A DNA stretch of 64,000 nt from [Eubacterium] infirmum. Its GTDB lineage: Bacteria > Bacillota > Clostridia > Peptostreptococcales > Anaerovoracaceae. Made by a program: the position numbers and the translations under genes. This document shows positions 1 to 64,000 of this stretch, piece by piece (the first letter of the stretch is position 1; each line of letters starts with the position of its first letter). The notes beneath the pieces are model-generated. The model searched no databases. It was not told the DNA's origin and saw nothing but the letters and a program-made list of their open reading frames with translations. The stretch is from NCBI GenBank assembly GCA_900450455.1, contig UGGN01000001.1, positions 248,001 through 312,000 of the forward strand, given 5' to 3'.

Positions 1-1928
1 AAAAAAAGGCGAATGGTTCAAGATTTTCAACTAATGAGTGGGACGACACTAAAAGTGAAGGTGGCAAGCCTACATGGTATGGTGCTATAGTTGGAAAAGT
101 AAAAAGTACAGATATAAGCCTAAATATAGGTGCAAGTAAAAGAGGGGTTGTTTGGTTTGCACTTAACTCGGATATCAGGGCAATTGCTGTTCCAAATAAG
201 CCAATAGAGCCAGTTCCACCTGTTGCACCACTACAACCACAGTGTCCTAACATACAGGCAAATTATCACTACGACATATTATATTACCAACCTCCAGTTG
301 AGAAAAAGGTAAATGATGAAAATAATACAGATATAAATAATAAGACAGTTTTAAAAGATGCTGTTGTAAAGTTCATTTTAAATGTAGCTGATTTACCTGC
401 AGGTCACGAAAAGATTGACTCGCTTGTATTTACTGATAAGCTTCCGGCAGGATATAAGGCTGATTTGGTTGCAACTAAGCAGTCGAGTCCTGACTATGAT
501 GTGAATTATGATGAAGGCACTAATGAGATTACTTTTAGTGCAAAATCAGATTATATAAATACAGTTAATGCAGATTTAAGCACAGTTGCGAAAATAGCTG
601 CGCCTGTAGTTGTAGGAAAGGTTACGAAAGCGGGCGTAACATACAAGAATGATTTTACTCTGACTATCAACAACGATTATTCGGTAAAATCTAAACCAGT
701 AAAGGTTCACACGCCGACAGAACCTAAGAAGGAGGTATTCAAGGGCAGTACAACAACAAAGATAGACGGTAAAATAGTACAGCCTGAGGAAGAACTTACT
801 TATGCAATTACATATAAGAATACAACAGGAAACGATGTAAACGCAGCAATCACGGATAAAATTCCCGCACACACCAAATTCGTATCAGCAGAAAACGGTG
901 GAACAGAATCGGGTGGAGTAGTAACATGGAATGTTCCTGTAGCCAAGGATCAGAGCGTAACCGTTAAATTTACCGTAAAGGTAGATAAGGATGTCAACGG
1001 AGCACCTATAGATAACAAGGCAAGGGTCAATGATGGTACAAATGAGTTTGATACCAACGAGACCCATAACCCAACGCCGACAGAGCCTAAGAAGGAAGTC
1101 TTCAAGGGCGGTACAACAACTAAGATAGATGGCAAGAGAGTTGATGCAGGACAGGAACTTACATATGCAATTACCTATAAGAACACAACAGGAAATGATG
1201 TAAATGCTACAATCACAGATAAGCTGCCTAAACACACAAGCTTTGTATCAGCAGAAAATGGCGGAGCAGAGTCAGGTGGAGTAGTAACATGGAATGTTCC
1301 TGTAGCTAAGAATCAGAGCATAACAGTTAAGTTCACTGTAAAGGTAGATAAGAATGTTAACGGAGCACCTATCGATAATATTGCTAAGGTTAACGACGGT
1401 ACAAATAGCTATGATACCAACGAAACCCACAATCCAACACCGACAGAACCTAAGAAGGAAGTATTCAAGTATGGTACGACAACAAATATCGATGGTAAGC
1501 AAGTTCAGCCTGGTCAGAAGTTGACATATCAGATTACTTACAAGAATACGACCGGTGAAGAACGTGATGTAACAATCACAGATAAGCTACCGGCACATAC
1601 AAGCTTTGTATCAGCTGATAATGGCGGCAAGTTTGCAAACGGTAAAATAACTTGGACAGCTAAGGTTGCAGATGGAGATACATTCAAGGTTACATTTACC
1701 GTAAAGGTTGATAAGAATGTAAACGGAGAAATACTGGAGAATACAGCGATAGTAAACGATGGTGTTAACAATTTCAATACAAATACTGTAAAGAATCCAA
1801 CACCTAAGGTTCCGAAGAATCCGAATACAGGAGATTTCAACAATATTATGCTTCTCATACTTATGCTTTTGGGATCAAGCGGAGCCCTTGTAAGCGGCAT
1901 GGCTATCAAAAGAAGAAGAGAAGAGTAG
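1..1928 (+). CDS. Antigen I/II-like cell-wall-anchored adhesin, 3' part (5' end outside window)
   Basis: The reading frame is open from base 3, so the gene starts outside the window. The visible N-terminal part has WYGAIVGKV and WFALNSDI, which look like the end of a GbpC/Spa-type lectin domain of streptococcal antigen I/II proteins. A short proline-rich stretch follows (IEPVPPVAPLQP), then an isopeptide-type domain (VEKKVNDENN...TDKLPAGYKAD). Next come three near-identical 121-residue DUF11/isopeptide-like repeats. The protein ends in NPNTGD, a hydrophobic helix and the basic tail KRRREE, a sortase signal whose usual leucine is replaced. It is probably a surface adhesin. Assignment by motif reading only; ligand unknown. 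Confidence 0.85.
   Translation, partial: KKANGSRFSTNEWDDTKSEGGKPTWYGAIVGKVKSTDISLNIGASKRGVVWFALNSDIRAIAVPNKPIEPVPPVAPLQPQCPNIQANYHYDILYYQPPVEKKVNDENNTDINNKTVLKDAVVKFILNVADLPAGHEKIDSLVFTDKLPAGYKADLVATKQSSPDYDVNYDEGTNEITFSAKSDYINTVNADLSTVAKIAAPVVVGKVTKAGVTYKNDFTLTINNDYSVKSKPVKVHTPTEPKKEVFKGSTTTKIDGKIVQPEEELTYAITYKNTTGNDVNAAITDKIPAHTKFVSAENGGTESGGVVTWNVPVAKDQSVTVKFTVKVDKDVNGAPIDNKARVNDGTNEFDTNETHNPTPTEPKKEVFKGGTTTKIDGKRVDAGQELTYAITYKNTTGNDVNATITDKLPKHTSFVSAENGGAESGGVVTWNVPVAKNQSITVKFTVKVDKNVNGAPIDNIAKVNDGTNSYDTNETHNPTPTEPKKEVFKYGTTTNIDGKQVQPGQKLTYQITYKNTTGEERDVTITDKLPAHTSFVSADNGGKFANGKITWTAKVADGDTFKVTFTVKVDKNVNGEILENTAIVNDGVNNFNTNTVKNPTPKVPKNPNTGDFNNIMLLILMLLGSSGALVSGMAIKRRREE
714..1802 (+). repeat. 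Three tandem 363-bp coding repeats in the adhesin
   Basis: Units begin at 714, 1077 and 1440, each opening with codons for PTEPKKEVFK. The period is exactly 363 bp (121 codons). Units 1 and 2 are closest; unit 3 diverges in its second half. Each encodes a beta-rich module with ITYKNTTG and KFTVKVDK. Such repeats usually act as stalk domains and can vary in number by recombination. Confidence 0.9.
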
Positions 1929-1965
1929 CATAGCAACACGGTGATAATCAAATAGATTTCACTTT

Positions 1966-1996
1966 TAGAGGACGGATTTTCCGTCCTCTATTTATG
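1966..1996 (+). terminator. Intrinsic terminator after the adhesin
   Basis: An 11-bp perfect stem (TAGAGGACGGA / TCCGTCCTCTA) with a 3-nt loop is followed by TTTAT. It lies about 40 bp after the adhesin stop codon. Confidence 0.85.
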
Positions 1997-2354
1997 ACTA
2001 TAGGTAGGTTTAGGAATATAAATAGAGCAACCCGTACAAATGGATTGCCCTGTTTATATTGTTTTCTATTTGATTGTCTTTGAATGAACTATGCGATACA
2101 GTTTAACATCTTGACGGTCAACCATAGATTCTTCGGTTTCTACTTCTCCGTACTGATTGTCATAAGAGTCGTAACGATAGTGCTTCTTGGGAACGGTGAA
2201 CTTTTTTATAGCTTTGTTTTGATACAAATTATTATATACAATTGTTAGCGTGTTTTTACGCTAATTTTCTTTTATAATAAGGCGTAATGTGTTAAAATAA
2301 TTAGTTAGAAAATGATTAGTAAATAGCGAAAAATCGCAAAAAAGGATTATAAAT
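1997..2354. other. Intergenic region between adhesin and prfA
   Basis: No intact gene. An inverted repeat TTAGCGT/ACGCTAA at 2245-2264 followed by a T-rich tract looks like a second terminator. On the minus strand, about 2083-2220 reads as an open fragment (FTVPKKHYRYDSYD...) ending in a stop, with no start codon; it may be a gene remnant, but I recognise no family. AT-rich sequence at 2265-2340 probably holds the prfA promoter. Confidence 0.5.
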
Positions 2355-3419
2355 ATGTTTGATAAATTGGATTTTATTGTGGAAAAATATAAGGACATGT
2401 CTCTCAAGGTTTCAGACCCTGATGTTATAGCCGACCAGCCTACATGGCAGCGCTACATCAAGGATATGGGAGAGATGGAGCCTATCGTAAAGAAATACGA
2501 AGAATACAAGAAGGCTAAGGAAGAACTCGCCATGGCTAAGGAAATTCTGGAGACCGAAAATGATGAGGAACTCAGGGATTTGGCAAAGCTGGAGGTGAAC
2601 GATAACGAGGAGAAGATAGAGGTTCTATCCGATGAGCTGAGAATTTTGCTCATACCTAAGGATCCTAACGACGATAAGAACGTTATCCTGGAGGTTAGAG
2701 CCGGAACCGGTGGCGAAGAAGCTGCTTTGTTCGGTCAGAATCTGCTCAGAATGTATACGAGATATGCAGAGCGTCACAGATGGAAAACGGAGATTATAGA
2801 AATAAACGACACAGGTATGGGTGGAATCAAGGAAGCCGTTATGCTGATTAAGGGCAAGGGGGCTTACTCGAGACTCAAGTATGAGAGCGGAGTTCATCGT
2901 GTACAGCGTGTTCCTGAGACAGAGTCTTCCGGAAGAATTCACACATCGGCGGCTACGGTTGCAGTACTTCCAGAGGTTGAGGATGTAGATGTGGCTCTTG
3001 ATCCTAACGACGTAAGAGTGGACGTTTACAGAGCTTCCGGAAACGGCGGACAGTGCGTAAACACAACCGACTCAGCTGTAAGGCTAACACACGTTCCAAC
3101 AGGACTTGTCGTAACATGTCAGGACGAGAAGTCACAGATAAAGAATAAGGAAAAAGCTTTTAAAGTACTTAAGTCAAGACTTTACGACCTTAAACTTCAG
3201 GAGCAGCAGAGCGAAATCGCAGCAGAGCGTAGAAGCCAGATAGGAAGCGGTGACAGATCTGAGCGTATAAGAACATATAACTTTCCGCAGGGAAGATGCA
3301 CGGAGCACCGTATCGGTATGACTCTTTACAAGTTGGATGCTATCCTCGATGGAGATATTGACGAGATTATCGATGGCCTAATCACAAACGATCAGGCTGA
3401 GAAGATGAAGGCGTTTTAA
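2355..3419 (+). CDS. prfA: Peptide chain release factor 1
   Basis: Recognises UAA and UAG stop codons and triggers release of the finished peptide on the ribosome. The 354-residue protein has the usual length. It shows the GGQ-containing catalytic loop ([21 protein letters not shown]) and the class-I RF fold with an N-terminal coiled-coil-like region. The start has AAAGGA 8 bases upstream. The gene opens a housekeeping operon with sua5, rpiB and upp. In many Firmicutes the methyltransferase gene prmC follows prfA, but it is not present here. Confidence 0.97.
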
Positions 3420-3448
3420 GTCGGTGGCGATTTGGAGGATTAGTCCGT

Positions 3449-4489
3449 ATGAAGACATCGTTATTTGACGATACAATTGAAAATATAAGGACTGCAGCAG
3501 ATATAATTAGAGATGGAGGAATGATCGCTTTTCCTACTGAAACCGTTTATGGACTTGGAGCGGACGCCCTAAATTGTGAGGCTGTCGGCAAAGTGTATGA
3601 AGCAAAGGGCAGGCCTTCAGACAATCCGATGATAGTTCACATAGCAGAGACGAGTGAACTTGCTAGACTCACAGATGATATAAGTGAGGATATGCGCGTC
3701 TTGATGGATAAATTCTGGCCGGGCCCGATGACGATGATTGTAAGGCGAAAGGACATAGTTCCGGATGTCACGACAGGTGGTCTTGATACTGTAGGTGTGA
3801 GGCTTCCTTCGAGCGATGTGGCAAGGTCGCTCATCAAAGAGTCCGGTTGCCCGATAGCGGCGCCGAGTGCAAATATCTCGGGAAGACCAAGCCCGACGAC
3901 TGCGGAGCATGTAATACACGATTTATACGGTAGAATCGACGGAATCATTTGCGGAGAGGATTGCGATTTCGGTATAGAGTCTTCAGTCATAGATATGACA
4001 TGTGATCCGCCGATGATTTTGAGACCCGGTGCGATAACTCGGGAGATGTTCTCCGAGGCACTGGATAGGGAAGTTGCCGTTGATCAAAGTCTTTTCAAAA
4101 GACCTAAGAATATACTCGAGCCTGAGCATGTAGCCGGGGCTGAGGCGCCGGAGAGCGATGATGACTTTCATCCCAGATCTCCCGGCATGAAGTATAAGCA
4201 CTATGCACCTTGCGCAGAGATGATTATCTTTGATGGGGAGAGCGAATCTGTAATGAAAGCTATGGATGCGGAGACAGAGGAGCTTGAAAAACAGGGCAAA
4301 TCGGTATTTAAGCTGAGCTTCACAGACGAGAAACTGGCGGCACACGAACTGTTTGCAAAGCTGAGAGAGGCTGACGAGCTAGGAGTCGATGTGATTTTGG
4401 CAGAGGCTCTTCCCGAGCAGGGACTTGGCTTTTCTGTTATGAATAGAATGTTAAAGTCGGCAGGATATAATGTCAGGAGGATAAAATGA
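3449..4489 (+). CDS. sua5: L-threonylcarbamoyladenylate synthase (Sua5/YciO/YrdC family)
   Basis: Makes threonylcarbamoyl-AMP from threonine, bicarbonate and ATP, the first step of t6A37 modification of ANN-decoding tRNAs. The N-terminal ~210 residues are the YrdC domain (AFPTETVYGLGADA, KGRPSDNPMIVH, APSANISGRPSPT). The C-terminal part (SPGMKYKHYAP onward) is the Sua5 domain, so this is the long 346-residue Sua5 form rather than short TsaC. A GGAGG site precedes ATG 3449. It overlaps rpiB by 4 bases. tcdA, acting later on the same nucleotide, is at 43.7 kb. Confidence 0.95.
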   Translation: MKTSLFDDTIENIRTAADIIRDGGMIAFPTETVYGLGADALNCEAVGKVYEAKGRPSDNPMIVHIAETSELARLTDDISEDMRVLMDKFWPGPMTMIVRRKDIVPDVTTGGLDTVGVRLPSSDVARSLIKESGCPIAAPSANISGRPSPTTAEHVIHDLYGRIDGIICGEDCDFGIESSVIDMTCDPPMILRPGAITREMFSEALDREVAVDQSLFKRPKNILEPEHVAGAEAPESDDDFHPRSPGMKYKHYAPCAEMIIFDGESESVMKAMDAETEELEKQGKSVFKLSFTDEKLAAHELFAKLREADELGVDVILAEALPEQGLGFSVMNRMLKSAGYNVRRIK

Positions 4490-4929
4490 TAATGGTAATG
4501 GCCGCTGACCACGGCGGATATGAGCTAAAGAACGCAATCAAAAAACACCTTCAGGAGCGCGGAGGTTTTCAGATTTTGGATCTCGGGACAAATGATGGTG
4601 AGGCGGTTGATTATCCGGAGTACGGAAAGGCTTGTGGCGATGCTGTTGCATCCGGAAAGGCTGAGCTTGGCATAGTATGTTGCGGAAGCGGTGTAGGAAT
4701 ATCTATAGCTGCGAACAAGGTTAAGGGTGTTAGGTGCGCACTTTGCTATTCAGAGGAGATTGCTCGTTTGGCAAAGCAACACAACAATGCGAATATCTTA
4801 GCCTTCGGCGGAAGGATGACTGCGCCTGAAGAGGCTTGCAAGATGGTTGACATCTGGCTGGATACTGAGTGGGCAGGGCTTACCCAGGAAAGACATGCAA
4901 GACGAGTTGCACAGCTGGATGCACTATAG
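4486..4929 (+). CDS. rpiB: Ribose 5-phosphate isomerase B
   Basis: Interconverts ribose 5-phosphate and ribulose 5-phosphate in the pentose phosphate pathway. The 147-residue protein has the RpiB/LacAB signature: AADHGGYELK at the start and CCGSGVGISIAANKV, with the catalytic cysteine at residue 65 or 66. The ATG overlaps the sua5 stop (ATGA), with AGGAGG 5 bases before it, so translational coupling is likely. ATG 4492 is a possible alternative start. RpiB feeds PRPP synthesis and so fits the adjacent upp. Confidence 0.95.
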   Translation: MIMVMAADHGGYELKNAIKKHLQERGGFQILDLGTNDGEAVDYPEYGKACGDAVASGKAELGIVCCGSGVGISIAANKVKGVRCALCYSEEIARLAKQHNNANILAFGGRMTAPEEACKMVDIWLDTEWAGLTQERHARRVAQLDAL

Positions 4930-4993
4930 GTATTGCATCGGATTTTGATAGTTAATAAAGTTAAAAGTTAAATATACAAATTAGGAGAGAAAA

Positions 4994-5623
4994 ATGGGTA
5001 AGATATATGTTTTTGACCATCCGCTAATTCAGCACAAGGTTGCACTTATGAGAATGCAGGAGACCAATGTTAAGGACTTTCGTCAGCTAGCTAAGGAAAT
5101 AGCTATTTTGATGGGTTTTGAGGCTACCAGAAATCTTGAGCTTGAGCAGGTCGAAATCGAGACACCTATGTGTAAGACAAAGGTTAATATGCTTAAGGGT
5201 GAGGATATTGCTATCGTTCCAATCTTGAGGGCAGGACTTGGATTCGTTGATGGGATGCTCGAACTGGTTCCAAACGCAAAGGTTGGACATGTTGGTCTTT
5301 ACAGAGATCCCGATTCACACGAGCCTGTTGAGTATTACTGCAAGCTTCCTGCGGATATCGATAAGAGAAGAATTTTTGTTCTCGATCCAATGCTTGCAAC
5401 CGGCGGAAGCGCTTCAGCTGCCATAGATTTTATCAAAAAGCGTGGTGGTAAGGATATCACATTCATGTGTCTAATCGCAGCTCCGGAGGGAATCAAAGTG
5501 CTTCAGGACGCGCATCCGGATGTTGATATTTACATTGCGGCTAAGGACGATAAACTAAACGAAAAGGCATACATCTTGCCAGGTCTTGGAGATGCCGGAG
5601 ACAGACTCTACGGAACAAAATAA
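4994..5623 (+). CDS. upp: Uracil phosphoribosyltransferase
   Basis: Converts uracil and PRPP to UMP in pyrimidine salvage. Its 209 residues match the family length. The PRPP-binding motif [11 protein letters not shown] and the C-terminal uracil-binding GLGDAGDR are present. A ribosome binding site AGGAGAG lies before ATG 4994. It follows rpiB by 64 bases with no terminator seen and precedes tyrS by 19. Confidence 0.97.
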
Positions 5624-5642
5624 TTTAAGGAGCCCAGCGGGA

Positions 5643-6974
5643 ATGAAGAGTTTAATACCTGATAATATTAGTAAATACGATAATGTATTTGACGTTCTCA
5701 AGGAGAGAGGTTTTATCGAGCAGTGCACGGATGAAGATGCTGTTCGTGAGCTTCTCGGAAAGGAGAAAATCAAATTCTATATAGGTTTTGATCCTACAGC
5801 TGACTGCTTGCACGTCGGTCACTTCATGCAGATCATTGCAATTATGTACATGCAGAAGTTCGGTCATACTCCGGTGGTTTTGTTAGGTGGTGGAACCGGA
5901 ATGGTTGGAGATCCATCGGGACGCTCTGATATGCGTACTGTTATGGATGTGGAGGAAATTGACAACAACTGCAATCATTTCAAGAAGCTCTTTGATAGAT
6001 TCATCGAGTTCGACGAGGAATGGAAGTACGAGGGAAATCAGGGAGTATATTGCCCGGGACATGAGAATAAGACTCCTGAGGCAGGCAAGGCCATCGCCGT
6101 GAACAACGGTCACTGGATTAGACCTCTCAACTTCGTCGAGTTCGTAAGAGAGGTAGGATCAAAGTTCAACGTTAACAACATGCTTAGAGCGGAGGCTTTC
6201 AAGCAGCGTATGGAGCGCGAGGGCGGACTTACATTCTTTGAGTTCAGCTATATGCTCATGCAGTCCTACGATTTTATGGTTATGGCTAGAGACTTTGATG
6301 TACGCATGGAATTCGGCGGCGACGACCAGTGGTCAAACATCATCGGAGGCGTTCACCTCACAAGAAAGATGGTCGGTAAAGAGGTTTACGGTATGACTTT
6401 CTCCCTTCTCACAACGAGCGAGGGCAAGAAGATGGGCAAGACCCAGAAGGGCGCTCTATGGCTGGATCCTAATCGCACAAGCCCGTTTGACTTCTTCCAG
6501 TACTGGAGAAATGTCAGCGATGCGGATGTAGAAAAGTGCCTGAGAATGTTAACCTTCCTGCCTATGGATGAGGTTAAGAGACTTGCTTCTCTAGAGGGTG
6601 CTGAGATAAATAAGGCCAAGGAAATATTGGCTTATGAAGTAACAAAGTTAGTTCATGGTGAGGAAGAGGCTCAGAAGGCTCTCGATGCTGCTCGTGCTGC
6701 TTTCAGCGGTCAGTCTGTTGCAAACCTACCTACTGTGGAGCTTGAGAAAGCTGTCTTTGCCGGAGAGGGTAAGGGTCTGGTATCTTTGATAAAGGAGCTT
6801 GGACTTGTAACGAGCAACGGAGATGGCTTCAGAACCATCGAACAGGGCGGACTTTCACTGAACCGCAAGAAGGTGGAGAATCCGAAAAAGAATGTCACCG
6901 AGGCGGATTTTGAGGACGGTGAGCTTCTAATACAAAAGGGAAAGAAAAAATTCCTAAAGGTAGTATTGAAATAG
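5643..6974 (+). CDS. tyrS: Tyrosyl-tRNA synthetase
   Basis: Charges tRNA-Tyr. Class I motifs are visible: GFDPTADCLHVGHF contains the HIGH-type sequence, and KKMGKTQKGALWL is the KMSKS-type loop. A C-terminal S4-like RNA-binding domain (GGLSLNRKKVENP) completes the protein. I choose ATG 5643, preceded by AAGGAG 10 bases upstream; an earlier in-frame start at 5586 would overlap upp and lacks a ribosome binding site. That gives 443 residues. Confidence 0.95.
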   Translation: MKSLIPDNISKYDNVFDVLKERGFIEQCTDEDAVRELLGKEKIKFYIGFDPTADCLHVGHFMQIIAIMYMQKFGHTPVVLLGGGTGMVGDPSGRSDMRTVMDVEEIDNNCNHFKKLFDRFIEFDEEWKYEGNQGVYCPGHENKTPEAGKAIAVNNGHWIRPLNFVEFVREVGSKFNVNNMLRAEAFKQRMEREGGLTFFEFSYMLMQSYDFMVMARDFDVRMEFGGDDQWSNIIGGVHLTRKMVGKEVYGMTFSLLTTSEGKKMGKTQKGALWLDPNRTSPFDFFQYWRNVSDADVEKCLRMLTFLPMDEVKRLASLEGAEINKAKEILAYEVTKLVHGEEEAQKALDAARAAFSGQSVANLPTVELEKAVFAGEGKGLVSLIKELGLVTSNGDGFRTIEQGGLSLNRKKVENPKKNVTEADFEDGELLIQKGKKKFLKVVLK

Positions 6975-7017
6975 ATAAGAGTTTAAGTTTATTGTAAGTT
7001 GCAGCTGGAGGAGAAAG

Positions 7018-10000
7018 ATGAATAAAGCAAAATACGATGGTATGGAACATCCTGTTAGACAAGTGACAGACCTTAAGGACATCATTGTAAGCAGCTGCTC
7101 GATGTTTAAGGATGATACCGCGTTTCTGGAAAAGGATAAGCCGGGCGGAACTTTTCAGCCTGTTAGCTATGCTAAGGTCAAAGACGATATGGATGCTTTG
7201 GGGACAAAGCTAATTGACATGGGGCTTAAGGGATGCAAAATCGCCGTTGTAGGGGAAACCAGCTATCACTGGTTTTTAACCTATTTCGCTGCTGTTTGTG
7301 GAGTCGGTGTAATCGTCCCCCTAGATAAGAATTTACCTCAGGACGAGCTTAAGAGCCTTGTTGAAAGATCCCATGCGAAGGCAATTGTCTTCTCAAATAG
7401 AATGGAAAAGACAGTAAAGCCGCTATTCGACAAGCCGGGTGAAATAGAGTATTTTATTTCGATGTCCGAGAGCGAAAACGAAAAGGTTCTCTCTCTTGTG
7501 AAGCTGATTGAGGAAGGGAATAAGCTTCTTCGCGAAGGTGCCAGAAACTTTGTCGATGCTGAAATTAATCCGCAAGACATGGCTTCACTTCTCTTTACGT
7601 CGGGAACCACAGGAAAATCAAAAGGCGTAATGCTTTCGCACAAGAACATCGCAGCAAATGTTGTGAATGTATCAAAACGTGTAATGCTGGACAAGGGATG
7701 CGTTGTATTATCCATTCTTCCGGTGCACCACACCTATGAGAATACCATAGATTGGGTAACTATTTATCAGGGAAGAACCATCGCAATCTGCGAGGGAATC
7801 AAATATATTTTAAGGAATATGAACGAGGTAAAGGCGAATTGTATGGTCGGCGTGCCTCTAGTGTTCGAGAAAATTTTCAAGGGTTTGATGAAGCAGGCGG
7901 AAGGTCGTGGCGAGGGAGAAAAGATAAGAAACGCCATTGCGCTTTCACGTCGCCTAAAACTGTACAACAATCGAAGCCTCATACGAAAGCTGTTTAAACC
8001 TATTCATCAGGCTTTCGGTGGCTGTATGCATTTATTCATTGCCGGCGGTGCAGCTATGGATCCCGAGATTACGGAGGCTTTTGAAGCTATGGGTATTCCA
8101 ATGATTCAGGGCTATGGAATGACGGAATATGCGCCGATTATAGCTGTAAACCAGGATAACTACAGCATAGCTAAGTCGGTAGGAAGACCGATGCCGGAAA
8201 CCAAGGTGAGAATTGATAATGCCGACGAGAACGGAATAGGAGAAATCGTAGTCAAGGGTCCATCTGTGATGCTCGGATACTACGAGGATCAGAAGGCTAC
8301 GGATGAGGCTATCGAAGACGGATGGCTTCATACGGGTGATCTCGGATACCTCGATTCCGATGACTTCCTCTATTTGACCGGTAGAAAGAAGACCGTAATC
8401 GTGACAAAGGGCGGAAAGAACATCTTTCCTGAAGAGCTTGAGGCAGTCCTAAAGGAAAACGAACTGATTAAGGAAACCATAGTTCACGGTGTGACGGATA
8501 AGACAGTCGGAAATGTAATTGTTACAGCCGATATCCAACCTAATTACGAGCTTTTGGAGGAGCAACGCGGTAAGATGAGCAGCAGCGACGTTTACCACTT
8601 TTACCGAGAGCTGATTGACGAGATAAACAAGACTTTGCCACCTTACAAGGTAATCAAGCGCATCAATATCAGAGAGAATGGATTTGCTATGACAACGACA
8701 GGCAAGGTTAAGAGATACGGAAACTTCATTGAAGGAGCTGATGAGAAGGGGAGTCCGGACTTCATAGAGAAGAAGGCAGAGGATCGCAAGCATGCCAAGG
8801 AGATGATAGACAACATAGATAAGAGCATAGATCCTTACCTTAGATACAAAACCGGAAGGCCTATAACGGACATAAAGCAAATGTTTAACAGCAGTGTTGA
8901 GCTTTATGGAGACAGGCCGGCCTTTCATCAGAAGTTCAACAAGGGCGAGGAATATACTCAAATAACTTATAAACAGGCACAGGTCGATGTAAACGGACTT
9001 GGAACTGCTTTGATAAACCTTGGACTAAAGGGCAAGCGTATCGCTATAATAGGAACGACGTACTATCAATGGGAGTCTTCATATCTTGCTGTGACCGGAG
9101 GCGTAGGTATTGCAGTACCGCTCGATAAGGAACTCAGTGCCGATGAACTGAAGAATCTTGTAAAGGATGCTGATGTTTCTGCAGTGCTTTATAGCAAGAA
9201 ATTTGAGAAGATATTTCAGCAGATAAGAGAGGATGGAGACACAAGTCTCAAGACCTTGATAAACCTTGACATTGATGAGAACAGAAGCCTTAGACCTATA
9301 GGTAGCGAGGAATCCGAGCCAAATGAAAAGGGAAAAAGGCGTAAGGATAAGCATAAGGAACAAGTTGAAGAGGAACACATAATCTATTCATGGAAGCAGC
9401 TTATAGAGGACGGTAAGAATGATGTTGCACTAGGCGATAGACAGTTCATAGATGCTGAGGTTTTAGGAACAGATCCTGCAGTAATCCTTTACACTTCGGG
9501 AACTACGGGCTTTGCAAAGGGTGTGGTTCTAACAAATAGAAACATCGCAGATGATTTGATGATGGCACCGACAATCCTGAATGTAAATCCTGAGGATATC
9601 TTCTTCTCGGTACTTCCGGTGCATCATACATATGAGTGCACATGTGCATTCCTGATGCCGCTGTACAAAGGAGCTTCGATTGCATTCTGCGAGGGGCTTA
9701 AGTACATAACGAAGAATCTTCAGGAGATAAGGCCAACAATGCTTCTAGGGGTTCCTGTTTTGATAGAAACTCTGTACAAGAGAATATGGAAGACGGCGAA
9801 GAGCGAAGGCAAGGATAAGAAACTTGAGAAGCTCATGAAGCTGAACAAGAAGACCAAGAAGCTGAATGTAAATATCGCAAAGAAGTTTGCCAAGGATATT
9901 CTAGATGTGTTCGGCGGAAGAATGCGCGTTTTGATATCAGGAGGTGCGGCAATCGATCCAAAGATTCTGCAGTTCTTCAATGATCTCGGAATTATCGCAG

Positions 10001-10650
10001 TTCAAGGCTACGGTCTGACGGAGTGCTCACCTATGGCTGCACTAAATCCGGATGTCGAAAAGGACATGAAAAACGAGTCCGTAGGGCATTTGCTTCCAGG
10101 AATGAAAGTTAAGATTGTAGATGCGGACGAGGATGGCATCGGAGAGATTTGCTTTAAGGGACCGAACGTAATGCTTGGATACTATAACAATCAGGAGGCA
10201 ACTGATGCGGTTCTGAAGGACGGCTGGTTCTACACCGGTGACCTCGGACGAGTTGATACAGATAGCTTTATATATATAACAGGACGTAAAAAGAATGTTA
10301 TAATAACCGAAAACGGTAAGAACGTCTTTCCGGAGGAGCTTGAATATGAGCTATCGCACATTCCTTTCATCGCTGAGTCGATGGTTTGGGGTGATACCGG
10401 TGACGAAGGTGTCAACAGTACGACAATCGCTGCAACTGTAATCCTGGATGAGGATGAGTTAAAGGAAGTGCTTGGCGAGGAATACACTGACAAACAGGCA
10501 CAGGATCTGGTATGGTCTGAAATTGATAAGATAAATGAGCACCTACCACTATTTAAGAAAATCAAAAAGCTAAATATCCGAAAAGATAAATTTAATAAGA
10601 CAACGGGTATGAAGATAAAGCGCTTTGTCGAATCGAACAAGGACGCATAG
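7018..10650 (+). CDS. Tandem double AMP-forming acyl-CoA synthetase
   Basis: A 1210-residue protein made of two complete AMP-binding (FadD-like) enzymes in series, about residues 1-600 and 601-1210. Each has its own P-loop (FTSGTTGKSKG near 194; YTSGTTGFAKG near 824), a YGMTE/YGLTE motif, a TGDLG...TGRKK hinge and a C-terminal lysine region. That last motif is normal in copy 1 (TTTGKVKR) but has one extra residue in copy 2 (TTGMKIKR). Single-domain relatives activate fatty acids with ATP to acyl-AMP then acyl-CoA. The start has GGAGGAG upstream. It lies between tyrS and greA; substrate unknown. Confidence 0.85.
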   Translation: MNKAKYDGMEHPVRQVTDLKDIIVSSCSMFKDDTAFLEKDKPGGTFQPVSYAKVKDDMDALGTKLIDMGLKGCKIAVVGETSYHWFLTYFAAVCGVGVIVPLDKNLPQDELKSLVERSHAKAIVFSNRMEKTVKPLFDKPGEIEYFISMSESENEKVLSLVKLIEEGNKLLREGARNFVDAEINPQDMASLLFTSGTTGKSKGVMLSHKNIAANVVNVSKRVMLDKGCVVLSILPVHHTYENTIDWVTIYQGRTIAICEGIKYILRNMNEVKANCMVGVPLVFEKIFKGLMKQAEGRGEGEKIRNAIALSRRLKLYNNRSLIRKLFKPIHQAFGGCMHLFIAGGAAMDPEITEAFEAMGIPMIQGYGMTEYAPIIAVNQDNYSIAKSVGRPMPETKVRIDNADENGIGEIVVKGPSVMLGYYEDQKATDEAIEDGWLHTGDLGYLDSDDFLYLTGRKKTVIVTKGGKNIFPEELEAVLKENELIKETIVHGVTDKTVGNVIVTADIQPNYELLEEQRGKMSSSDVYHFYRELIDEINKTLPPYKVIKRINIRENGFAMTTTGKVKRYGNFIEGADEKGSPDFIEKKAEDRKHAKEMIDNIDKSIDPYLRYKTGRPITDIKQMFNSSVELYGDRPAFHQKFNKGEEYTQITYKQAQVDVNGLGTALINLGLKGKRIAIIGTTYYQWESSYLAVTGGVGIAVPLDKELSADELKNLVKDADVSAVLYSKKFEKIFQQIREDGDTSLKTLINLDIDENRSLRPIGSEESEPNEKGKRRKDKHKEQVEEEHIIYSWKQLIEDGKNDVALGDRQFIDAEVLGTDPAVILYTSGTTGFAKGVVLTNRNIADDLMMAPTILNVNPEDIFFSVLPVHHTYECTCAFLMPLYKGASIAFCEGLKYITKNLQEIRPTMLLGVPVLIETLYKRIWKTAKSEGKDKKLEKLMKLNKKTKKLNVNIAKKFAKDILDVFGGRMRVLISGGAAIDPKILQFFNDLGIIAVQGYGLTECSPMAALNPDVEKDMKNESVGHLLPGMKVKIVDADEDGIGEICFKGPNVMLGYYNNQEATDAVLKDGWFYTGDLGRVDTDSFIYITGRKKNVIITENGKNVFPEELEYELSHIPFIAESMVWGDTGDEGVNSTTIAATVILDEDELKEVLGEEYTDKQAQDLVWSEIDKINEHLPLFKKIKKLNIRKDKFNKTTGMKIKRFVESNKDA

Positions 10651-10671
10651 TTTAAGCAAAAGGAGATTATA

Positions 10672-11151
10672 ATGGCAGATGTAGTTTTGATGACCCAGGA
10701 GGGTTACGATAAGTTAGAAGCAGAAAGAGACGAACTTGTTTCTGTTAGAAGAAAGGAAGTCTCTGAGAAGCTAAAAGAGGCAAGATCTTACGGCGACCTT
10801 TCTGAGAACGCTGAGTACGATGCGGCAAAGGAAGAGCAAGCTGAGGTTGAGGAGAGAATCCTCAAGGTTGAACAGATGCTCAGAAACGCTAAGATCATCA
10901 GCGAAAATGAAATAACAGTGGACCGTGTAAATGTCGGTCTTACAGTTACGGTAAAGAATGTAGAGAGCGGCGAGGAGGACAAGTTCATTATCGTTGGTTC
11001 TACAGAGTCCGATCCTTTTGCTGAACCTGCAAAGATTTCAAATGAGTCCGAAGTAGGCAAGAACCTTTTGGACAAGCAGGTCGGTGACAGGGTAGAAATC
11101 CTTGTTCCGGACGGAATGATACATTATGAGATTATTTCAATTGAAAAATAA
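10672..11151 (+). CDS. greA: Transcription elongation factor GreA
   Basis: Rescues backtracked RNA polymerase by stimulating transcript cleavage. The 159-residue length is typical. The N-terminal coiled coil has the conserved tip ARSYGDLSENAEYDAAKE with acidic residues, and the C-terminal FKBP-like domain runs from about residue 80. AGGAG lies before the ATG; the gene is 21 bases from the acyl-CoA synthetase and 20 from lysS. The greA-lysS pairing is common in Firmicutes. Confidence 0.97.
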   Translation: MADVVLMTQEGYDKLEAERDELVSVRRKEVSEKLKEARSYGDLSENAEYDAAKEEQAEVEERILKVEQMLRNAKIISENEITVDRVNVGLTVTVKNVESGEEDKFIIVGSTESDPFAEPAKISNESEVGKNLLDKQVGDRVEILVPDGMIHYEIISIEK

Positions 11152-11171
11152 ATTTCAGTAAGGTGGAGAAA

Positions 11172-13145
11172 ATGAGTCAGAACGATATAAACACTAAGAC
11201 ATCTCAGGTTGTTGACAGAGATGCTGAGCAAACAGAAGAAAATCTAAGCGAACAGAGACAGATAAGACGTGATAAGCTAAAGGCTCTGCAGGATGCGGAC
11301 AGAAACCCTTTTTTTGTTGAAAAGTGGAACGTAACGGCACACAGCATGGATATCAAGGAGAACTTCGATGCGATGGAGGATCAGGAGGTTTCCATCGCAG
11401 GAAGAATTATGAGCAAGCGTATCATGGGTAAGGCTGCGTTTATTGATGTTCAGGACAAACAGGGTCGTATTCAGGCATATATCAAGAGAGATGACATAGG
11501 TCAGGAAGATTACAAGTGGTTCAAAACCTACGATATCGGCGATATTGTCGGCGTTGTCGGCAAGGTATTTAAGACAAAGACAGGCGAGGTCTCCATACAT
11601 GCTACGCAGCTCGTTTTGATGAGCAAATCCATTCAGGTTCTTCCTGATAAGTGGAGCGGTCTTCAGGATCAGGATCTCAGATATCGTCAGCGCTATGTTG
11701 ACCTTATCATGAATGCAGATGTAAGAGAAACTTTCTACAAGAGAGCTCGCATCATCAAAGAGATTAAGTCCGTTCTGGAAGACGATTACGGCTTCCTAGA
11801 GGTTGACACTCCTATTTTGACGACTATCGCAGGCGGAGCTAACGCTCGTCCGTTCAATACTTACCACAACACTTTGAACCTCGATATGAAGCTTCGTATC
11901 TCGAACGAGCTATTCCTGAAGAGGCTCATCGTCGGTGGTTTTGACAGAGTCTACGAGATGGGCAAGATGTTCCGCAACGAGGGTATGGACAGAAACCACA
12001 ACCCTGAATACACCAGTATGGAGTGCTACATGGCGTTCAGCGACATGGAAGATGTAATGGAACTGACTGAACAGATCATTTACAAGGCTACGATGTCTGT
12101 AAACGGCAATCCTATCATCAAATATCAGGGCAAGGAATTCGACGTTACTCCTCCATGGAGAAGGCTCGATATGGCGGATGCCGTAAAGGAGATAACAGGT
12201 GTTGATTTCAGCAAAATTGATACTGATGAAGAAGCTCAGGAAGCAGCAATATCAAAGGGTATGAAGCCAGAGGATATAAAGGGTATGACCCGCGGCAAGC
12301 TCATAGCAGAGATGTTTGATGAGTTCTGTGAGGACGTTCCCGGCTACCTCGACGGCCCTGTCTTCATCACAGGACATCCGGTAGACATTTCGCCTCTGGC
12401 AAAGCGTGACCCTAAGGATCCTAGAATAACTCGTCGTTTCGAGTTCTACATCAACGGATGGGAAATTGGAAACGCTTTCTCTGAGCTGAACGATCCTATC
12501 GATCAGTACAACCGTTTTGCTGAGCAGCAGAAGCAGCTTGACCTTGGAATCGACGACGAAGCTCATCCTATGGATATGGACTTCGTAAACGCTCTTGAGG
12601 TCGGTATGCCTCCGACAGGCGGTCTGGGTATAGGTATAGACAGAGTTATCATGTTGATTGCTGATGCTCCAAGTATCAGAGATGCAATGCTCTTCCCTAC
12701 GATGAAGCCGGTTGGCTCCGAGAAGAACGAAACTAAGAGCGAAGCCGTTAAGGAAGCTGAGGAAAAGATTGATTTTTCAAAGGTTAAGATTGAGCCGCTG
12801 TTCGAGGAGATGGTTGATTTTGATACTTTCTCAAAGTCGGATTTCAGAGCTGTTAAAGTTCTAGAATGCACTGCAGTTCCTAAGTCAAAGAAACTACTTC
12901 AGTTCACTCTTGACGATGGAACAGGCGAGAACCGCACAATTCTAAGCGGAATCCATAACTTCTATGAGCCGGAAGAACTCGTTGGAAAAACACTTTTGGC
13001 GATTACAAACCTTCCGCCACGAGCTATGATGGGCATAGAGTCTTGCGGAATGCTTCTATCGGCTATCCACGATGAAGAGGGTGAGGAGAAGCTTAACCTG
13101 ATTATGCTAAGCAACAGAATTCCGGCAGGAGCAAAGCTATACTAG
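11172..13145 (+). CDS. lysS: Lysyl-tRNA synthetase (class II) with C-terminal EMAPII-type tRNA-binding domain
   Basis: Charges tRNA-Lys. The N-terminal OB-fold anticodon domain (about 60-170) is followed by the class II core with motif 2 (GMDRNHNPEYTSMECYMAF) and motif 3 (GLGIGIDRVIML). After the normal end near residue 525 comes an extra ~125-residue domain (DFSKVKIEPLF, SDFRAVKVLECTAVP, PRAMMGIESCGM) that resembles the tRNA-binding domain of many MetRS. ATG 11172 follows AAGGTGG; an in-frame GTG at 11163 is unlikely. The result is 657 residues, longer than the usual ~500. Confidence 0.93.
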   Translation: MSQNDINTKTSQVVDRDAEQTEENLSEQRQIRRDKLKALQDADRNPFFVEKWNVTAHSMDIKENFDAMEDQEVSIAGRIMSKRIMGKAAFIDVQDKQGRIQAYIKRDDIGQEDYKWFKTYDIGDIVGVVGKVFKTKTGEVSIHATQLVLMSKSIQVLPDKWSGLQDQDLRYRQRYVDLIMNADVRETFYKRARIIKEIKSVLEDDYGFLEVDTPILTTIAGGANARPFNTYHNTLNLDMKLRISNELFLKRLIVGGFDRVYEMGKMFRNEGMDRNHNPEYTSMECYMAFSDMEDVMELTEQIIYKATMSVNGNPIIKYQGKEFDVTPPWRRLDMADAVKEITGVDFSKIDTDEEAQEAAISKGMKPEDIKGMTRGKLIAEMFDEFCEDVPGYLDGPVFITGHPVDISPLAKRDPKDPRITRRFEFYINGWEIGNAFSELNDPIDQYNRFAEQQKQLDLGIDDEAHPMDMDFVNALEVGMPPTGGLGIGIDRVIMLIADAPSIRDAMLFPTMKPVGSEKNETKSEAVKEAEEKIDFSKVKIEPLFEEMVDFDTFSKSDFRAVKVLECTAVPKSKKLLQFTLDDGTGENRTILSGIHNFYEPEELVGKTLLAITNLPPRAMMGIESCGMLLSAIHDEEGEEKLNLIMLSNRIPAGAKLY

Positions 13146-13169
13146 CAAGGAATAGAATGGAGTAATCTC

Positions 13170-13592
13170 ATGACTTTGGAGAACAAGCCGGGGATAACAG
13201 ATTCCGTAGAGCTGTCTAAAGCTGAAGAGAAGATAAGCAAAAAGAAAGCTATAGAGCTGTTCGACAAAAATGTCTTTGACAAGCTAAAACCCGGTAGCTG
13301 TGAGGCTCTTTTCACTATCCATAAATTTCTAGAGGGGAATGGACGAAGCATGAGAATATGGCTTGATTTGGCGCTGAAGAAGGAAATCGGCAAGGCGATT
13401 GACTGGAGCATGGTCGATAAGGAAGACTACTTCATGGCTATGGAGAGAAGCACTGTCAAGGATATTGAGATCAAACATGTCCTAAGAGAAGCTTTGATAG
13501 ATGATATTAACGACCGTGAGATATACATGAAGGGCATAGACCATAGCTACTACTACGAAGGATATGCTGAGTTCAAAGCAGAAGAACTATAA
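13170..13592 (+). pseudogene. Fic family protein with an apparent internal deletion
   Basis: The 140-residue product has a Fic C-terminus: HKFLEGNGRSMRIW matches the catalytic HxFxxGNGRxxR loop, followed by WSMVDKEDYFMAMERS and KGIDHSYYYEGY. The first ~40 residues also look like a Fic N-terminus, but the 60-70 residues that normally lie between (the helices and beta-flap that clamp the target) are absent, apparently by an in-frame deletion just before the motif. The first motif His is followed by Lys instead of Pro. Probably inactive or altered. It lies 24 bases after lysS. Confidence 0.65.
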
Positions 13593-13602
13593 TAAAGTTG
13601 AC

Positions 13603-13650
13603 AAAATCGCTATATGCATTTAGATTTGAATGTGTATAGCGATTTGTTTT
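13603..13650 (+). terminator. Terminator after the lysS/Fic segment
   Basis: A stem AAATCGCTATA / TATAGCGATTT with a ~20-nt loop is followed by GTTTT. It separates the housekeeping run from the accessory genes. Confidence 0.7.
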
Positions 13651-13692
13651 GCTATAAAGTGTAATTTATGTATATAAACGAGGAAAGAAAGT

Positions 13693-14292
13693 ATGAAGTA
13701 TTATAATATCTACGGAGATGATGCCGATTATTTATATTTGGGGCGCGAATCAAAGCCGGATATAAAACTCTGCCCACATTGTAAAATGGTACTTAATCGT
13801 GATGAAGCGATATTTCAAGCCGCGGAAACGGTGAAGTGGAGAAAAAAGAAATTCTTTGTGACAACATACGACGGTGTGAGTATTGCGAGCCGGCATTTTT
13901 ACGAAATATATCATAAGTACGAAATGAATGGAATTGAATTCATACCATTTAAAAAATCTGAAGGCTATTATATTTGCCGATTTACCAATATTGCATCCTT
14001 TGACCTTGAAAAAGCAAAACAGGTGCGAGCTGAATACGAAGGTAAGCTTACTTATGGAGTGATTGATAACGGAACTTGTGCTTCCTGCAAAAGAAGCAAA
14101 GGACATCACCATCCGTGGCCATACCGTATGATTGAATCTGATGAGCAAAAACTAAAGGCGAATACCTTTTACCGCAGTGATATAGAATTTGGTGAGGGAA
14201 ATACACAATCTCCAATAATATGGGCAGCAGAAGATATTGTTGAAGCTTTTAAACAAGAAAAATGCAGGATTTTCTATAAAATCATAGAATAA
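13693..14292 (+). CDS. Conserved-looking hypothetical protein with zinc-type cysteines
   Basis: I do not recognise this 199-residue soluble protein. It has CPHC near residue 27, and CASCKRSKGHHHPWP near residue 131, so four cysteines plus a His cluster could bind zinc. The central part (FEIYHKYE-like, IEFIPFKKSEGYYICRF) is mixed alpha/beta. GAGGAAAG lies 5 bases before ATG 13693. It stands alone between a terminator and the EamA transporter. The layout resembles some immunity-like or contact-system proteins, but that is a guess. Confidence 0.6.
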   Translation: MKYYNIYGDDADYLYLGRESKPDIKLCPHCKMVLNRDEAIFQAAETVKWRKKKFFVTTYDGVSIASRHFYEIYHKYEMNGIEFIPFKKSEGYYICRFTNIASFDLEKAKQVRAEYEGKLTYGVIDNGTCASCKRSKGHHHPWPYRMIESDEQKLKANTFYRSDIEFGEGNTQSPIIWAAEDIVEAFKQEKCRIFYKIIE

Positions 14293-14323
14293 GATTTATA
14301 TTTTGTGAAGGAGATGATTATTT

Positions 14324-15379
14324 TTGAACGGTAAAACAAAATTATGGCCTGTTGTATTGGCATTGCTGGCGGCTATATTTTATGCGATTAACACACCATT
14401 TTCAAAAATATTGTTAACTAATGTTGCACCAACCTTTATGGCAGCTTTTCTGTATCTTGGAGCAGGTATAGGCGTAGGATTTATGTATTTGTTTCAGTAT
14501 AAGTATGAAGAAAAGTCGGAAAGGCTTACAAGTAGAGATTTGATTTATACAGTTGGAATGATTGTATTAGATATTGCTGCTCCAATATTTCTGATGCTTG
14601 GTATAAATCTTGGAACAGCATCAAATGCATCTCTTCTTGGTAATTTTGAGATAGTTGCCACTACACTGATTGCCTTGATTATATTTAAAGAGAAAGTATC
14701 TGTAAGACTGTGGATTGCGATAGGTTTTATCACATTATCGAGCATTGTTCTTTCATTTGAAGGTAGTGGCAGTTTTAAGTTTTCAATCGGTTCACTCTTT
14801 GTAATACTCGCAACCTGTTGTTGGGGGCTTGAAAATAACTGTACAAGAAAGATATCAGATAAAAGTACTTATGAAATTGTTATGCTAAAAGGAATTTTTT
14901 CAGGTGGAGGATCGTTTGGTATTGCAATAATAATAGGCGAGACAATTCCGACAGTAAAATACATTTTTGTCGTTATGCTATTGGGATTTGTAGCATACGG
15001 CTTAAGTATATTTCTTTATATAAGAGCACAAAGAGATTTGGGTGCTGCTAAAACGAGTGCCTATTATGCAGTAGCACCATTTGTAGGAGCCCTTTTAGCC
15101 TTTTTAATAAACGGTGAAAAATTAACTGTGATGTATTATGTCGGCCTATTATTCATGTTGGTCGGAACTATATTTGTTGTATATGATACGATGCTTAAAC
15201 ATCATTTGCATGCTCATACTCATACAGTTGTTCATACGCATAATGGAGTGACACATACGCATGTGATTACTCATGTGCATGAGCATTATCATTTTGGAAA
15301 TGAGGAGAAGCATAATCATAATCATGGAGAGTATCTAAGTAGTGAAGAACACAGAACGGAACATAAAGAAGAAATATAG
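14324..15379 (+). CDS. EamA/DMT-family transporter with histidine-rich C-terminal tail
   Basis: About ten transmembrane helices in two EamA halves (GTASNASLLGNFEIVATTLIA; AKTSAYYAVAPFVGALLAFL) mark a drug/metabolite exporter-type permease. The last ~60 residues are exceptional: after YDTMLKHH comes a run of HxH repeats (HAHTHTVVHTHNGVTHTHV, then HEHYHF and HNHNHGE), a likely cytoplasmic metal-binding tail. The start is TTG 14324, with GAAGGAG about 10 bases upstream; no better start is present. A transition metal or a metal-linked substrate is suggested but not shown. Confidence 0.85.
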   Translation: MNGKTKLWPVVLALLAAIFYAINTPFSKILLTNVAPTFMAAFLYLGAGIGVGFMYLFQYKYEEKSERLTSRDLIYTVGMIVLDIAAPIFLMLGINLGTASNASLLGNFEIVATTLIALIIFKEKVSVRLWIAIGFITLSSIVLSFEGSGSFKFSIGSLFVILATCCWGLENNCTRKISDKSTYEIVMLKGIFSGGGSFGIAIIIGETIPTVKYIFVVMLLGFVAYGLSIFLYIRAQRDLGAAKTSAYYAVAPFVGALLAFLINGEKLTVMYYVGLLFMLVGTIFVVYDTMLKHHLHAHTHTVVHTHNGVTHTHVITHVHEHYHFGNEEKHNHNHGEYLSSEEHRTEHKEEI

Positions 15380-15541
15380 AAAACCAAGGAAGAAACGTTA
15401 GAAAAGGTAATGTCCATGAAATAAGCAAGAGTTAATAATATAAACCCCGATAAGGCTATGCTATAATATAATAAACAAAGTAAAATCTCGGGTTTGGTGA
15501 TTTAGATATGAAAATTTAAGTGAAAGGATATAATAAAAACT

Positions 15542-16060
15542 ATGGGATCGGATTTTTCACAAGATAAACCAAAACTTGTTTTGATGTATCCTTATAAGTC
15601 TAAATTTAATACTATAGGGCTCTTATCCATGGTAGCCTTATCTTTTATTGCTCTTGGGGTACTGAAACATCTTATAAATTACAATACTGACCTTTCAGAT
15701 AGAATTATCATCACAATAGTGCTGATTGTTGCGCCCCTAATTATATGGCTTATGGGGTATTATCTCTTCATAAATGGATCAAAACTGGAGATTTATGAAA
15801 ATAATTTTGCCAAATACTATACTTATGGAAGCAGAGGACATAGTAGACTATTCTTTGGATTTAAGCTCGAAGATATAGAGCAAATAAAAATCAAAAGGCG
15901 TCCGTTTAATTGTCAGAAGCTATCAATAAAAATCAAAAATCCTATTTTTTATGGTATGCATGAGAAGAAAATAAATAAGCCAAGGTCTGTAAGTATCATA
16001 GCAGATAGAAAGATGACGGATATCTTTATGCAGCAAATTGAACGCAAAAATCAGCTCTAA
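15542..16060 (+). CDS. Small membrane protein, two N-terminal transmembrane helices
   Basis: A 172-residue protein of unknown function. Two hydrophobic helices span about 25-45 and 57-77, followed by a soluble domain (KLEIYENNFAKYYTYG...GFKLEDIEQIKIKRRP). This layout resembles bacterial PH-like (YdbS/YcxB-type) membrane proteins. A TATAAT at 15462-15467 may be its promoter, and AAAGGA precedes the ATG. The next genes converge on it from the minus strand. Confidence 0.6.
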   Translation: MGSDFSQDKPKLVLMYPYKSKFNTIGLLSMVALSFIALGVLKHLINYNTDLSDRIIITIVLIVAPLIIWLMGYYLFINGSKLEIYENNFAKYYTYGSRGHSRLFFGFKLEDIEQIKIKRRPFNCQKLSIKIKNPIFYGMHEKKINKPRSVSIIADRKMTDIFMQQIERKNQL

Positions 16061-16113
16061 GACTTTTCGAAAACATAATCTAAAATATCTAACTCCTATC
16101 ATTTAGTGCGAAT

Positions 16114-16863
16114 TTATTCTTTTTCGTCATTCATTTTGCGATTAAAAATTATAATAGCGAAAGTAAAAATGACTATGGTATATCCTGTTACGACAAGCAA
16201 ATGAGGAAGAAGATGATTGAAATTACCGCTTAAACTTATCCTTATTGCTTCAACACTATGATAAAACGGTAAAATATTAGTTATTGTTTTGAAAGCACCG
16301 CCTATCAGATCAATTGGAATAAAAACTCCAGATAGCCAACCTGCGACATTAGTCAACAATGCACCACAAACCCCACCAACTGCTTTATCATTCAGAATGC
16401 TACCGAAAAACAAACCTGTACCAACAAATAATAATGAAGTTAAAGCGGTCATAATAATCGCAAAAAGAATATTGATATTTATATTAAGTCCAAAAAATCC
16501 TGCTACCAATAAGGTTATTGCAGCTTGTACGATTGTCATAACTATCATAGGTAAAGAATAACCTAAAATGAAATCAGTCGCAGTCATAGGAGATGTAAAT
16601 AAACGCATTAGGAAAGAAGATGTTCGGTCTTTTGATAACAACATGCCTGCAAATAACGCCATAAATACGCTACCAAACATTGCCAAGCCCGGTGCGAGAT
16701 TTTTTATTTGAAACATCGTGTTTTTTGCTTCGGGCGGAATAGCATAATTTATAATAGATAACAAGGCTAACAAAACAAGTGGAAAGCCAAGACTAAAAAA
16801 AAGATTGATAGGGTCACGCAAAATCTCTTTTATATTACGCTTTGCAAATAGAAACATTCTCAT
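16114..16863 (-). CDS. ABC-2 type transporter permease
   Basis: A 249-residue integral membrane protein with six predicted helices and the ABC-2 pattern (AKRNIKEILRDPINLFFSLGFP at the N-terminus, then LLSKDRTSSFLMRLFTSPMTA). It is the membrane half of an exporter whose ATPase is encoded just upstream, with which it overlaps by 4 bases (ATGA). Third gene of the AbrB-ATPase-permease operon. The cargo, perhaps a drug, lipid or peptide, cannot be told from sequence. Confidence 0.88.
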   Translation of the reverse strand: MRMFLFAKRNIKEILRDPINLFFSLGFPLVLLALLSIINYAIPPEAKNTMFQIKNLAPGLAMFGSVFMALFAGMLLSKDRTSSFLMRLFTSPMTATDFILGYSLPMIVMTIVQAAITLLVAGFFGLNININILFAIIMTALTSLLFVGTGLFFGSILNDKAVGGVCGALLTNVAGWLSGVFIPIDLIGGAFKTITNILPFYHSVEAIRISLSGNFNHLLPHLLVVTGYTIVIFTFAIIIFNRKMNDEKE

Positions 16864-17585
16864 AATATACCTCCTGAAAGCATAACAAAGGCATCTTCTA
16901 ATTTAGAAGTACCCGTTTGTGTAGTTAATTCCAGTACTGTACCTACTGCCGTTAACTGTCCCTTTGCCATTATCCCCACACGATCGGATAAACTTTCGAC
17001 CTCATCCATATAATGAGTTGTAAGAATTATCGTAACTTTTCCTTTTAATGATTTGATGGAAGACCATAGCTCACGACGAGCCAAGACATCAAGACCTAAA
17101 GTCGGTTCATCTAAAAATAGAATTTGAGGTTCTGAAATCAGAGCCATAGCAATAGAAAGTCGGCGTTGCATTCCACCAGATAAATTTTTGGCTTTCTTAC
17201 TCAATTCATTTTCCAAACCAAATTTTTGTGCTATTTCATGAGCCTTTTTTTTCGCTGTTTTACTATTTTGTCCATATATTCCTGCAATAAGTTCTAAATT
17301 CTCTAATACAGACAGGTTTGCAGCTACTGCCGTTTCCTGTGGTGAAATATTGGTTTTTTCTTTTATCGCATTGGGATTTGAGACAATGCTGTCGTTAAGA
17401 AGCAAAGCATCACCACTTGTTGGTTTTATCAAGCAAGATAACATTTTTATTGTTGTGGTTTTTCCTGCACCATTTACACCAAGCAGTGCAAATAACTCGC
17501 CTTGTTCAATTGTTAAATTAAGATTATTTACAGCAACTACGCTTCCGTATTTTTTTGTAAGTTCTTTAATGATGATTGAATTCAT
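16860..17585 (-). CDS. ABC transporter ATP-binding protein
   Basis: A 241-residue ATPase with Walker A GVNGAGKTTTIKML, signature LSGGMQRRLSIAMAL and Walker B ILFLDEPTLGLD, followed by the switch histidine in TTHYMDE. It resembles the CcmA/drug-exporter (DRA-type) subfamily. It overlaps both neighbours by 4 bases, so the three genes are probably translated together. It energises the ABC-2 permease downstream. Confidence 0.93.
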   Translation of the reverse strand: MNSIIIKELTKKYGSVVAVNNLNLTIEQGELFALLGVNGAGKTTTIKMLSCLIKPTSGDALLLNDSIVSNPNAIKEKTNISPQETAVAANLSVLENLELIAGIYGQNSKTAKKKAHEIAQKFGLENELSKKAKNLSGGMQRRLSIAMALISEPQILFLDEPTLGLDVLARRELWSSIKSLKGKVTIILTTHYMDEVESLSDRVGIMAKGQLTAVGTVLELTTQTGTSKLEDAFVMLSGGIL

Positions 17586-17806
17586 TTTTTGTCTTCCTTT
17601 TCTGCATTTTGATTGAAAATTGTATCCATCAAATGTGCAAACATATTTTTAGGTGGGATGGCTATACCTTTATCTATATCTGCCAGAACGATTAAAGTAT
17701 CGCCAGGCTTAATGTTGAAAACAACACGGGCTTCTTTAGGTATAACAAATTGCCCCTTTTCTCCTACCTTAACAGTCCAAGCGTATTTTCCTTCTGGGTA
17801 TTTCAT
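17582..17806 (-). CDS. AbrB/SpoVT-type transcriptional regulator
   Basis: A 74-residue protein with the swapped-hairpin AbrB DNA-binding fold (TVKVGEKGQFVIPKEARVVFNIKPGDTLIVL). It is first in an operon with an ABC exporter and probably represses it. The sequence shows a strong promoter (17868-17873 and 17845-17850) and an inverted repeat at its start site, the expected layout for autoregulation. AGGAGGTAATAAT lies before the ATG on the minus strand. Confidence 0.88.
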   Translation of the reverse strand: MKYPEGKYAWTVKVGEKGQFVIPKEARVVFNIKPGDTLIVLADIDKGIAIPPKNMFAHLMDTIFNQNAEKEDKK

Positions 17807-17818
17807 ATTATTACCTCC

Positions 17819-17873
17819 TAATCATAAGTATGATTTGTATGATTAGTATAACATAAACCACTTTTTGTGTCAA
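17819..17873 (-). promoter_or_regulatory. Promoter and candidate operator of the AbrB-ABC operon
   Basis: On the minus strand, TTGACA (17868-17873) is 17 bp from TATACT (17845-17850). Immediately downstream, an 8-bp inverted repeat TAATCATA (17819-17826) / TATGATTA (17838-17845) covers the likely transcription start. It is a good place for a repressor to sit. Confidence 0.7.
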
Positions 17874-17880
17874 AAGCTTG

Positions 17881-17924
17881 CGTCCATAAATATAAAAGGT
17901 ACTTAACAAAGTCTTTCTGGGTTG
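17881..17924 (+). repeat. Left copy of a diverged ~44-bp direct repeat
   Basis: Shares CGTC-ATAAAT and AAAGGTACTT-ACAAA with 20831-20874, in the same orientation. The two copies bracket the recombinase remnant, MarR and twin radical-SAM genes. The left copy also forms the likely -35 region (TTAACA 17903-17908) of the recombinase. It may be an element end or a duplicated promoter region. Confidence 0.55.
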
Positions 17925-17979
17925 CATAATATTAACTGAACAGGAGCGATATATAGACACAAAAAAGGAGGATAACGCC

Positions 17980-18414
17980 ATGATAGAATACACAAATAAA
18001 ATCACAGCGCTATACTCCCGCCTTTCAGTTGGTGATGATGATAGGGACGGTGGCGAAAGCAACAGTATTGTAAATCAAAAGGCATTTTTAGAGAGATATG
18101 CAAGACAGCATAAGCTGATGAACATTCGCCACTATATCGACGATGATGAAAGCGGTAGATTCTTTGACCGCTCCGCCTATATACAGATGATAAGCGATGT
18201 AGAAAGTGGAAAAATTGGCATTGTCATTATGAAAGATATGACAAGGTGGGGACGAGATTATCTTCAAGTGGGAAACGCTATGGAGATATTCAGAAGAAAC
18301 AATGTACGCTTTATTGCCATCAACAACGGTATAGACAGCTAAGACCAAAACACATTGGAATTTGCCCCATTTATCAATATCATGTCAGAGTGGTATGCAA
18401 GTAGAACAGGCTGA
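17980..18414 (+). pseudogene. Large serine recombinase, N-terminal fragment
   Basis: The first 120 residues are the catalytic domain of a TnpX/Tn4451-type large serine recombinase: ITALYSRLSVGDD with the nucleophile serine, then SRFFDRSAY-like and MKDMTRWGRDYLQVGN sequences. A TAA at 18340 interrupts the frame, after which DQNTLEFAPFINIMSEWYA still matches the family before a second stop at 18412. The recombinase and zinc domains (about 400 residues) are gone. AGGAGG precedes the ATG. A dead integrase, evidence of past mobility of this region. Confidence 0.85.
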
Positions 18415-18496
18415 AAGTGTTAGAAACTGTATAAATAAATTACTACAAGAAAACAGTGAACTAACACAGGTAAAGAAGCAAGAGTTAGGGCTGTAA
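18398..18496 (+). other. Fused coding tail of a lost element gene
   Basis: Reads as an open fragment (QVEQAESVRNCINKLLQ...KKQELGL) ending in TAA at 18494, in a different frame from the recombinase remnant it abuts. It looks like the C-terminal tail of a deleted gene, perhaps another element gene. No start codon. Confidence 0.35.
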
Positions 18497-18577
18497 AACT
18501 TGGCTTAAATGTGGCATAATATTACAAATGTAGAGTGAAACAAATTGGCATTTATTTCTATTTAGACATACAAACTG

Positions 18578-18635
18578 TTGACAACAAAGCTCCTATATGG
18601 TATTATTTAAAACAAACTACTATATAGGAGCTTTT
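18578..18635 (+). promoter_or_regulatory. MarR/radical-SAM operon promoter with 13-bp inverted repeat
   Basis: TTGACA (18578-18583) is 17 bp from TATTAT (18601-18606). An inverted repeat AAAGCTCCTATAT (18586-18598) / ATATAGGAGCTTT (18622-18634) has its left arm inside the promoter spacer and its right arm over the ribosome binding site. The left arm is not transcribed, so it should work as a DNA operator and not as an RNA hairpin. Confidence 0.75.
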
Positions 18636-18637
18636 AC

Positions 18638-19066
18638 ATGAAAACAAATGGTGGATTTCTTATCACCAAAATAAAACAACTTGGTGACCGGATTTTTGAG
18701 AAGATTCTCAGCGAAAAGAATATTGATGCGTTCAATGGAGCCCAGGGGCGTATTCTTTATGTGCTGTGGCAGGAGGATGGAATCCCGATAGGGTCACTCT
18801 CGATTAAATGTGGATTAGCGATAACTTCTCTTACTACGATGCTGGAAAGAATGGAAAATCAAGGGCTAATAAGACGCGTTCCGTCTGAAACGGACAAAAG
18901 GAAAACACTATTGTTTCTGACTGAGAAAGCACATGCCTTAAAGGACGAGTACAATTCTGTATCTGATGAGATGGGCAGTATTTACTACAAAGGTTTTTCA
19001 GAGGAAGAAATCACCCAGTTTGAGGGATGCCTCGACCGTATCAGAAAGAATCTTGAGGAGTGGTAG
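18638..19066 (+). CDS. MarR-family regulator of the twin radical-SAM cassette
   Basis: A 142-residue winged-helix regulator: N-terminal dimer helix, HTH (ISIKCGLAITSLTTMLERME-like, around 60-80) and wing with RRVPSETDKRKTLLFLTE. AGGAG inside the right operator arm lies 7 bases before ATG. It is followed, with a start next to its stop, by two radical SAM genes. This MarR plus two radical SAM order matches what annotation resources call the radical SAM mobile pair system (recalled, not searched). Likely autorepressor. Confidence 0.88.
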   Translation: MKTNGGFLITKIKQLGDRIFEKILSEKNIDAFNGAQGRILYVLWQEDGIPIGSLSIKCGLAITSLTTMLERMENQGLIRRVPSETDKRKTLLFLTEKAHALKDEYNSVSDEMGSIYYKGFSEEEITQFEGCLDRIRKNLEEW

Positions 19067-19071
19067 AAGTC

Positions 19072-19761
19072 ATGAGTATTTGTATCAAAGATCAGATTCA
19101 AAACATGAATATTGTCATCGGCTGTACAGTGGGGTGTGCATATTGCTATGCCCGCAATAATGTGAAACGCTGGCATATGATTGATGACTTCGCTGACCCT
19201 GAATTCTTTCCGGGTAAGCTCAAGATGATGGAAAAGAAACGTCCGCAGAACTTTCTTCTTACCGGCATGAGCGATCTATCCGGATGGAAACCGGAATGGA
19301 GAGAAGAGGTATTTGCAAAGATCCGTGAAAATCCACAGCATCAGTTCCTGTTCCTTACCAAGAGACCTGATTTGCTGGAGTTTGATACAGATCTGGAAAA
19401 CGCATGGTTTGGCGTTACGGTGACGAGGAAAGCAGAACTGTGGCGTATTGATGTGCTTCGGGAAAATGTCAGAGCAAAACACTACCATGTTACCTTTGAA
19501 CCGTTATTCGACGATCCCGGTTCAGTTGACCTTTCCAGAATCAACTGGATTGTTGTCGGCACCATGACCGGAGTTCTGAGTAGGAAGGTTCATACGGAGC
19601 CAGAGTGGGCATGGTCTCTGACGGACCAGGCACACGCACTCGGCATTCCGGTGTTTATGAAGGAAGACCTTATCTCTATCATAGGGGATAAAAATATGAT
19701 TCAGGAAATGCCGGAAGAATTCAATAAAGTGTTGGAGGTACAGGGATCATGGCAGAAGTAA
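19072..19761 (+). CDS. Radical SAM mobile pair protein A-like
   Basis: A 229-residue protein with the cluster motif CTVGCAYC (CX3CX2C) near residue 19, followed by LLTGMSDLSGW and FLFLTKRPD, features shared with the DUF5131/spore-photoproduct-lyase-like group. Such proteins bind a [4Fe-4S] cluster and S-adenosylmethionine; the substrate is unknown. I choose ATG 19072, with GAGGAG 11 bases upstream; GTG 19060 is possible. It overlaps gene B by 13 bases, so the two are coupled and probably act together. Confidence 0.82.
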   Translation: MSICIKDQIQNMNIVIGCTVGCAYCYARNNVKRWHMIDDFADPEFFPGKLKMMEKKRPQNFLLTGMSDLSGWKPEWREEVFAKIRENPQHQFLFLTKRPDLLEFDTDLENAWFGVTVTRKAELWRIDVLRENVRAKHYHVTFEPLFDDPGSVDLSRINWIVVGTMTGVLSRKVHTEPEWAWSLTDQAHALGIPVFMKEDLISIIGDKNMIQEMPEEFNKVLEVQGSWQK

Positions 19762-20657
19762 TCGATGGAATCCTCATTAGTGAGGTGGAAACAAAGAACA
19801 TCATGACCAAGTCCAGTCTGCCGGTAGGCGGTTACTCGGTCAATCCCTATGTAGGCTGTACACATGCCTGCAAGTATTGCTATGCTTCTTTTATGAAGCG
19901 CTTTACCGGACACACGGAGGAATGGGGGACTTTCCTTGATGTGAAGCATTGGCCGGAAATTAAAAATCCGAAGAAATATGCCGGACAGCGGGTGGTCATT
20001 GGTTCTGTGACGGATGGCTACAATCCACAGGAGGGGCAATTCAGGAATACCAGAAAACTTCTGGAGCAGCTGATCGGCAGTGACGCAGATATTCTGATCT
20101 GCACAAAGTCTGATCTTGTGGTACGGGATATCGATCTGCTGAAGAAGCTTGGACGAGTAACCGTTTCATGGTCGATCAACACACTGGATGAAAATTTTAA
20201 GAACGATATGGATTCTGCTTCGAGCATTGAGCGTCGTATCGCTGCTATGAAGCAGGTATATGACGCAGGTATCCGTACAGTCTGTTTTGTATCCCCAGTA
20301 TTCCCCGGTATCACGGATTTTGAAGCAATCTTTGAGCGGGTAAAGGATCAGTGCGATCTGTTCTGGCTCGAAAATCTCAATCTTCGGGGCGGTTTCAAGA
20401 AGACAATTATGGATTATATCGCTGGAAAATATCCTGACCTTGTACCGCTTTATGATGAGATCTATAACAAGCATAACCGCAGCTACTTTGAAGCGCTTGA
20501 AGTAAAAGCTGAGGAAATGGCTAAGAAGTATGATTGTCCCTTTGTGGATAATGAAATGTCTTATGTCAGAGTCCCGCAGGGACATCCGGTGATCGTGGAT
20601 TATTTCTATCATGAGGAAATCCGAGGGACAGAAAATACCGGAAAAAGAAATCGTTAA
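19749..20657 (+). CDS. Radical SAM mobile pair protein B-like, probably frameshifted near its end
   Basis: A 302-residue radical SAM protein with CTHACKYC (CX3CX2C) near residue 37 and a TIM-barrel-like body (IGSVTDGYNPQE, ILICTKSDLV, VCFVSPVFPGITD). It resembles SPL-type radical SAM enzymes. GGAGG precedes the ATG, inside the end of gene A. Near 20630 the frame changes character: the current end GTENTGKRNR is short, while the next frame continues as EKEIVKQKVTELFEEGDF to a stop at 20731. One extra A in GAAAATACC would explain this. Confidence 0.82.
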   Translation: MAEVIDGILISEVETKNIMTKSSLPVGGYSVNPYVGCTHACKYCYASFMKRFTGHTEEWGTFLDVKHWPEIKNPKKYAGQRVVIGSVTDGYNPQEGQFRNTRKLLEQLIGSDADILICTKSDLVVRDIDLLKKLGRVTVSWSINTLDENFKNDMDSASSIERRIAAMKQVYDAGIRTVCFVSPVFPGITDFEAIFERVKDQCDLFWLENLNLRGGFKKTIMDYIAGKYPDLVPLYDEIYNKHNRSYFEALEVKAEEMAKKYDCPFVDNEMSYVRVPQGHPVIVDYFYHEEIRGTENTGKRNR

Positions 20658-20735
20658 ACAGAAAGTGACTGAGCTCTTTGAAGAGGGAGACTTCTTGTCC
20701 GAAGGGCAGGAAGGTGCAACCGAGAAGACTTAGAA

Positions 20736-20806
20736 CAACTCTCAGTTTGTCTAATTGAATAGAACAATTTTAGAAACAGTAAATCACAAAGATTTGCTGT
20801 TTTTTC
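20736..20806 (+). terminator. Terminator-bearing repeat, copy 1
   Basis: A stem AAACAGTAAATC / GATTTGCTGTTT (20774-20802) is followed by T residues. The whole 70-bp segment, from CAACTC through GAATAGAAC to the T tract, recurs at 21648-21717. It ends the radical SAM operon. Confidence 0.75.
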
Positions 20807-20830
20807 TTATTTATTTTTTCAAAATAAAAG

Positions 20831-20874
20831 CGTCAATAAATCAAAAAAGGTACTTGACAAAACGCTTACTGAGA
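20831..20874 (+). repeat. Right copy of the diverged ~44-bp direct repeat
   Basis: Matches 17881-17924 in orientation and order of blocks (CGTCAATAAAT, AAAGGTACTTGACAAA). It ends at the breakpoint of the truncated Crp/Fnr gene, which suggests that an insertion or recombination event met the chromosome here. Confidence 0.55.
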
Positions 20875-21037
20875 GGACGAGCCCTATCTCGTGTACTTTA
20901 TTGCCGGCATGGCAAATCAATTCACCATTTGTATACGTCTTTTTTCTGCCGTTTAAGCAGGATATCAAATGTTCAATTTTATCTTCCTGTATTCCGTTAA
21001 AGAGAGCTGAATTTGATAGAGAAGAAGTAGTGACCAA
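20870..21037 (-). pseudogene. Crp/Fnr-family regulator, N-terminal fragment
   Basis: On the minus strand, the first ~56 codons read SLSNSALFNGIQEDKIEHL...YTNGELICHAGNKVHEIGLVLS, a clear start of a cyclic-nucleotide-binding-type Crp/Fnr effector domain. Homology stops at 20870, where the direct repeat begins. The rest of the sensor domain and the whole DNA-binding domain are missing. A TTG could serve as start, but the fragment is surely not functional. Confidence 0.7.
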
Positions 21038-21127
21038 AGATATAAAACTTAGTACGAATATGCTATAATACCATCAGTAAATTTTGGTGTGGATTTTAAT
21101 TTCACAGCTGAAAGTCGAGGGAAAAAT

Positions 21128-21562
21128 ATGAAAGTCAATATGAATATTATTGTTGGCGGAACGGATGATATGTTAGATGATATACTATCTGTGGCAAGAA
21201 CAGTAAGAAAAGAAATGAAAAATTCTTTTGAAAGCATTGAGATAGAGACATTGCAGAAGATGGATATTTGCCTTTGCTTTAGCGGAAATGTATCAAAATA
21301 TTATCCTGAATCGGGAATTTATCAGGCAAGATATTATTCTAAAACCAAGAAATTTATGGTATATGTTCATTTCAGCTCTAATGAGTGGGGTTCCAATAAG
21401 AAAGAAAGTGTAAGTAAGTTTCTTAAAATGTATAATGACTATCTTTTGGAGCTTTCGGATATCATTAAGATGAAAATGGCAAAGCATAAGTCGGATTTTG
21501 ATAATAAGTGTTATGAAGACATGATTAAAAGAGCTTTTGAAAATCTGGAAATGTATGTTTGA
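21128..21562 (+). CDS. Hypothetical protein, 144 residues
   Basis: Not recognised. ATG 21128 has GAGG 8 bases upstream; an in-frame GTG at 21089 has no ribosome binding site. The protein is soluble and mixed alpha/beta, with ICLCFSGNVSKYYPESGIYQARYY, then FMVYVHFSSNEWG and a charged C-terminal helix. The shape and isolated, repeat-bounded position resemble immunity proteins of polymorphic toxins, but I cannot support that further. A TATAATA at 21063 may be its -10 element. Confidence 0.55.
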   Translation: MKVNMNIIVGGTDDMLDDILSVARTVRKEMKNSFESIEIETLQKMDICLCFSGNVSKYYPESGIYQARYYSKTKKFMVYVHFSSNEWGSNKKESVSKFLKMYNDYLLELSDIIKMKMAKHKSDFDNKCYEDMIKRAFENLEMYV

Positions 21563-21847
21563 TAGTTAAATTTGAATTTATAGGGAGAGAACTATGCAAG
21601 AAGAATGGAATGAAACCTAAGCTATTTTAAGTTGAATAGATATAATTCAACTCCCAGCTTGTATAAATGAATAGAACTTGTTTAAACAGTAAATCAAATC
21701 GGTTTACTGTTTTTTATTGCCAATCCTCAGAAGGAAAAATTATTCATAAAATCTCATTTTTGTTGTTTCAACAACATAAATATAGGTATCACAGTAATAT
21801 AATACAAGTGAAAGGTCAAGAATGAACTGTTAGAAAGGGGAATGCCA
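21563..21847 (+). other. Scar region with truncated ORF start and second terminator repeat
   Basis: A ribosome binding site (GGGAGAGA) and ATG at 21594 begin an 8-codon peptide ending at 21620, like the 5' stub of a deleted gene. An 8-bp inverted repeat AGTTGAAT/ATTCAACT spans 21630-21652. The terminator repeat follows. GTTGTT/AACAAC (21762-21775) is another small palindrome, and a TATAAT lies at 21798, probably for the cupin gene. Confidence 0.45.
21648..21717 (+). terminator. Terminator-bearing repeat, copy 2
   Basis: A stem AAACAGTAAATC / GGTTTACTGTTT (21684-21712) with T tail. The sequence upstream (CAACTC, ATGAATAGAAC) matches copy 1 at 20736. The two copies are 912 bp apart and flank the Crp remnant and the 144-residue gene. 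Confidence 0.75.
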
Positions 21848-22501
21848 ATGAAGGAAGTTGTCGGAAAGGTCTTTTCAATAGCAAAGGAAAACGCTTACAT
21901 CCGGGGGTGCACGGTATCGAAGTCAATCTTTGATGGAGAAAACTATATAATTTACTTCTCTATGGCACCTGAGACAGATATAAGTGCAGAAATCTTTCCA
22001 TATCACAAGCTGATACTGGTCGAGGAAGGTAGCCTTAAGGTATACGGCACAGATGGATATCAAAGAGAACTCCGCGCAGGCGAAGCAGTGCTGACAGAGA
22101 CAGATAAACCTATTGGAATGCGTACCGAAGAGGGTGCGATATATACTGAAATATCTATATCAAAGGAGGATGATATGAACAGTGCAATCAAAGCCGGCGA
22201 GGTTTTCAAGCTGGCCGATTTAATTCCTTACCAAGAGGGTAAAGTAATAAACATGGATATAACTCACAATGACAAAATGAAATTCATCATTATGTCTTTT
22301 GACAAAGGAACAGGTCTCTCAGAGCATGCAGCGCCCGGAGAAGCGCTCATCTTCGCACTTGATGGAGAAGGTGTGATCGGCTACGAGGGAACAGAGCATA
22401 CAATCAAAGCGGGGGAGGAATTCCACTTTGCTAAGGGCGGAGCTCACTTTGTTAAAGCAACGGAAAAGTTTAAAATGGCACTCTTGCTAACGCTGGAGTA
22501 A
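21848..22501 (+). CDS. Bicupin protein
   Basis: A 217-residue protein with two cupin barrels: the first around 30-105 (HKLILVEEGSLKVYG...RAGEAVLTE), the second around 125-215 (GTGLSEHAAPGEALIFALDGEG...AGEEFHFAKGGAHFV). The second keeps more of the metal-binding histidines and glutamate. ATG 21848 is favoured because AAAGGGG lies 7 bases upstream; ATG 21842 is too close. It is the first of three tightly spaced genes with a ferredoxin and a 190-residue protein. Enzymatic or sensory role unknown. Confidence 0.8.
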   Translation: MKEVVGKVFSIAKENAYIRGCTVSKSIFDGENYIIYFSMAPETDISAEIFPYHKLILVEEGSLKVYGTDGYQRELRAGEAVLTETDKPIGMRTEEGAIYTEISISKEDDMNSAIKAGEVFKLADLIPYQEGKVINMDITHNDKMKFIIMSFDKGTGLSEHAAPGEALIFALDGEGVIGYEGTEHTIKAGEEFHFAKGGAHFVKATEKFKMALLLTLE

Positions 22502-22533
22502 TCTAAGTATAAATAGAAAGTGGGGAAATCAAA

Positions 22534-22719
22534 ATGAAATATGTTGTAAATGAAAGTTGCATCGGATGCGGATTATGTGCCGGAACTTGTCCGGAAGTAT
22601 TTTCAATGAACGACGATGGTGTCGCAGTAGCTATCGAGGCTGAAGTGCCTGATGATGCTCTAGACACAGCAGCAGAGGCAATGGACGGATGTCCTGTAGG
22701 CGCAATCGAAGAGGCATAA
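22534..22719 (+). CDS. Single-cluster [4Fe-4S] ferredoxin
   Basis: A 61-residue electron carrier with CIGCGLCAGTCPEVF and, near the C-terminus, GCPVGAI, the four ligands of one [4Fe-4S] cluster. It is a Thermotoga/Desulfovibrio-type monocluster ferredoxin and not the two-cluster clostridial kind. AAAGTGGGG lies before the ATG. It probably forms an operon with the bicupin gene, 32 bases upstream, and the next gene. Confidence 0.93.
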   Translation: MKYVVNESCIGCGLCAGTCPEVFSMNDDGVAVAIEAEVPDDALDTAAEAMDGCPVGAIEEA

Positions 22720-22759
22720 ATCACAAGGCCGGCAAATACTAATAGAAAGAGGATGATAT

Positions 22760-23332
22760 ATGAGCATGTTTTTAGGGCCGATTCACTATTGGCTATATAA
22801 CAAAATCAACAATCAGGAAAAGCTAACCGCAGCAATCGCAAGTGAGGCATCGAAGAAGGGCTGGATTTCAGATGTTGCCGCCTACACAAAGGAGCTTCCT
22901 GCACTAGAGTCTGTAATCGACGAAAGCAATATCCACGGATGGCTTCAGTTGCAGATTACTGATGCAGAGACACGCTACGCATCGCTAATCGCTTTGTTAG
23001 CTGATAAATTCGATGAGGTCAAAGCGCTTGCTTTTGACTTCGGAAAGAGCAACGCAGTAGACGCAAAGGCTGACGCTGAGGGAATCTACAAGTATTTTGA
23101 GGACTTCTTTGTAAACGGAATGCCATGCGATCACGTAAACTCAGTTGTGGCTCAGGGTGATGATTCGCTGACATGGAAGATGTCTCAGGACATCCATGCA
23201 CAGTACTGGAACGGCGGAGATACATCAAGGTATTACGCAATCCGTAAGGCCGTGATGGACGGAATGCTCGAGGTTAGCGAGTACGCTTTGACGGAGGGAG
23301 ATGCTTTTCAGTATACGATTGCGAGAAAGTAG
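22760..23332 (+). CDS. Hypothetical protein, mostly helical, 190 residues
   Basis: Not recognised. It starts MFLGPIHYWLYNKI and is mainly helical, with tryptophans, HGWLQLQI, and a segment GMPCDHVNSVVAQGDDSLTWKM around 125-145 holding Cys, Asp and His that could bind a metal. No signal peptide or membrane segment. AAAGAGG precedes the ATG. Its place 40 bases after the ferredoxin suggests a redox partner. Confidence 0.7.
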   Translation: MSMFLGPIHYWLYNKINNQEKLTAAIASEASKKGWISDVAAYTKELPALESVIDESNIHGWLQLQITDAETRYASLIALLADKFDEVKALAFDFGKSNAVDAKADAEGIYKYFEDFFVNGMPCDHVNSVVAQGDDSLTWKMSQDIHAQYWNGGDTSRYYAIRKAVMDGMLEVSEYALTEGDAFQYTIARK

Positions 23333-23395
23333 GCATTCAAAAGCTATTTAAACCAAAGTATCAATACAATTTAGGAAAAGTTGAAATTTATAAGA

Positions 23396-23428
23396 AGTGG
23401 ACAGTTCAGAGCGGCTGTCCATTTTTGA
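23396..23428 (+). terminator. Terminator after the cupin-ferredoxin operon
   Basis: A stem TGGACAG / CTGTCCA with a 10-nt loop, followed by TTTTT. Confidence 0.85.
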
Positions 23429-23502
23429 TGGAGTATTGAAAAATCGCGGATTTTCATATAGAATCGATGTATAGGATATTCAAAGGGGGATGGGAACTGA
23501 GG

Positions 23503-23898
23503 ATGAAACAAAAGAGAAAGTACCTGAATTTGAGGCCGATATTCTACTTTTTTACTGTTTTGGCAGTGGCGCTGTTTTTGATAGGGCAGATTTTGTATCA
23601 TTGGTTTTTCTGGGACCTATACACGAATAACACGATAGATAGTGAGAAGATAAATTTATATGGTAAAGTGACCAGTTTTATACCATATTGTATTTCTCTT
23701 TGGCTGTTTATAATCGGAGTTTTCTTTGTAAAAAAGAATAAGCTCGTCATCGCAATATGCGTGGTTACAGGAATACTTCATTTAATAGGATTTTATGTAG
23801 TTTGGGCTTATTCAGAAGGGAGTATATATCCGGTTTTTGACTGGCTTATAGAGGTTTTGAGCTTCGGTCTTATAAAATTACCGGGAGGATGGAGGTAA
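23503..23898 (+). CDS. Small membrane protein, four helices
   Basis: An unrecognised 131-residue protein with four hydrophobic segments (FYFFTVLAVALFLIGQILYH; YCISLWLFIIGVFFV; LVIAICVVTGILHLIGFYVV; a weaker one near the end). ATG 23503 is preceded by CTGAGG and, further up, AAAGGGGG; the in-frame ATG 23467 has no ribosome binding site. It lies 37 bases before the J-like gene and may be cotranscribed. Confidence 0.55.
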   Translation: MKQKRKYLNLRPIFYFFTVLAVALFLIGQILYHWFFWDLYTNNTIDSEKINLYGKVTSFIPYCISLWLFIIGVFFVKKNKLVIAICVVTGILHLIGFYVVWAYSEGSIYPVFDWLIEVLSFGLIKLPGGWR

Positions 23899-23934
23899 AT
23901 AGGTCAAAGTCATTTTGATATAGAGGAGTATGGT

Positions 23935-24750
23935 ATGGTGATTGAATCACAATCTAGCAATATAATATTATTTCCCAAATACGAAGAATTGAAATCAGAG
24001 GTCGAGAAGCTTCGTGCCGATTTATCAAAATTATACTTTGAATATGATGAGCTTCGCTTTGTCATATGTCCAAATATAGAAATGCAATATATGCTGGCGC
24101 TTGGGTCCCTCGAATATAAGCTATTTGAAACTCAGTGCAAGATGCTTAGGCTTAAGAGGAAGGTAGAGCTTATACAGGCAAAACTTAACCAGCAGGAGAA
24201 GCCTGATATCTCAGAAATAGAAGAGCAACTGGATGAGGAGTTCGCCGAGTATCAGGACCTTCTTGAAATACAAATAGAGGCTATGAACGAGGCTCTAGAT
24301 AGGAGTAAGGGTGAAATTCTATCTGACGAGGATGAAAAGGAGCTAAAAGATTTATATAGAAAGATTGTAAAAGCGCTTCATCCTGATCTAAATCCTGACT
24401 TATCTGAGGCAGAAATTGACCTGTTTATGAATGCTGTTGAAGCATATAAAAATGCGGACTTAAATGCCATTAGGATTATCGCTGAAATGGTGGATGATGG
24501 GGAGTTTCCTGATGAATCGGACAATGCGCTAGTATATTTGACGAAAGAGCGAGATCGTCTTCAAGCTTTGATAGAACATATTGAAGAGGAAATCTGTATT
24601 ACCAAAGATTGCTTTCCATATAACATGAGAGACATTGTAAAAGATAGCGCCAAAATTGAGGAAATGAAACAGGAGTTCAAACACCTTCAAAAACTATACG
24701 AAGAAGAAATAGAATTATACAAAGCAAAAATAGCTGAAATGTTGGAGTAG
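23935..24750 (+). CDS. Coiled-coil protein with J-domain-like HPD motif
   Basis: A 271-residue, strongly charged protein. Coiled coils run about 12-110 and again from about 200 to the end. Between them, LYRKIVKALHPDLNPDLSEAE with HPD at 149-151 is the core of a J-domain-like helical hairpin, the part that stimulates DnaK ATPase. No Gly/Phe or zinc region is present, so this is a non-canonical type III J-like protein. GAGGAG is 6 bases before ATG. The HIRAN gene starts 3 bases after its stop, so the two are surely coupled. Confidence 0.75.
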   Translation: MVIESQSSNIILFPKYEELKSEVEKLRADLSKLYFEYDELRFVICPNIEMQYMLALGSLEYKLFETQCKMLRLKRKVELIQAKLNQQEKPDISEIEEQLDEEFAEYQDLLEIQIEAMNEALDRSKGEILSDEDEKELKDLYRKIVKALHPDLNPDLSEAEIDLFMNAVEAYKNADLNAIRIIAEMVDDGEFPDESDNALVYLTKERDRLQALIEHIEEEICITKDCFPYNMRDIVKDSAKIEEMKQEFKHLQKLYEEEIELYKAKIAEMLE

Positions 24751-24753
24751 AAA

Positions 24754-25149
24754 ATGAGTAATCTTGTTAAGGTGGATGCATCAGGTTTGATGAGCCTTAT
24801 GCATAACAATAAAGATATTGATATACCAAAGCCCTTTGAAAGGGAAATCTATCTCTTTGATACACATGTTGCAGGAACGATGCATGTGGAAGGAATAGAG
24901 GAAATAGAGCCAAAACTAGCAATAAATGACAAGCTTAGCTTTTACCGTGAACCTGAAAATGAATATGACAGCAAGGCCATTGTTATAAAGACAGCTGATG
25001 GCATCAAAATCGGATATGTTCCACAGATGGACAATCTCATATTTTCAAGACTGATGGATGCAGGAAAGCTTCTCTTTGCAAGAATTCAGATGAAGGAGCA
25101 AAGAGGAAAATGGATTAAAATTCATATCAAGGTTTTCTTGCAAGATTAG
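24754..25149 (+). CDS. HIRAN-domain protein
   Basis: A 131-residue protein. Residues about 30-128 form a HIRAN domain: HVAGTMHVEGIEEIEPKL, LSFYREPENEYDSKAIVI, IGYVPQMDN. In eukaryotic HLTF this domain binds 3' DNA ends; stand-alone bacterial versions are largely uncharacterised. It is fused to no helicase here but directly follows the J-like coiled-coil gene, suggesting a pair that recognises something and recruits DnaK. A terminator follows. Confidence 0.85.
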   Translation: MSNLVKVDASGLMSLMHNNKDIDIPKPFEREIYLFDTHVAGTMHVEGIEEIEPKLAINDKLSFYREPENEYDSKAIVIKTADGIKIGYVPQMDNLIFSRLMDAGKLLFARIQMKEQRGKWIKIHIKVFLQD

Positions 25150-25158
25150 ATGTATAGG

Positions 25159-25198
25159 ACTCGCTCATAGTAGGAGAACGAATTGAGCGAGTTTTTTA
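25159..25198 (+). terminator. Terminator after HIRAN gene
   Basis: A 9-bp stem ACTCGCTCA / TGAGCGAGT, then TTTTTT. Confidence 0.9.
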
Positions 25199-25229
25199 TG
25201 TGAAATAAAAGCATGTAATTTCAAATTAT

Positions 25230-25339
25230 ATTTCAGAAATAAGCATTTTTATGAAATTACTAAGATGTAAATTGATATGATATTTCAGCAAAACTTGTTT
25301 TTATGAAATATGAGTGCTATAATTGATACAGTTATTTCA
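25230..25339 (+). promoter_or_regulatory. Phased operator-like repeats over the Fic promoter
   Basis: ATTTCA occurs at 25230, 25282 and 25334, exactly 52 bp apart. The first two begin identical dyads, ATTTCA-N16-TGAAAT (25230-25257 and 25282-25309), each with TTTTTATGAAAT on the right. The second dyad covers the -35 of a promoter, TTGTTT (25295-25300) - 17 bp - TATAAT (25318-25323). Binding there should block transcription of the Fic gene. Confidence 0.7.
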
Positions 25340-25362
25340 TTTTATTAATCGAGGTGAGACTA

Positions 25363-26508
25363 TTGGAAAATAGATCAGGTTACTATAGAAAAAATCTATC
25401 GGGGGATTTAGCGTATGAATCATTTTGTCCATCTCCCCTTCCGCCAAGCCCGAATGTGGATCTAAATCAGGATGGGATAAAGCTTTTGATAGAATCAAAT
25501 AAGATGATAGCATTGCTAAATGGATTGTCAATGAGGATTCCAAATATGGATTTATTTGTATCTATGTATGTACGTAAAGAGGCTTTGATGTCATCTCAGA
25601 TTGAGGGAACACAGTGTACTTTAGATGATATTCTTTCTCCTGAAGTAGAGAAAAATGTAAATTTAGATGTGTCGGATGTAATTAATTATATTAAGGCTAC
25701 AGACTTTGCAATAAAGGCATTAGAGAAATTACCACTTTGCAATAGACTAATCCGAGACGTCCATGCGATGCTTATGAATAATGTGAGGGGGCAGGATAAA
25801 AACCCGGGAGAGTTTAGAAACTCACAAAACTGGATTGGTGGACATGGTAGCACGATTAAAAATGCCAGATATATTCCTCCAAACCCGGATGATATGAAGG
25901 TCGCAATTGCTGATTTAGAAGAGTATATGAACTCTGCAGACGAGCAGGATCCTTTGATTAGAGCTGCTTTGATTCACTATCAATTCGAAACCATACATCC
26001 ATTTTTAGATGGAAATGGACGTATTGGAAGACTTTTGATTACTCTATTTTTGATGGAGAAAAAACTACTAACCACACCGGCTCTATATATATCATACTAT
26101 TTAAAGCTTAATCGTGTTGAATACTATGACAGAATGAGTGAAGTTCGCAGAACGGGCAATTATGAACAATGGGTGATTTTTTTCCTGCAAGCATTTTATG
26201 AATCAGCAAGGGATGCTATAGATACGATAGATAGGCTTTCGGCATTGCACGATGAGAATCTTCGTAAGCTCGATGACTTATCAAAGCGCCAAAAGGATAC
26301 AGCGATAAAACTGTTTTTATACATAGAGAGCAATCCGATAATAAATCTAAGTAATACTGCAAAGCATCTTGAAATTGCGTATAACACAGCTGCAAAGACA
26401 GTGAATGTATTGATAGAAAAGGGCATATTATCAAAAGGAGCTAAGTTAGGAAAAACGAGAACATACATATATGAGGCTTATTTGGAGATACTTAGAAAGG
26501 ATACCTAA
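25363..26508 (+). CDS. Fic-family AMPylase-like protein with winged-helix C-terminus
   Basis: A 381-residue protein. The catalytic loop HPFLDGNGRIGR starts at residue 212. Upstream, SSQIEGT (77-83) is the inhibitory-helix motif of class II Fic proteins, so activity is probably self-restrained. An N-terminal Fic_N-like segment and a C-terminal winged helix (about 310-375, IINLSNTAKHLEIAYNTAAKTVNVLI) complete it. Fic enzymes transfer AMP to protein hydroxyls. The start is TTG 25363, with GAGGTG 6 bases upstream. The DNA-binding domain could bind the phased repeats upstream. Confidence 0.9.
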   Translation: MENRSGYYRKNLSGDLAYESFCPSPLPPSPNVDLNQDGIKLLIESNKMIALLNGLSMRIPNMDLFVSMYVRKEALMSSQIEGTQCTLDDILSPEVEKNVNLDVSDVINYIKATDFAIKALEKLPLCNRLIRDVHAMLMNNVRGQDKNPGEFRNSQNWIGGHGSTIKNARYIPPNPDDMKVAIADLEEYMNSADEQDPLIRAALIHYQFETIHPFLDGNGRIGRLLITLFLMEKKLLTTPALYISYYLKLNRVEYYDRMSEVRRTGNYEQWVIFFLQAFYESARDAIDTIDRLSALHDENLRKLDDLSKRQKDTAIKLFLYIESNPIINLSNTAKHLEIAYNTAAKTVNVLIEKGILSKGAKLGKTRTYIYEAYLEILRKDT

Positions 26509-26542
26509 AAGGATAAATTGATTAAGACAGAATCATTTTATT

Positions 26543-26611
26543 ACCACCTATATCGCTGTATTGACCACCTATCGATAATCGCTTGAAAAAGCATTCGTCT
26601 TTTCGTAAAAT
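26543..26611 (+). promoter_or_regulatory. LytTR gene promoter with direct repeats
   Basis: ACCACCTAT occurs at 26543 and 26564, 21 bp apart (two helical turns). Eleven bp further on is TTGAAA (26583-26588) - 17 bp - TAAAAT (26606-26611). The direct repeat just upstream of -35 is where a LytTR dimer would activate. Confidence 0.55.
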
Positions 26612-26638
26612 CTAATCAAGTTAAGGGGAGGTTGAAAA

Positions 26639-27076
26639 ATGCAAGTAGAAATAAAAATAGATAAGGATTGCAAAGAGGCAAAGTGTATCATAATAACCGA
26701 TAAGATGACGGATGAGCTTGATGCAATCGTAAAACAACTATCAAGCAGCAACCCGAAACTGATAACAGGCTTTAGAGATGGAGGCGCCAAAATTCTCGAA
26801 CCTGATGAAATTTATCGCATTTATGCTGAGTCGGGAAGGGTTTTTGCAGAGTGCAAAGATGGTAATTATCTATTAAGGCTTAGGCTTTATGAGATTGAAG
26901 AAATCTTAAGTGAGCGCTTTGTGAGAATATCCAACTCGGACATCATAAATCTCAAAAATGTAAAGGAATTCAACCTGAGCATAGCCGGAACTATATGCGT
27001 GAAGCTTTCAAATGGAACTGTAACCTATGTTTCAAGGCGTTTTGTGGGAAAGATAAAGAAAATTTTAGGAATTTGA
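26639..27076 (+). CDS. LytTR-family DNA-binding regulator
   Basis: A 145-residue protein whose C-terminal ~95 residues are a LytTR domain (IYRIYAESGRVFAECKDGNYLLRLRLYEIEEIL, FVRISNSDIINLKNVKEF). It lacks a receiver domain, as is typical of the small LytTR regulators encoded with a DUF3021 membrane protein, which follows 10 bases later. AAGGGGAGG precedes the ATG. The DUF3021 partner probably inhibits it at the membrane. Confidence 0.92.
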   Translation: MQVEIKIDKDCKEAKCIIITDKMTDELDAIVKQLSSSNPKLITGFRDGGAKILEPDEIYRIYAESGRVFAECKDGNYLLRLRLYEIEEILSERFVRISNSDIINLKNVKEFNLSIAGTICVKLSNGTVTYVSRRFVGKIKKILGI

Positions 27077-27086
27077 GGTGGAGAAA

Positions 27087-27554
27087 ATGAAAAGAAATAT
27101 AAAAAAAGAAATGCTCTTGCGAGGACTGCTCGGATTTCCGCTTGGTATAGCTATAGGCAGTATAATTACAATAATAATTTCTCTAGTATATGCGGATGGC
27201 AGATACTATCCCGTTGTGTCAAGCTTAATAGATAAGGTTGGCGGCGAGCTGAATGCAGTAATACTTCAAACCGTGCTATGTGGAATTATAGGCGTAGGCT
27301 TTTCTATGGGCTCGGTAATTTGGATGATAGATTCATGGAGCATAGCAAAGCAAAGCGGGCTGTATTTCTTGGTGGGGTGTATTGCGCTACTGCCGATATC
27401 ATATTTGACAGGCTGGATGGAGCACTCAATCCAAGGTGCAATATCTTACTTCGCGTTTTTCGTTATAATATTTATGGTAATTTGGATAATCAGTTACCTT
27501 ATCTTGAGAGTTAAGATAAAGCGCCTAAACGCAGAGTTTAAAAGAAAAAAATAG
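27087..27554 (+). CDS. DUF3021 membrane protein, partner of LytTR regulator
   Basis: A 155-residue protein with four transmembrane helices (LLGFPLGIAIGSIITIIISL; GIIGVGFSMGSVIWMID; FLVGCIALLPISYLTGW; AFFVIIFMVIWIISYLIL), the DUF3021 pattern. ATG 27087 has GAGGTGGAG upstream; a GTG at 27078 is less likely. LytTR/DUF3021 pairs are known as small membrane-controlled regulatory systems. Confidence 0.88.
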   Translation: MKRNIKKEMLLRGLLGFPLGIAIGSIITIIISLVYADGRYYPVVSSLIDKVGGELNAVILQTVLCGIIGVGFSMGSVIWMIDSWSIAKQSGLYFLVGCIALLPISYLTGWMEHSIQGAISYFAFFVIIFMVIWIISYLILRVKIKRLNAEFKRKK

Positions 27555-27596
27555 AAATAACATAAGATAAATTTATAAATAATGCATATACAAAAA

Positions 27597-27627
27597 CGGT
27601 GGGGAGTAGATATCTGCTCCCTGTTTT
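27597..27627 (+). terminator. Terminator after the LytTR operon
   Basis: A palindromic stem GGGAGTAGATATCTGCTCCC flanked by AAAAC and GTTTT; it can serve both strands. Confidence 0.6.
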
Positions 27628-27666
27628 ATTGCGAGAATTAGGGAGTATGGGGAAAAATATTTTTGA

Positions 27667-27714
27667 TTGTCAAATCGGGACATATTTGGTATTATATATA
27701 TAGAACATTTGTTC
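27667..27714 (+). promoter_or_regulatory. LexA-controlled promoter of the Y-polymerase operon
   Basis: TTGTCA (27667-27672) - 17 bp - TATTAT (27690-27695), with a perfect Gram-positive LexA/DinR box GAACATTTGTTC (27703-27714) over the transcription start. This predicts SOS induction. Confidence 0.88.
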
Positions 27715-27792
27715 GCAATAAGAATTGTAAATAAACGATACTCACATGCTTTGATATATCGGCCTTTTCTTAGCAGGCTCAGGAGGATAAGG

Positions 27793-29439
27793 ATGAAAAA
27801 GACATACATATCCATAGACCTAAAATCATTTTATGCATCCGTGGAATGTATGGAGCGCGGACTTGATCCACTGAATACCAACCTGGTGGTAGCGGATGCA
27901 GCTCGCACACAGAAGACGATTTGTCTTGCAGTATCACCTTCACTCAAGTCATACGGAATACCCGGAAGGGCGCGGCTCTTTGAAGTCGAGCAAAAGGTAA
28001 AGGAAGCTAACGCAAGGAGACGGGCGAAAGCTCCTAAGAACATGATTGAGGGCAAGTCGGTCTTTGCATCAGAGCTAAACGAAAATCCGAGGCTTGCGAT
28101 AGATTATATAGCTGCGAAACCGAGAATGGCTCTGTACATGAGCAAGAGCACGCAGATTTATGATATATACCTGAGATATATTGCGCCTGAAGACATATAT
28201 GCATACTCGGTGGACGAGGTTTTTATCGATGCGAGCGCATACCTTAAGACCTATGGGCTGAGCGGTCACGACTTTGCAAGGCTTCTGATAAGAGCGGTTT
28301 TTGAGGAGACGGGGATTACGGCGACGGCAGGCATAGGAACGAATCTCTACCTGTGTAAGATAGCCATGGATATAGGTGCTAAGCACACGGAAGCGGATGC
28401 GGATGGTGCTAGAATTGCGGAGCTGGACGAATACTCATATAGGAGACTTCTCTGGGAACACAGACCTATAACAGATTTTTGGCGAGTAGGCAGAGGATAT
28501 GCCAAGAAACTCGCAAAAAAGAGTCTCTTTACCATGGGCGATATAGCAAGATGCTCGCTCGGGAAGAGTTCCGACTACTACAATGAGGATTTGCTGTACA
28601 AGATGTTCGGAGTGAATGCTGAGCTTTTGATAGATCACGCTTGGGGCTACGAACCATGCACTCTTACCGAGATTAAGTCGTACAGACCGCAGCGTAAGAG
28701 TTTAGTTTCCGGACAGGTTTTACAGTCTGCCTACACATACGATAAGACAAGAATTGTAGTCAGGGAAATGATGGAACTTTTGGCTCTTGACTTAGTAGAC
28801 AAAGGCTTGCTCACAAACCAAATTGTTTTGACTGTAGGATATGACATAGAGAATCTGTCAGATCCTGAGAGACGAAATGCTTACAAGGGCGAGGTTACGA
28901 TAGATGGATATGGCAGAGAAATACCAAAGCATGCACATGGAACAGGTAATCTACCGTTTAGCACAGCATCTACCAAGCTCACAGCAGACTGTGTATTAGA
29001 GGTATTTGATAGAGTTGTAGATGAGAATCTTTTGACGAGAAGGATAAGTATAACCGCAAATAATTTGGTAACAGAGGATGAGTATAAGCGAGAGTGTGAG
29101 AAAAAAAGTGCAGAGCCCGAGCAACTTAGCATGTTCGATATGCTTGCAAACAGTGATGAACCGATAAAGGCGGAGGATTTGCCAAGTGAAGAACCCTATG
29201 ATGATAGATTGAGCTCCAAAAACCTTGCACCTGTGAGGTCTGTTGCGGTGGAATCCGAGGCTGAGCTCGGAGACAAAGACATCAGCGAGGACGTGCTTGA
29301 AAAGGAGAAACAGGTTCAGGAGGCTATGCTCAAGATAAAGAAGCGCTTTGGCAAAAATGCTATACTCAAGGGAACAAATCTTCAAGAGGGAGCAACAGCA
29401 AAGGAGCGCAATGCCCAGATTGGAGGGCATAAGGCCTAG
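27793..29439 (+). CDS. Y-family DNA polymerase (UmuC/UvrX type)
   Basis: A 548-residue translesion polymerase. The N-terminal palm begins IDLKSFYASVECMERG with the first metal aspartate, and YSVDEVFID holds the DE pair. The HhH and little-finger regions follow, with a long charged C-terminal tail (QLSMFDMLANSDE, a likely beta-clamp contact). ATG 27793 is preceded by AGGAGG. It is followed by a yolD-like gene, the standard partner in Firmicutes, and is preceded by a LexA box, so it belongs to the SOS response. Confidence 0.94.
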   Translation: MKKTYISIDLKSFYASVECMERGLDPLNTNLVVADAARTQKTICLAVSPSLKSYGIPGRARLFEVEQKVKEANARRRAKAPKNMIEGKSVFASELNENPRLAIDYIAAKPRMALYMSKSTQIYDIYLRYIAPEDIYAYSVDEVFIDASAYLKTYGLSGHDFARLLIRAVFEETGITATAGIGTNLYLCKIAMDIGAKHTEADADGARIAELDEYSYRRLLWEHRPITDFWRVGRGYAKKLAKKSLFTMGDIARCSLGKSSDYYNEDLLYKMFGVNAELLIDHAWGYEPCTLTEIKSYRPQRKSLVSGQVLQSAYTYDKTRIVVREMMELLALDLVDKGLLTNQIVLTVGYDIENLSDPERRNAYKGEVTIDGYGREIPKHAHGTGNLPFSTASTKLTADCVLEVFDRVVDENLLTRRISITANNLVTEDEYKRECEKKSAEPEQLSMFDMLANSDEPIKAEDLPSEEPYDDRLSSKNLAPVRSVAVESEAELGDKDISEDVLEKEKQVQEAMLKIKKRFGKNAILKGTNLQEGATAKERNAQIGGHKA

Positions 29440-29517
29440 AACCGGACAGATAATTATCCGGATACGAACAACAAGCACAGAGCCTGTTAGGATTTGCTTT
29501 TAAAGATAGAGGAAACT

Positions 29518-29931
29518 ATGGGTAGATATGACGATATAATAGATTTGCCATATAAGAAGTCAAAGAGACATGCACATATGTCGATGCACGATAGAGCAGC
29601 TCAGTTTGCGCCTTTTGCAGCGCTTACAGGATATGGAGAGGCTGTAGAGGAGACTTCCAGATTTACTGAAGCCAAGATTGAATTAGCAGAGGACAGGATT
29701 GCAGAGATTAATGAAGTTCTAACAGAATTGAAAAAAACTCTGGATAAGTCTCTGGGTGAAGTAGAGGTCGAACTCGACTTTTTCGTCAAAGATAAGCTGA
29801 AACAGGGAGGCAAGTACCTACTGTATAAGGGAACAGTAGATAAACTTGACGAGCATGAGAAAAGGCTCAGACTGGGCACAGGAATATGGATAAATATAGA
29901 GGATATATTTGATATAAAGCTAAAGGAATAA
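29518..29931 (+). CDS. YolD-like protein
   Basis: A 137-residue protein with the YolD signature (RHAHMSMHDRAAQFAPFAALTGYGE) and a C-terminal SH3-like part (KYLLYKGTVDKLDEHEKRLRL). YolD proteins are encoded with Y-family polymerases and are thought to help or restrain them. ATG 29518 has GAGGAAA upstream; it lies 78 bases after the polymerase gene in the same SOS operon. Confidence 0.92.
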   Translation: MGRYDDIIDLPYKKSKRHAHMSMHDRAAQFAPFAALTGYGEAVEETSRFTEAKIELAEDRIAEINEVLTELKKTLDKSLGEVEVELDFFVKDKLKQGGKYLLYKGTVDKLDEHEKRLRLGTGIWINIEDIFDIKLKE

Positions 29932-29954
29932 GAAAGCGTATGGCAGCTCTGTAT

Positions 29955-30410
29955 TTATCTGTACTTCTTCATAATGTATTTCAATACCGGCGTTTCGATT
30001 GTTTCGTCAATTTCAAACCCAAGCATATCATAAAGTTTCTTTGCTCTTTGATTGAAATCAAAAACCGTTAAAGAAATGCTTCGGATGTTCTTATCTCCAA
30101 AAATTAATTTAATAAACACTTTCATTGCCTCTGTACCAAGGCCCAATCCTGTTTTCTGAGGGTCTAAAATAAATCTTCCTATATGGATATTATCTTTGTC
30201 GATGCGAATTTCTTGTATCATCCCGATGAATTTGTTTTCATCAAAAATAGAAAATGTGTTTTCTAGCTCTTTTATTTTGTCATAGTTCAATGGGTAAGAA
30301 ATCATAGGCCCCATCCACTGTTCCTGAAATAATTTTCCTTTTGCATTTGACCATTCGCACAAAAGCAAAGCATTGCATTTATTTATCCCTTTTTCAAAGC
30401 GGATATTCAT
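29955..30410 (-). CDS. GNAT-family N-acetyltransferase
   Basis: A 151-residue protein with the GNAT core: beta-strand IHIGRFILD, then the acetyl-CoA pyrophosphate-binding segment TGLGLGTEAMKVFIKLI, and the C-terminal VFDFNQRAKKLYDMLGFEI typical of RimJ/RimL-like enzymes. The acceptor is unknown. It converges on yolD. Confidence 0.88.
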   Translation of the reverse strand: MNIRFEKGINKCNALLLCEWSNAKGKLFQEQWMGPMISYPLNYDKIKELENTFSIFDENKFIGMIQEIRIDKDNIHIGRFILDPQKTGLGLGTEAMKVFIKLIFGDKNIRSISLTVFDFNQRAKKLYDMLGFEIDETIETPVLKYIMKKYR

Positions 30411-30481
30411 ATTAAGCCTCCATAACAGTTGTCTTAAAGTTGTAATTTTAAGTTTACTTTAATTGTATAAGCTCATGTTTC

Positions 30482-30976
30482 TTAGTCAATATCTGTAATA
30501 ACGGCCGTACATTTTTCAGAAGGGAATAATGAGCATAGTTTATCAATGAATATATCTAAGGCATCCAAGTCTGAGCTTTTTAGGATTATATTTCTACCGT
30601 CCATAGCTTTTAGCTGATAGCCGAAATATTTCCCTATCATAAAGAGAGAGTTGACAAGCAGAGGTTCGATAGCATATAGCTCGGAAAATAATATAGGTAT
30701 TTCTCTTTTATTCCTTTTTAGGACAATGCCATTCTCATGCAAATCAACTTGTGTCCATATATCAGGATCCCATGGAAGGATAAGTTTCTTTTTTGACTTT
30801 GATGTAAATATATGCTTGCCGAGTTTACCGGTTTCATGAAATACATTAAGATCAACATTAAAAGCGATTGACTTTAACTTGTAGTGAGGGCCTCTTGGTG
30901 CATTGAACTTCATGTAGATAAAAAATATAATAAGTAATATAAGTATGAGTAAGAAAATGAGTTTACCTGTAACCAT
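30482..30976 (-). CDS. Hypothetical protein with N-terminal membrane anchor
   Basis: A 164-residue protein with one N-terminal hydrophobic helix (LIFLLILILLIIFFIYM) and a soluble domain with alternating beta strands (FSELYAIEPLLVNSLFMIG; YQLKAMDGRNIILKSSDLDALDIFIDKL), suggestive of a PH-like fold. Function unknown. It has a good ribosome binding site (AAGGAG) on the minus strand. Confidence 0.6.
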   Translation of the reverse strand: MVTGKLIFLLILILLIIFFIYMKFNAPRGPHYKLKSIAFNVDLNVFHETGKLGKHIFTSKSKKKLILPWDPDIWTQVDLHENGIVLKRNKREIPILFSELYAIEPLLVNSLFMIGKYFGYQLKAMDGRNIILKSSDLDALDIFIDKLCSLFPSEKCTAVITDID

Positions 30977-31244
30977 ATTGGGAAATCTCCTTACAAGCTA
31001 AATTTGATAAATTAAAACTATATCTTTTGCAATATTATATCATCAAAACCGCATGATTAAATTATTTTTTCGTAAAGGACAAGGATTATGCTTAATTGTG
31101 CAAAAAGTGTGTAAATATAGCATATACAGTTTATAAATAATATATTAGAAATACAGCATATGCCGGAGAGGTAAAGATTTAGTTCGACAGTATTATAGCA
31201 TCTTGCTAAACGATGTGATTTGATTTGATTGAAAGGAGTCTATA

Positions 31245-32111
31245 ATGGAGTACATGAGATTTTTTAGAGATACAATTATGGCGAGACAGTCATGCAGAAA
31301 GTTTTTAAACAAGGAAATTGGAATCGAGGAGATGGTAGAGGTAAATCGTGTATACGATAACTTAGAGAGGCTTGTTCCGGAGATTAAGACTGATATTAAG
31401 TTCACAGGTGCAGAGGCCGGCAAGAAATTTGGTGATAGTGTAGGCTATAACGGATTCTCAATAGAGGCGCCTCAGTATATTATTTTGATGTCAGAGGTTA
31501 AGGATTTTTATCTTGAGAATGCCGGATATCTTGCTCAGGCGATGACTCTCAAGCTGACAGATTTGGGAATTGCAGCATGTTGGCTTACGGTAAATGATTC
31601 CGATAGAGTTAAGGAGGCTGCTGACCTTGATTCCAAGCTGGAGGTCGCTTGCGTTATTGGAATAGGATATCGCGATAAGGATACGAAGGAAAAAAGACTC
31701 GATATAGTAAGCCCATCAAATGTGACCATGACTAAGACAGAGCTTCAAGCAGCACCAAAGATCAGTTTGGATTCGTTACTGTTTGACAAGATATACGGTA
31801 AGGCATTTAACAAAGAAGAGCTGTATACGGAGCTTGAGGATTCACTTCTTGCAGTAAGCCATGCGCAGTCATTCTTTAACAGACAGCCATACAGAGTAAT
31901 AGTTGGCGATAGCGAAATCTATCTAGTTGGAGTGCCTGACGAGATGACAGGCGAAAACGATAGACATCTGAACTACGGTATTGCAATGTTTAACTTTGTT
32001 GCAGTGCTCGGTTCACTGAGAGCAGAGGCACCTAAGTGGAGCTTTGATACACCGACAGTTAATCTCGGACTTCCTGATGGTGTATGCTATGTGGCAAAGT
32101 GTAGAATTTAG
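31245..32111 (+). CDS. Nitroreductase-family protein
   Basis: A 288-residue flavoprotein-like sequence in the nitroreductase group with two half-domains: IMARQSCRKFLNKEI (FMN phosphate contact) at the start, GYLAQAMTLKLTDLGIAACWL in the middle, and SFFNRQPYRVIV in the C-terminal half. Resembles the TM1586-type nitroreductase subgroup. Probable FMN/NAD(P)H oxidoreductase with unknown substrate. AAAGGAG lies before ATG. The next gene is an HMA protein. Confidence 0.87.
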   Translation: MEYMRFFRDTIMARQSCRKFLNKEIGIEEMVEVNRVYDNLERLVPEIKTDIKFTGAEAGKKFGDSVGYNGFSIEAPQYIILMSEVKDFYLENAGYLAQAMTLKLTDLGIAACWLTVNDSDRVKEAADLDSKLEVACVIGIGYRDKDTKEKRLDIVSPSNVTMTKTELQAAPKISLDSLLFDKIYGKAFNKEELYTELEDSLLAVSHAQSFFNRQPYRVIVGDSEIYLVGVPDEMTGENDRHLNYGIAMFNFVAVLGSLRAEAPKWSFDTPTVNLGLPDGVCYVAKCRI

Positions 32112-32183
32112 TGAAGATACCATTAGGAAGCTATCGATTTTTAAGATATTCGAATAGCAAGAAATACTTAGGAGGAAGTGTAA

Positions 32184-32402
32184 ATGAAAGTGACTTTGAA
32201 AATAGAAGGAATGGCATGTGGCATGTGTGAGGCACATGTATGCGAAACTATCCGAAAGGCGGTTCCGGATGCGAAGAAGGTTAAGGCATCAAAGCGCAAG
32301 GGAACGGCTACATTTGTAACAGATCAAAGTTTGAGTAAAGATGAATTGGCTAAAGCTATCGAGGAGACCGGTTATACATGCACGGGCATGGATGTCGATT
32401 AG
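32184..32402 (+). CDS. Heavy-metal-associated (HMA) domain protein
   Basis: A 72-residue protein formed by one ferredoxin-like HMA domain. The metal loop is GMACGMCEAHVC, with the usual CxxC plus an additional cysteine four positions on, which could alter metal choice. Similar small proteins deliver copper to P-type ATPases, but no such ATPase is near. AGGAGGAAGTGTAA precedes the ATG. Confidence 0.9.
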   Translation: MKVTLKIEGMACGMCEAHVCETIRKAVPDAKKVKASKRKGTATFVTDQSLSKDELAKAIEETGYTCTGMDVD

Positions 32403-32463
32403 GCGGCTATCGGTAAATTATTAAGTTAATTGCTTGGTAATAAATAAACGTGTTTATAAAGAG

Positions 32464-32501
32464 AACCTACTACAACCGAAAGATTGCAGTAGGTTTTTTG
32501 T
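32464..32501 (+). terminator. Terminator after HMA gene
   Basis: A 12-bp stem AACCTACTACAA / TTGCAGTAGGTT with one mismatch, then TTTTT. Confidence 0.9.
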
Positions 32502-32597
32502 TGAAGTGTTTAAATAATTTTGATATTCTGCATACATACGTGTTATAGCTGAGGTAATTTTATAATGTACTCTTTATGTCACATAGAAAGATTTATA

Positions 32598-32626
32598 TTG
32601 ACACCCTATTGAATAGGGAGTATATT
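32598..32626 (+). promoter_or_regulatory. Toxin-antitoxin promoter with palindromic operator
   Basis: TTGACA (32598-32603) - 17 bp - TATATT (32621-32626). The spacer contains a perfect 7-bp palindrome CCCTATT-G-AATAGGG (32604-32618), an apt site for the HTH antitoxin to repress its own operon. Confidence 0.85.
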
Positions 32627-32645
32627 AAAGGTAACAGGAGGAAGT

Positions 32646-32987
32646 ATGACAAGGGCATTTATTCAGACAGCAGAGTTCTCCCGTAATTGGGATAGATTAG
32701 GCTTCGATGATGAAGACCTGAGATTATTAGAACTTGATATAATGAAGCACCCAGATAAATACCCGGTTATGCAGGGGACTGGTGGACTTCGTAAGGCTAG
32801 AGTGGCATTAGAAAACAAAGGTAAGAGCGGCGGAGCCAGAGTATGTTATGTTGATTTCGTTTTTGCTGAGACAGTTTATCTAATCACAGTATTCGGCAAG
32901 AAAGAAAAAGCTAATCTTTCCAAAGAAGAGCGTAACAACATCAAGAAAGTGATTGAAGCACTTAAGAAGAGTCTTGGAGGTGAATGA
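32646..32987 (+). CDS. HigB/RelE-like toxin
   Basis: A 113-residue RelE-fold protein (RVALENKGKSGGARVCYVDFVFAETVYLITVFGKKEKANLS) typical of type II toxins of the HigB/RelE group that cut mRNA on the ribosome. The pattern FGKKEKANLSKEER matches the C-terminal region of this subgroup. AGGAGG precedes the ATG. The antitoxin follows 1 base after the stop, giving the toxin-first order usual for HigBA. Confidence 0.88.
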   Translation: MTRAFIQTAEFSRNWDRLGFDDEDLRLLELDIMKHPDKYPVMQGTGGLRKARVALENKGKSGGARVCYVDFVFAETVYLITVFGKKEKANLSKEERNNIKKVIEALKKSLGGE

Positions 32988-32988
32988 T

Positions 32989-33324
32989 ATGAGCAACAAC
33001 AGTGTATATGAAAGCATAATGGCAGGATTAAATGAAGCATTGGCTGATGCCCAGAGCGAGAAGCCAATACTTAAGAGGCATAAGGTTACGGTAGAGCCGG
33101 TTAAAATCTTTGAAGCTGATGAAGTAAAGAAAATCAGAAATTCAACTGGAATGTCTCAGAAGATATTTGCAAGCTATATGGGTGTGTCTGATAAGACAGT
33201 TGAAGCCTGGGAAGCTGGCACAAATCATCCATCAGGAGCTGCGAGCAGACTTCTCAGCATGATTGAGAATGATAAGGAACTTATTATTAAGTTCCCGTTT
33301 GTGACAAACGCAATGGCAAAATAA
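32989..33324 (+). CDS. HigA-like HTH antitoxin
   Basis: A 111-residue protein with a C-terminal Xre/Cro-type HTH (IRNSTGMSQKIFASYMGVSDKTVEAWEAG, about 55-85) and an N-terminal part that should bind the toxin. GGAGGTGA lies 5 bases before ATG 32989. It should neutralise the upstream toxin and repress the operon through the palindrome in the promoter. Confidence 0.9.
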   Translation: MSNNSVYESIMAGLNEALADAQSEKPILKRHKVTVEPVKIFEADEVKKIRNSTGMSQKIFASYMGVSDKTVEAWEAGTNHPSGAASRLLSMIENDKELIIKFPFVTNAMAK

Positions 33325-33337
33325 CGTACTTTATAGG

Positions 33338-33367
33338 GCAATCAAGTATAAAAACTTGGTTGCTTTT
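33338..33367 (+). terminator. Terminator after toxin-antitoxin operon
   Basis: Stem GCAATCAAGT / ACTTGGTTGC (one G-T pair) with a short A-rich loop, followed by TTTTT. Confidence 0.85.
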
Positions 33368-33465
33368 TGTATATAGGGCGTATAAGCCAGTGCTGAGCAA
33401 ACAAGGTGTGCGAAGTATAATCCACCCGCTATGCGGGTGTGCAACGAATGTTATACAAAAAAATC

Positions 33466-33521
33466 ACCTTCGCGTTATAATGTGGTTGTTCAAGCTACAT
33501 TGTAACGAAAGGAAGGTGACT
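33466..33521 (+). promoter_or_regulatory. RBS-sequestering hairpin of IS200 tnpA
   Basis: TCACCTTC...GCGTTA pairs with TAACG...GAAGGTGA, placing the Shine-Dalgarno AAGGAAGGTGA in a long stem. This is the known way in which IS200 elements limit transposase translation. Confidence 0.7.
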
Positions 33522-33524
33522 TTT

Positions 33525-33902
33525 ATGGCGAATAAAACCAATAGTTTGTCACATACAAAATTGATGTGCAAATATCATATAGTGTTCTCTCCAAAGTATA
33601 GACGAAAAATTATATATAATCAATATCGTAAAAGTCTACAAGATATCATAAGAACTCTGTGCAGATACGAAGGAGTTGAAATAATAGAAGGACATGTGAT
33701 GCTTGACCACGTTCATCTTGTGCTTACGATGGCATATGTATATATGACAGAAGGTGTAGGTAGGGGATTTGTAAATGTAAGTAAAAATAAAAATACAGAA
33801 GGAAGATATTGGTGTGAATGCGAAATAATGACAGACTTAGCAGGAGCGGCTGCAGAAGAGAAAATTTTTGGAGAAACAGGTTTTGGATATGCCGTATCTT
33901 GA
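33525..33902 (+). pseudogene. tnpA: IS200-type transposase TnpA, truncated and chimeric
   Basis: Residues 1-67 match IS200/Y1 transposases (LSHTKLMCKYHIVFSPKYRRKI; the HUH pair DHVH at 61-64). From about residue 68 the sequence changes to an unrelated tail (MTEGVGRGFVNVSK...DLAGAAAEEKIFGE) and stops. The catalytic tyrosine helix is missing, so no transposition is possible. The tail loosely recalls an FtsH-type M41 peptidase segment, a weak hint only. Confidence 0.78.
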
Positions 33903-34295
33903 AGACTTCTTTTGTGTAGATAGTGAGGAATATGAAAAGCAACTGACATTTGAATAAACTTAAAGATAAGTGCAAAATAATATTGGTAAGACTAGTTTTT
34001 TCTAACAAACCACAAGGGCCACAAAATATGTGGCTCTTTTTGTGCCCTGAATTTAAGGCAGCAAGGAGTGGTGCTTGGAGTACTACGATTACTTTTTATG
34101 CATTTTTCTGAAAGATTATAAGGAAGATAAAATACGAACAATTTTAGCAGACTGTCTATAAAATGTTATGGGATTAACTACTTTTGATGTATTTATTGGC
34201 AAGTTACTATATAGAAATTCGGCTTTGCGTGTTGACGGTATTTTTCACAGTATAGTATTGTTAACTTATCGAAGAAGATGAAAGGAAGTTGATTT
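33903..34295. other. Region between IS200 remnant and the purine operon
   Basis: Contains a short open fragment in another frame (FFCVDSEEYEKQLTFE, ending at 33957) left over from deleted sequence, the IS right-end hairpin and then non-coding AT-rich DNA. The likely promoter of the adenine deaminase operon is TTGACG (34232-34237) - 18 bp - TATTGT (34256-34261). I see no purine riboswitch. Confidence 0.55.
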
Positions 34296-36074
34296 ATGGA
34301 AATAACAATTGAAAGACTTAAGGAGAGAGTTAAGGCCGGCAGAGGACTTGTACCTGCACATAAGGTTATTAAGGGCGGAATGCTAGTAAATGTAATGTCT
34401 GCAGAGGTTTATCCTGCTGATGTTGCTGTATATAATGAAATGATTGCTGCTGTAGGAGATGTTAGTGACTACATTGGTGAGGACACAGAAATTATCGATG
34501 CTAAGGGACGCTATCTTGTTCCTGGAATGATTGACGGGCACATCCACAGCGAGTGTAGTAAGCTAAGTATCACAAGCTATGCCAAGGCAGTAGTTCCAAG
34601 GGGTACAACAAGCATGGTTTCAGGTCTTGATGAATATATCTCTGTTTCAGGACTTGAGGGACTTCGTGAGATCTTTGAGGAAGTAAAGCAGAGCCCGCTC
34701 AAGGTTTTCTGGGGTGCTCCTTTTAAGACTCCATACACTATTCCTGAATCAACTGTTGCATATAACTTTACTAAGGAGACCCATGAAGAGGTTCAGAAGT
34801 GGGACGAGTGCTACGGAGTTTGGGAGACCGTTCGTGAGTTTGTTCAGGAAGAAGATGAGAACACTCTAGGCGCGATTGCTACAGCATATAACAATAGGCT
34901 TCCGGTATTCGGATGTGCGCCTATGGCTCGTGGAAACGACCTAAATGGATATCTTTGCGGAGGGATTAGACTTGACCACGAAAGCTACGACCACGAAGAG
35001 GTTGTAGAGAAGATGCGTAAGGGCATGCACATGCTGATTAGAGAGTCATCAGTCACTCACTTCCTTGAGGAAAACATCAGGGCAGTGACAGAGGTAAATC
35101 CTTACTTTGCTAGAAGAGTCAGCTTCTGTACAGATGACGTCACAGCAACTGACGTTTTGAACAAAGGCCACCTCGACAATGTCGTTAGACTTGCTATGAA
35201 GGCTGGGGTTGATGCTATGACAGCTATTCAGATGGCGACAATAAACAGCGCTGAAGCTTATCACATCGACCACCTTGTTGGCTCAATTTGTCCGGGAAGA
35301 ATCGCAGACATTCTCTTTGTTGGTTCACTAGATGATTTTGATGTAGACGAAGTAATGACAAACGGAAAGATGGTTGCTAAGAACCACAAGCTAAGCTACG
35401 AGCTAAAGGCTCCAGAGAGAAGCACGGTTCTAAAGGGCAAGCTAAAGTGCGATTTGACAACAAAGGCTGATTTTGAATTCAAGGCTCCTATCGAAGAAGG
35501 CAAGGTAAAGGTGCTTTCTATGGATGTTAAGGGTCCTTTCGTGAGAAAGAGGAGAGATGTAGTTCTTGAGGTTAAGGACGGCATTGTTCAGCCGGATGCA
35601 GTTCAGGACGTGGTAATGGTATCAGTTCTTGAGCGCTTTGGTAGAAATGGAAACAAGTCACTTGCATTTGCTTCAGGATGGAAGCTTAAGAAGGGTGCTA
35701 TGGCGTCATCAGCCGCTCCGGATGACAACAACCTAGTGGTTATGGGGGCTAGTGCAGAGGATATGTCAATTGCTGCTAACTATTTGATTGAGCAGGGTGG
35801 CGGACAAGTAGTTGTTTGCGACGGAGAGATAATGGAATTTCTACCACTTCCGGTTGGCGGAATCGTTACAGACCTTGAGCCTGAAGAGGTTGCAGCTCGT
35901 GAAAAACTCATTGATAAGGCGGCTAGAGACCTAGGTTCTGATTTGCCGGACCCAATGATGTACATGTTCTTTCTTCCAATCACAGCAATTCCAGACTACG
36001 CGATAACAGACGCAGGTCCTGTTGATTACGTTAATTTGACAAGCTTTGATCCTATTATCGAAGTGGTTAAGTAA
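34296..36074 (+). CDS. Divergent adenine deaminase-like amidohydrolase
   Basis: A 592-residue COG1001-type metal-dependent hydrolase. It keeps the metal motif MIDGHIHSE, LDHES, SFCTDD and the C-terminal adenine-deaminase domain. The segment that reads GHAPG in its neighbour is GCAPMARGND here, so a conserved histidine is a cysteine, and the glutamate region is changed (GVWETVREF instead of GEFMDFPG). It is therefore a diverged paralogue that may use another purine or a different metal centre. GAAAGGAAG precedes the ATG. First of a four-gene purine operon. Confidence 0.82.
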   Translation: MEITIERLKERVKAGRGLVPAHKVIKGGMLVNVMSAEVYPADVAVYNEMIAAVGDVSDYIGEDTEIIDAKGRYLVPGMIDGHIHSECSKLSITSYAKAVVPRGTTSMVSGLDEYISVSGLEGLREIFEEVKQSPLKVFWGAPFKTPYTIPESTVAYNFTKETHEEVQKWDECYGVWETVREFVQEEDENTLGAIATAYNNRLPVFGCAPMARGNDLNGYLCGGIRLDHESYDHEEVVEKMRKGMHMLIRESSVTHFLEENIRAVTEVNPYFARRVSFCTDDVTATDVLNKGHLDNVVRLAMKAGVDAMTAIQMATINSAEAYHIDHLVGSICPGRIADILFVGSLDDFDVDEVMTNGKMVAKNHKLSYELKAPERSTVLKGKLKCDLTTKADFEFKAPIEEGKVKVLSMDVKGPFVRKRRDVVLEVKDGIVQPDAVQDVVMVSVLERFGRNGNKSLAFASGWKLKKGAMASSAAPDDNNLVVMGASAEDMSIAANYLIEQGGGQVVVCDGEIMEFLPLPVGGIVTDLEPEEVAAREKLIDKAARDLGSDLPDPMMYMFFLPITAIPDYAITDAGPVDYVNLTSFDPIIEVVK

Positions 36075-36106
36075 GAAAATCAGAGTGCAAACGAAAGGCA
36101 TATAAA

Positions 36107-37840
36107 ATGACAAAAGAAAGTCTAAAGAATTTGATAGATGTCGCAGCCGGACGAGTTCCTGCGGACACTTTAATCAAAAATTGCAAGATAGTAAATGTTT
36201 TCTCAGGAGAAATTACTGAAGGAAATATCGCGCTGACAGATGGCATGATTGCGGGAATCGGTGATTACGAGGCGAAAAATGTTGTAGATGCAGAGGGTGC
36301 ATATGCTGCTCCCGGCTTTATAGATAGCCACATTCACATTGAATCATCATATCTTTCACCAGAGGAACTCGGCAAGCTTTTAGTTCCACACGGGGGAACG
36401 ACAATAATCGCTGATCCACATGAAATCGTAAATGTATGTGGTTTTACTGGCCTAAGCTATATGATTGATGCAGCAAAGAACACGAAGCTTGATGTTAAGT
36501 ACATGCTGCCTTCCTGCGTGCCAGCGACTGTTTTTGAGAACTCAGGAGCAGTTATTGATGCAGAGAAAATGAAGGAATTCATAGATAACGAGGCAATCCT
36601 TGGTATCGGTGAGTTCATGGATTTTCCTGGCGTAATTGGGGCACTAGATGGAGACCTGGATAAGTTAATGCTCTCAAAGGAAACAGGTAAACCGGTTGAC
36701 GGTCACGCGCCGGGCGTTTCGGGAAAGGCGCTAAATGCATATTCCTCAACAAGAATTGTTGCAGATCACGAGTGTGCTTCAATAGAGGACATGCAAAACA
36801 AAATCGCTTGCGGAATGTACGTAATGCTCAGGGAGGGCTCTGCGTGCAAAGATCTTCAGAGATTGATAAAAGGGGTTACATCATATAATGCAAGGCGCTG
36901 CATTCTTTGTTCGGATGACAGACAGCCAAAGACCATCCTCAAAGAAGGCCACCTCGACAACCATCTGCGCATGTGCGTAGCTGAGGGACTAGATCCAATC
37001 GAAGTTCTCAGAATGGCGACAATAAACGCTTGTGAATGCTTTGGAATCAAAGATAGAGGAGCTATAGCTCCAGGCTACAGAGCCGATATTGTTTTGTTTG
37101 ACAATCTAAAGGATTTCAATGTTGGCAAGGTTTGGGTAGAGGGTGAGCTTTGCGCGGATAATGGAAAATATCTGCCGGAAATCAAAAAACACTCAATCGA
37201 TGCGGTAAAGGGTAGCGTGCACCTAGCCGATTTCTCAAAGGAAAAGCTCAAGATGAAGCTCAAGAACAACAAGGTAAATGTAATTGAGATTCTTCCCGGT
37301 GGCGTAGTAACAAAGAAGGCTACAGCTGTTGTAGATGTAGATAAGGACGGAAATTTCATCAGAAATCCGGAGATTGATATCGTAAAGGTCAGCGTTGCAG
37401 AAAGACATCATGCTCTTGGAAACGTGGCAAATGGCTTCCTTGCAGGATATGGAATCAAGCACGGAGCAATTGCAGTAACAATCGCACACGATTCACACAA
37501 CATAATCGCTGTCGGAGCAAGTGATGATGATATGGAATTTGCAATTAAAGCACTGGCAGAGCAGGAAGGCGGAATCGTTCTCGTAAAAGACGGTAAGGTT
37601 ATAGAGAGCATGCCGATGCCGATTGCAGGACTTATGAGTGATCAAAGCGGTGAATGGGTAGATGAAAAGCTTTCAGCTATACATAAGCTTGCTCACGAGG
37701 AGCTAGGTGTAAATGAAAGCGTTGAGCCGGTCATGACTTTGACATTCATGTCGCTTGCAGTAATTCCGGAGATAAAGCTCACAGATATGGGACTTTTCGA
37801 TGTAACAAAATTCGAGTTTATAGAGCTTGAAGCGGAATAA
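36107..37840 (+). CDS. ade: Adenine deaminase
   Basis: A 577-residue canonical adenine deaminase, converting adenine to hypoxanthine and ammonia. Visible motifs: FIDSHIHIESSYLSP (metal His pair), GIGEFMDFPGV (bridging Glu), DGHAPGVSGKALNAY, ADHECAS, LCSDDRQP (metal Asp), and the C-terminal substrate-closing domain. It lies 32 bases after the divergent paralogue and 87 before a purine permease, so the operon can take up and deaminate adenine. Confidence 0.95.
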   Translation: MTKESLKNLIDVAAGRVPADTLIKNCKIVNVFSGEITEGNIALTDGMIAGIGDYEAKNVVDAEGAYAAPGFIDSHIHIESSYLSPEELGKLLVPHGGTTIIADPHEIVNVCGFTGLSYMIDAAKNTKLDVKYMLPSCVPATVFENSGAVIDAEKMKEFIDNEAILGIGEFMDFPGVIGALDGDLDKLMLSKETGKPVDGHAPGVSGKALNAYSSTRIVADHECASIEDMQNKIACGMYVMLREGSACKDLQRLIKGVTSYNARRCILCSDDRQPKTILKEGHLDNHLRMCVAEGLDPIEVLRMATINACECFGIKDRGAIAPGYRADIVLFDNLKDFNVGKVWVEGELCADNGKYLPEIKKHSIDAVKGSVHLADFSKEKLKMKLKNNKVNVIEILPGGVVTKKATAVVDVDKDGNFIRNPEIDIVKVSVAERHHALGNVANGFLAGYGIKHGAIAVTIAHDSHNIIAVGASDDDMEFAIKALAEQEGGIVLVKDGKVIESMPMPIAGLMSDQSGEWVDEKLSAIHKLAHEELGVNESVEPVMTLTFMSLAVIPEIKLTDMGLFDVTKFEFIELEAE

Positions 37841-37927
37841 TCAAAACGAGAAACAATAGTTTTATAAACAATCAGCATCGCAACCTGCGATTAGCACACT
37901 GTCATAACTGTAATAGTGGAGAATAAA

Positions 37928-39493
37928 ATGAACGACAAGAAAACATTAGTACCTTGGTTTAAAAGAGGAGATATCGGTGGAATTACCTATCTCGTAACAA
38001 ACAATATCGTTAACTATCTTATCGTAATTGCAACGCTTTCGGGCGTTCTTAAGTGGCCTGACAAGATTGTCTTCGGCGCAGTAATTCCGGGAATGTCCGT
38101 AGGTCTTATGCTCGGATGCATCTACTACGCTTTCATGGGACGCAGGCTATCAAAAAAGGAAGGTAGAGCCGATGTAACCGCTCTTCCTTCAGGTGTATCA
38201 ACACCTGCCATGTTCGTATTCCTCTACGGTGTAATCATGCCGCTTCACTTTGGACTGGGAAAGCCTGAGCTTGCTTGGTCAGCCGGCGTTGCAGCATGCT
38301 TCATCGGTGGATTTGTTGAATTCTGCGGAGGCATCATCGGACCTTGGCTGAAGAAGAGAATTCCAAGAGCGGCTCTTCTTGGAACGGTTGCCGGTATCGG
38401 ATTTATCTGGATGGCAACTCAGGGTGTGTTCGATATTCTTGGAGATCCAATGATTGGACTTCCGGTTCTATTTGTAGCAATCCTTGGGCTATTCGGTGGA
38501 TATATGTTCCCAAAGCAGATTCCACCTCTAGTTATTGCTATCGTAGGTGGAATAGTATATGCGCTATGTCTTGGCCGGATTCAGCCTGATTTTAGTGGCA
38601 TCGGATTCTATATCCCAAATCCTGTAAATAGTATCGAGCACCTTATCGATGGATTTGCTATTGTAGCACCTTACCTAACAATTATCATACCCGTTGAAAT
38701 CTACAACTTTATTGAAACACTTGATAATGTAGAGGCATCAAATGCCGCAGGAGACAACTACAATGTCCGTGAAGCTCAGTTTGCAGACGGAATTTGTACA
38801 ATGATTTCAGCACTTTGCGGCGGCGTGATTCCTAATACTGTATGGCTTGGTCATGCGGGTCTTAAGAAGTCTGAGGCCGGTGTTGGTTACTCACTGATTT
38901 CAGGAATTGTACTTGGTCTTTCCGGTATATTTGGACTATTCACCTTCCTTAACAGCGTTGTACCGCCAGCAGTTTGTGCAATCACCTTCCTATGGTGTGC
39001 AGTTGTAATGGTAGCTCAGGCATTTAAGGATAATGATAGAAAGCACTATGCGGCAATTGCTGTTGCAATGGTTCCTCCGGTAGCTGATTATCTTTACACT
39101 CAGGTCACAGGAGCTTTGAGCCTTGCGAATTTGCAGACTGCAGTTCAGAATTCAGGACTAAACGAGTACGCAGCTGATGTTACACAGATGATAAAGGATG
39201 CCGGTGTAATGTGGAACGGTGTTCCTGCAACAAAATCAGGTGCCATAATAATTGGTATCTTGCTTGGAACCATGGTGACATTTGTCATAGATAAGAGACT
39301 AGATAAGGTTGGAATAACGGCATTAATGGGATATATTCTCTCTTGCTTTGGATTCATCCACAGCGCTTCGCTCGGATTCTATCCGCTTTCACCTTTTGCA
39401 ATAGGATATTTGATAATTGCAGTTTTATCATTCGTATTCCATGCAGGAAGAAAAACATGGTTCAAGGGTCCTGATGATTTCGACTATGTATAA
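37928..39493 (+). CDS. NCS2-family purine permease
   Basis: A 521-residue membrane protein with 12-14 helices and NCS2-like character (VTALPSGVSTPAMFVFLYGVI near the substrate helix, EIYNFIETLDNVEASNAAGDNY at the conserved helix with E and N). It should import xanthine, hypoxanthine, adenine or uracil by proton symport. ATG 37928 has TGGAG upstream; GTG 37916 is less likely. Set between adenine deaminase and a phosphorylase, so purines are the likely substrate. Confidence 0.88.
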   Translation: MNDKKTLVPWFKRGDIGGITYLVTNNIVNYLIVIATLSGVLKWPDKIVFGAVIPGMSVGLMLGCIYYAFMGRRLSKKEGRADVTALPSGVSTPAMFVFLYGVIMPLHFGLGKPELAWSAGVAACFIGGFVEFCGGIIGPWLKKRIPRAALLGTVAGIGFIWMATQGVFDILGDPMIGLPVLFVAILGLFGGYMFPKQIPPLVIAIVGGIVYALCLGRIQPDFSGIGFYIPNPVNSIEHLIDGFAIVAPYLTIIIPVEIYNFIETLDNVEASNAAGDNYNVREAQFADGICTMISALCGGVIPNTVWLGHAGLKKSEAGVGYSLISGIVLGLSGIFGLFTFLNSVVPPAVCAITFLWCAVVMVAQAFKDNDRKHYAAIAVAMVPPVADYLYTQVTGALSLANLQTAVQNSGLNEYAADVTQMIKDAGVMWNGVPATKSGAIIIGILLGTMVTFVIDKRLDKVGITALMGYILSCFGFIHSASLGFYPLSPFAIGYLIIAVLSFVFHAGRKTWFKGPDDFDYV

Positions 39494-39515
39494 AGTCTAA
39501 AGATTGGAGTTTTAT

Positions 39516-40307
39516 ATGCCTAAAGAGGTAAAGAGGCCAGGCGAAAGCACTTTGATGGAAGTAGCGCTTGTAGAATTCGATGATAATCAAAATGCGGTGA
39601 TAATGCCTAGGCATGAAAAACTTGACATCGAGCTTCCGAAAAAACTTGTGTACGTATTTCTCGACGAGTGTATAGATAGATATGCTAATGAAATAGGCGC
39701 AAAGTGTGTAGCAAAGTACGATTCGCTGACAAAGAAATATCCCGTATACGTCACTGAGGTTAGGGGCGAGAAAATCGCTTTCTGTCAAGCTCCGGTCGGT
39801 GCTCCTGCAGCGACAATGGTCATGGACTGGCTTATAGGCTACGGATGCAAAACAATACTGGCATCAGGTTGTTGTGGTGCGCTTGAAGACATAGATGAGA
39901 ATGTATTCCTGGTTCCATCAAAGGCTTTGAGAGACGAGGGAACTTCATTTCACTACGCCCCGCCATCTCGCTTTATAGAAATTGACAAGGAAATGAGAAC
40001 AAGAATAAAAGAGGGCATGAAAAGGCGAAATATAAAGTACAGCGAGTGTATCACTTGGAGTACGGACGCATTCTACCGCGAAACACCATCAAAAATAGAA
40101 TCCAGAAAAGCAGAGGGCTGTTCTGTTGTAGATATGGAATGTTCCGCTCTTGCCGCATGTGCAAGGTTCAGAGATGCAGATTATGGTCAGATAATATTTA
40201 CGGCTGACTCACTTGCGGATCTGGATAACTACGATGTTCGCGGCTGGGGAAAGGACTCTTTTGTAAAGGCACTTGAGCTTTGCCTCGATTTGATAAGAGA
40301 TTTTTAG
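39516..40307 (+). CDS. Nucleoside phosphorylase (PNP/UDP family)
   Basis: A 263-residue phosphorylase with the PNP_UDP_1 core: APVGAPAATMVMDWLI, ILASGCCGAL, TWSTDAFYRETPSKIE and the VVDMECSALAACA ribose-binding signature. It cleaves a nucleoside with phosphate to base and ribose 1-phosphate. Uridine versus purine preference cannot be read reliably. GGAG is 7 bases before ATG 39516. It closes the purine-salvage operon and is followed by a terminator. Confidence 0.9.
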   Translation: MPKEVKRPGESTLMEVALVEFDDNQNAVIMPRHEKLDIELPKKLVYVFLDECIDRYANEIGAKCVAKYDSLTKKYPVYVTEVRGEKIAFCQAPVGAPAATMVMDWLIGYGCKTILASGCCGALEDIDENVFLVPSKALRDEGTSFHYAPPSRFIEIDKEMRTRIKEGMKRRNIKYSECITWSTDAFYRETPSKIESRKAEGCSVVDMECSALAACARFRDADYGQIIFTADSLADLDNYDVRGWGKDSFVKALELCLDLIRDF

Positions 40308-40358
40308 GCTCATATGAATATTAAATTTCACTAAGAAAAATCTTTAGTATGATTTGAA

Positions 40359-40386
40359 TCCGTGGCTTGTCTGCGGATTTTTTGAA
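40359..40386 (+). terminator. Terminator after purine operon
   Basis: Stem AATCCG / CGGATT with an 11-nt loop, followed by TTTTT. Confidence 0.75.
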
Positions 40387-40403
40387 TAATTTTAGAATAT
40401 GTA

Positions 40404-40434
40404 TTGACTATGACATTACGTAATAGTTTATAAT
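40404..40434 (+). promoter_or_regulatory. MerR-type promoter with 19-bp spacer
   Basis: TTGACT (40404-40409) and TATAAT (40429-40434) are 19 bp apart, the overlong spacing that MerR-family activators correct by bending DNA. The spacer contains a 10-bp palindrome ATTACGTAAT. The regulator gene follows directly, so it probably activates itself. Confidence 0.8.
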
Positions 40435-40457
40435 TCTCATTGTCTGGGGGTGTTTAA

Positions 40458-41204
40458 ATGTATTTGATCAAAAAAGTCAGTGAAATTAGTGGTGTATCGG
40501 TGCGCACTTTACATCATTATGATAAGATCGGTTTGCTGTCTCCTCAAAAACAAGAAAATGGGTATAGATACTATTCTGAAGAGGATATGTCGTATTTACA
40601 GATGATATTGTTTTATAAATATCTGGGATTTCCTCTTAAAACGATAAAGGAATTGTTAAAACAGGAAGACGGCGAAATATTAAATCATCTAAGAATACAG
40701 CTGAATTTAATGAGAAAAGAAAAACAAAAGATTCTAACATTGATAGACACTTTAGAGAAGACAATTGAGTCGCAAGAAAGGAGAGTTACTATGTTAACAA
40801 AAGAAAAATTTAATGGGTTCACATACCAAGATAATCAAAAATACAAGCAAGCTGCAATAGATATGTACGGGAAAGAAGCTATTGAAGAAGCCATTGAAAA
40901 ACAAAAGGGAAAGGAAAAAGAATTGACTGATGGTTTTAACGAAATATTCTTTGCTTTTTCTAAGAATATATCTAAAGGGCTTAAGGCTACATCTATAGAA
41001 AATGTAGTTTTAGCAGAGAAGCTTCATAAGCATCTTTGTAAATACTGTTTTGATTGTCAAATAGGTGTATTTTCAAGCATTGGTTATGGATATGTTAAAA
41101 ATATAGAATTTAAAACTAACTTAAATAAATTTGGAGAAGGAACAGCACAGTACGTATGTGATGCTATTCAGCAATATGTAAAGGAAAAAGAAGATAGAAA
41201 ATAA
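40458..41204 (+). CDS. MerR-family regulator with TipAS-like antibiotic-binding domain
   Basis: A 248-residue protein. The N-terminal MerR winged helix (VSVRTLHHYDKIGLLSPQKQENGYRYYSEEDM) is followed by a coiled-coil dimer helix (about 75-115) and a TipAS-like C-terminal domain (FNGFTYQDNQKYKQAAIDMYGKEAI...). TipA-type regulators bind thiopeptides and related drugs and activate transcription. The start is preceded by GGGGG and sits just after a 19-bp-spaced promoter. No obvious resistance gene lies next to it; its main target may be elsewhere. Confidence 0.9.
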   Translation: MYLIKKVSEISGVSVRTLHHYDKIGLLSPQKQENGYRYYSEEDMSYLQMILFYKYLGFPLKTIKELLKQEDGEILNHLRIQLNLMRKEKQKILTLIDTLEKTIESQERRVTMLTKEKFNGFTYQDNQKYKQAAIDMYGKEAIEEAIEKQKGKEKELTDGFNEIFFAFSKNISKGLKATSIENVVLAEKLHKHLCKYCFDCQIGVFSSIGYGYVKNIEFKTNLNKFGEGTAQYVCDAIQQYVKEKEDRK

Positions 41205-41209
41205 GTTAG

Positions 41210-41276
41210 AGGCAAACGGCAATATATTTTCACCTATTTTGCTACATAAAGTCAGATTCCCGTTTGCCTATTTTTC
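41210..41276 (+). terminator. Terminator after MerR gene
   Basis: Stem AGGCAAACGG / CCGTTTGCCT with a ~40-nt loop, followed by ATTTTTC. The long loop lowers confidence. Confidence 0.6.
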
Positions 41277-41359
41277 AATTACAATTTAGTTGTTAACTTT
41301 GATTTCAATATGAAGGTATTCGCCGTTACATGCTTAAATGTTAATAAATAGTATGTCAT

Positions 41360-42406
41360 TTATATCAAACCCATCAAATGCTGCATAATTATGCTCACAA
41401 CAGTGATTGCTGCCCAACAGCAGGCTCCGAGAATTAGCGGTTTGCCGCCTGTTTTTACGAGCTTTACGATGTTACTGTTCAGCCCTATAGCCGCCATCGC
41501 CATAACGATGAAGAACTTGCTTAGGGTTTTTAGCGGCACAAAGAGATCTGCACTTACACCTAGATTGACTGCGATTGTGGTTATAAGCGATGCGAGAACG
41601 AAGTAGAGGATGAACATTGGAAAGGCACGCTTTATGCTGAAGCTCGATCTCTTGTCTGAGTTGCCCGAAGCTGCCTGCTCCTTCTTTGCTCGGTGAATAG
41701 CTAAAACCAAAGTGATAGGGATGATAGCAAGCGTCCTCGTCAGTTTGACCGTTACCGCCTTGTCAAGGGTCTGTGTGCCCAGATTCCACATGCTGTCCCA
41801 CGTGGCAGCTGCTGCAGTTACTGAAGAAGTATCATTTACTGCAGTTCCTGCAAATATTCCAAATGCATCGCCTGAAAGTGTATCAAAACCGATTGCCTTG
41901 CCCAAAATAGGGAATATTATAGCAGCGAGTACATTAAAGAAGAATATTACCGAAATCGACTGTGCCACTTCCTCGTCATTTGCATCGATTACGGGTGCAG
42001 TGGCTGCGATAGCAGAGCCTCCGCATATCGATGAACCGACACCTATGAGCACGGATGTGTTTTTATGAATCGAGAGGGCCTTGTGAAGAACAAAGGCGGT
42101 TATGAGTGACGTTGCAATCGTACAGATTATTATAGGAAGCGACTGCTTTCCTGTCTGCATGATGACGTTTAGGTTCAGTCCGAAGCCTAGTAAAACAACA
42201 GCGAGCTGGAGCACAAACTTTGATGTAAACTTTATGCCCGGGGCAGCCTTGCCTTTTTCTTTCCAAAATGTGGCTATGACCATACCAATTAAAATAGAAA
42301 AAATCGCTCCGCCGACCACAGGCAAAAACTTGCCGAGCAGGTAGGACGGAATCGCAATGACTAGGCAGACCAATATGCCTGGCAGTTTATTACGTAGTGA
42401 TTCCAT
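41360..42406 (-). CDS. YeiH-type putative sulfate exporter family transporter
   Basis: A 348-residue protein with about ten helices and UPF0324/YeiH features ([54 protein letters not shown]). The family is annotated as putative sulfate or taurine-linked exporter, without firm proof of substrate. GGAGGAAGTGAAG lies before the ATG on the minus strand. It stands alone. Confidence 0.9.
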
Positions 42407-42789
42407 ACTTACTTCACTTCCTCCAAATTCTTTAAAACAAAATGCAATTTTATTTTATATTAGTAAAAACAAAAAGTAAAATGTGAGGGGAATTTTATAC
42501 ATGAAATCTTGAACTCATAATCATGACGATTTTTGATAAAATCTCATCTCGCTTTGGAATGTAGCTGTGTGCATTAAGCCCGAAAAATACGACTTTTAAT
42601 GAGTTCGTTTTGACGAACCGAAGACAACTCGGTGAAATATCAATTTGACAATTTTGGTTCACAGAGGTTATAATACTAATGTTTGTTTTAACCATTTTGG
42701 TGTATAATGACAAAGATATTATCTTGTGATAAGATGATTTTACAGATATTATGAAGAGGAAAGTTTAGTAATTTTACGAAAGACGAAAG
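42407..42789. other. Divergent intergenic region between yeiH-like gene and radical SAM gene
   Basis: No gene recognised. A palindrome GTTCGT-TTTG-ACGAAC (42603-42618) lies upstream of a good plus-strand promoter TTGACA (42645-42650) - 18 bp - TATAAT (42669-42674). A second TATAAT-like element occurs near 42703. The palindrome is a candidate operator for the radical SAM gene. Confidence 0.55.
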
Positions 42790-43692
42790 ATGATATACCC
42801 ATATAAGACAAGAAAAGGCGGAGCAACGATAACTGTATTCACGCCTTACGACTGTGGAAATCATTGCCCATTTTGTATTAACAAAGGAGAATATGCAGAT
42901 ACTACAGGCTTTGATGTAAATAAAATAGTAAAATCACTCAAGCTGATGGACGAAATCACGCCGGAATGCGATATCGTGTTCACCGGCGGTGAGCCTTTCG
43001 CTGACAGAGAGGCGCTTCAGACACTGCTTGATGCAGTTCCAACTACGCATAGAGTGTTCATAAACAGTACATTACCGGTTTTTGAGGGGCAGACGGAAGA
43101 TGATATAATCGCATTCACTGAGCATAACAAGGATAAGATAACTTGTATCAATGTATCGAGACATTTGAGACATTATGTTACGGAGTCCAGCGATGAACTG
43201 ATTTCGAAGCTTGCAGTTCAAACTAGGGTGAACTGCGTGCTCTACGAGGATTATCCATCTGACGAGCTCGAGGGCTATGTACAACGCTGGCTCAAGTACG
43301 GTGTACCTGTTCAGTTCCGCTACGACTATACCGCGACAACTTTGGAGAATTTGTACGATACCGAAAGCGACCCTATAATCGCTGATCTCGAGAAGTTTGC
43401 AGAATACAAGGGGCTCGACGGGTGTAGAATGCGTTGCGGATTCCACTACGATTACAAGGGGCTTGAGCTAACGTACCACAAAACGCTTCCATATAGTACA
43501 ATCCTTGAGAAGGACGAGGAGGATGGCAAGACATATGCGATACTCTACGATCTGATTATCAAGCAGAACGGTGACATTCACTCGGATTGGGACGATAGAG
43601 TTATGGATTATAATCTCGACATTGAGGCGTACAGAAATGTTAAGTACGAGCCATACGATATGCGTGTAATAGAAGGCGACATCACACTTTAG
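42790..43692 (+). CDS. Radical SAM protein of unknown function
   Basis: A 300-residue radical SAM protein with CGNHCPFC (CX3CX2C) near residue 18 and the SAM-binding GGEP-type motif FTGGEPFADREAL. The C-terminal part has a further CRMRC pair around residue 217-221 that could hold an auxiliary cluster or a metal. No precursor peptide, carrier protein or partner enzyme is adjacent, so it cannot be tied to a known peptide-maturation pathway. Monocistronic between a strong promoter and a strong terminator. Confidence 0.85.
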   Translation: MIYPYKTRKGGATITVFTPYDCGNHCPFCINKGEYADTTGFDVNKIVKSLKLMDEITPECDIVFTGGEPFADREALQTLLDAVPTTHRVFINSTLPVFEGQTEDDIIAFTEHNKDKITCINVSRHLRHYVTESSDELISKLAVQTRVNCVLYEDYPSDELEGYVQRWLKYGVPVQFRYDYTATTLENLYDTESDPIIADLEKFAEYKGLDGCRMRCGFHYDYKGLELTYHKTLPYSTILEKDEEDGKTYAILYDLIIKQNGDIHSDWDDRVMDYNLDIEAYRNVKYEPYDMRVIEGDITL

Positions 43693-43706
43693 AGTAGAAT
43701 AATGAG

Positions 43707-43740
43707 AAATCCCTTATCGGACTGATAAGGGATTTTGTGC
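43707..43740 (+). terminator. Bidirectional terminator
   Basis: A perfect 12-bp stem AAATCCCTTATC / GATAAGGGATTT with a 5-nt loop, followed by TGTGCTTTTT; it serves the convergent radical SAM and tcdA genes. Confidence 0.9.
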
Positions 43741-43751
43741 TTTTTGATTTA

Positions 43752-44510
43752 TTATCTAAGCTCCTCGGTTAGATCAAAAGCAACTTGCGAAGCTATTATC
43801 AGACCTGCCGCGGACGGGACAAAGGCAGTTGAGCCGGGAACTGACTTTGCTCTTGTTTTGACTGACTGCATTTCTTGAGTTAGACTTGCTGCATCGCAGC
43901 AGCTTTCATCAAAATCGACAGTTTTAAGGGGCTCCTCTGTAGAGTAAACGACTTTGAGTTTCTTAACCCCACGTTTTTTTAGTTCCTTGCGCATTACCTT
44001 TGCTAGGGGATCCATCTCTGTCTTGTATATGTCTGTAACGACAAGCTTTGTCGGATCAAAGCGGTTTCCACATCCCATGGCTGAAATTATAGGAACCCCG
44101 TACTCTTGTGCCTTTTCTATTAAATCAAGCTTTGCAGAAACCGTATCTATGGCATCGACGATATAGTCAAAGCTCTGAAAATCAAATGCGTATTCCGAAT
44201 CTGGAAGATAGAAGACATTGTGCTTATTTACTATTATTTCAGGGTTTATATCCTTAGCTCTATTTTCTGCCGCGTCGACCTTGTTTTTGCCGACACTGCT
44301 ATGCGTTGCTATAATTTGGCGATTCAGATTGCTGAGGGCTACCGTGTCGTTATCCACGATGTCTATACAGCCTATTCCCGAGCGGACGAGAGCTTCCATA
44401 ACGTAGCCGCCTACACCTCCGATACCGAAGATTGCAACTCTACAATTGGATAGCTTTTGAGTAAATTCCCTGCCCAATATTCTTTCTGTACGTGAAAACT
44501 GTGTTTCCAT
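43752..44510 (-). CDS. tcdA: tRNA threonylcarbamoyladenosine dehydratase
   Basis: A 252-residue ThiF/E1-like protein. ATP-binding GIGGVGGYVMEALVRSGIG and the following D (DIVDNDTVALSNLNRQI) are intact, as are the CDAAS and PSAAGLIIAS segments near the end. It converts t6A in tRNA to the cyclic form ct6A. I choose ATG 44510, with GGAG 7 bases upstream, over the earlier start at 44549. The substrate nucleotide is made with Sua5, encoded at 3.4 kb. Confidence 0.92.
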   Translation of the reverse strand: METQFSRTERILGREFTQKLSNCRVAIFGIGGVGGYVMEALVRSGIGCIDIVDNDTVALSNLNRQIIATHSSVGKNKVDAAENRAKDINPEIIVNKHNVFYLPDSEYAFDFQSFDYIVDAIDTVSAKLDLIEKAQEYGVPIISAMGCGNRFDPTKLVVTDIYKTEMDPLAKVMRKELKKRGVKKLKVVYSTEEPLKTVDFDESCCDAASLTQEMQSVKTRAKSVPGSTAFVPSAAGLIIASQVAFDLTEELR

Positions 44511-44640
44511 AGAAATCTCCATTCCTTGATTGTATAAAAAAGTTAGCACTATTTCGCTTTGATGTCAAATATGTATATTTTGACGGACGCAAGTGATATA
44601 ATATAAATATCAATTAATAACTTAGTAGCAGGAGGTCGGT

Positions 44641-45786
44641 ATGCCACAGGTAACATCGTTAAATATTGAAAAGGACCCTGAAACAAGGCCCTATGTAGCT
44701 TGGGATTTAGTAGAGAATTTTATGATTGATGCGTTTAAGGCAGTTGGGGTGCCGGAGGACGACGCCGGAATATGTGCAGATGTGCTTCTCGAGAGCGATA
44801 GACGCGGAATCGAAAGCCACGGATGCAATAGATTTAAGCCTATTTATATAGATAGAATCAATGCAGGTATACAAAAGCCTGTAACAGAATACGAGGTAAT
44901 CAAAGATACTCCAACAACTTTGGTTGTCGATGCTCATGATGGTATGGGTATGGTCGCTTCTCACAAGGCAATGAAGTCAATAATCGAAAAGGCGAAGACT
45001 TACGGCATGGGTATGGCGGCTATCAGAAATTCAACACACTATGGAATTTCGGGCTACTGGACCGGAATGGCTGCTGATGAGGGAATGATTGGTATTTCGG
45101 GAACGAATGCGAGACCTTCGATTGCGCCAACCTTCGGTGTCGAGAATATGCTTGGAACAAATCCTTTGACATTCTCACTCCCTACAGATGAGGGGTTCCC
45201 GTTCTGCATAGACTGTGCAACTTCAATCACTCAGAGGGGAAAGATTGAGTACTTCGCACGCTGTGGTATGGATACGCCATCCGGTATGGTTATCGGAAGA
45301 AACGGTGAGGCTATGACGGATAGCGAGGATATTATAGAGGCTTTGACAAGCGGAAGGGCTGCGCTTGCACCTCTCGGCGGAATAGGGGAGGAACTTGCCG
45401 GATACAAGGGATATAGCTATGCGACCGTTGTCGAGGTTCTTTCGGCGGCGCTTCAGGGGGGACATTTTCTGAAGGCTCTTTCCGGTTTTGATGCAGACGG
45501 AAATCGCAGACCTTATGGACTTGGTCACTTCTTTATGGTTATAAATCCTGATTTCTTTGTTGGCGAAAAGGAATTCCGTAAGACTTGTGGAGATATTATG
45601 AGAGAACTAAGGGCATCAAAGAAGGCTCCCGGGCACGACAGAATCTACACAGCCGGTGAAAAGGCCTATATGACATCGGTATTCCGCAAGGATAAGGGAG
45701 TTCCTATCGGGGAAGCAGTTCAGAAGGAGTTCATCGAAGTTAGAGATAAGTACAATTTGGATTACAAGTTTCCATTTGAAAAATAG
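44641..45786 (+). CDS. Malate/L-lactate dehydrogenase family oxidoreductase (Ldh2 type)
   Basis: A 381-residue NAD(P)-dependent dehydrogenase of the Ldh2/MDH2/ureidoglycolate group. It shows the catalytic histidine in NSTHYGISGYWT and the GTNPLTFSLPT and IDCATSITQRGKIE blocks. The substrate may be malate, lactate, ureidoglycolate or sulfolactate; sequence alone does not decide. AGGAGGTCGGT precedes ATG. Monocistronic and not linked to other metabolic genes. Confidence 0.92.
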   Translation: MPQVTSLNIEKDPETRPYVAWDLVENFMIDAFKAVGVPEDDAGICADVLLESDRRGIESHGCNRFKPIYIDRINAGIQKPVTEYEVIKDTPTTLVVDAHDGMGMVASHKAMKSIIEKAKTYGMGMAAIRNSTHYGISGYWTGMAADEGMIGISGTNARPSIAPTFGVENMLGTNPLTFSLPTDEGFPFCIDCATSITQRGKIEYFARCGMDTPSGMVIGRNGEAMTDSEDIIEALTSGRAALAPLGGIGEELAGYKGYSYATVVEVLSAALQGGHFLKALSGFDADGNRRPYGLGHFFMVINPDFFVGEKEFRKTCGDIMRELRASKKAPGHDRIYTAGEKAYMTSVFRKDKGVPIGEAVQKEFIEVRDKYNLDYKFPFEK

Positions 45787-46173
45787 AGCATGTCAAAAGG
45801 CTTGCACAAAAAATCCAAAAAGCTTCGGTAACCCGAAGCCCTTTGGTGCGATGTTATTATTAAGAAAGAACGTTCAAAAGAAACTGTTATTGGCGTATGC
45901 TCTTTTGACAATTATGAGTATACACGGCTTATGTGATAATTTTGTTAAGGTTTCTTATTACTATTGTGCATAGTTATGGGTGAAACTGTCAAAGTTATGT
46001 ATATTTATAGATATATAGGACGGAAAATAACTTGTGATTGTCTTTGGGGAAATCTGTGATTCGATTGACCGGGGATGAATCAAGTGATAATATGATATCG
46101 TAAAATAAGTGTAACGAAGAGGAGTAGTGCCTGTGGTACTGCTCCTTTTTTCGTACCCGAAAAGGAGGTAATT
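45787..46173. other. Intergenic region with terminator and adhesin leader
   Basis: A hairpin GCTTCGG-TAAC-CCGAAGC at 45824-45840 ends the dehydrogenase transcript (weak U tract). No gene follows until 46174. A promoter TTGACC (46065-46070) - 17 bp - TAATAT (46088-46093) starts a ~75-nt leader with two competing hairpins. Confidence 0.6.
46121..46167 (+). promoter_or_regulatory. Candidate RNA switch: terminator overlapping an RBS-hiding hairpin
   Basis: Hairpin 1: GGAGTAGTGCC (46121-46131) / GGTACTGCTCC (46135-46145), then six T, is a terminator placed inside the leader. Hairpin 2: CTCCTTTTTTCG (46142-46153) pairs with CGAAAAGGAG (46158-46167), which includes the ribosome binding site. They share CTCC, so they cannot form together. 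Either one would reduce expression. Confidence 0.55.
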
Positions 46174-48204
46174 TTGAGAACAATAAGGGTAAAGAGATTA
46201 AGAAGTTTGGTGATTGCGGTGCTTGTGATGTCCATTTTGATGGTGCAACTGGCACTTCCGCCTAGCGCAAGTGCACAGACGGATATGACGAAGAGATCGG
46301 GAAACAACGAGTATCTGATTTCAACGGATAATGGGGCGTGGATAGGGCATGCCGCTCATGATTTTGTCAACAGTAGTAACGAGACGGTTTATTGCGTTCA
46401 GCCGTCAGCTCCATCGAAGGATTCGCTAAAGAATGTCGAGAATGCTTTAAATTATCTTCCGCAGGATGTGATAACTAAAACTGCACTGGGGATTGAGAGC
46501 ATAAGAGGTGCGAGTATCGACGAGTACACCAAGTCGGCACTGCTTCAGGCTTGGGTCTGGATGAATGTGAATGGACACAAGGGATGTTTTACAGATAAGC
46601 GTGTTGATGAAATGTACTCTATGAGAGGTGCTGATCGAGAAACTCAGCGAAACGTAATAGCAGAGGCAAGAAGATACGCAGATGAAAATGCGGGGAAATT
46701 TGTTGGGAAAGGGCTCTATTATAAAGGTTCCAGTGCTGAACAGTCGCAGGTTTTATTTACACTAAGCCCACTAGAGGGAACAGCTGAACTCAAGAAGGAA
46801 ACCGGCGGAAGATCAAAGCTTTTCAGCACATGTCCTAAGATATATAGTCTCGCCGGCGCAATCTATCACGTGCTGGATTCAAATGGAAGGCTTGTCGCTG
46901 AATTGGTCACAGATAAAGACGGAAATACAGATACTAAGTCGCTGAAACCGGGCAGGTATAAGGCTAAGGAGATAAGTGCTCCAGGCAATATGGGCTTGGA
47001 TCCAAATGAACATGAGTTTGAAGTTAAGGCAAATGAGAAATTTGTGATTAGATCAAATGACGAGCCCCTAGCTGCAAAGATTGATGTCTTGATTAAAAAG
47101 AAGGCGGCAGAAAGTAATCAAGACAAGACACTTTCTTTAGCAGGCGCTGAGTTTACAGTTGAATATTTCGCAAGTCTGGACGATGAACCGGGGAATTTAG
47201 AGAGGAAATGGATTTTTATCACTGATAAAGAAGGACAGGTGAAGCTTGATGCTTCATATCTAAAGGATGGAAGCGATGAGCTCTACACAGATGACGATGG
47301 TAAGCCGCTGCTTCCTGTAGGAACTTATAGAATTAACGAAACCAAGGCACCTAAAGGCTTTTGGATTAATAAGGAAGTAAAGACAATTAAGTTAAAACCT
47401 GTCAAGGATGAGAATGGCAAGATATCCATCAGTGAGTACGAAGTTCCAAACTTCGAGGAGAGGGAACAAACGATTAGAGTGCGAGTTAGGAAGTTAAGTG
47501 AGGGCGATGCAAAGCCTCTTGTCGGAGCTCATTTTGATTTGAAGAGAATCGCCGATGCAGATGGAAAAGCGCTCAATAAGTTTGAAGAAGCCCAAGTAGA
47601 AAAATTGATTACAGGTGAAGATGGAATTGCAGAAAAAGCCGGTTTGCTTCCCGGAATTTATGAACTGAAGGAAACCAAATCTCCGGATGGATATGCTATC
47701 AGCAAGGAGATTCACAGAATTGAGGCTAAAGGCACTGAGGGAGATACTATAGTGAACGGTACCGACGGTGAAAGAGAGTTTTTATATGAATCGCAAATAA
47801 ACAATGCGAAGATTAAACTTGAAATATCAAAGCTTACGCTTAGCAATGGCAAGAAGCATTCACTAAGCGGTGCGGAACTTCTGCTCAAGGATTCCGATGG
47901 AAAAATTGTTGACAGATGGATCAGCGATAGGAATCCACATAGAATTGAAGGGATAAAGGAAGGTAGATACACGATTATTGAGGAGAAAGCGCCACAAGGA
48001 TACGAGAGGCTTTCAAGTCCGGTAGAGATAAATGTAGAGAATACCGCTGAAATTCAGCATTTTGATGTAAACAATGAAAAAACACCGGACAAACCGAATA
48101 CCGGGGATTTACCTAACATAGGTGGATATGTACTTAGCCTTGTCTCCGGTTTTATTCTGTTCTGGATTTTGACAGGTTTCGGTGGTAAAAAGAACAGGCT
48201 ATAG
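46174..48204 (+). CDS. Surface protein with thioester domain, Cna-B-like repeats and sortase signal
   Basis: A 676-residue surface protein. A signal peptide (about 1-35, ending PPSASA) is followed by a likely thioester adhesin domain: Cys74 in VYCVQP and Gln125 in LLQAWVW fit the two-residue pattern for an internal Cys-Gln bond. Four Cna-B/SpaA-type beta domains follow (about 190-290, 293-425, 427-535, 536-630), with closing E in YKAKEISAP, YRINETKAPKG, YELKETKSPDG and YTIIEEKAPQG. It ends KPNTGD, a helix and GGKKNRL. Start is TTG with AAAGGAGGT. Probably a pilus or adhesin subunit attaching covalently. Confidence 0.85.
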   Translation: MRTIRVKRLRSLVIAVLVMSILMVQLALPPSASAQTDMTKRSGNNEYLISTDNGAWIGHAAHDFVNSSNETVYCVQPSAPSKDSLKNVENALNYLPQDVITKTALGIESIRGASIDEYTKSALLQAWVWMNVNGHKGCFTDKRVDEMYSMRGADRETQRNVIAEARRYADENAGKFVGKGLYYKGSSAEQSQVLFTLSPLEGTAELKKETGGRSKLFSTCPKIYSLAGAIYHVLDSNGRLVAELVTDKDGNTDTKSLKPGRYKAKEISAPGNMGLDPNEHEFEVKANEKFVIRSNDEPLAAKIDVLIKKKAAESNQDKTLSLAGAEFTVEYFASLDDEPGNLERKWIFITDKEGQVKLDASYLKDGSDELYTDDDGKPLLPVGTYRINETKAPKGFWINKEVKTIKLKPVKDENGKISISEYEVPNFEEREQTIRVRVRKLSEGDAKPLVGAHFDLKRIADADGKALNKFEEAQVEKLITGEDGIAEKAGLLPGIYELKETKSPDGYAISKEIHRIEAKGTEGDTIVNGTDGEREFLYESQINNAKIKLEISKLTLSNGKKHSLSGAELLLKDSDGKIVDRWISDRNPHRIEGIKEGRYTIIEEKAPQGYERLSSPVEINVENTAEIQHFDVNNEKTPDKPNTGDLPNIGGYVLSLVSGFILFWILTGFGGKKNRL

Positions 48205-48275
48205 GAAAATACAATAAAATATATCGAAATATACCTTAAAAAGACGGATTTTAGAGGGTTTTACAAAAACAGTGC

Positions 48276-48466
48276 TTGCAAATAATTTGGGGCTGAGATA
48301 TAATATTCGTGCTTATGTTTTAAGTATGGTGGGCAGGATGTTAAGCGTCCGTTACTCACCGCCTAAAGTTATTTTAGTAATGTCGAACAACTTGCAGAGC
48401 AAGCCAGTAGGCACAGCCGAAACAGATTTGCCTGTGCAAATCCTAGTAGGTGGAAAAGGAGAAGGT
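48276..48466 (+). promoter_or_regulatory. rplM promoter and structured leader
   Basis: TTGCAA (48276-48281) - 17 bp - TATAAT (48299-48304), followed by a ~155-nt untranslated leader. Hairpins visible are CTAAA/TTTAG (48363-48377) and GATTTGC/GCAAATC (48425-48442). A leader of this kind is where L13 autoregulatory RNA sits in Bacillus; equivalence here is not proven. Confidence 0.6.
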
Positions 48467-48895
48467 ATGAAATCATACATTGCAAAGCCGGCAGAAGTAG
48501 AACGTAAATGGTACGTTGTAGATGCTGAAGGCAAGACTCTCGGAAGACTAGCATCGGAAATTGCTATGGTACTGAGAGGAAAGAGAAAGCCAACTTACAC
48601 ACCACACGTTGACTGCGGTGACTACGTTATCGTAATCAATGCTGAGAAGGTAGAAGTTACGGGCAAGAAGAGAAAAGAGAAGATCTACAAGAGACATACA
48701 GGATATCCTGGTGGACTTCGTGAGGTCACATTTGAGAAGCTACAGGCACGTAAGCCGGAGGAAATCATCAGACATGCAGTTAAGGGCATGCTTCCGGATG
48801 GAAGACTCGGTAGACAGATGTTCAAGAAGCTGAAGGTTTATGCAGGACCTCAGCATGAGCATGCGGCACAGAAGCCTGAAGAGTTGAATTTCTAA
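48467..48895 (+). CDS. rplM: 50S ribosomal protein L13
   Basis: A 142-residue early-assembly protein of the large subunit. Family motifs are [35 protein letters not shown] and [31 protein letters not shown] precedes ATG 48467; earlier in-frame starts lie inside the leader. Followed after 19 bases by rpsI, the universal L13-S9 pair. Confidence 0.97.
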
Positions 48896-48914
48896 GGGAA
48901 GGGAGGAATAGACA

Positions 48915-49310
48915 ATGGCAAAAATGCAGTACCTAGGAACAGGTAGAAGAAAAGCTTCAGTAGCTAGAGTTAGATTGATTCCCGGAACAGGAAAGATAAC
49001 AATCAATAAGAGATCCCTAGATGACTTCTTCGGCATGGAGATGGTTAAGAGAGAAATCGAAAGACCATTTACAGTTGCAGGATGCGAGGGCAAGTACGAT
49101 GTTGTCGCAACAGTTAGAGGTGGCGGCTTCACAGGACAGGCCGGCGCTCTTAGACACGGAATCTCAAGAGCTCTTTGTCAGGCAGACAAGGAAGCTTATA
49201 GACCGGCACTTAAGGCAGCCGGATTCTTGACAAGAGACCCAAGAATGAAGGAAAGAAAGAAGTACGGACTGAAGAAGGCAAGAAGAGCTTCACAGTTCAG
49301 CAAGAGATAA
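48915..49310 (+). CDS. rpsI: 30S ribosomal protein S9
   Basis: A 131-residue small-subunit protein with [19 protein letters not shown] at the start and the basic C-terminal tail [10 protein letters not shown], whose last residues reach the P-site tRNA. GGGAGGAA precedes the ATG. It ends the ribosomal operon. Confidence 0.98.
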
Positions 49311-49339
49311 TATATCTTTTGTCTTTCAAAAGCTATCAA

Positions 49340-49370
49340 ACCTCAAGATATGTTTCTTGGGGTTTTTTCG
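49340..49370 (+). terminator. Terminator after rpsI
   Basis: Stem AACCTCAAGA / TCTTGGGGTT (one mismatch) with a 6-nt loop, then TTTTT. Confidence 0.85.
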
Positions 49371-49471
49371 TGCAAAAATACGGTAATCAAAATCTTACGG
49401 TGGTGTAGCTACAGCACTATGGTGGAATGTTCAGATACGCGTTATAACTTCAACCTATATCTAAATATAAA

Positions 49472-49487
49472 AGTATAGTATTATACT
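49472..49487 (+). promoter_or_regulatory. Candidate operator upstream of metQNI
   Basis: Inverted repeat AGTATA-GTAT-TATACT, with -10-like sequences inside, about 75 bp before metQ. No SAM riboswitch or T-box is recognisable in this gap, so protein control is possible. Confidence 0.35.
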
Positions 49488-49562
49488 AAAACTGATTTTG
49501 ATGATACTATTGGATTATCAAAAATAGCAAAACAAAATTTCAGATATAAGGGGGAAATAATA

Positions 49563-50423
49563 ATGAAGAAAATAAAGGCATTAATTTTAATCGGTGTGCT
49601 TGCGGTTTCAGCAGTAGCACTTGCAGCTTGCGGAAGCAAGAAGGATGGCGCGGTTACAATCGCAGTTCCTAATGACACGACAAATGAAGCGAGAGCACTT
49701 TTGCTCTTACAGTCAAAGGGCTATATCAAACTCAAGGACGGGGCGGGTCTTAATGCAACTATCAGAGACATTGAGGATAAGAACGGAATTGAGTTTAAGG
49801 AAGTCGAAGCGGCACAGGTTCCAAACACACTAAAGGACGTTGACTTTGCAGTAATCAACTCAAACTTTGCTATCGATGCAGGCCTAAATCCTGTTAAGGA
49901 TTCTCTAATCATCGAGGATAACAGTGCTAAGTACGCAAATATCGTCGCTGTTAAAAAGGGACAGGAAAAGACAGATAAGATTAAGGCTCTCGTAGCATCA
50001 CTGGAGAGCAAGCAGGTTGCCGATTACATCAAGAAGAAGTACAACGGAGGCGTTGTAAGCGTAGTTGAAAATCTTGGAGACGGATACGATAAGTCGGTTG
50101 ACTACGATTCACTTAAAGGGACAACAATCACTGTTGCAGCATCGCCTACACCACATGCAGACGTGTTAAAGATTGCTAAGGATATACTTGCAAAGAAGAG
50201 TATTACTTTAGACATAAAGGAATTCACTGATTATGTTCAGCCAAACAAGGTTGTTGACAGCGGAGAAATAGATGCAAACTACTTCCAGCACCTTCCATAC
50301 CTAGAAGCCTTTAATAAGGAAAACGGAACAAAGATTGTATCTGTAGGAGCAATCCACAACGAGCCAATGGGTCTATACGCCGGTAAGACAAAGTCACTGG
50401 ATTCACTAAAGAAGCTGAAATAG
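49563..50423 (+). CDS. metQ: MetQ/NlpA methionine-binding lipoprotein, apparently circularly permuted
   Basis: A 286-residue lipoprotein: signal peptide and lipobox LAAC with Cys23. The order of MetQ blocks is reversed. Right after the anchor comes what is normally the second half (VTIAVPNDTTNEARALLLL, KLKDGAGL, EAAQVP, FAVINSNFAIDAGLNP, SPYAN-like KYANIVAV, to about residue 170). Then from residue 187 comes what is normally the first half (TVAASPTPHADVLKIAKDIL, EFTDYVQPNKVV, EIDANYFQHLPYL, HNEPMGLYAGKTKSLDSLK). All blocks occur once. It should still bind D/L-methionine and feed MetNI. Confidence 0.88.
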   Translation: MKKIKALILIGVLAVSAVALAACGSKKDGAVTIAVPNDTTNEARALLLLQSKGYIKLKDGAGLNATIRDIEDKNGIEFKEVEAAQVPNTLKDVDFAVINSNFAIDAGLNPVKDSLIIEDNSAKYANIVAVKKGQEKTDKIKALVASLESKQVADYIKKKYNGGVVSVVENLGDGYDKSVDYDSLKGTTITVAASPTPHADVLKIAKDILAKKSITLDIKEFTDYVQPNKVVDSGEIDANYFQHLPYLEAFNKENGTKIVSVGAIHNEPMGLYAGKTKSLDSLKKLK

Positions 50424-50491
50424 TCCAAGCTATGGCGTTAAAACGAAGTCAACAATTAGTATAACATTATTTAAATAGAGCGAGCAAATGA

Positions 50492-51541
50492 ATGATTGAA
50501 TTAAAGAATATATCAAAAACATTTGAAACAAAAGACGGAAAAGTAGAAGCGCTAAAGGATATCGCCATCAAGATTAAAGATGGCGATATTTATGGCATTA
50601 TAGGAATGAGTGGCGCAGGGAAGAGTACTCTGGTTCGCTGTATCAATCTGCTTGAGGTTCCAACATCGGGCGCTGTTATTGTGGATGGGAAAGATCTAAC
50701 AAAACTTAGGCCAAAGGAACTCAGAACAGCTAGGAAGAGAATAACGATGATTTTCCAAAGCTTTAATCTTTTGATGCAGAAAACATGTTTGCAAAACATA
50801 TGCTTTCCACTATTGACGAGCAGGGTAAAGCGAAAGCTAGCTGTTAAGAGGGGTAGAGAACTGCTCAAGCTCGTTGGGCTTGAGGATAAGGAAAATGCTT
50901 ACCCTGCTCAGCTTTCCGGTGGACAAAAGCAAAGAATTGCAATAGCTAGGGCACTTGCAACAGATCCTAAGGTGTTGCTTTGCGACGAGGCGACCAGTGC
51001 GCTTGATCCGAAGACGACAAATCAGATTCTTGATTTGCTGTCAAAGATTAATCGTGAGCTTGGAATTACTGTAGTAATAATCACCCATCAGATGTCCGTC
51101 GTTGAGAGAATATGCAATAAGGTTACGATTCTTGATAACGGTTGCGTAGCAGAGAGTGGCAGTGTAACGGAGATATTTGCAAGGCCTGAATCTGAGGCGG
51201 GGAAAAGGCTGGTATTTCCTGATAAGGCGGAACAGGGGCTAGCTACATATAGGAAGGATAGGTCGGTTATATCCGTTTCATTTAACGACTCTGAGACTAC
51301 TGAGTCCCCGCTTATTGCGGACCTTGCAATTACACTTGGAATACCTGCGAGCATACTATATGCTTCGACAAAATCGCTGGACGGCAAAGCTTTTGGGAAG
51401 ATGCTTTTGGGCGTCAAAAAAGAAGGGGATAATGTCGATAGAGTGCTCAAATTTTTAAATGAGCACGATGGTGTACTGGCTGAGCTGGAGGATATAAGCA
51501 AATTAAGAATGGAGGTGGCGTCTGATGAGAGATTTAATTAA
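50492..51541 (+). CDS. metN: Methionine ABC transporter ATPase
   Basis: A 349-residue ATPase with Walker A GMSGAGKSTLVRCIN, signature LSGGQKQRIAIARAL, Walker B VLLCDEATSALDP and the H-loop IITHQMSVV. From about 265 to the end it has the NIL/ACT-like domain that in MetN binds methionine and inhibits transport. Typical length. It follows metQ and overlaps metI by 17 bases. Confidence 0.95.
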   Translation: MIELKNISKTFETKDGKVEALKDIAIKIKDGDIYGIIGMSGAGKSTLVRCINLLEVPTSGAVIVDGKDLTKLRPKELRTARKRITMIFQSFNLLMQKTCLQNICFPLLTSRVKRKLAVKRGRELLKLVGLEDKENAYPAQLSGGQKQRIAIARALATDPKVLLCDEATSALDPKTTNQILDLLSKINRELGITVVIITHQMSVVERICNKVTILDNGCVAESGSVTEIFARPESEAGKRLVFPDKAEQGLATYRKDRSVISVSFNDSETTESPLIADLAITLGIPASILYASTKSLDGKAFGKMLLGVKKEGDNVDRVLKFLNEHDGVLAELEDISKLRMEVASDERFN

Positions 51542-52232
51542 CAGCATGATTGCTGATGGAAAACTTCAGGAAACCCTAGAAATCATTAGGGATGAAATGC
51601 CGCTTGCAATATGGGAAAGCTTTTATATGACAGTCATCGCCACTGCTGCTGCAATAGCAATAGGCTTGCCGCTTGGAGTGATTTTGGTTACGGGGGAAAA
51701 GGACGGAATAATGCCGATACCTACAATCCTGTACAAGGGAATAAATGCGGTGATAAATCTTTTGAGGTCAGTGCCATTTTTGATTTTGATTATCATGGTA
51801 ACGCCGATTACGAGATTCATAGTCGATACGGTTGTTGGTACAGGTGCTTCGGTCGTACCGCTTGTCGTTGCGTCATTCCCGTTTGTAGCAAGGCTTGTTG
51901 AGACGAGTATCAGGGAGGTAGATTCTAACGTTATAGAGGCGGCAGTGAGCATGGGTGCAACTCCTATGCAAATCGTAAGGAGAGTTTTGATTCCGGAGAG
52001 CCTTCCTTCTCTAATTTCAAACTTTACAATAGCTATAACGACAATTCTGGGATATTCAGCTATGAGTGCAATACTCGGTGGCGGCGGTCTGGGAAAAATC
52101 GCCATCAACTACGGTTACTACAGGCGCAAGACCTTGGTTATGATTGTTGCAGTTGCTTTGATTGTCCTAATGGTTCAGTTGTTCCAGACGATAGGGTCAA
52201 AGCTCGCTGCTAAGTTCGACAAGAGATTATAG
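51525..52232 (+). CDS. metI: Methionine ABC transporter permease
   Basis: A 235-residue membrane protein with five helices and the EAA loop coupling motif (EAAVSMGATPMQIVRRVLIPESLPSL). With MetN and MetQ it forms a methionine importer. GGAGGTGG lies inside metN, 7 bases before the ATG. Normal domain order, unlike metQ. Confidence 0.95.
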   Translation: MRDLINSMIADGKLQETLEIIRDEMPLAIWESFYMTVIATAAAIAIGLPLGVILVTGEKDGIMPIPTILYKGINAVINLLRSVPFLILIIMVTPITRFIVDTVVGTGASVVPLVVASFPFVARLVETSIREVDSNVIEAAVSMGATPMQIVRRVLIPESLPSLISNFTIAITTILGYSAMSAILGGGGLGKIAINYGYYRRKTLVMIVAVALIVLMVQLFQTIGSKLAAKFDKRL

Positions 52233-52311
52233 CTTTGATGTAAAATAAAAACAAAATTTGATAAATATATGTGTTACAATATTATCGATATAAAATTTTA
52301 GGAGTGGCTAA

Positions 52312-52971
52312 ATGAGCTTCGATTTCACATTTATAGAGATAATGGATATGATAGGGACGATTGCCTTTGCTCTTTCCGGTGCTGCTGTCGCGGCACGTAA
52401 GGGCATGGATATATTCGGTATCAATATCCTTGCATTGGTAACGGCAACCGGCGGAGGAGTTATACGCGATATCATCGTAGGTATGAATCCTCCTCTTTCA
52501 TTTCAAAACCCAATCTATCTAGTTGCGTCGCTGATTACCGCAAATATAGCTTTCATCATCATGAACCTGAGAAAGGGAAAGGCTGAGGACCACTTCGTTG
52601 TAGTCCCCGAAAGGGCGTTATTTTGGTTTGACACGGTAGGCCTTGCTGCTTTTACAGTCGATGGTGCAATAGTGGGATATAATTCGCAGACTGTTGCACA
52701 TCTCTTTTTGATTGTTTTTCTCGGCGTTGTTACAGGTGTTGGCGGAGGAGTCCTAAGAGATATGATGGCGTGTGAGATGCCGTATGTATTTGTAAAGCAT
52801 GTCTATGCCTTTGCATCGGTTCTCGGGGGAATTCTCACAGGTTCGCTTTTAATTATGGAGTTGACGAGCAAAAATGTGGCAATCGCAGCGGGGTTTGCTC
52901 TTACTATTTTGATTAGAGTGCTTGCTGCACATTTTAGGTGGAATTTACCACGTATTGAGGAAAGGAAATAA
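52312..52971 (+). CDS. TRIC/UPF0126-family membrane protein
   Basis: A 219-residue protein with seven helices and the paired glycine-rich repeats GGGVIRDIIVG and GGGVLRDMMAC of the UPF0126 (YicG/YadS) family, related to TRIC cation channels. Function in bacteria is thought to be ion or amino acid passage. A promoter TTGATA (52258-52263) - 16 bp - TATTAT (52280-52285) may drive it and the following flavin reductase, whose ATG overlaps its end nearly exactly. Confidence 0.87.
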   Translation: MSFDFTFIEIMDMIGTIAFALSGAAVAARKGMDIFGINILALVTATGGGVIRDIIVGMNPPLSFQNPIYLVASLITANIAFIIMNLRKGKAEDHFVVVPERALFWFDTVGLAAFTVDGAIVGYNSQTVAHLFLIVFLGVVTGVGGGVLRDMMACEMPYVFVKHVYAFASVLGGILTGSLLIMELTSKNVAIAAGFALTILIRVLAAHFRWNLPRIEERK

Positions 52972-52972
52972 G

Positions 52973-53611
52973 ATGGCTAAAGTTTCTCTAAAACCGGGCA
53001 CGATGCTGAATCCGCTTCCCGCAGTTATGGTTAGCTGCTCAGATGGAGACTTGGATAATGTTCTGACAATCGCCTGGACCGGAATCATAAATTCGGAACC
53101 GCCGATTACTTATGTATCGGTCAGAAAATCGAGATATTCACATCAGCTCATAGAAAAATCAGGGGAATTTGTTATAAACCTTGTAAATGAAGAACTTGTG
53201 CGTTCGGCTGACTACTGTGGCGTCAAAAGTGGCAGAAATGAGGATAAGTTTGCCAAGTGTAATCTAAGCAAGATACATGCAGACCATGTCAAGGCGCCGC
53301 TAATCAAAGAATCACCGGTTAATCTCGAGTGCAAGGTTCTGGAAATTAAAGAATATCAAACTCACGACATGTTTATCGCCGAGATAGTTGCCGTGCATGC
53401 AGACGAGGAACTTTTCGATGATGATGGTAGAATACGTCTGGATCTTGCAGGAATGGTTGCCTTTAACCACGGGGAGTACTTCGGCATCAAGAGAAAGCCC
53501 ATTGGAAGATTTGGCTTCTCGGTCATGAAAAAAAGTACGAAGAAGCGCATAAATCGTGAGGCAAAGGAAAAACGTCAAAAGAGAAATGAGGCTAGAAAGC
53601 GCAAGGCTTAG
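52973..53611 (+). CDS. Flavin reductase-like (FMN-binding split barrel) protein
   Basis: A 212-residue protein of the flavin_reductase family (LNPLPAVMVSCSD, ITYVSVRKSRYSHQLIEKSGEFVINLV, ADYCGVKSGRNEDKF). It should bind FMN and use NAD(P)H. The C-terminal ~25 residues are strongly basic (KKSTKKRINREAKEKRQKR), an unusual tail. ATG 52973 with AAAGGAAATAAG upstream; it starts 1 base after the TRIC gene stop. Confidence 0.88.
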   Translation: MAKVSLKPGTMLNPLPAVMVSCSDGDLDNVLTIAWTGIINSEPPITYVSVRKSRYSHQLIEKSGEFVINLVNEELVRSADYCGVKSGRNEDKFAKCNLSKIHADHVKAPLIKESPVNLECKVLEIKEYQTHDMFIAEIVAVHADEELFDDDGRIRLDLAGMVAFNHGEYFGIKRKPIGRFGFSVMKKSTKKRINREAKEKRQKRNEARKRKA

Positions 53612-53629
53612 CCCAATCGCCTAATTGCT

Positions 53630-54199
53630 ATGGATATAGTTGTTATAAGAAGTAATAGAAGAAGCTTTGCAATAGAGATTGGTGGGGACAAAATAATTAA
53701 AGTTAGAGTCCCAAAGCGTGCAAGCAAAGTCCAAATAGACGAGCTGCTCATGAAAAAGCAAGACTGGATATTGCGTACTCTTGATAAGATGGATCAAAGG
53801 AATGAAGTTTCCATTAGGGAAGCTGAACAGGTCAAGGAACTGAGTTCTGAAGAAATAAAAAAACTGAGAAAAGAGGCGAGAGCAAGGCTTACGGAACTTA
53901 CTGAGCGCTGGGCCAATAGAATAGGAGTAAGCTATGGGAACATTTCTATTAGAGGTCAAAAGACCAGATGGGGAAGCTGTTCATCAAAGGGAAACCTAAA
54001 CTACAACTACCTTCTTATGCTCTGCCCGGATGAGGTCGTAGAGTACGTAGTCATACATGAGCTATGCCACAGAATTCACATGAACCACTCCATGAAATTT
54101 TGGGAGAAAATAGAGGAATATTGCCCGCAGCACAAGCAGGCGAGAAAGTGGCTAAAACAAAATGGACACTGCGTTATAGCAAGGCTTCCGCAAAGATAA
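53630..54199 (+). CDS. YgjP-like (DUF45) zinc metallopeptidase
   Basis: A 189-residue protein with HELCH (143-147) and the downstream His-rich part (HMNHSMKFWEKIEEYCPQHKQ) typical of YgjP/WLM-related zinc metallopeptidases, preceded by RWGSCSSKGNLNYNY, the family hallmark. It also has the paired basic N-terminal region. Substrate unknown. No clear ribosome binding site before ATG 53630, so coupling to the preceding gene is possible. Confidence 0.88.
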   Translation: MDIVVIRSNRRSFAIEIGGDKIIKVRVPKRASKVQIDELLMKKQDWILRTLDKMDQRNEVSIREAEQVKELSSEEIKKLRKEARARLTELTERWANRIGVSYGNISIRGQKTRWGSCSSKGNLNYNYLLMLCPDEVVEYVVIHELCHRIHMNHSMKFWEKIEEYCPQHKQARKWLKQNGHCVIARLPQR

Positions 54200-54203
54200 C
54201 TAT

Positions 54204-54240
54204 AAAAGCACTGAGATCTGTGGGTTTCAGTGCTTTTTCC
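54204..54240 (+). terminator. Bidirectional terminator between convergent genes
   Basis: Stem AAAAGCACTGA / TCAGTGCTTTT with a 12-nt loop and flanking T/A runs, serving both strands. Confidence 0.9.
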
Positions 54241-54250
54241 TTGTCTATAT

Positions 54251-54964
54251 TCAGTTGGATGCGGCTTTTACCAGCTGTTCAAATATTCTATCCTGCTCTT
54301 TTCTACCTTTTCTCAGCGTTTCCGGATGCCACTGGAAGCCGTAGCAGAACTTCTTTTCGGGTACATAAATCGCCTCGATGATATCTTCGCCTTGGGAGCG
54401 AGCTATTACTTCAACTCCATCTGCCACCGTCTTCAAAACCTGATGATGGAAGGAGTTGACCTCAAGTTCAGTAAGTCCGTCATACCAAGCAGAAAGCGGT
54501 GAGCCTTGAATTATATCGACCTTGTGAGTTGGGATGTAGTTTGGCTCTCTTTGATTATGATTTGTTGTTCCCGGAAATTGGCTTGGTTGATCCTGCCATA
54601 CTGAGCCGCCAAGCAGTATATTTATAAGCTGCATGCCGCGACATATACCAATAATCGGCAAGTCTTTCGCATAAGCATGCTCAAAATAAATGATCTCGGT
54701 CACATCGCGTATTGGAGCAGTGCTGCCCAGTTTTAAAATGGGTTTTTCACCGTAGAGTGCGGGGTCGCTGTCCGGACCGCCGGTGAAGATTATGCCGTCC
54801 AGCCTTTCGATATGTTCTTTAACAACATCTTCATTATCTGTAAATGGAAGCATTACAGGAGCACCGCCTGTGGCTATTATTGCGTCTAGATATCCCGGAA
54901 TAATCCACCAGCTGTTATAATTATAGTCATAGAGTGGAGTAACTCCTATAAGTGGTCTGCTCAT
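54251..54964 (-). CDS. Class I glutamine amidotransferase-like hydrolase (peptidase C26)
   Basis: A 237-residue protein of the gamma-glutamyl-gamma-aminobutyrate hydrolase (PuuD) group. Nucleophile Cys108 sits in GICRGMQLINI, the oxyanion region in FTGGPDSDP, and the catalytic His in QWHPE near the end. It hydrolyses gamma-glutamyl amides; physiological substrate unknown. First downstream member of a minus-strand group with the deacetylase (10 bases). Confidence 0.9.
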   Translation of the reverse strand: MSRPLIGVTPLYDYNYNSWWIIPGYLDAIIATGGAPVMLPFTDNEDVVKEHIERLDGIIFTGGPDSDPALYGEKPILKLGSTAPIRDVTEIIYFEHAYAKDLPIIGICRGMQLINILLGGSVWQDQPSQFPGTTNHNQREPNYIPTHKVDIIQGSPLSAWYDGLTELEVNSFHHQVLKTVADGVEVIARSQGEDIIEAIYVPEKKFCYGFQWHPETLRKGRKEQDRIFEQLVKAASN

Positions 54965-54973
54965 TCTTCCTCC

Positions 54974-56080
54974 TTAATTTAGGCTTGCGATAAAGGTGTC
55001 AAAATCAGTAGTGTTGTAAACACCGATTCGCTTTAAAATTGTCGGATCGTCGCCCGGATAGACCTTGCCTCGTTTTATGGTAAAGCTGCAAAGAACGCCC
55101 ATATCCCTCAAAGCGCTTCGTGCATCAGGCGTATAATCTCCGTAAGGGTAGGCAAATGCATGGTTATTTCCGACTATATCCCTATTCGCCGTTAAATCTG
55201 CAATGATTTCGCTCTTGGATAGTTTACCAATCTGATGATGACTTTCCCCTGATGCTAGGGTGTCCGGAAAGTGCATATTGTAGCTGTGCGACTGAAATGA
55301 AATATATGGACTTGCGTATGTACACATCTTCGATAGAGCGTCGTACTTTCCAATCATGAACTGCGTAGCCGGAATCTTGTACTTATTTAGAATCGGAAGT
55401 CCCTCTTTGAACATCGAAATTCCACCGTCATCAAAGGTTACAATCACGCTTTTTGCCGGAAGTGAAATCTTTCCGTCGATATAAGCTCTGAGTTCAGAAA
55501 AACTTGGAAAATAGAAGCCTGAATCGTGAAGATACTTCATATGAGCATCAAGCTGGCTGATTGAAACACACCATCTACTCCTAAGAGACACAGCATCAAT
55601 ATCAGGAGCAACGTAGTGGTACATCAAAACGGGAACACCGTTGGTGTCGGCCTCAAATTTACTCGCTTCGATAACCCGAACTGTCCTTGAAATACTGCGC
55701 TTGGCATTTCCAACAACAAAACTGTATTTAATCTCGTAATCGCCAGGCTTATGTGTGTCGACTTTACCTGTAATCTCACACTTTGATACATAGCCGGATC
55801 TATTGTCTACACAGTAGGCTCCTGATTCAATGTACGGTTCGCCCTGCTTGACTAGGGTAAGCTCACTGCCGAGAAGCCCCATCCTCATGTGACCGGCGTC
55901 CTCGACCTCGGTCACACTCATCGAAATTTGTGACTTCGCCTTTGCCGTAGCGGTCTTAATCTGATGCAGCGATATATCTCTCTGCTTATCGGTCCTTAGC
56001 TTGTAGGCCAACACAAGAAATGCACCTATAACAACCACAATAATAAGCATAAGAAGAACTGTATTGGTCTTTTTGGACAT
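54974..56080 (-). CDS. Membrane-anchored polysaccharide deacetylase
   Basis: A 368-residue protein. One N-terminal membrane helix (VLLMLIIVVVIGAFLVLAY) places it outside the cell. A bacterial Ig-like/DUF5011-type segment (about 75-140, EPYIESGAYCVD, HKPGDYEIKYSF) is followed by a NodB-type deacetylase domain with VIVTFDDGG (catalytic Asp), QSHSYNMHF (metal His) and FAYPYGDYTPD. Probably modifies N-acetylated cell-wall or surface glycan. It lies between the C26 hydrolase and the serine acetyltransferase. Confidence 0.9.
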   Translation of the reverse strand: MSKKTNTVLLMLIIVVVIGAFLVLAYKLRTDKQRDISLHQIKTATAKAKSQISMSVTEVEDAGHMRMGLLGSELTLVKQGEPYIESGAYCVDNRSGYVSKCEITGKVDTHKPGDYEIKYSFVVGNAKRSISRTVRVIEASKFEADTNGVPVLMYHYVAPDIDAVSLRSRWCVSISQLDAHMKYLHDSGFYFPSFSELRAYIDGKISLPAKSVIVTFDDGGISMFKEGLPILNKYKIPATQFMIGKYDALSKMCTYASPYISFQSHSYNMHFPDTLASGESHHQIGKLSKSEIIADLTANRDIVGNNHAFAYPYGDYTPDARSALRDMGVLCSFTIKRGKVYPGDDPTILKRIGVYNTTDFDTFIASLN

Positions 56081-56088
56081 TGATACTC

Positions 56089-56997
56089 CTAAATGTTGCT
56101 AATTACGGTTGACTCGGTTTTTACGATTACGCTTGTATTTGGCTCTATCGAGCGAGTCACAAAGGCGCTACCGCCGATTATGCTGTCGTGCCCGATGACA
56201 GTATTTCCGCCCAGTACTGTCGCGCCGGCGTAAAGAGTTACATTATCCTCGATGGTCGGATGTCTCTTGACTCCATGGAGAAGTTGTCCGTCCTTGGTGG
56301 AAAGAGCTCCTATGGTAACGCCCTGATAAACCTTGACATGTTCTCCGATGATTGAAGTTTCACCGATTACTATACCTGTTGCGTGGTCGATAAAGAAGTG
56401 CTTACCGATGCTTGCACCGGGATGAATATCGACCCCCGTCTTGCTGTGGGCGTGCTCAGACATAATCCTTGGAATATATGGGATGTTCATCAAAGACAGC
56501 TCGTGAGCTATACGGTGAACGGTGATTGCATAAAGTCCGGGATAAGCGAGGATAATCTCTGTTCTGTCCCTAGCTGCCGGATCTCCATCAAAGGCTGCAT
56601 CTATATCCGTATCGAGATACTCTCTGATCTTTGGAATCTTGGAGAAAAAATCGAGGCAGATGTCCTGAGCTACTTCCTTGCGTTCAGCTCTATCGACATC
56701 CCGGAAACGCTCGTCATTTACAAGAACAATCTCAAGCTGCTTACGCAGATTGTACATTACGTCCTCAATGAGAACAGCAACCCTGTTCTTGGCGGTGTGT
56801 GTGCGATAAATTTCATCTCTGTAAAAGCCCGGATATATTATCATAATCAGCTTCTTCAGTACATCTATAATCACGTCCTGATCAGGTTGTCCGAAGAAAG
56901 CCATCTCGTCAATAGCCCTGTTGTTGTCGTAATCCGCCAAAATGCCGCACACTATGCAGTCGACCTTATTTGTTGGCTTGTTGTGCTTGCAATCCAT
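56089..56997 (-). CDS. cysE: Serine O-acetyltransferase (EpsC type)
   Basis: A 302-residue acetyltransferase. The N-terminal ~150 residues are helical (EpsC-type extension), then hexapeptide repeats from about 190 (GVDIHPGASIGKHFFIDHATGIVIGETSIIGEHVKVYQGVTIGA...). It makes O-acetylserine from serine and acetyl-CoA for cysteine synthesis. No cysK is next to it. The minus-strand start has GGCAAC-type weak ribosome binding. It precedes the deacetylase by 8 bases. Confidence 0.9.
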   Translation of the reverse strand: MDCKHNKPTNKVDCIVCGILADYDNNRAIDEMAFFGQPDQDVIIDVLKKLIMIIYPGFYRDEIYRTHTAKNRVAVLIEDVMYNLRKQLEIVLVNDERFRDVDRAERKEVAQDICLDFFSKIPKIREYLDTDIDAAFDGDPAARDRTEIILAYPGLYAITVHRIAHELSLMNIPYIPRIMSEHAHSKTGVDIHPGASIGKHFFIDHATGIVIGETSIIGEHVKVYQGVTIGALSTKDGQLLHGVKRHPTIEDNVTLYAGATVLGGNTVIGHDSIIGGSAFVTRSIEPNTSVIVKTESTVISNI

Positions 56998-57250
56998 AGT
57001 AGTTGCCTTTCTATATATATAATCAAAAAAAGATATTTGTCTGCCTATGCCTCATCATAATTGATAATTAAAGCACTTATTGGCATGACGCGAATTCGCT
57101 TATCTAAAAACCGTTGAAATTACGCCAAATATAGCTGTTTCTACTCTCTAGATTTTATCATAATCATGCGGTCTGTTCAAGAAGTTGTATTAGGGGAACT
57201 CAGTATTTTTTGGATAAGCCCAAATAATATTCATACTATTCAAAAATGCG

Positions 57251-57279
57251 TTGAACTATCCGCCTGCATTTGATATAAT
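57251..57279 (+). promoter_or_regulatory. Promoter of the EF-G-like gene
   Basis: TTGAAC (57251-57256) - 17 bp - TATAAT (57274-57279), followed by AAGGAGG and ATG 57309. Confidence 0.85.
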
Positions 57280-57308
57280 CTAATCAATTTAACCAAGGAG
57301 GTACACTA

Positions 57309-59270
57309 ATGAAGGGCTATACAAGCGAAACTATCAGAAACGTTGCATTGTTAGGGCATGGAGGATGCGGTAAGACCACATTCTTGGAATCGGCTTTGTA
57401 TGAGACCGGCGTAATCAAAAAGCTGGGTAAGGTCGAGGACGGAAACACTGTATCTGACTATGATAAGATGGAAGTTGAAAAGGGATATTCTATAAATACA
57501 TCAGTAGTTCCAATCGAGTGGAAGGGTAGCAAGATCAACTTTATCGATACGCCGGGATATTTTGACTTTATCGGAGAAGTCAATGCAGCTCTTCGCGCTG
57601 CCGAAGCTGCGGTTATCATGGTTGACGCAGGATCGGGAATCCAGGTAGGTACCGAAGCGGCATGGAATGCTTGTGAAAGATATAGCATGCCAAGATTTAT
57701 TAGTATAACTAAGCGTGATAAAGACGAATTCGATTTCTATAAAACCTTTGATGAGCTGAAGGCGAAGTTCGGGAATAAGCTGGTACCGCTATCATGGCCG
57801 CTCTCAGCTGAGATTGATGATGAACTAAAGGAGGCTATCGCCGAGTCGGATGAAGAGCTCATGGAAAAGTACTTTGATGGTGAGGAATTTACCGACGAAG
57901 AAATCAAAAAGGGGATGGTAAAGGGTATCTCCGAAGGAAATATTGTGCCGGTTTGCTCATCTGCGTTCCAGTTAGGACACGGAATCGAGGGACTTTTAGA
58001 CCTTCTCATTGAGTACGTTCCTACACCGCTTCAGCATGGTCCGTACAGAGGTTTTAACGATAAGAACGAGCCGGTTGAGAGGATATCCGTAACAGATGCA
58101 CCTATGTCGGCATTTGTATTTAAGACAATAATTGACCCGTTTGTAGGAAAAATTTCCGTTATGAAGGTTATAACCGGAAAGATAAACTCGGGTACAGAAG
58201 TATATAATGAGAGAATAGGCAAGACAGAAAAACTCGGAAAACTATTCTTCCTAAGAGGTAAAGAACAACTTGAACTCAACTATGCAGAGGCCGGAGATAT
58301 CGTTGCAGTAGCAAAGTTACAGAACACAAAGTCGGGAGATACTCTCTGCGATAAGAGTGACGTAATAAGATATCTACCACTTGACTTCCCGTCACCTACA
58401 TACTACATTGCCATTGAGGCGCTGGATAAGAATGACGATGAAAAGATGGGTGTCGGTCTTGCAAGGCTAAGAGAGGAAGACCCTTCATTCGTAGTAGAGA
58501 GAAACAGTGAAACTCACCAGACACTTCTCGGAGGTCAGGGAGACATTCAGCTTGGAATCATCTTAGCTAAACTAAAGGATAGATTTGGTGTTTCAGTTAA
58601 GACAGTTCCTCAGAAGATTGCCTACAGAGAGACTATAAAAGGTAGCTCAGACGTTCAAGGAAAACATAAGAAACAGTCAGGTGGTGCCGGTCAGTACGGT
58701 GATGTTCACATTAGATTCTCACCTTCAGATAAGGAATTTGAGTTCTCTGAGGAGCTGTTCGGCGGATCAATTCCGAAGAACTACGTTCCTGCTGTAGAAA
58801 AGGGACTGATTGAAAGTTTGGAGAAGGGTCCTCTTGCAGGTTGCAAGGTAGTGAACATCAAAGCCGTTCTATACGACGGTTCATACCACGATGTGGACTC
58901 AAATGAAGTTTCCTTCAAAATCGCAGCTTCACTAGCTTTCAAGAAGGGTATCGTTGAAGCTAACCCTTGTCTGCTTGAGCCAATTATGCATGTTGAAATT
59001 ACAGTTCCTGACGAGTACATGGGAGATGTAATCGGTGATATGAACAAGCGTAGAGGTAAAATTTTGGGAATGGAACCGCTATCAAACGGTGGACAGAAGG
59101 TCGTTGCAGAAGCACCTCAGGCAGAATTATTCGATTATGCACTTGGACTGCGTTCAATGACACAGGGCAGAGGCGTATTCGAAATGAAGTTTGAGCGTTA
59201 CGAAGAGCTGCCAAAACATTTGGCAGAGAAAATCATCGCTCAGCATTCCGCTGAGAATGAAGCAAAATAA
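57309..59270 (+). CDS. EF-G-like translational GTPase (EF-G paralogue)
   Basis: A 653-residue GTPase with all five EF-G domains. The P-loop is GHGGCGKT instead of AHVDAGKTT, and the switch II is DTPGYFDF instead of DTPGHVDF, so the key catalytic histidine is a tyrosine. These features mark the EF-G2/EF-G-like subgroup, not the main fusA product, and no rpsL, rpsG or tuf is near. Domain IV has KKQSGGAGQYGDV. Role may be in ribosome rescue or stress; not determined. Confidence 0.88.
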   Translation: MKGYTSETIRNVALLGHGGCGKTTFLESALYETGVIKKLGKVEDGNTVSDYDKMEVEKGYSINTSVVPIEWKGSKINFIDTPGYFDFIGEVNAALRAAEAAVIMVDAGSGIQVGTEAAWNACERYSMPRFISITKRDKDEFDFYKTFDELKAKFGNKLVPLSWPLSAEIDDELKEAIAESDEELMEKYFDGEEFTDEEIKKGMVKGISEGNIVPVCSSAFQLGHGIEGLLDLLIEYVPTPLQHGPYRGFNDKNEPVERISVTDAPMSAFVFKTIIDPFVGKISVMKVITGKINSGTEVYNERIGKTEKLGKLFFLRGKEQLELNYAEAGDIVAVAKLQNTKSGDTLCDKSDVIRYLPLDFPSPTYYIAIEALDKNDDEKMGVGLARLREEDPSFVVERNSETHQTLLGGQGDIQLGIILAKLKDRFGVSVKTVPQKIAYRETIKGSSDVQGKHKKQSGGAGQYGDVHIRFSPSDKEFEFSEELFGGSIPKNYVPAVEKGLIESLEKGPLAGCKVVNIKAVLYDGSYHDVDSNEVSFKIAASLAFKKGIVEANPCLLEPIMHVEITVPDEYMGDVIGDMNKRRGKILGMEPLSNGGQKVVAEAPQAELFDYALGLRSMTQGRGVFEMKFERYEELPKHLAEKIIAQHSAENEAK

Positions 59271-59303
59271 TTGCTGCTAATAATAATTAAATTAAATTCA
59301 AGG

Positions 59304-59364
59304 ACCTCCGCACAGTTTTGCATATATCTTTGAGATTAGATGCATTGTCTGGCGGAGGTTTTCT
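59304..59364 (+). terminator. Terminator after EF-G-like gene
   Basis: Stem ACCTCCGC / GCGGAGGT with a long loop, followed by TTTTCT. Confidence 0.65.
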
Positions 59365-59434
59365 GATGTATTTGTTGACATGAGTTAGGGGAGAAGATAT
59401 ACTTTGAATAAGAACAAATGTTTGGAGATTTGAT

Positions 59435-60826
59435 ATGGCGAAGAAGGCGAAATCAGTATATGTTTGTCAGGAATGCGGATACGAGACTCCGAGATGGCTC
59501 GGACAGTGTATTTGCGGCGCGTGGAATTCATTTGTCGAGGAGAAGGTCGTAGATATTAAGGAAGACGATGCGAGAAGACGAAGTGGAATAAGCGGTGCAA
59601 ACGGTAGTAAGAGCAAGGCGGCCAAGCTGAACATAATCGGAAGTGCCGAGTATAAGAGAATAGATACAGGTATAGGAGAGCTAAATAGAGTTCTGGGAGG
59701 TGGAATAGTCAAGGGTTCGCTGACTTTGATTTCCGGAGAACCCGGCATAGGTAAGTCCACCATTATCATTCAAGCGGCAAACCACATAGCTAAGACTGTA
59801 GGGAGAGTTCTTTATGTTTCCGGAGAGGAGTCCGAGGAACAGATTAAGATGCGTGCGGATAGAGTCTGTGGTGAGATTGATGATAGGCTTTTTATTCTCT
59901 CCGAGACCAATATGGAGAATATCATGGCTGTGTGTGAGACTCTCGAGCCGGAGTTTGTAATAATTGATTCTATCCAGACTATGTATACGGCAGACATTGA
60001 CTCGGCTCCGGGTAGCGTATCTCAGGTGAGGAGCTGCGGTAATCTTTTGATGAAGATAGGAAAGAGCTGGAACATACCGGTGTTTATAGTTGCGCATGTG
60101 ACTAAGAACGGAGAGCTTGCAGGACCTAAGATTGTAGAGCATCTTGTAGACTGCGTGCTTCACTTCATGGGTGAGAGAAATCATGAACTTCGCATCATGA
60201 GAGCTTTCAAGAATAGATTTGGTACGACGAGCGAGATAGGTGCTTTTAGTATGGAGGAATCAGGCCTCAAGGAGATTCACGATATTTCAGCAAGTTTCCT
60301 GGATAGCAGGGGAATCAAGCCGGAGGGTTCTGTGGTATCCGCGATATATGAGGGTAGCAGACCTGTGTTCATGGAAATTCAGGCGCTTACTGTTGCTTCT
60401 AACGTCGGCTTCGCAAGAAGAACGTCCATAGGAATAGATAATCAAAGACTTGCCATGCTTCTTGCCGTACTTGAACGAAAGGCCGGCATAAACACAATCA
60501 GTCAAGACGTCTATGTGAATGTTGTGGGAGGGCTTAAGGCGGATAGTACATCGGTAGACCTTGGTGTTGTACTTGCAGTTTACTCTTCAGTTAGGAATAT
60601 TAGATGTGGATATAGACTCATTGCCTTTGGAGAAATAGGTCTTACAGGAGAACTCAGATCTGTTTCCAGCGCAGACAAGATTATTGCAGAAGCTGTTCGC
60701 ATGGGTTATGAGAAAGTTATAATGCCTAAGAAGAATGCAACTAAGCTAGGCGAAAAATTTAAAAATTGCAAGATTATAGGTGTTAATAATATCTATGAGG
60801 CGATAGAGGCTTTTAAAGAGCAATAA
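59435..60826 (+). CDS. radA: DNA repair protein RadA/Sms
   Basis: A 463-residue RecA-like helicase for branch migration. The N-terminal C4 zinc finger (CQECGYETPRWLGQCICGAWNSF, broken CxxC...CxC) precedes the Walker A GEPGIGKSTI, the RadA motif KNRFG and a C-terminal Lon-protease-like domain. Usual length. It stands between the EF-G-like gene and the peroxidase. Its ATG follows TTTGGAGATTTGAT. Confidence 0.96.
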   Translation: MAKKAKSVYVCQECGYETPRWLGQCICGAWNSFVEEKVVDIKEDDARRRSGISGANGSKSKAAKLNIIGSAEYKRIDTGIGELNRVLGGGIVKGSLTLISGEPGIGKSTIIIQAANHIAKTVGRVLYVSGEESEEQIKMRADRVCGEIDDRLFILSETNMENIMAVCETLEPEFVIIDSIQTMYTADIDSAPGSVSQVRSCGNLLMKIGKSWNIPVFIVAHVTKNGELAGPKIVEHLVDCVLHFMGERNHELRIMRAFKNRFGTTSEIGAFSMEESGLKEIHDISASFLDSRGIKPEGSVVSAIYEGSRPVFMEIQALTVASNVGFARRTSIGIDNQRLAMLLAVLERKAGINTISQDVYVNVVGGLKADSTSVDLGVVLAVYSSVRNIRCGYRLIAFGEIGLTGELRSVSSADKIIAEAVRMGYEKVIMPKKNATKLGEKFKNCKIIGVNNIYEAIEAFKEQ

Positions 60827-60971
60827 AGTTTTGATTTGAAGTAATAAATAAAAAAAGAAATAAATTTTTTCAATATAGGGGTTGACAGAAACATTATGAT
60901 TGCGTAAAATTAAAATGTAAACAATAATAAATTACACAATCCAATATATAATTTAATTAGGAGGTAAGAAA

Positions 60972-61514
60972 ATGGGCTTTTACGATTATTCAGTTCTAAA
61001 TAGAGCCGGTGAAGAAGTATCGATGAGGAACTTCGAGGGTAAGGTAGTACTGGTTGTTAATACGGCAACAGGATGTGGATTCACACCGCACTATGAGGCG
61101 CTTCAGAAGATGTATGATAAATATGCTGAGAAAGGGCTTGTAATTCTTGATATTCCATGCAATCAGTTTTGGGATCAGGCTCCGGAGAGCGATGATGATA
61201 TTCACAAGTTCTGCACGCTTAATTACAACACCAAGTTTGACCAGATGAAGAAGTCGGACGTAAATGGTGAAAACGAACTACCACTGTACACATACCTAAA
61301 GAGTCAGAAGGGCTTTGAGGGATTCGGTGATGGAGAACTTGCTGAGAAGATGGATGAGATTTTAGAGAGTATCGACGCTGACTATAAGAACAATGCCAAC
61401 ATCAAGTGGAACTTCACCAAGTTCGTTGTTGATAGGAAGGGTGAGGTCGTAGCGAGATTCGAGCCTACGGCAAGCCTTGACGACCTGGAAAAGTGCGTAG
61501 CGTCACTTCTATAA
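60972..61514 (+). CDS. Glutathione peroxidase family protein
   Basis: A 180-residue thiol peroxidase. The catalytic triad is visible: Cys in NTATGCGFTPHYE, Gln in IPCNQFWDQAP and Trp in NIKWNFTKFVVD. In bacteria these proteins often use thioredoxin. A TTGACA at 60892 could be its -35; the -10 is unclear. TTAGGAGG precedes the ATG. Confidence 0.94.
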   Translation: MGFYDYSVLNRAGEEVSMRNFEGKVVLVVNTATGCGFTPHYEALQKMYDKYAEKGLVILDIPCNQFWDQAPESDDDIHKFCTLNYNTKFDQMKKSDVNGENELPLYTYLKSQKGFEGFGDGELAEKMDEILESIDADYKNNANIKWNFTKFVVDRKGEVVARFEPTASLDDLEKCVASLL

Positions 61515-61990
61515 TTTAAAATAGATAATGAATTAGTAATATATATGCGTGATATAAGGATTGCGCTGACCGTTTAATTAGCTCAGAGGCAAATTGGGAC
61601 TTGGTAGGTCAGGTTATGCAAACTCTTATATGTAACAAAGCCGTAGTTTGCAATGAATTACGGCTTTTATTATGACTTTAGTATGGGTACGTCAAATGAA
61701 TGTGAGATAAAGAGTATGGAATTTACTTCATTTCAGAATAAAGTTTTCAATTTTCAAAAAAAAAAAAAAAAGAAAATTTTTTCTTAAAATATGTACTCGT
61801 TTTAATCTATTGTGGTATACTGGATACAGCTATGTTTATGTAGGCTGTTGTTAAATTAAGTTGGGGTTATGAGGTTATAAATTTTTTTTGCAACTAAACT
61901 AATACAATAGCTATTCATTTCTCGCCACGCAATAATTAGTAAATCTAATGAATTAAATGAGGCGGGTTGCATAAGAAAGGGGAAAATAAA
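61515..61990. other. Intergenic region and leader of the right-hand adhesin
   Basis: Contains a terminator (stem AAAGCCGTA / TACGGCTTT, 61637-61668), a run of sixteen A at 61758-61772, and an extended -10 promoter TGG-TATACT (61813-61821). The ~165-nt leader after it has GCAAC/GTTGC pairs, but I recognise no named riboswitch. A hairpin CTGACC/GGTCAG at 61573-61616 is also present. Confidence 0.55.
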
Positions 61991-64000
61991 ATGGATAATG
62001 TATTACAGAGAAAATTACTTGCAATAATCATATCATTGTTCGTAATTTTGGCTACTTTATTTCAGTATGTAATGCCAACATTCGCAGAAGAGACGGAAAC
62101 AGACATTACAGACAAGGTGACGATTGACTCCATCACATCACCTAATGCAGAAATTAAGGATTCCGAAAATGTGAATGACTTTTCGTCATTTGTAAAATGG
62201 GGTTCAAATGTCGATTATAAGATCGACATGACAGTAAATAAGGGAACACCGATTGAGACAGGGGATATCATAGAGATTCCTTTCCAAGCAGAGAGAGGAG
62301 AATTGTTTGAAAGCTATGGTCTTTCGGTTTTAGATGCAGAAGACGGATCATTACTTGGCGAAGCAACCATTACAAAGAACAAGATTCGTATAAAATTCAC
62401 AAAAAAGAATAATACTAAGACAGCAGTGAAATTATCAGTCAAGACAACATTAAAAACTGTAACTTGCGGACTTTCCAAGGGCTTCCCTACACAAGCAGAG
62501 GTAGATGCAGAATACGCAGCACATCCTACAGGGATTAACAAAGTGAAAATCCTGGATAAAAATGCCAATCTCAATGTGCAAGCGAATTATTTTGTAACTT
62601 CCTCTGAAAAATTCTATGGAGTTTATCCGACACCGACAATCGGAGACGGTCCGGCTGTATTTAAATTGGAAAATGGAAAATCCGGTAGAACTTCATCGAC
62701 GAATGCAAGTACACATTGGGATGTTTTAGGGGGTAATGGAACATATACTTATACTGTAACATCTCCGGCTACCGGCAAGACGAATTCGACAAAGACAACT
62801 TCATCTGCACTTGCGGCATTTCTGTTTGGCAATGAAAAAGTCTTTAGTTTCTTTTCATCAACGGAAACTTCCTATATAGAGGATACCTTACCGGCTGATA
62901 CTTACAAAAACATGAAGTTATCTAATATAACTTTAGTCGGTGCCGGTTTATATAAAGATGGTAAAACGCCTTTATTAAAACAGAGCAGTAGAGAGGGGAA
63001 ATTTGGCGATTGTTTTCATTTGGTAGAAAGTGCAAGTTTCAAGTTTGATGAAGTTTTGACAAAGAAGGAAGCTGCTTCCGGTCAGTCATATGAACAGTTT
63101 AAGGCATCACTTAAACCGGGAGAGTATGGCATATATACTAGCCCTAACGGGGATATACGCTTTGTAGCAAGTCTTGGAAAAGTAGGCTCAAAGAATCCTA
63201 ACGATATATATACATGGGGAAACTTTGCAGATAAGGTCGGCAAAGAAACGGTTGTCAGACGGCTATTTCCTTTATTTGATATAAAAGCAGATGGAAGTGT
63301 AAGTAGAATTACGGTTCCGCAGGAAAAGATCGATGAAATCTATAATAAAATTAAGGATTGGCCTATTTCAAGAATAGTATTTAGTTTTGATTCGGATTTG
63401 GTGAAGCCTGTTATGAGAACGGGTGCGTATGTTGAAAATACAGCACAGTTTATAGATAAATCGATGACGGCAAAGAACTACTTTGTCGTAGGAGATATCA
63501 GTTTACACACATATAAGGATGGAGCAGCGATATTAAAGACAGATGCTAAATCCGGTCAAGGAATTGAGAAAGCGGAATTTAAATTACAGGAAAAAGATCC
63601 GGCAGGAAACTGGATTGATACAGATTCACAGTATGTGAAGGATAATGTAACCGTTGTTGGTAATAACGGTGGCAAAAAAATTGGAGATCGTTTCTATACA
63701 AGTGAAAACGGTATTTTAAATATCCGTGGTTTAACAAATAACAAAACATATCGTCTCGTTGAGACGAAAGCTCCTGAAGGATATGACAACAGCAATCCTG
63801 CAATATCCAAGGAGTTTGTAATCAGCTTTACGGATAAAAATGCTCCAAGCGACAATAAAGACTTAACTCTTACAAATAAGAAGTCAGAGTATAAGGTAAC
63901 ATATAAGATCGTTAAGAATCCGAATGGTGAAGAAATCCCATCCGGAAGTCCTGCGGCTCCTGTAGATCCAAAAACCTACAATTTCCATTCGACAGTAGAC
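61991..64000 (+). CDS. Large MSCRAMM-like surface adhesin, 5' part (runs past the window)
   Basis: The frame is open from ATG 61991 to the last base (670 codons). A signal peptide (about 1-34, ending TFAEE) is followed by an A-region like fibrinogen/collagen-binding MSCRAMMs (DKVTIDSITSPNAEI..., IETGDIIEIPFQAERG..., then two Ig-like modules to about 500). From about 510 a Cna-B/SpaA domain starts (GDISLHTYKDGAAILKT, YRLVETKAPEGYDN) and a second begins near the end. AAAGGGG precedes ATG. The sortase signal is beyond the window. Confidence 0.85.
   Translation, partial: MDNVLQRKLLAIIISLFVILATLFQYVMPTFAEETETDITDKVTIDSITSPNAEIKDSENVNDFSSFVKWGSNVDYKIDMTVNKGTPIETGDIIEIPFQAERGELFESYGLSVLDAEDGSLLGEATITKNKIRIKFTKKNNTKTAVKLSVKTTLKTVTCGLSKGFPTQAEVDAEYAAHPTGINKVKILDKNANLNVQANYFVTSSEKFYGVYPTPTIGDGPAVFKLENGKSGRTSSTNASTHWDVLGGNGTYTYTVTSPATGKTNSTKTTSSALAAFLFGNEKVFSFFSSTETSYIEDTLPADTYKNMKLSNITLVGAGLYKDGKTPLLKQSSREGKFGDCFHLVESASFKFDEVLTKKEAASGQSYEQFKASLKPGEYGIYTSPNGDIRFVASLGKVGSKNPNDIYTWGNFADKVGKETVVRRLFPLFDIKADGSVSRITVPQEKIDEIYNKIKDWPISRIVFSFDSDLVKPVMRTGAYVENTAQFIDKSMTAKNYFVVGDISLHTYKDGAAILKTDAKSGQGIEKAEFKLQEKDPAGNWIDTDSQYVKDNVTVVGNNGGKKIGDRFYTSENGILNIRGLTNNKTYRLVETKAPEGYDNSNPAISKEFVISFTDKNAPSDNKDLTLTNKKSEYKVTYKIVKNPNGEEIPSGSPAAPVDPKTYNFHSTVD

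Follow-up and report, generated by a model that had tools for sequence, protein, structure and literature searches.

TpMglB-2 (Tp0684) of Treponema pallidum, classed as 'Type Ic / Cluster Bc', has been described as a glucose-binding lipoprotein that is circularly permuted in nature (PMC4990184); the topology was reported in other treponemes and in Gram-positive bacteria, the protein has gained a crossing segment and still binds its ligand, and its authors proposed tethering as a cause (PMC4990184). Permutation relations among glycine betaine-binding proteins (OpuAC, ProX), molybdate-binding proteins and CysB were found with CPSARST (PMC2395249), and ribose-binding protein with engineered permuted halves indicates that a bilobed binding protein tolerates being cut and put together in another order (PMC9815098). 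Natural permuted binding proteins are on record, and the kind is therefore already known; no report of a permuted MetQ was found in the open-licence PMC literature.

The gene analysed here, in a window of 64,000 nucleotides (the whole stretch of DNA that was examined), encodes a MetQ lipoprotein in which the two halves of the chain stand in exchanged order. Like TpMglB-2, it is a natural permutant of a tethered ABC binding protein whose anchor has shifted to another place of the fold; TpMglB-2 is a type I glucose-binding protein, whereas MetQ belongs to another fold class. The permuted part of TpMglB-2 is 13% identical to its canonical counterpart (figure of its authors; PMC4990184), so that its origin is not traceable by sequence, whereas permuted and canonical MetQ are about 50–60% identical. 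The families collected with CPSARST likewise show circular-permutation relations among bilobed binding proteins, but these were found structurally, at <24% identity between diverged families, whereas the MetQ case lies within one orthologous family; the ribose-binding protein permutants are laboratory constructs, whereas the permuted metQ genes are natural. With canonical MetQ/NlpA (E. coli, N. meningitidis) the permuted form shares sequence blocks, ligand residues, lipobox and the metN/metI partners, and it differs in the swapped halves, an extra linker of about 19 residues and a lipid anchor on the other half. New here are the family, the closeness of permuted and canonical forms, a traceable linker, a candidate surviving tandem stage and a likely recurrence.

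Order of the MetQ halves and the operon

The permuted ORF (49563–50423, + strand, 286 aa) has an ATG start and a TAG stop. Its chain runs from a signal peptide with LAAC lipobox through the canonical C-terminal half (28–168) and a linker to the canonical N-terminal half (about 185–284), and stops right after SLDSLKKLK. The features of the ORF and of the two genes behind it, with the basis of each assignment in brackets, are:

49563..49628, + strand: signal peptide, residues 1–22, ending in the lipobox LAA/C (read from the translation)
49629..49643, + strand: lipobox Cys23 and the short start of the mature chain, CGSKK, which forms the new N-terminus (sequence)
49644..50066, + strand: canonical C-terminal half, residues 28–168, beginning GAVTIAVPNDTTNEAR (PF03180 profile 96–234; PDB alignments)
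50067..50120, + strand: linker between the old C- and N-termini, residues 169–186, VENLGDGYDKSVDYDSLKG region (sequence comparison)
50121..50414, + strand: canonical N-terminal half, residues 187–284, with SPTPHAD, DYVQPN, DANYFQH, EPMGLY and SLDSL (PDB alignments)
50415..50423, + strand: the new C-terminus, with LK as its final two residues, and the TAG stop, right behind the canonical crossing-loop motif SLDSLKK (sequence)
50492..51541, + strand: metN, 349 aa, ATPase with C-terminal NIL domain (Pfam ABC_tran 119 bits, NIL 54.5 bits)
51525..52232, + strand: metI, permease, 235 aa (Pfam BPD_transp_1 69 bits)

Pfam PF03180 matched the protein with 273.2 bits in two stretches (curated cut-off 27), the best of which placed protein residues 28–166 on profile positions 96–234 of 236, so that the C-terminal part of the profile came first and its collinear order was not followed. 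NlpA was the only Pfam family above cut-off, and no homology to type I glucose/galactose-binding proteins was found at that level. A phmmer search of the PDB gave 22 distinct MetQ/NlpA sequences with two matched stretches each, and in all 22 the best stretch was in the swapped register (query ~27–166 on the C-terminal part of the chain, or query ~187–282 on the N-terminal part). Full alignments were examined for 4 of the 22; in that of 4ib2, query 186–283 corresponded to chain 10–107 (i-Evalue 2.2e-33) and query 32–165 to chain 111–249 (i-Evalue 2.2e-36). NCBIfam TIGR00363 gave 165.1 bits, also in two stretches, and stayed under its cut-off of 228.85, as expected when a model that assumes the canonical order is run against a permuted chain. 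In the structural matches, the first half was 38–52% identical to solved MetQs. Two MetQ domains in one protein (a duplication) were considered and rejected, every block being single-copy in the Pfam and PDB alignments.

The ORF is very probably a natural circular permutant of MetQ that serves as the sole substrate-binding protein of the MetNI methionine importer. A preliminary description, made from the sequence by eye, had proposed such a permutation, with the breakpoint at the join SLDxL / DGAxVAIPND and with every block present once in the length of one MetQ. The Pfam order and the swapped register in the PDB sequences confirm it, the break was located between SLDxL and the (K)DGAxIAVPND strand, the blocks and the length are those of a single MetQ, and a collinear canonical order, which it had named as one way to be wrong, is excluded by the same matches. 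The conserved linker with its traceable origin, the spread over many genomes and the probable repeated origin go beyond that description.

metN and metI follow and have normal domains (ABC_tran and NIL; BPD_transp_1), as had been claimed, though both scored under the NCBIfam cut-offs (MetN 347.7 of 499.7 bits; MetI 189.8 bits with its best match PRK10782.1, cut-off 212). With its lipobox and its operon with metN (NIL) and metI, the protein belongs to the MetQ/NlpA family, and no second match to it was found in the genome, which is 99.6% complete. No riboswitch or T-box in the window matched Rfam at gathering score, and a search for a methionine-responsive leader at relaxed threshold returned just an AfaR match below cut-off (E 1.7). 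In the 13 loci searched for a T-box leader directly 5′ of the permuted metQ, one was found (L018, 4707–4956), and its specifier was read by eye as AUG (methionine). A glycine transporter family protein (PF03458, two stretches) is encoded directly downstream of metI at 52312–52971. Further upstream, 46174–48204 encodes a putative 676-aa surface protein that ends in an LPxTG-like sorting signal (DLPNIGG region and membrane segment, by eye), which precedes genes resembling rplM and rpsI (named by eye).

Relatives, linker and the origin of the permuted order

The best 80 loci of a GTDB genome-contig scan comprised 71 in permuted and 9 in canonical order; the permuted ones came mostly from Clostridia and relatives, and four from Treponema or Spirochaetaceae. 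Two permuted MetQs from the latter (L064:5001–5843 and L065:2652–3443) have a signal peptide seemingly without the lipobox Cys, and the L064 contig also holds a diverged canonical MetQ at 321–920. Within the genus of the window genome the permuted gene was present in 2 of 13 genomes and was not found in ten; the remaining one gave two half-matches on separate contigs and nothing more. In the family the count was at least 32 of 349 genomes, 28 with the main type (two as partial matches) and 4 with a diverged type at 32–34% identity. Among 297 genomes sampled evenly across the order, every full-length match among those listed belonged to the family of the window genome; even sampling of the class gave the main type in 17 of 391 genomes from nine families (the window genome and two near relatives included), and a phylum sample gave it in 3 of 299, two of which had been counted already. 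From the loci fetched, 119 permuted ORFs (108 distinct, the window's own included) and 80 canonical ORFs (78 distinct) were obtained.

The permuted proteins fell into three groups: main, Gemmiger/Fournierella (L071, L072, L074) and g57 (L113–L116). The order metQ-metN-metI was present in 88 of the 112 main-type ORFs; the other 24 had fewer or differently ordered partners, many on short loci (L008, L010, L033 and L051 sit on 10.8-kb loci).

The old MetQ ends are connected by a linker of about 19 residues, whose main-type consensus is ENPxDGYDxSVDYxALxGT. The same motif was found in 2 of the 80 canonical ORFs, L076 and L077, both from Gemmiger, where it forms an N-terminal tail ahead of the first strand, GDGFDPDIDYAALAGT. 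When these tails were compared with the 112 main-type linkers the median score was 58, against highest means of 25 and 31 in a control with 200 shuffles; other canonical tails gave medians of 19 and 17 against the main linkers, with a few up to 48. The L076 tail is rich in Ser, Thr and Gly. L076, L077 and L119 are among the 9 of 80 canonical ORFs with the order metQ-metN-metI, and in a tree of concatenated MetQ (restored to canonical order), MetN and MetI (817 columns) L076/L077 branched just outside the clade of permuted operons plus L119 (99/95 and 100/99). The likeness of the linker to the Gemmiger MetQ tail and this position just outside the permuted clade fit an origin by tandem duplication and fusion.

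Pairs of metQ genes in tandem and in one reading frame were found on the minus strands of L203 (1075–2697) and L161 (2289–3938), with a single stop and about 30 bases between the copies. In L203 the C-half of copy 1 together with the N-half of copy 2 matched the permuted profile over positions 29–282 of 283 (E 1.3e-88), and the two pairs are a candidate for the state before permutation. Tandem duplication and fusion is the most likely origin of the permuted metQ as judged by these comparisons, and the order of steps may be reconstructed as follows: a canonical metQ with a tail would have been duplicated in tandem and in frame; fusion across the stop would have turned the N-terminal tail of the second copy into the linker; and the N-terminal half of the first copy and the C-terminal half of the second would then have been lost. 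The 564-aa frames of G475 and G1114 were considered as fused double-MetQ ORFs and rejected, since in each of them a stop separates two genes that share the frame. No second MetQ was found in the long open frames of G617 (580 aa) and G881 (521 aa), and the 479-aa open frame of G1045 contains one canonical MetQ. In the former two (L195 and L196) a canonical MetQ lies within the open frame. A chimera of two different metQ lineages was checked for by separate trees of the halves (99 and 143 columns), in which the main group formed a cluster for either half, except for L119 and a few canonical rows; most forks were poorly resolved, and at this resolution the trees give no indication of a chimera.

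All three permuted groups are opened at the same loop, and a single permutation event behind them was weighed, in which two of the groups look separate by fast divergence or operon moves. Besides the common loop, tests of MetQ trees leave room for it: placing the main and Gemmiger groups in one clade gave AU p 0.285 in a 93-row set and a marginal p 0.045 in a 38-row set, and placing main and g57 together was not rejected (p 0.261, 38-row set), so that an independent origin of the three groups is not established from the MetQ trees alone. Against it, the three groups are separate in the MetQ trees, where the starred branches require three changes; the linkers of the Gemmiger group and g57 are unlike those of the main group (scores of 12–16 and 17–23 against the tail that main linkers match with a median of 58); their operons have the order metN-metI-metQ (2 of 3 Gemmiger-group and 3 of 4 g57 loci, the remainder incomplete) instead of metQ-metN-metI; and under MetN+MetI trees (quick tree) one clade with the main group is rejected for both the Gemmiger group (AU p 3.9e-7) and g57 (p 0.020). 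A single event appears doubtful. The MetN+MetI result speaks for separate operon lineages, between which a permuted metQ could have moved. The MetN of the Gemmiger group in L071 (272 aa) ends before the expected NIL region, as read from the sequence. Given the unlike linkers and operons, the permutation probably recurred, and two or more origins of the permuted MetQ seem likely on these sequence comparisons, though unproven, as the MetQ trees alone do not settle the matter.

L119 (G327, 1969–2769) is a canonical-order metQ in a metQ-metN-metI operon. Its MetN+MetI fell inside the permuted clade adjoining L101/L103/L105 (98*, quick tree), its C-half grouped with L101/L102 inside the main group (96*), and whole-protein and concatenated trees placed it next to the permuted clade or within it. 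Two readings fit: L119 is the closest relative that was never permuted, or it has returned to canonical order. With L119 so placed, change in this region of the tree could have run in either direction. The reverse direction overall, with the permuted order first and L076/L077 (and L119) as returns that kept the linker as an N-terminal tail, would account for the confinement of the tail motif to two of 80 canonical ORFs and for the neighbours of L119; but L076/L077 lie outside the permuted clade (99/95), which requires two returns against at most one, and monophyly of the main group without L119 was not rejected (AU p 0.307), and this direction is unlikely. A history in which MetQ was permuted at the same loop at least twice, perhaps three times, each time from an in-frame tandem duplication, with a return to canonical order in L119/G327, is put forward tentatively and as a serious possibility.

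Predicted fold, methionine contacts and signs of function

An AlphaFold2 model of the permuted MetQ (54-row alignment) had a mean pLDDT of 88.2 and a pTM of 0.78, with low confidence at residues 16–26, as expected from the signal peptide and its junction there. Structural comparison (VIA) gave 13 MetQ-type chains among the 50 matches listed, aligned over 132–151 residues, and 12 of the 13 aligned inside model residues 25–171 (one half) only; this is what a permutation predicts, since a sequential aligner cannot follow it. OpuAC chains aligned across model residues 30–284 (216–222 residues, rmsd 4.7–5.3 Å); that other type II binding proteins match over the full length is probably due to the pseudo-twofold symmetry of the fold, since a swap of halves would then leave the topology as it is and exchange the lobes. 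For the diverged g57 protein L115 a model with pLDDT 88.4 and pTM 0.80 was obtained, in which 22 of the 23 listed MetQ-type chains aligned within residues 33–183. A collinear full-length MetQ match was present for neither model among the matches listed; a new fold is not supported by this absence, which is expected for permutants.

In NmMetQ, one domain contributes R156, N213 and N238 to the methionine contacts, and the other lobe contributes Y81, F98, H100 and Y103 (PMC6739813). In the permuted protein the former correspond to R44, N99 and N126 of the C-half and the latter to Y224, F241, H243 and Y246 of the N-half. The spacing of Y/F/H/Y is exactly that of NmMetQ, R44 and N126 fit the offset of the structural alignment (VIA) exactly, and N213 corresponds by that offset to N99 or N101, the latter nearly invariant. 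All seven contact positions are among the 29 invariant columns in the alignment of 54 permuted proteins, which covers the two diverged types too. Four ligand-motif patterns were all present in 114 of the 119 permuted ORFs; the five misses were three truncated copies and two diverged full-length proteins, L107 and L109, each without one pattern. With the ligand residues so divided between the halves (PMC6739813), the new ends would lie in the crossing between the two lobes. Against the closest relative, the 94% identical copy of G012, dN/dS was 0.043 (dN 0.026, dS 0.611), and 0.022 and 0.050 for the separate halves.

The preliminary description had called the transporter probably functional and had suggested structure prediction and a search for relatives of the same order. 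The prediction yielded a confident AlphaFold model, the relatives were found in the scans and family genomes given above, and function is supported, at the level of sequence and model, by invariant ligand positions, strong purifying selection and the confident predicted fold. The permuted chain would fold as an ordinary two-lobed MetQ, close on methionine and deliver it to MetNI; its membrane anchor would now sit on the half whose R, N and N bind the amino acid head group, and that of the canonical protein on the half whose Y, F, H and Y pack the side chain. From the TIGR00363, NCBIfam MetN and NCBIfam MetI scores, all below cut-off, one might suspect a paralogue that takes another ligand and no longer serves methionine transport, but this is very improbable: the TIGR00363 shortfall is expected of any permuted chain, the seven methionine-contact positions are invariant, the protein is the only MetQ match in its genome, and a T-box with a specifier read as AUG stands ahead of the gene in one relative.

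Independent assemblies and meaning for the MetQ family

An assembly or binning artefact, the other way to be wrong named in the preliminary description, in which an ordinary tandem metQ pair was collapsed by the assembler into a permuted gene, can practically be discounted: in-frame pairs that a wrong cut would turn into such an order do exist (L161, L203) and all 71 permuted loci of the GTDB scan come from MAG or uncultured records, but the window genome consists of 2 contigs, a genome of 1 contig carries a permuted copy with 94% identity, 108 distinct proteins show this order together with a conserved linker, an intact signal peptide stands straight before the C-half, the ORF ends right after SLDxL with metN next, and assembly error is excluded because independent assemblies show the same order.

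To our knowledge, most natural circular permutations have been recognised by comparing distant proteins, by which time the events have been erased. At about 50–60% identity, with the same partners and ligand positions and a nameable linker donor, the duplication-fusion model becomes testable on real sequences. The rearrangement is shared by relatives from other gut bacteria, and it is a suitable natural case for asking how a protein tolerates being opened and re-joined. If the history with repeated permutation and a return in L119 is true, tandem pairs, ancestral tail, permutant and revertant all survive and would form a nearly complete natural record of a permutation and its reversal. For annotation, profile searches that assume a collinear order put the permuted genes below cut-offs. 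Interaction of MetQ with MetNI has been reported to need lipidation (PMC8416018), and the place of the anchor could therefore matter. The question whether docking on an ABC importer depends on which lobe carries the membrane anchor has come up, without being settled, for TpMglB-2, and the permuted MetQ offers a natural test of it.
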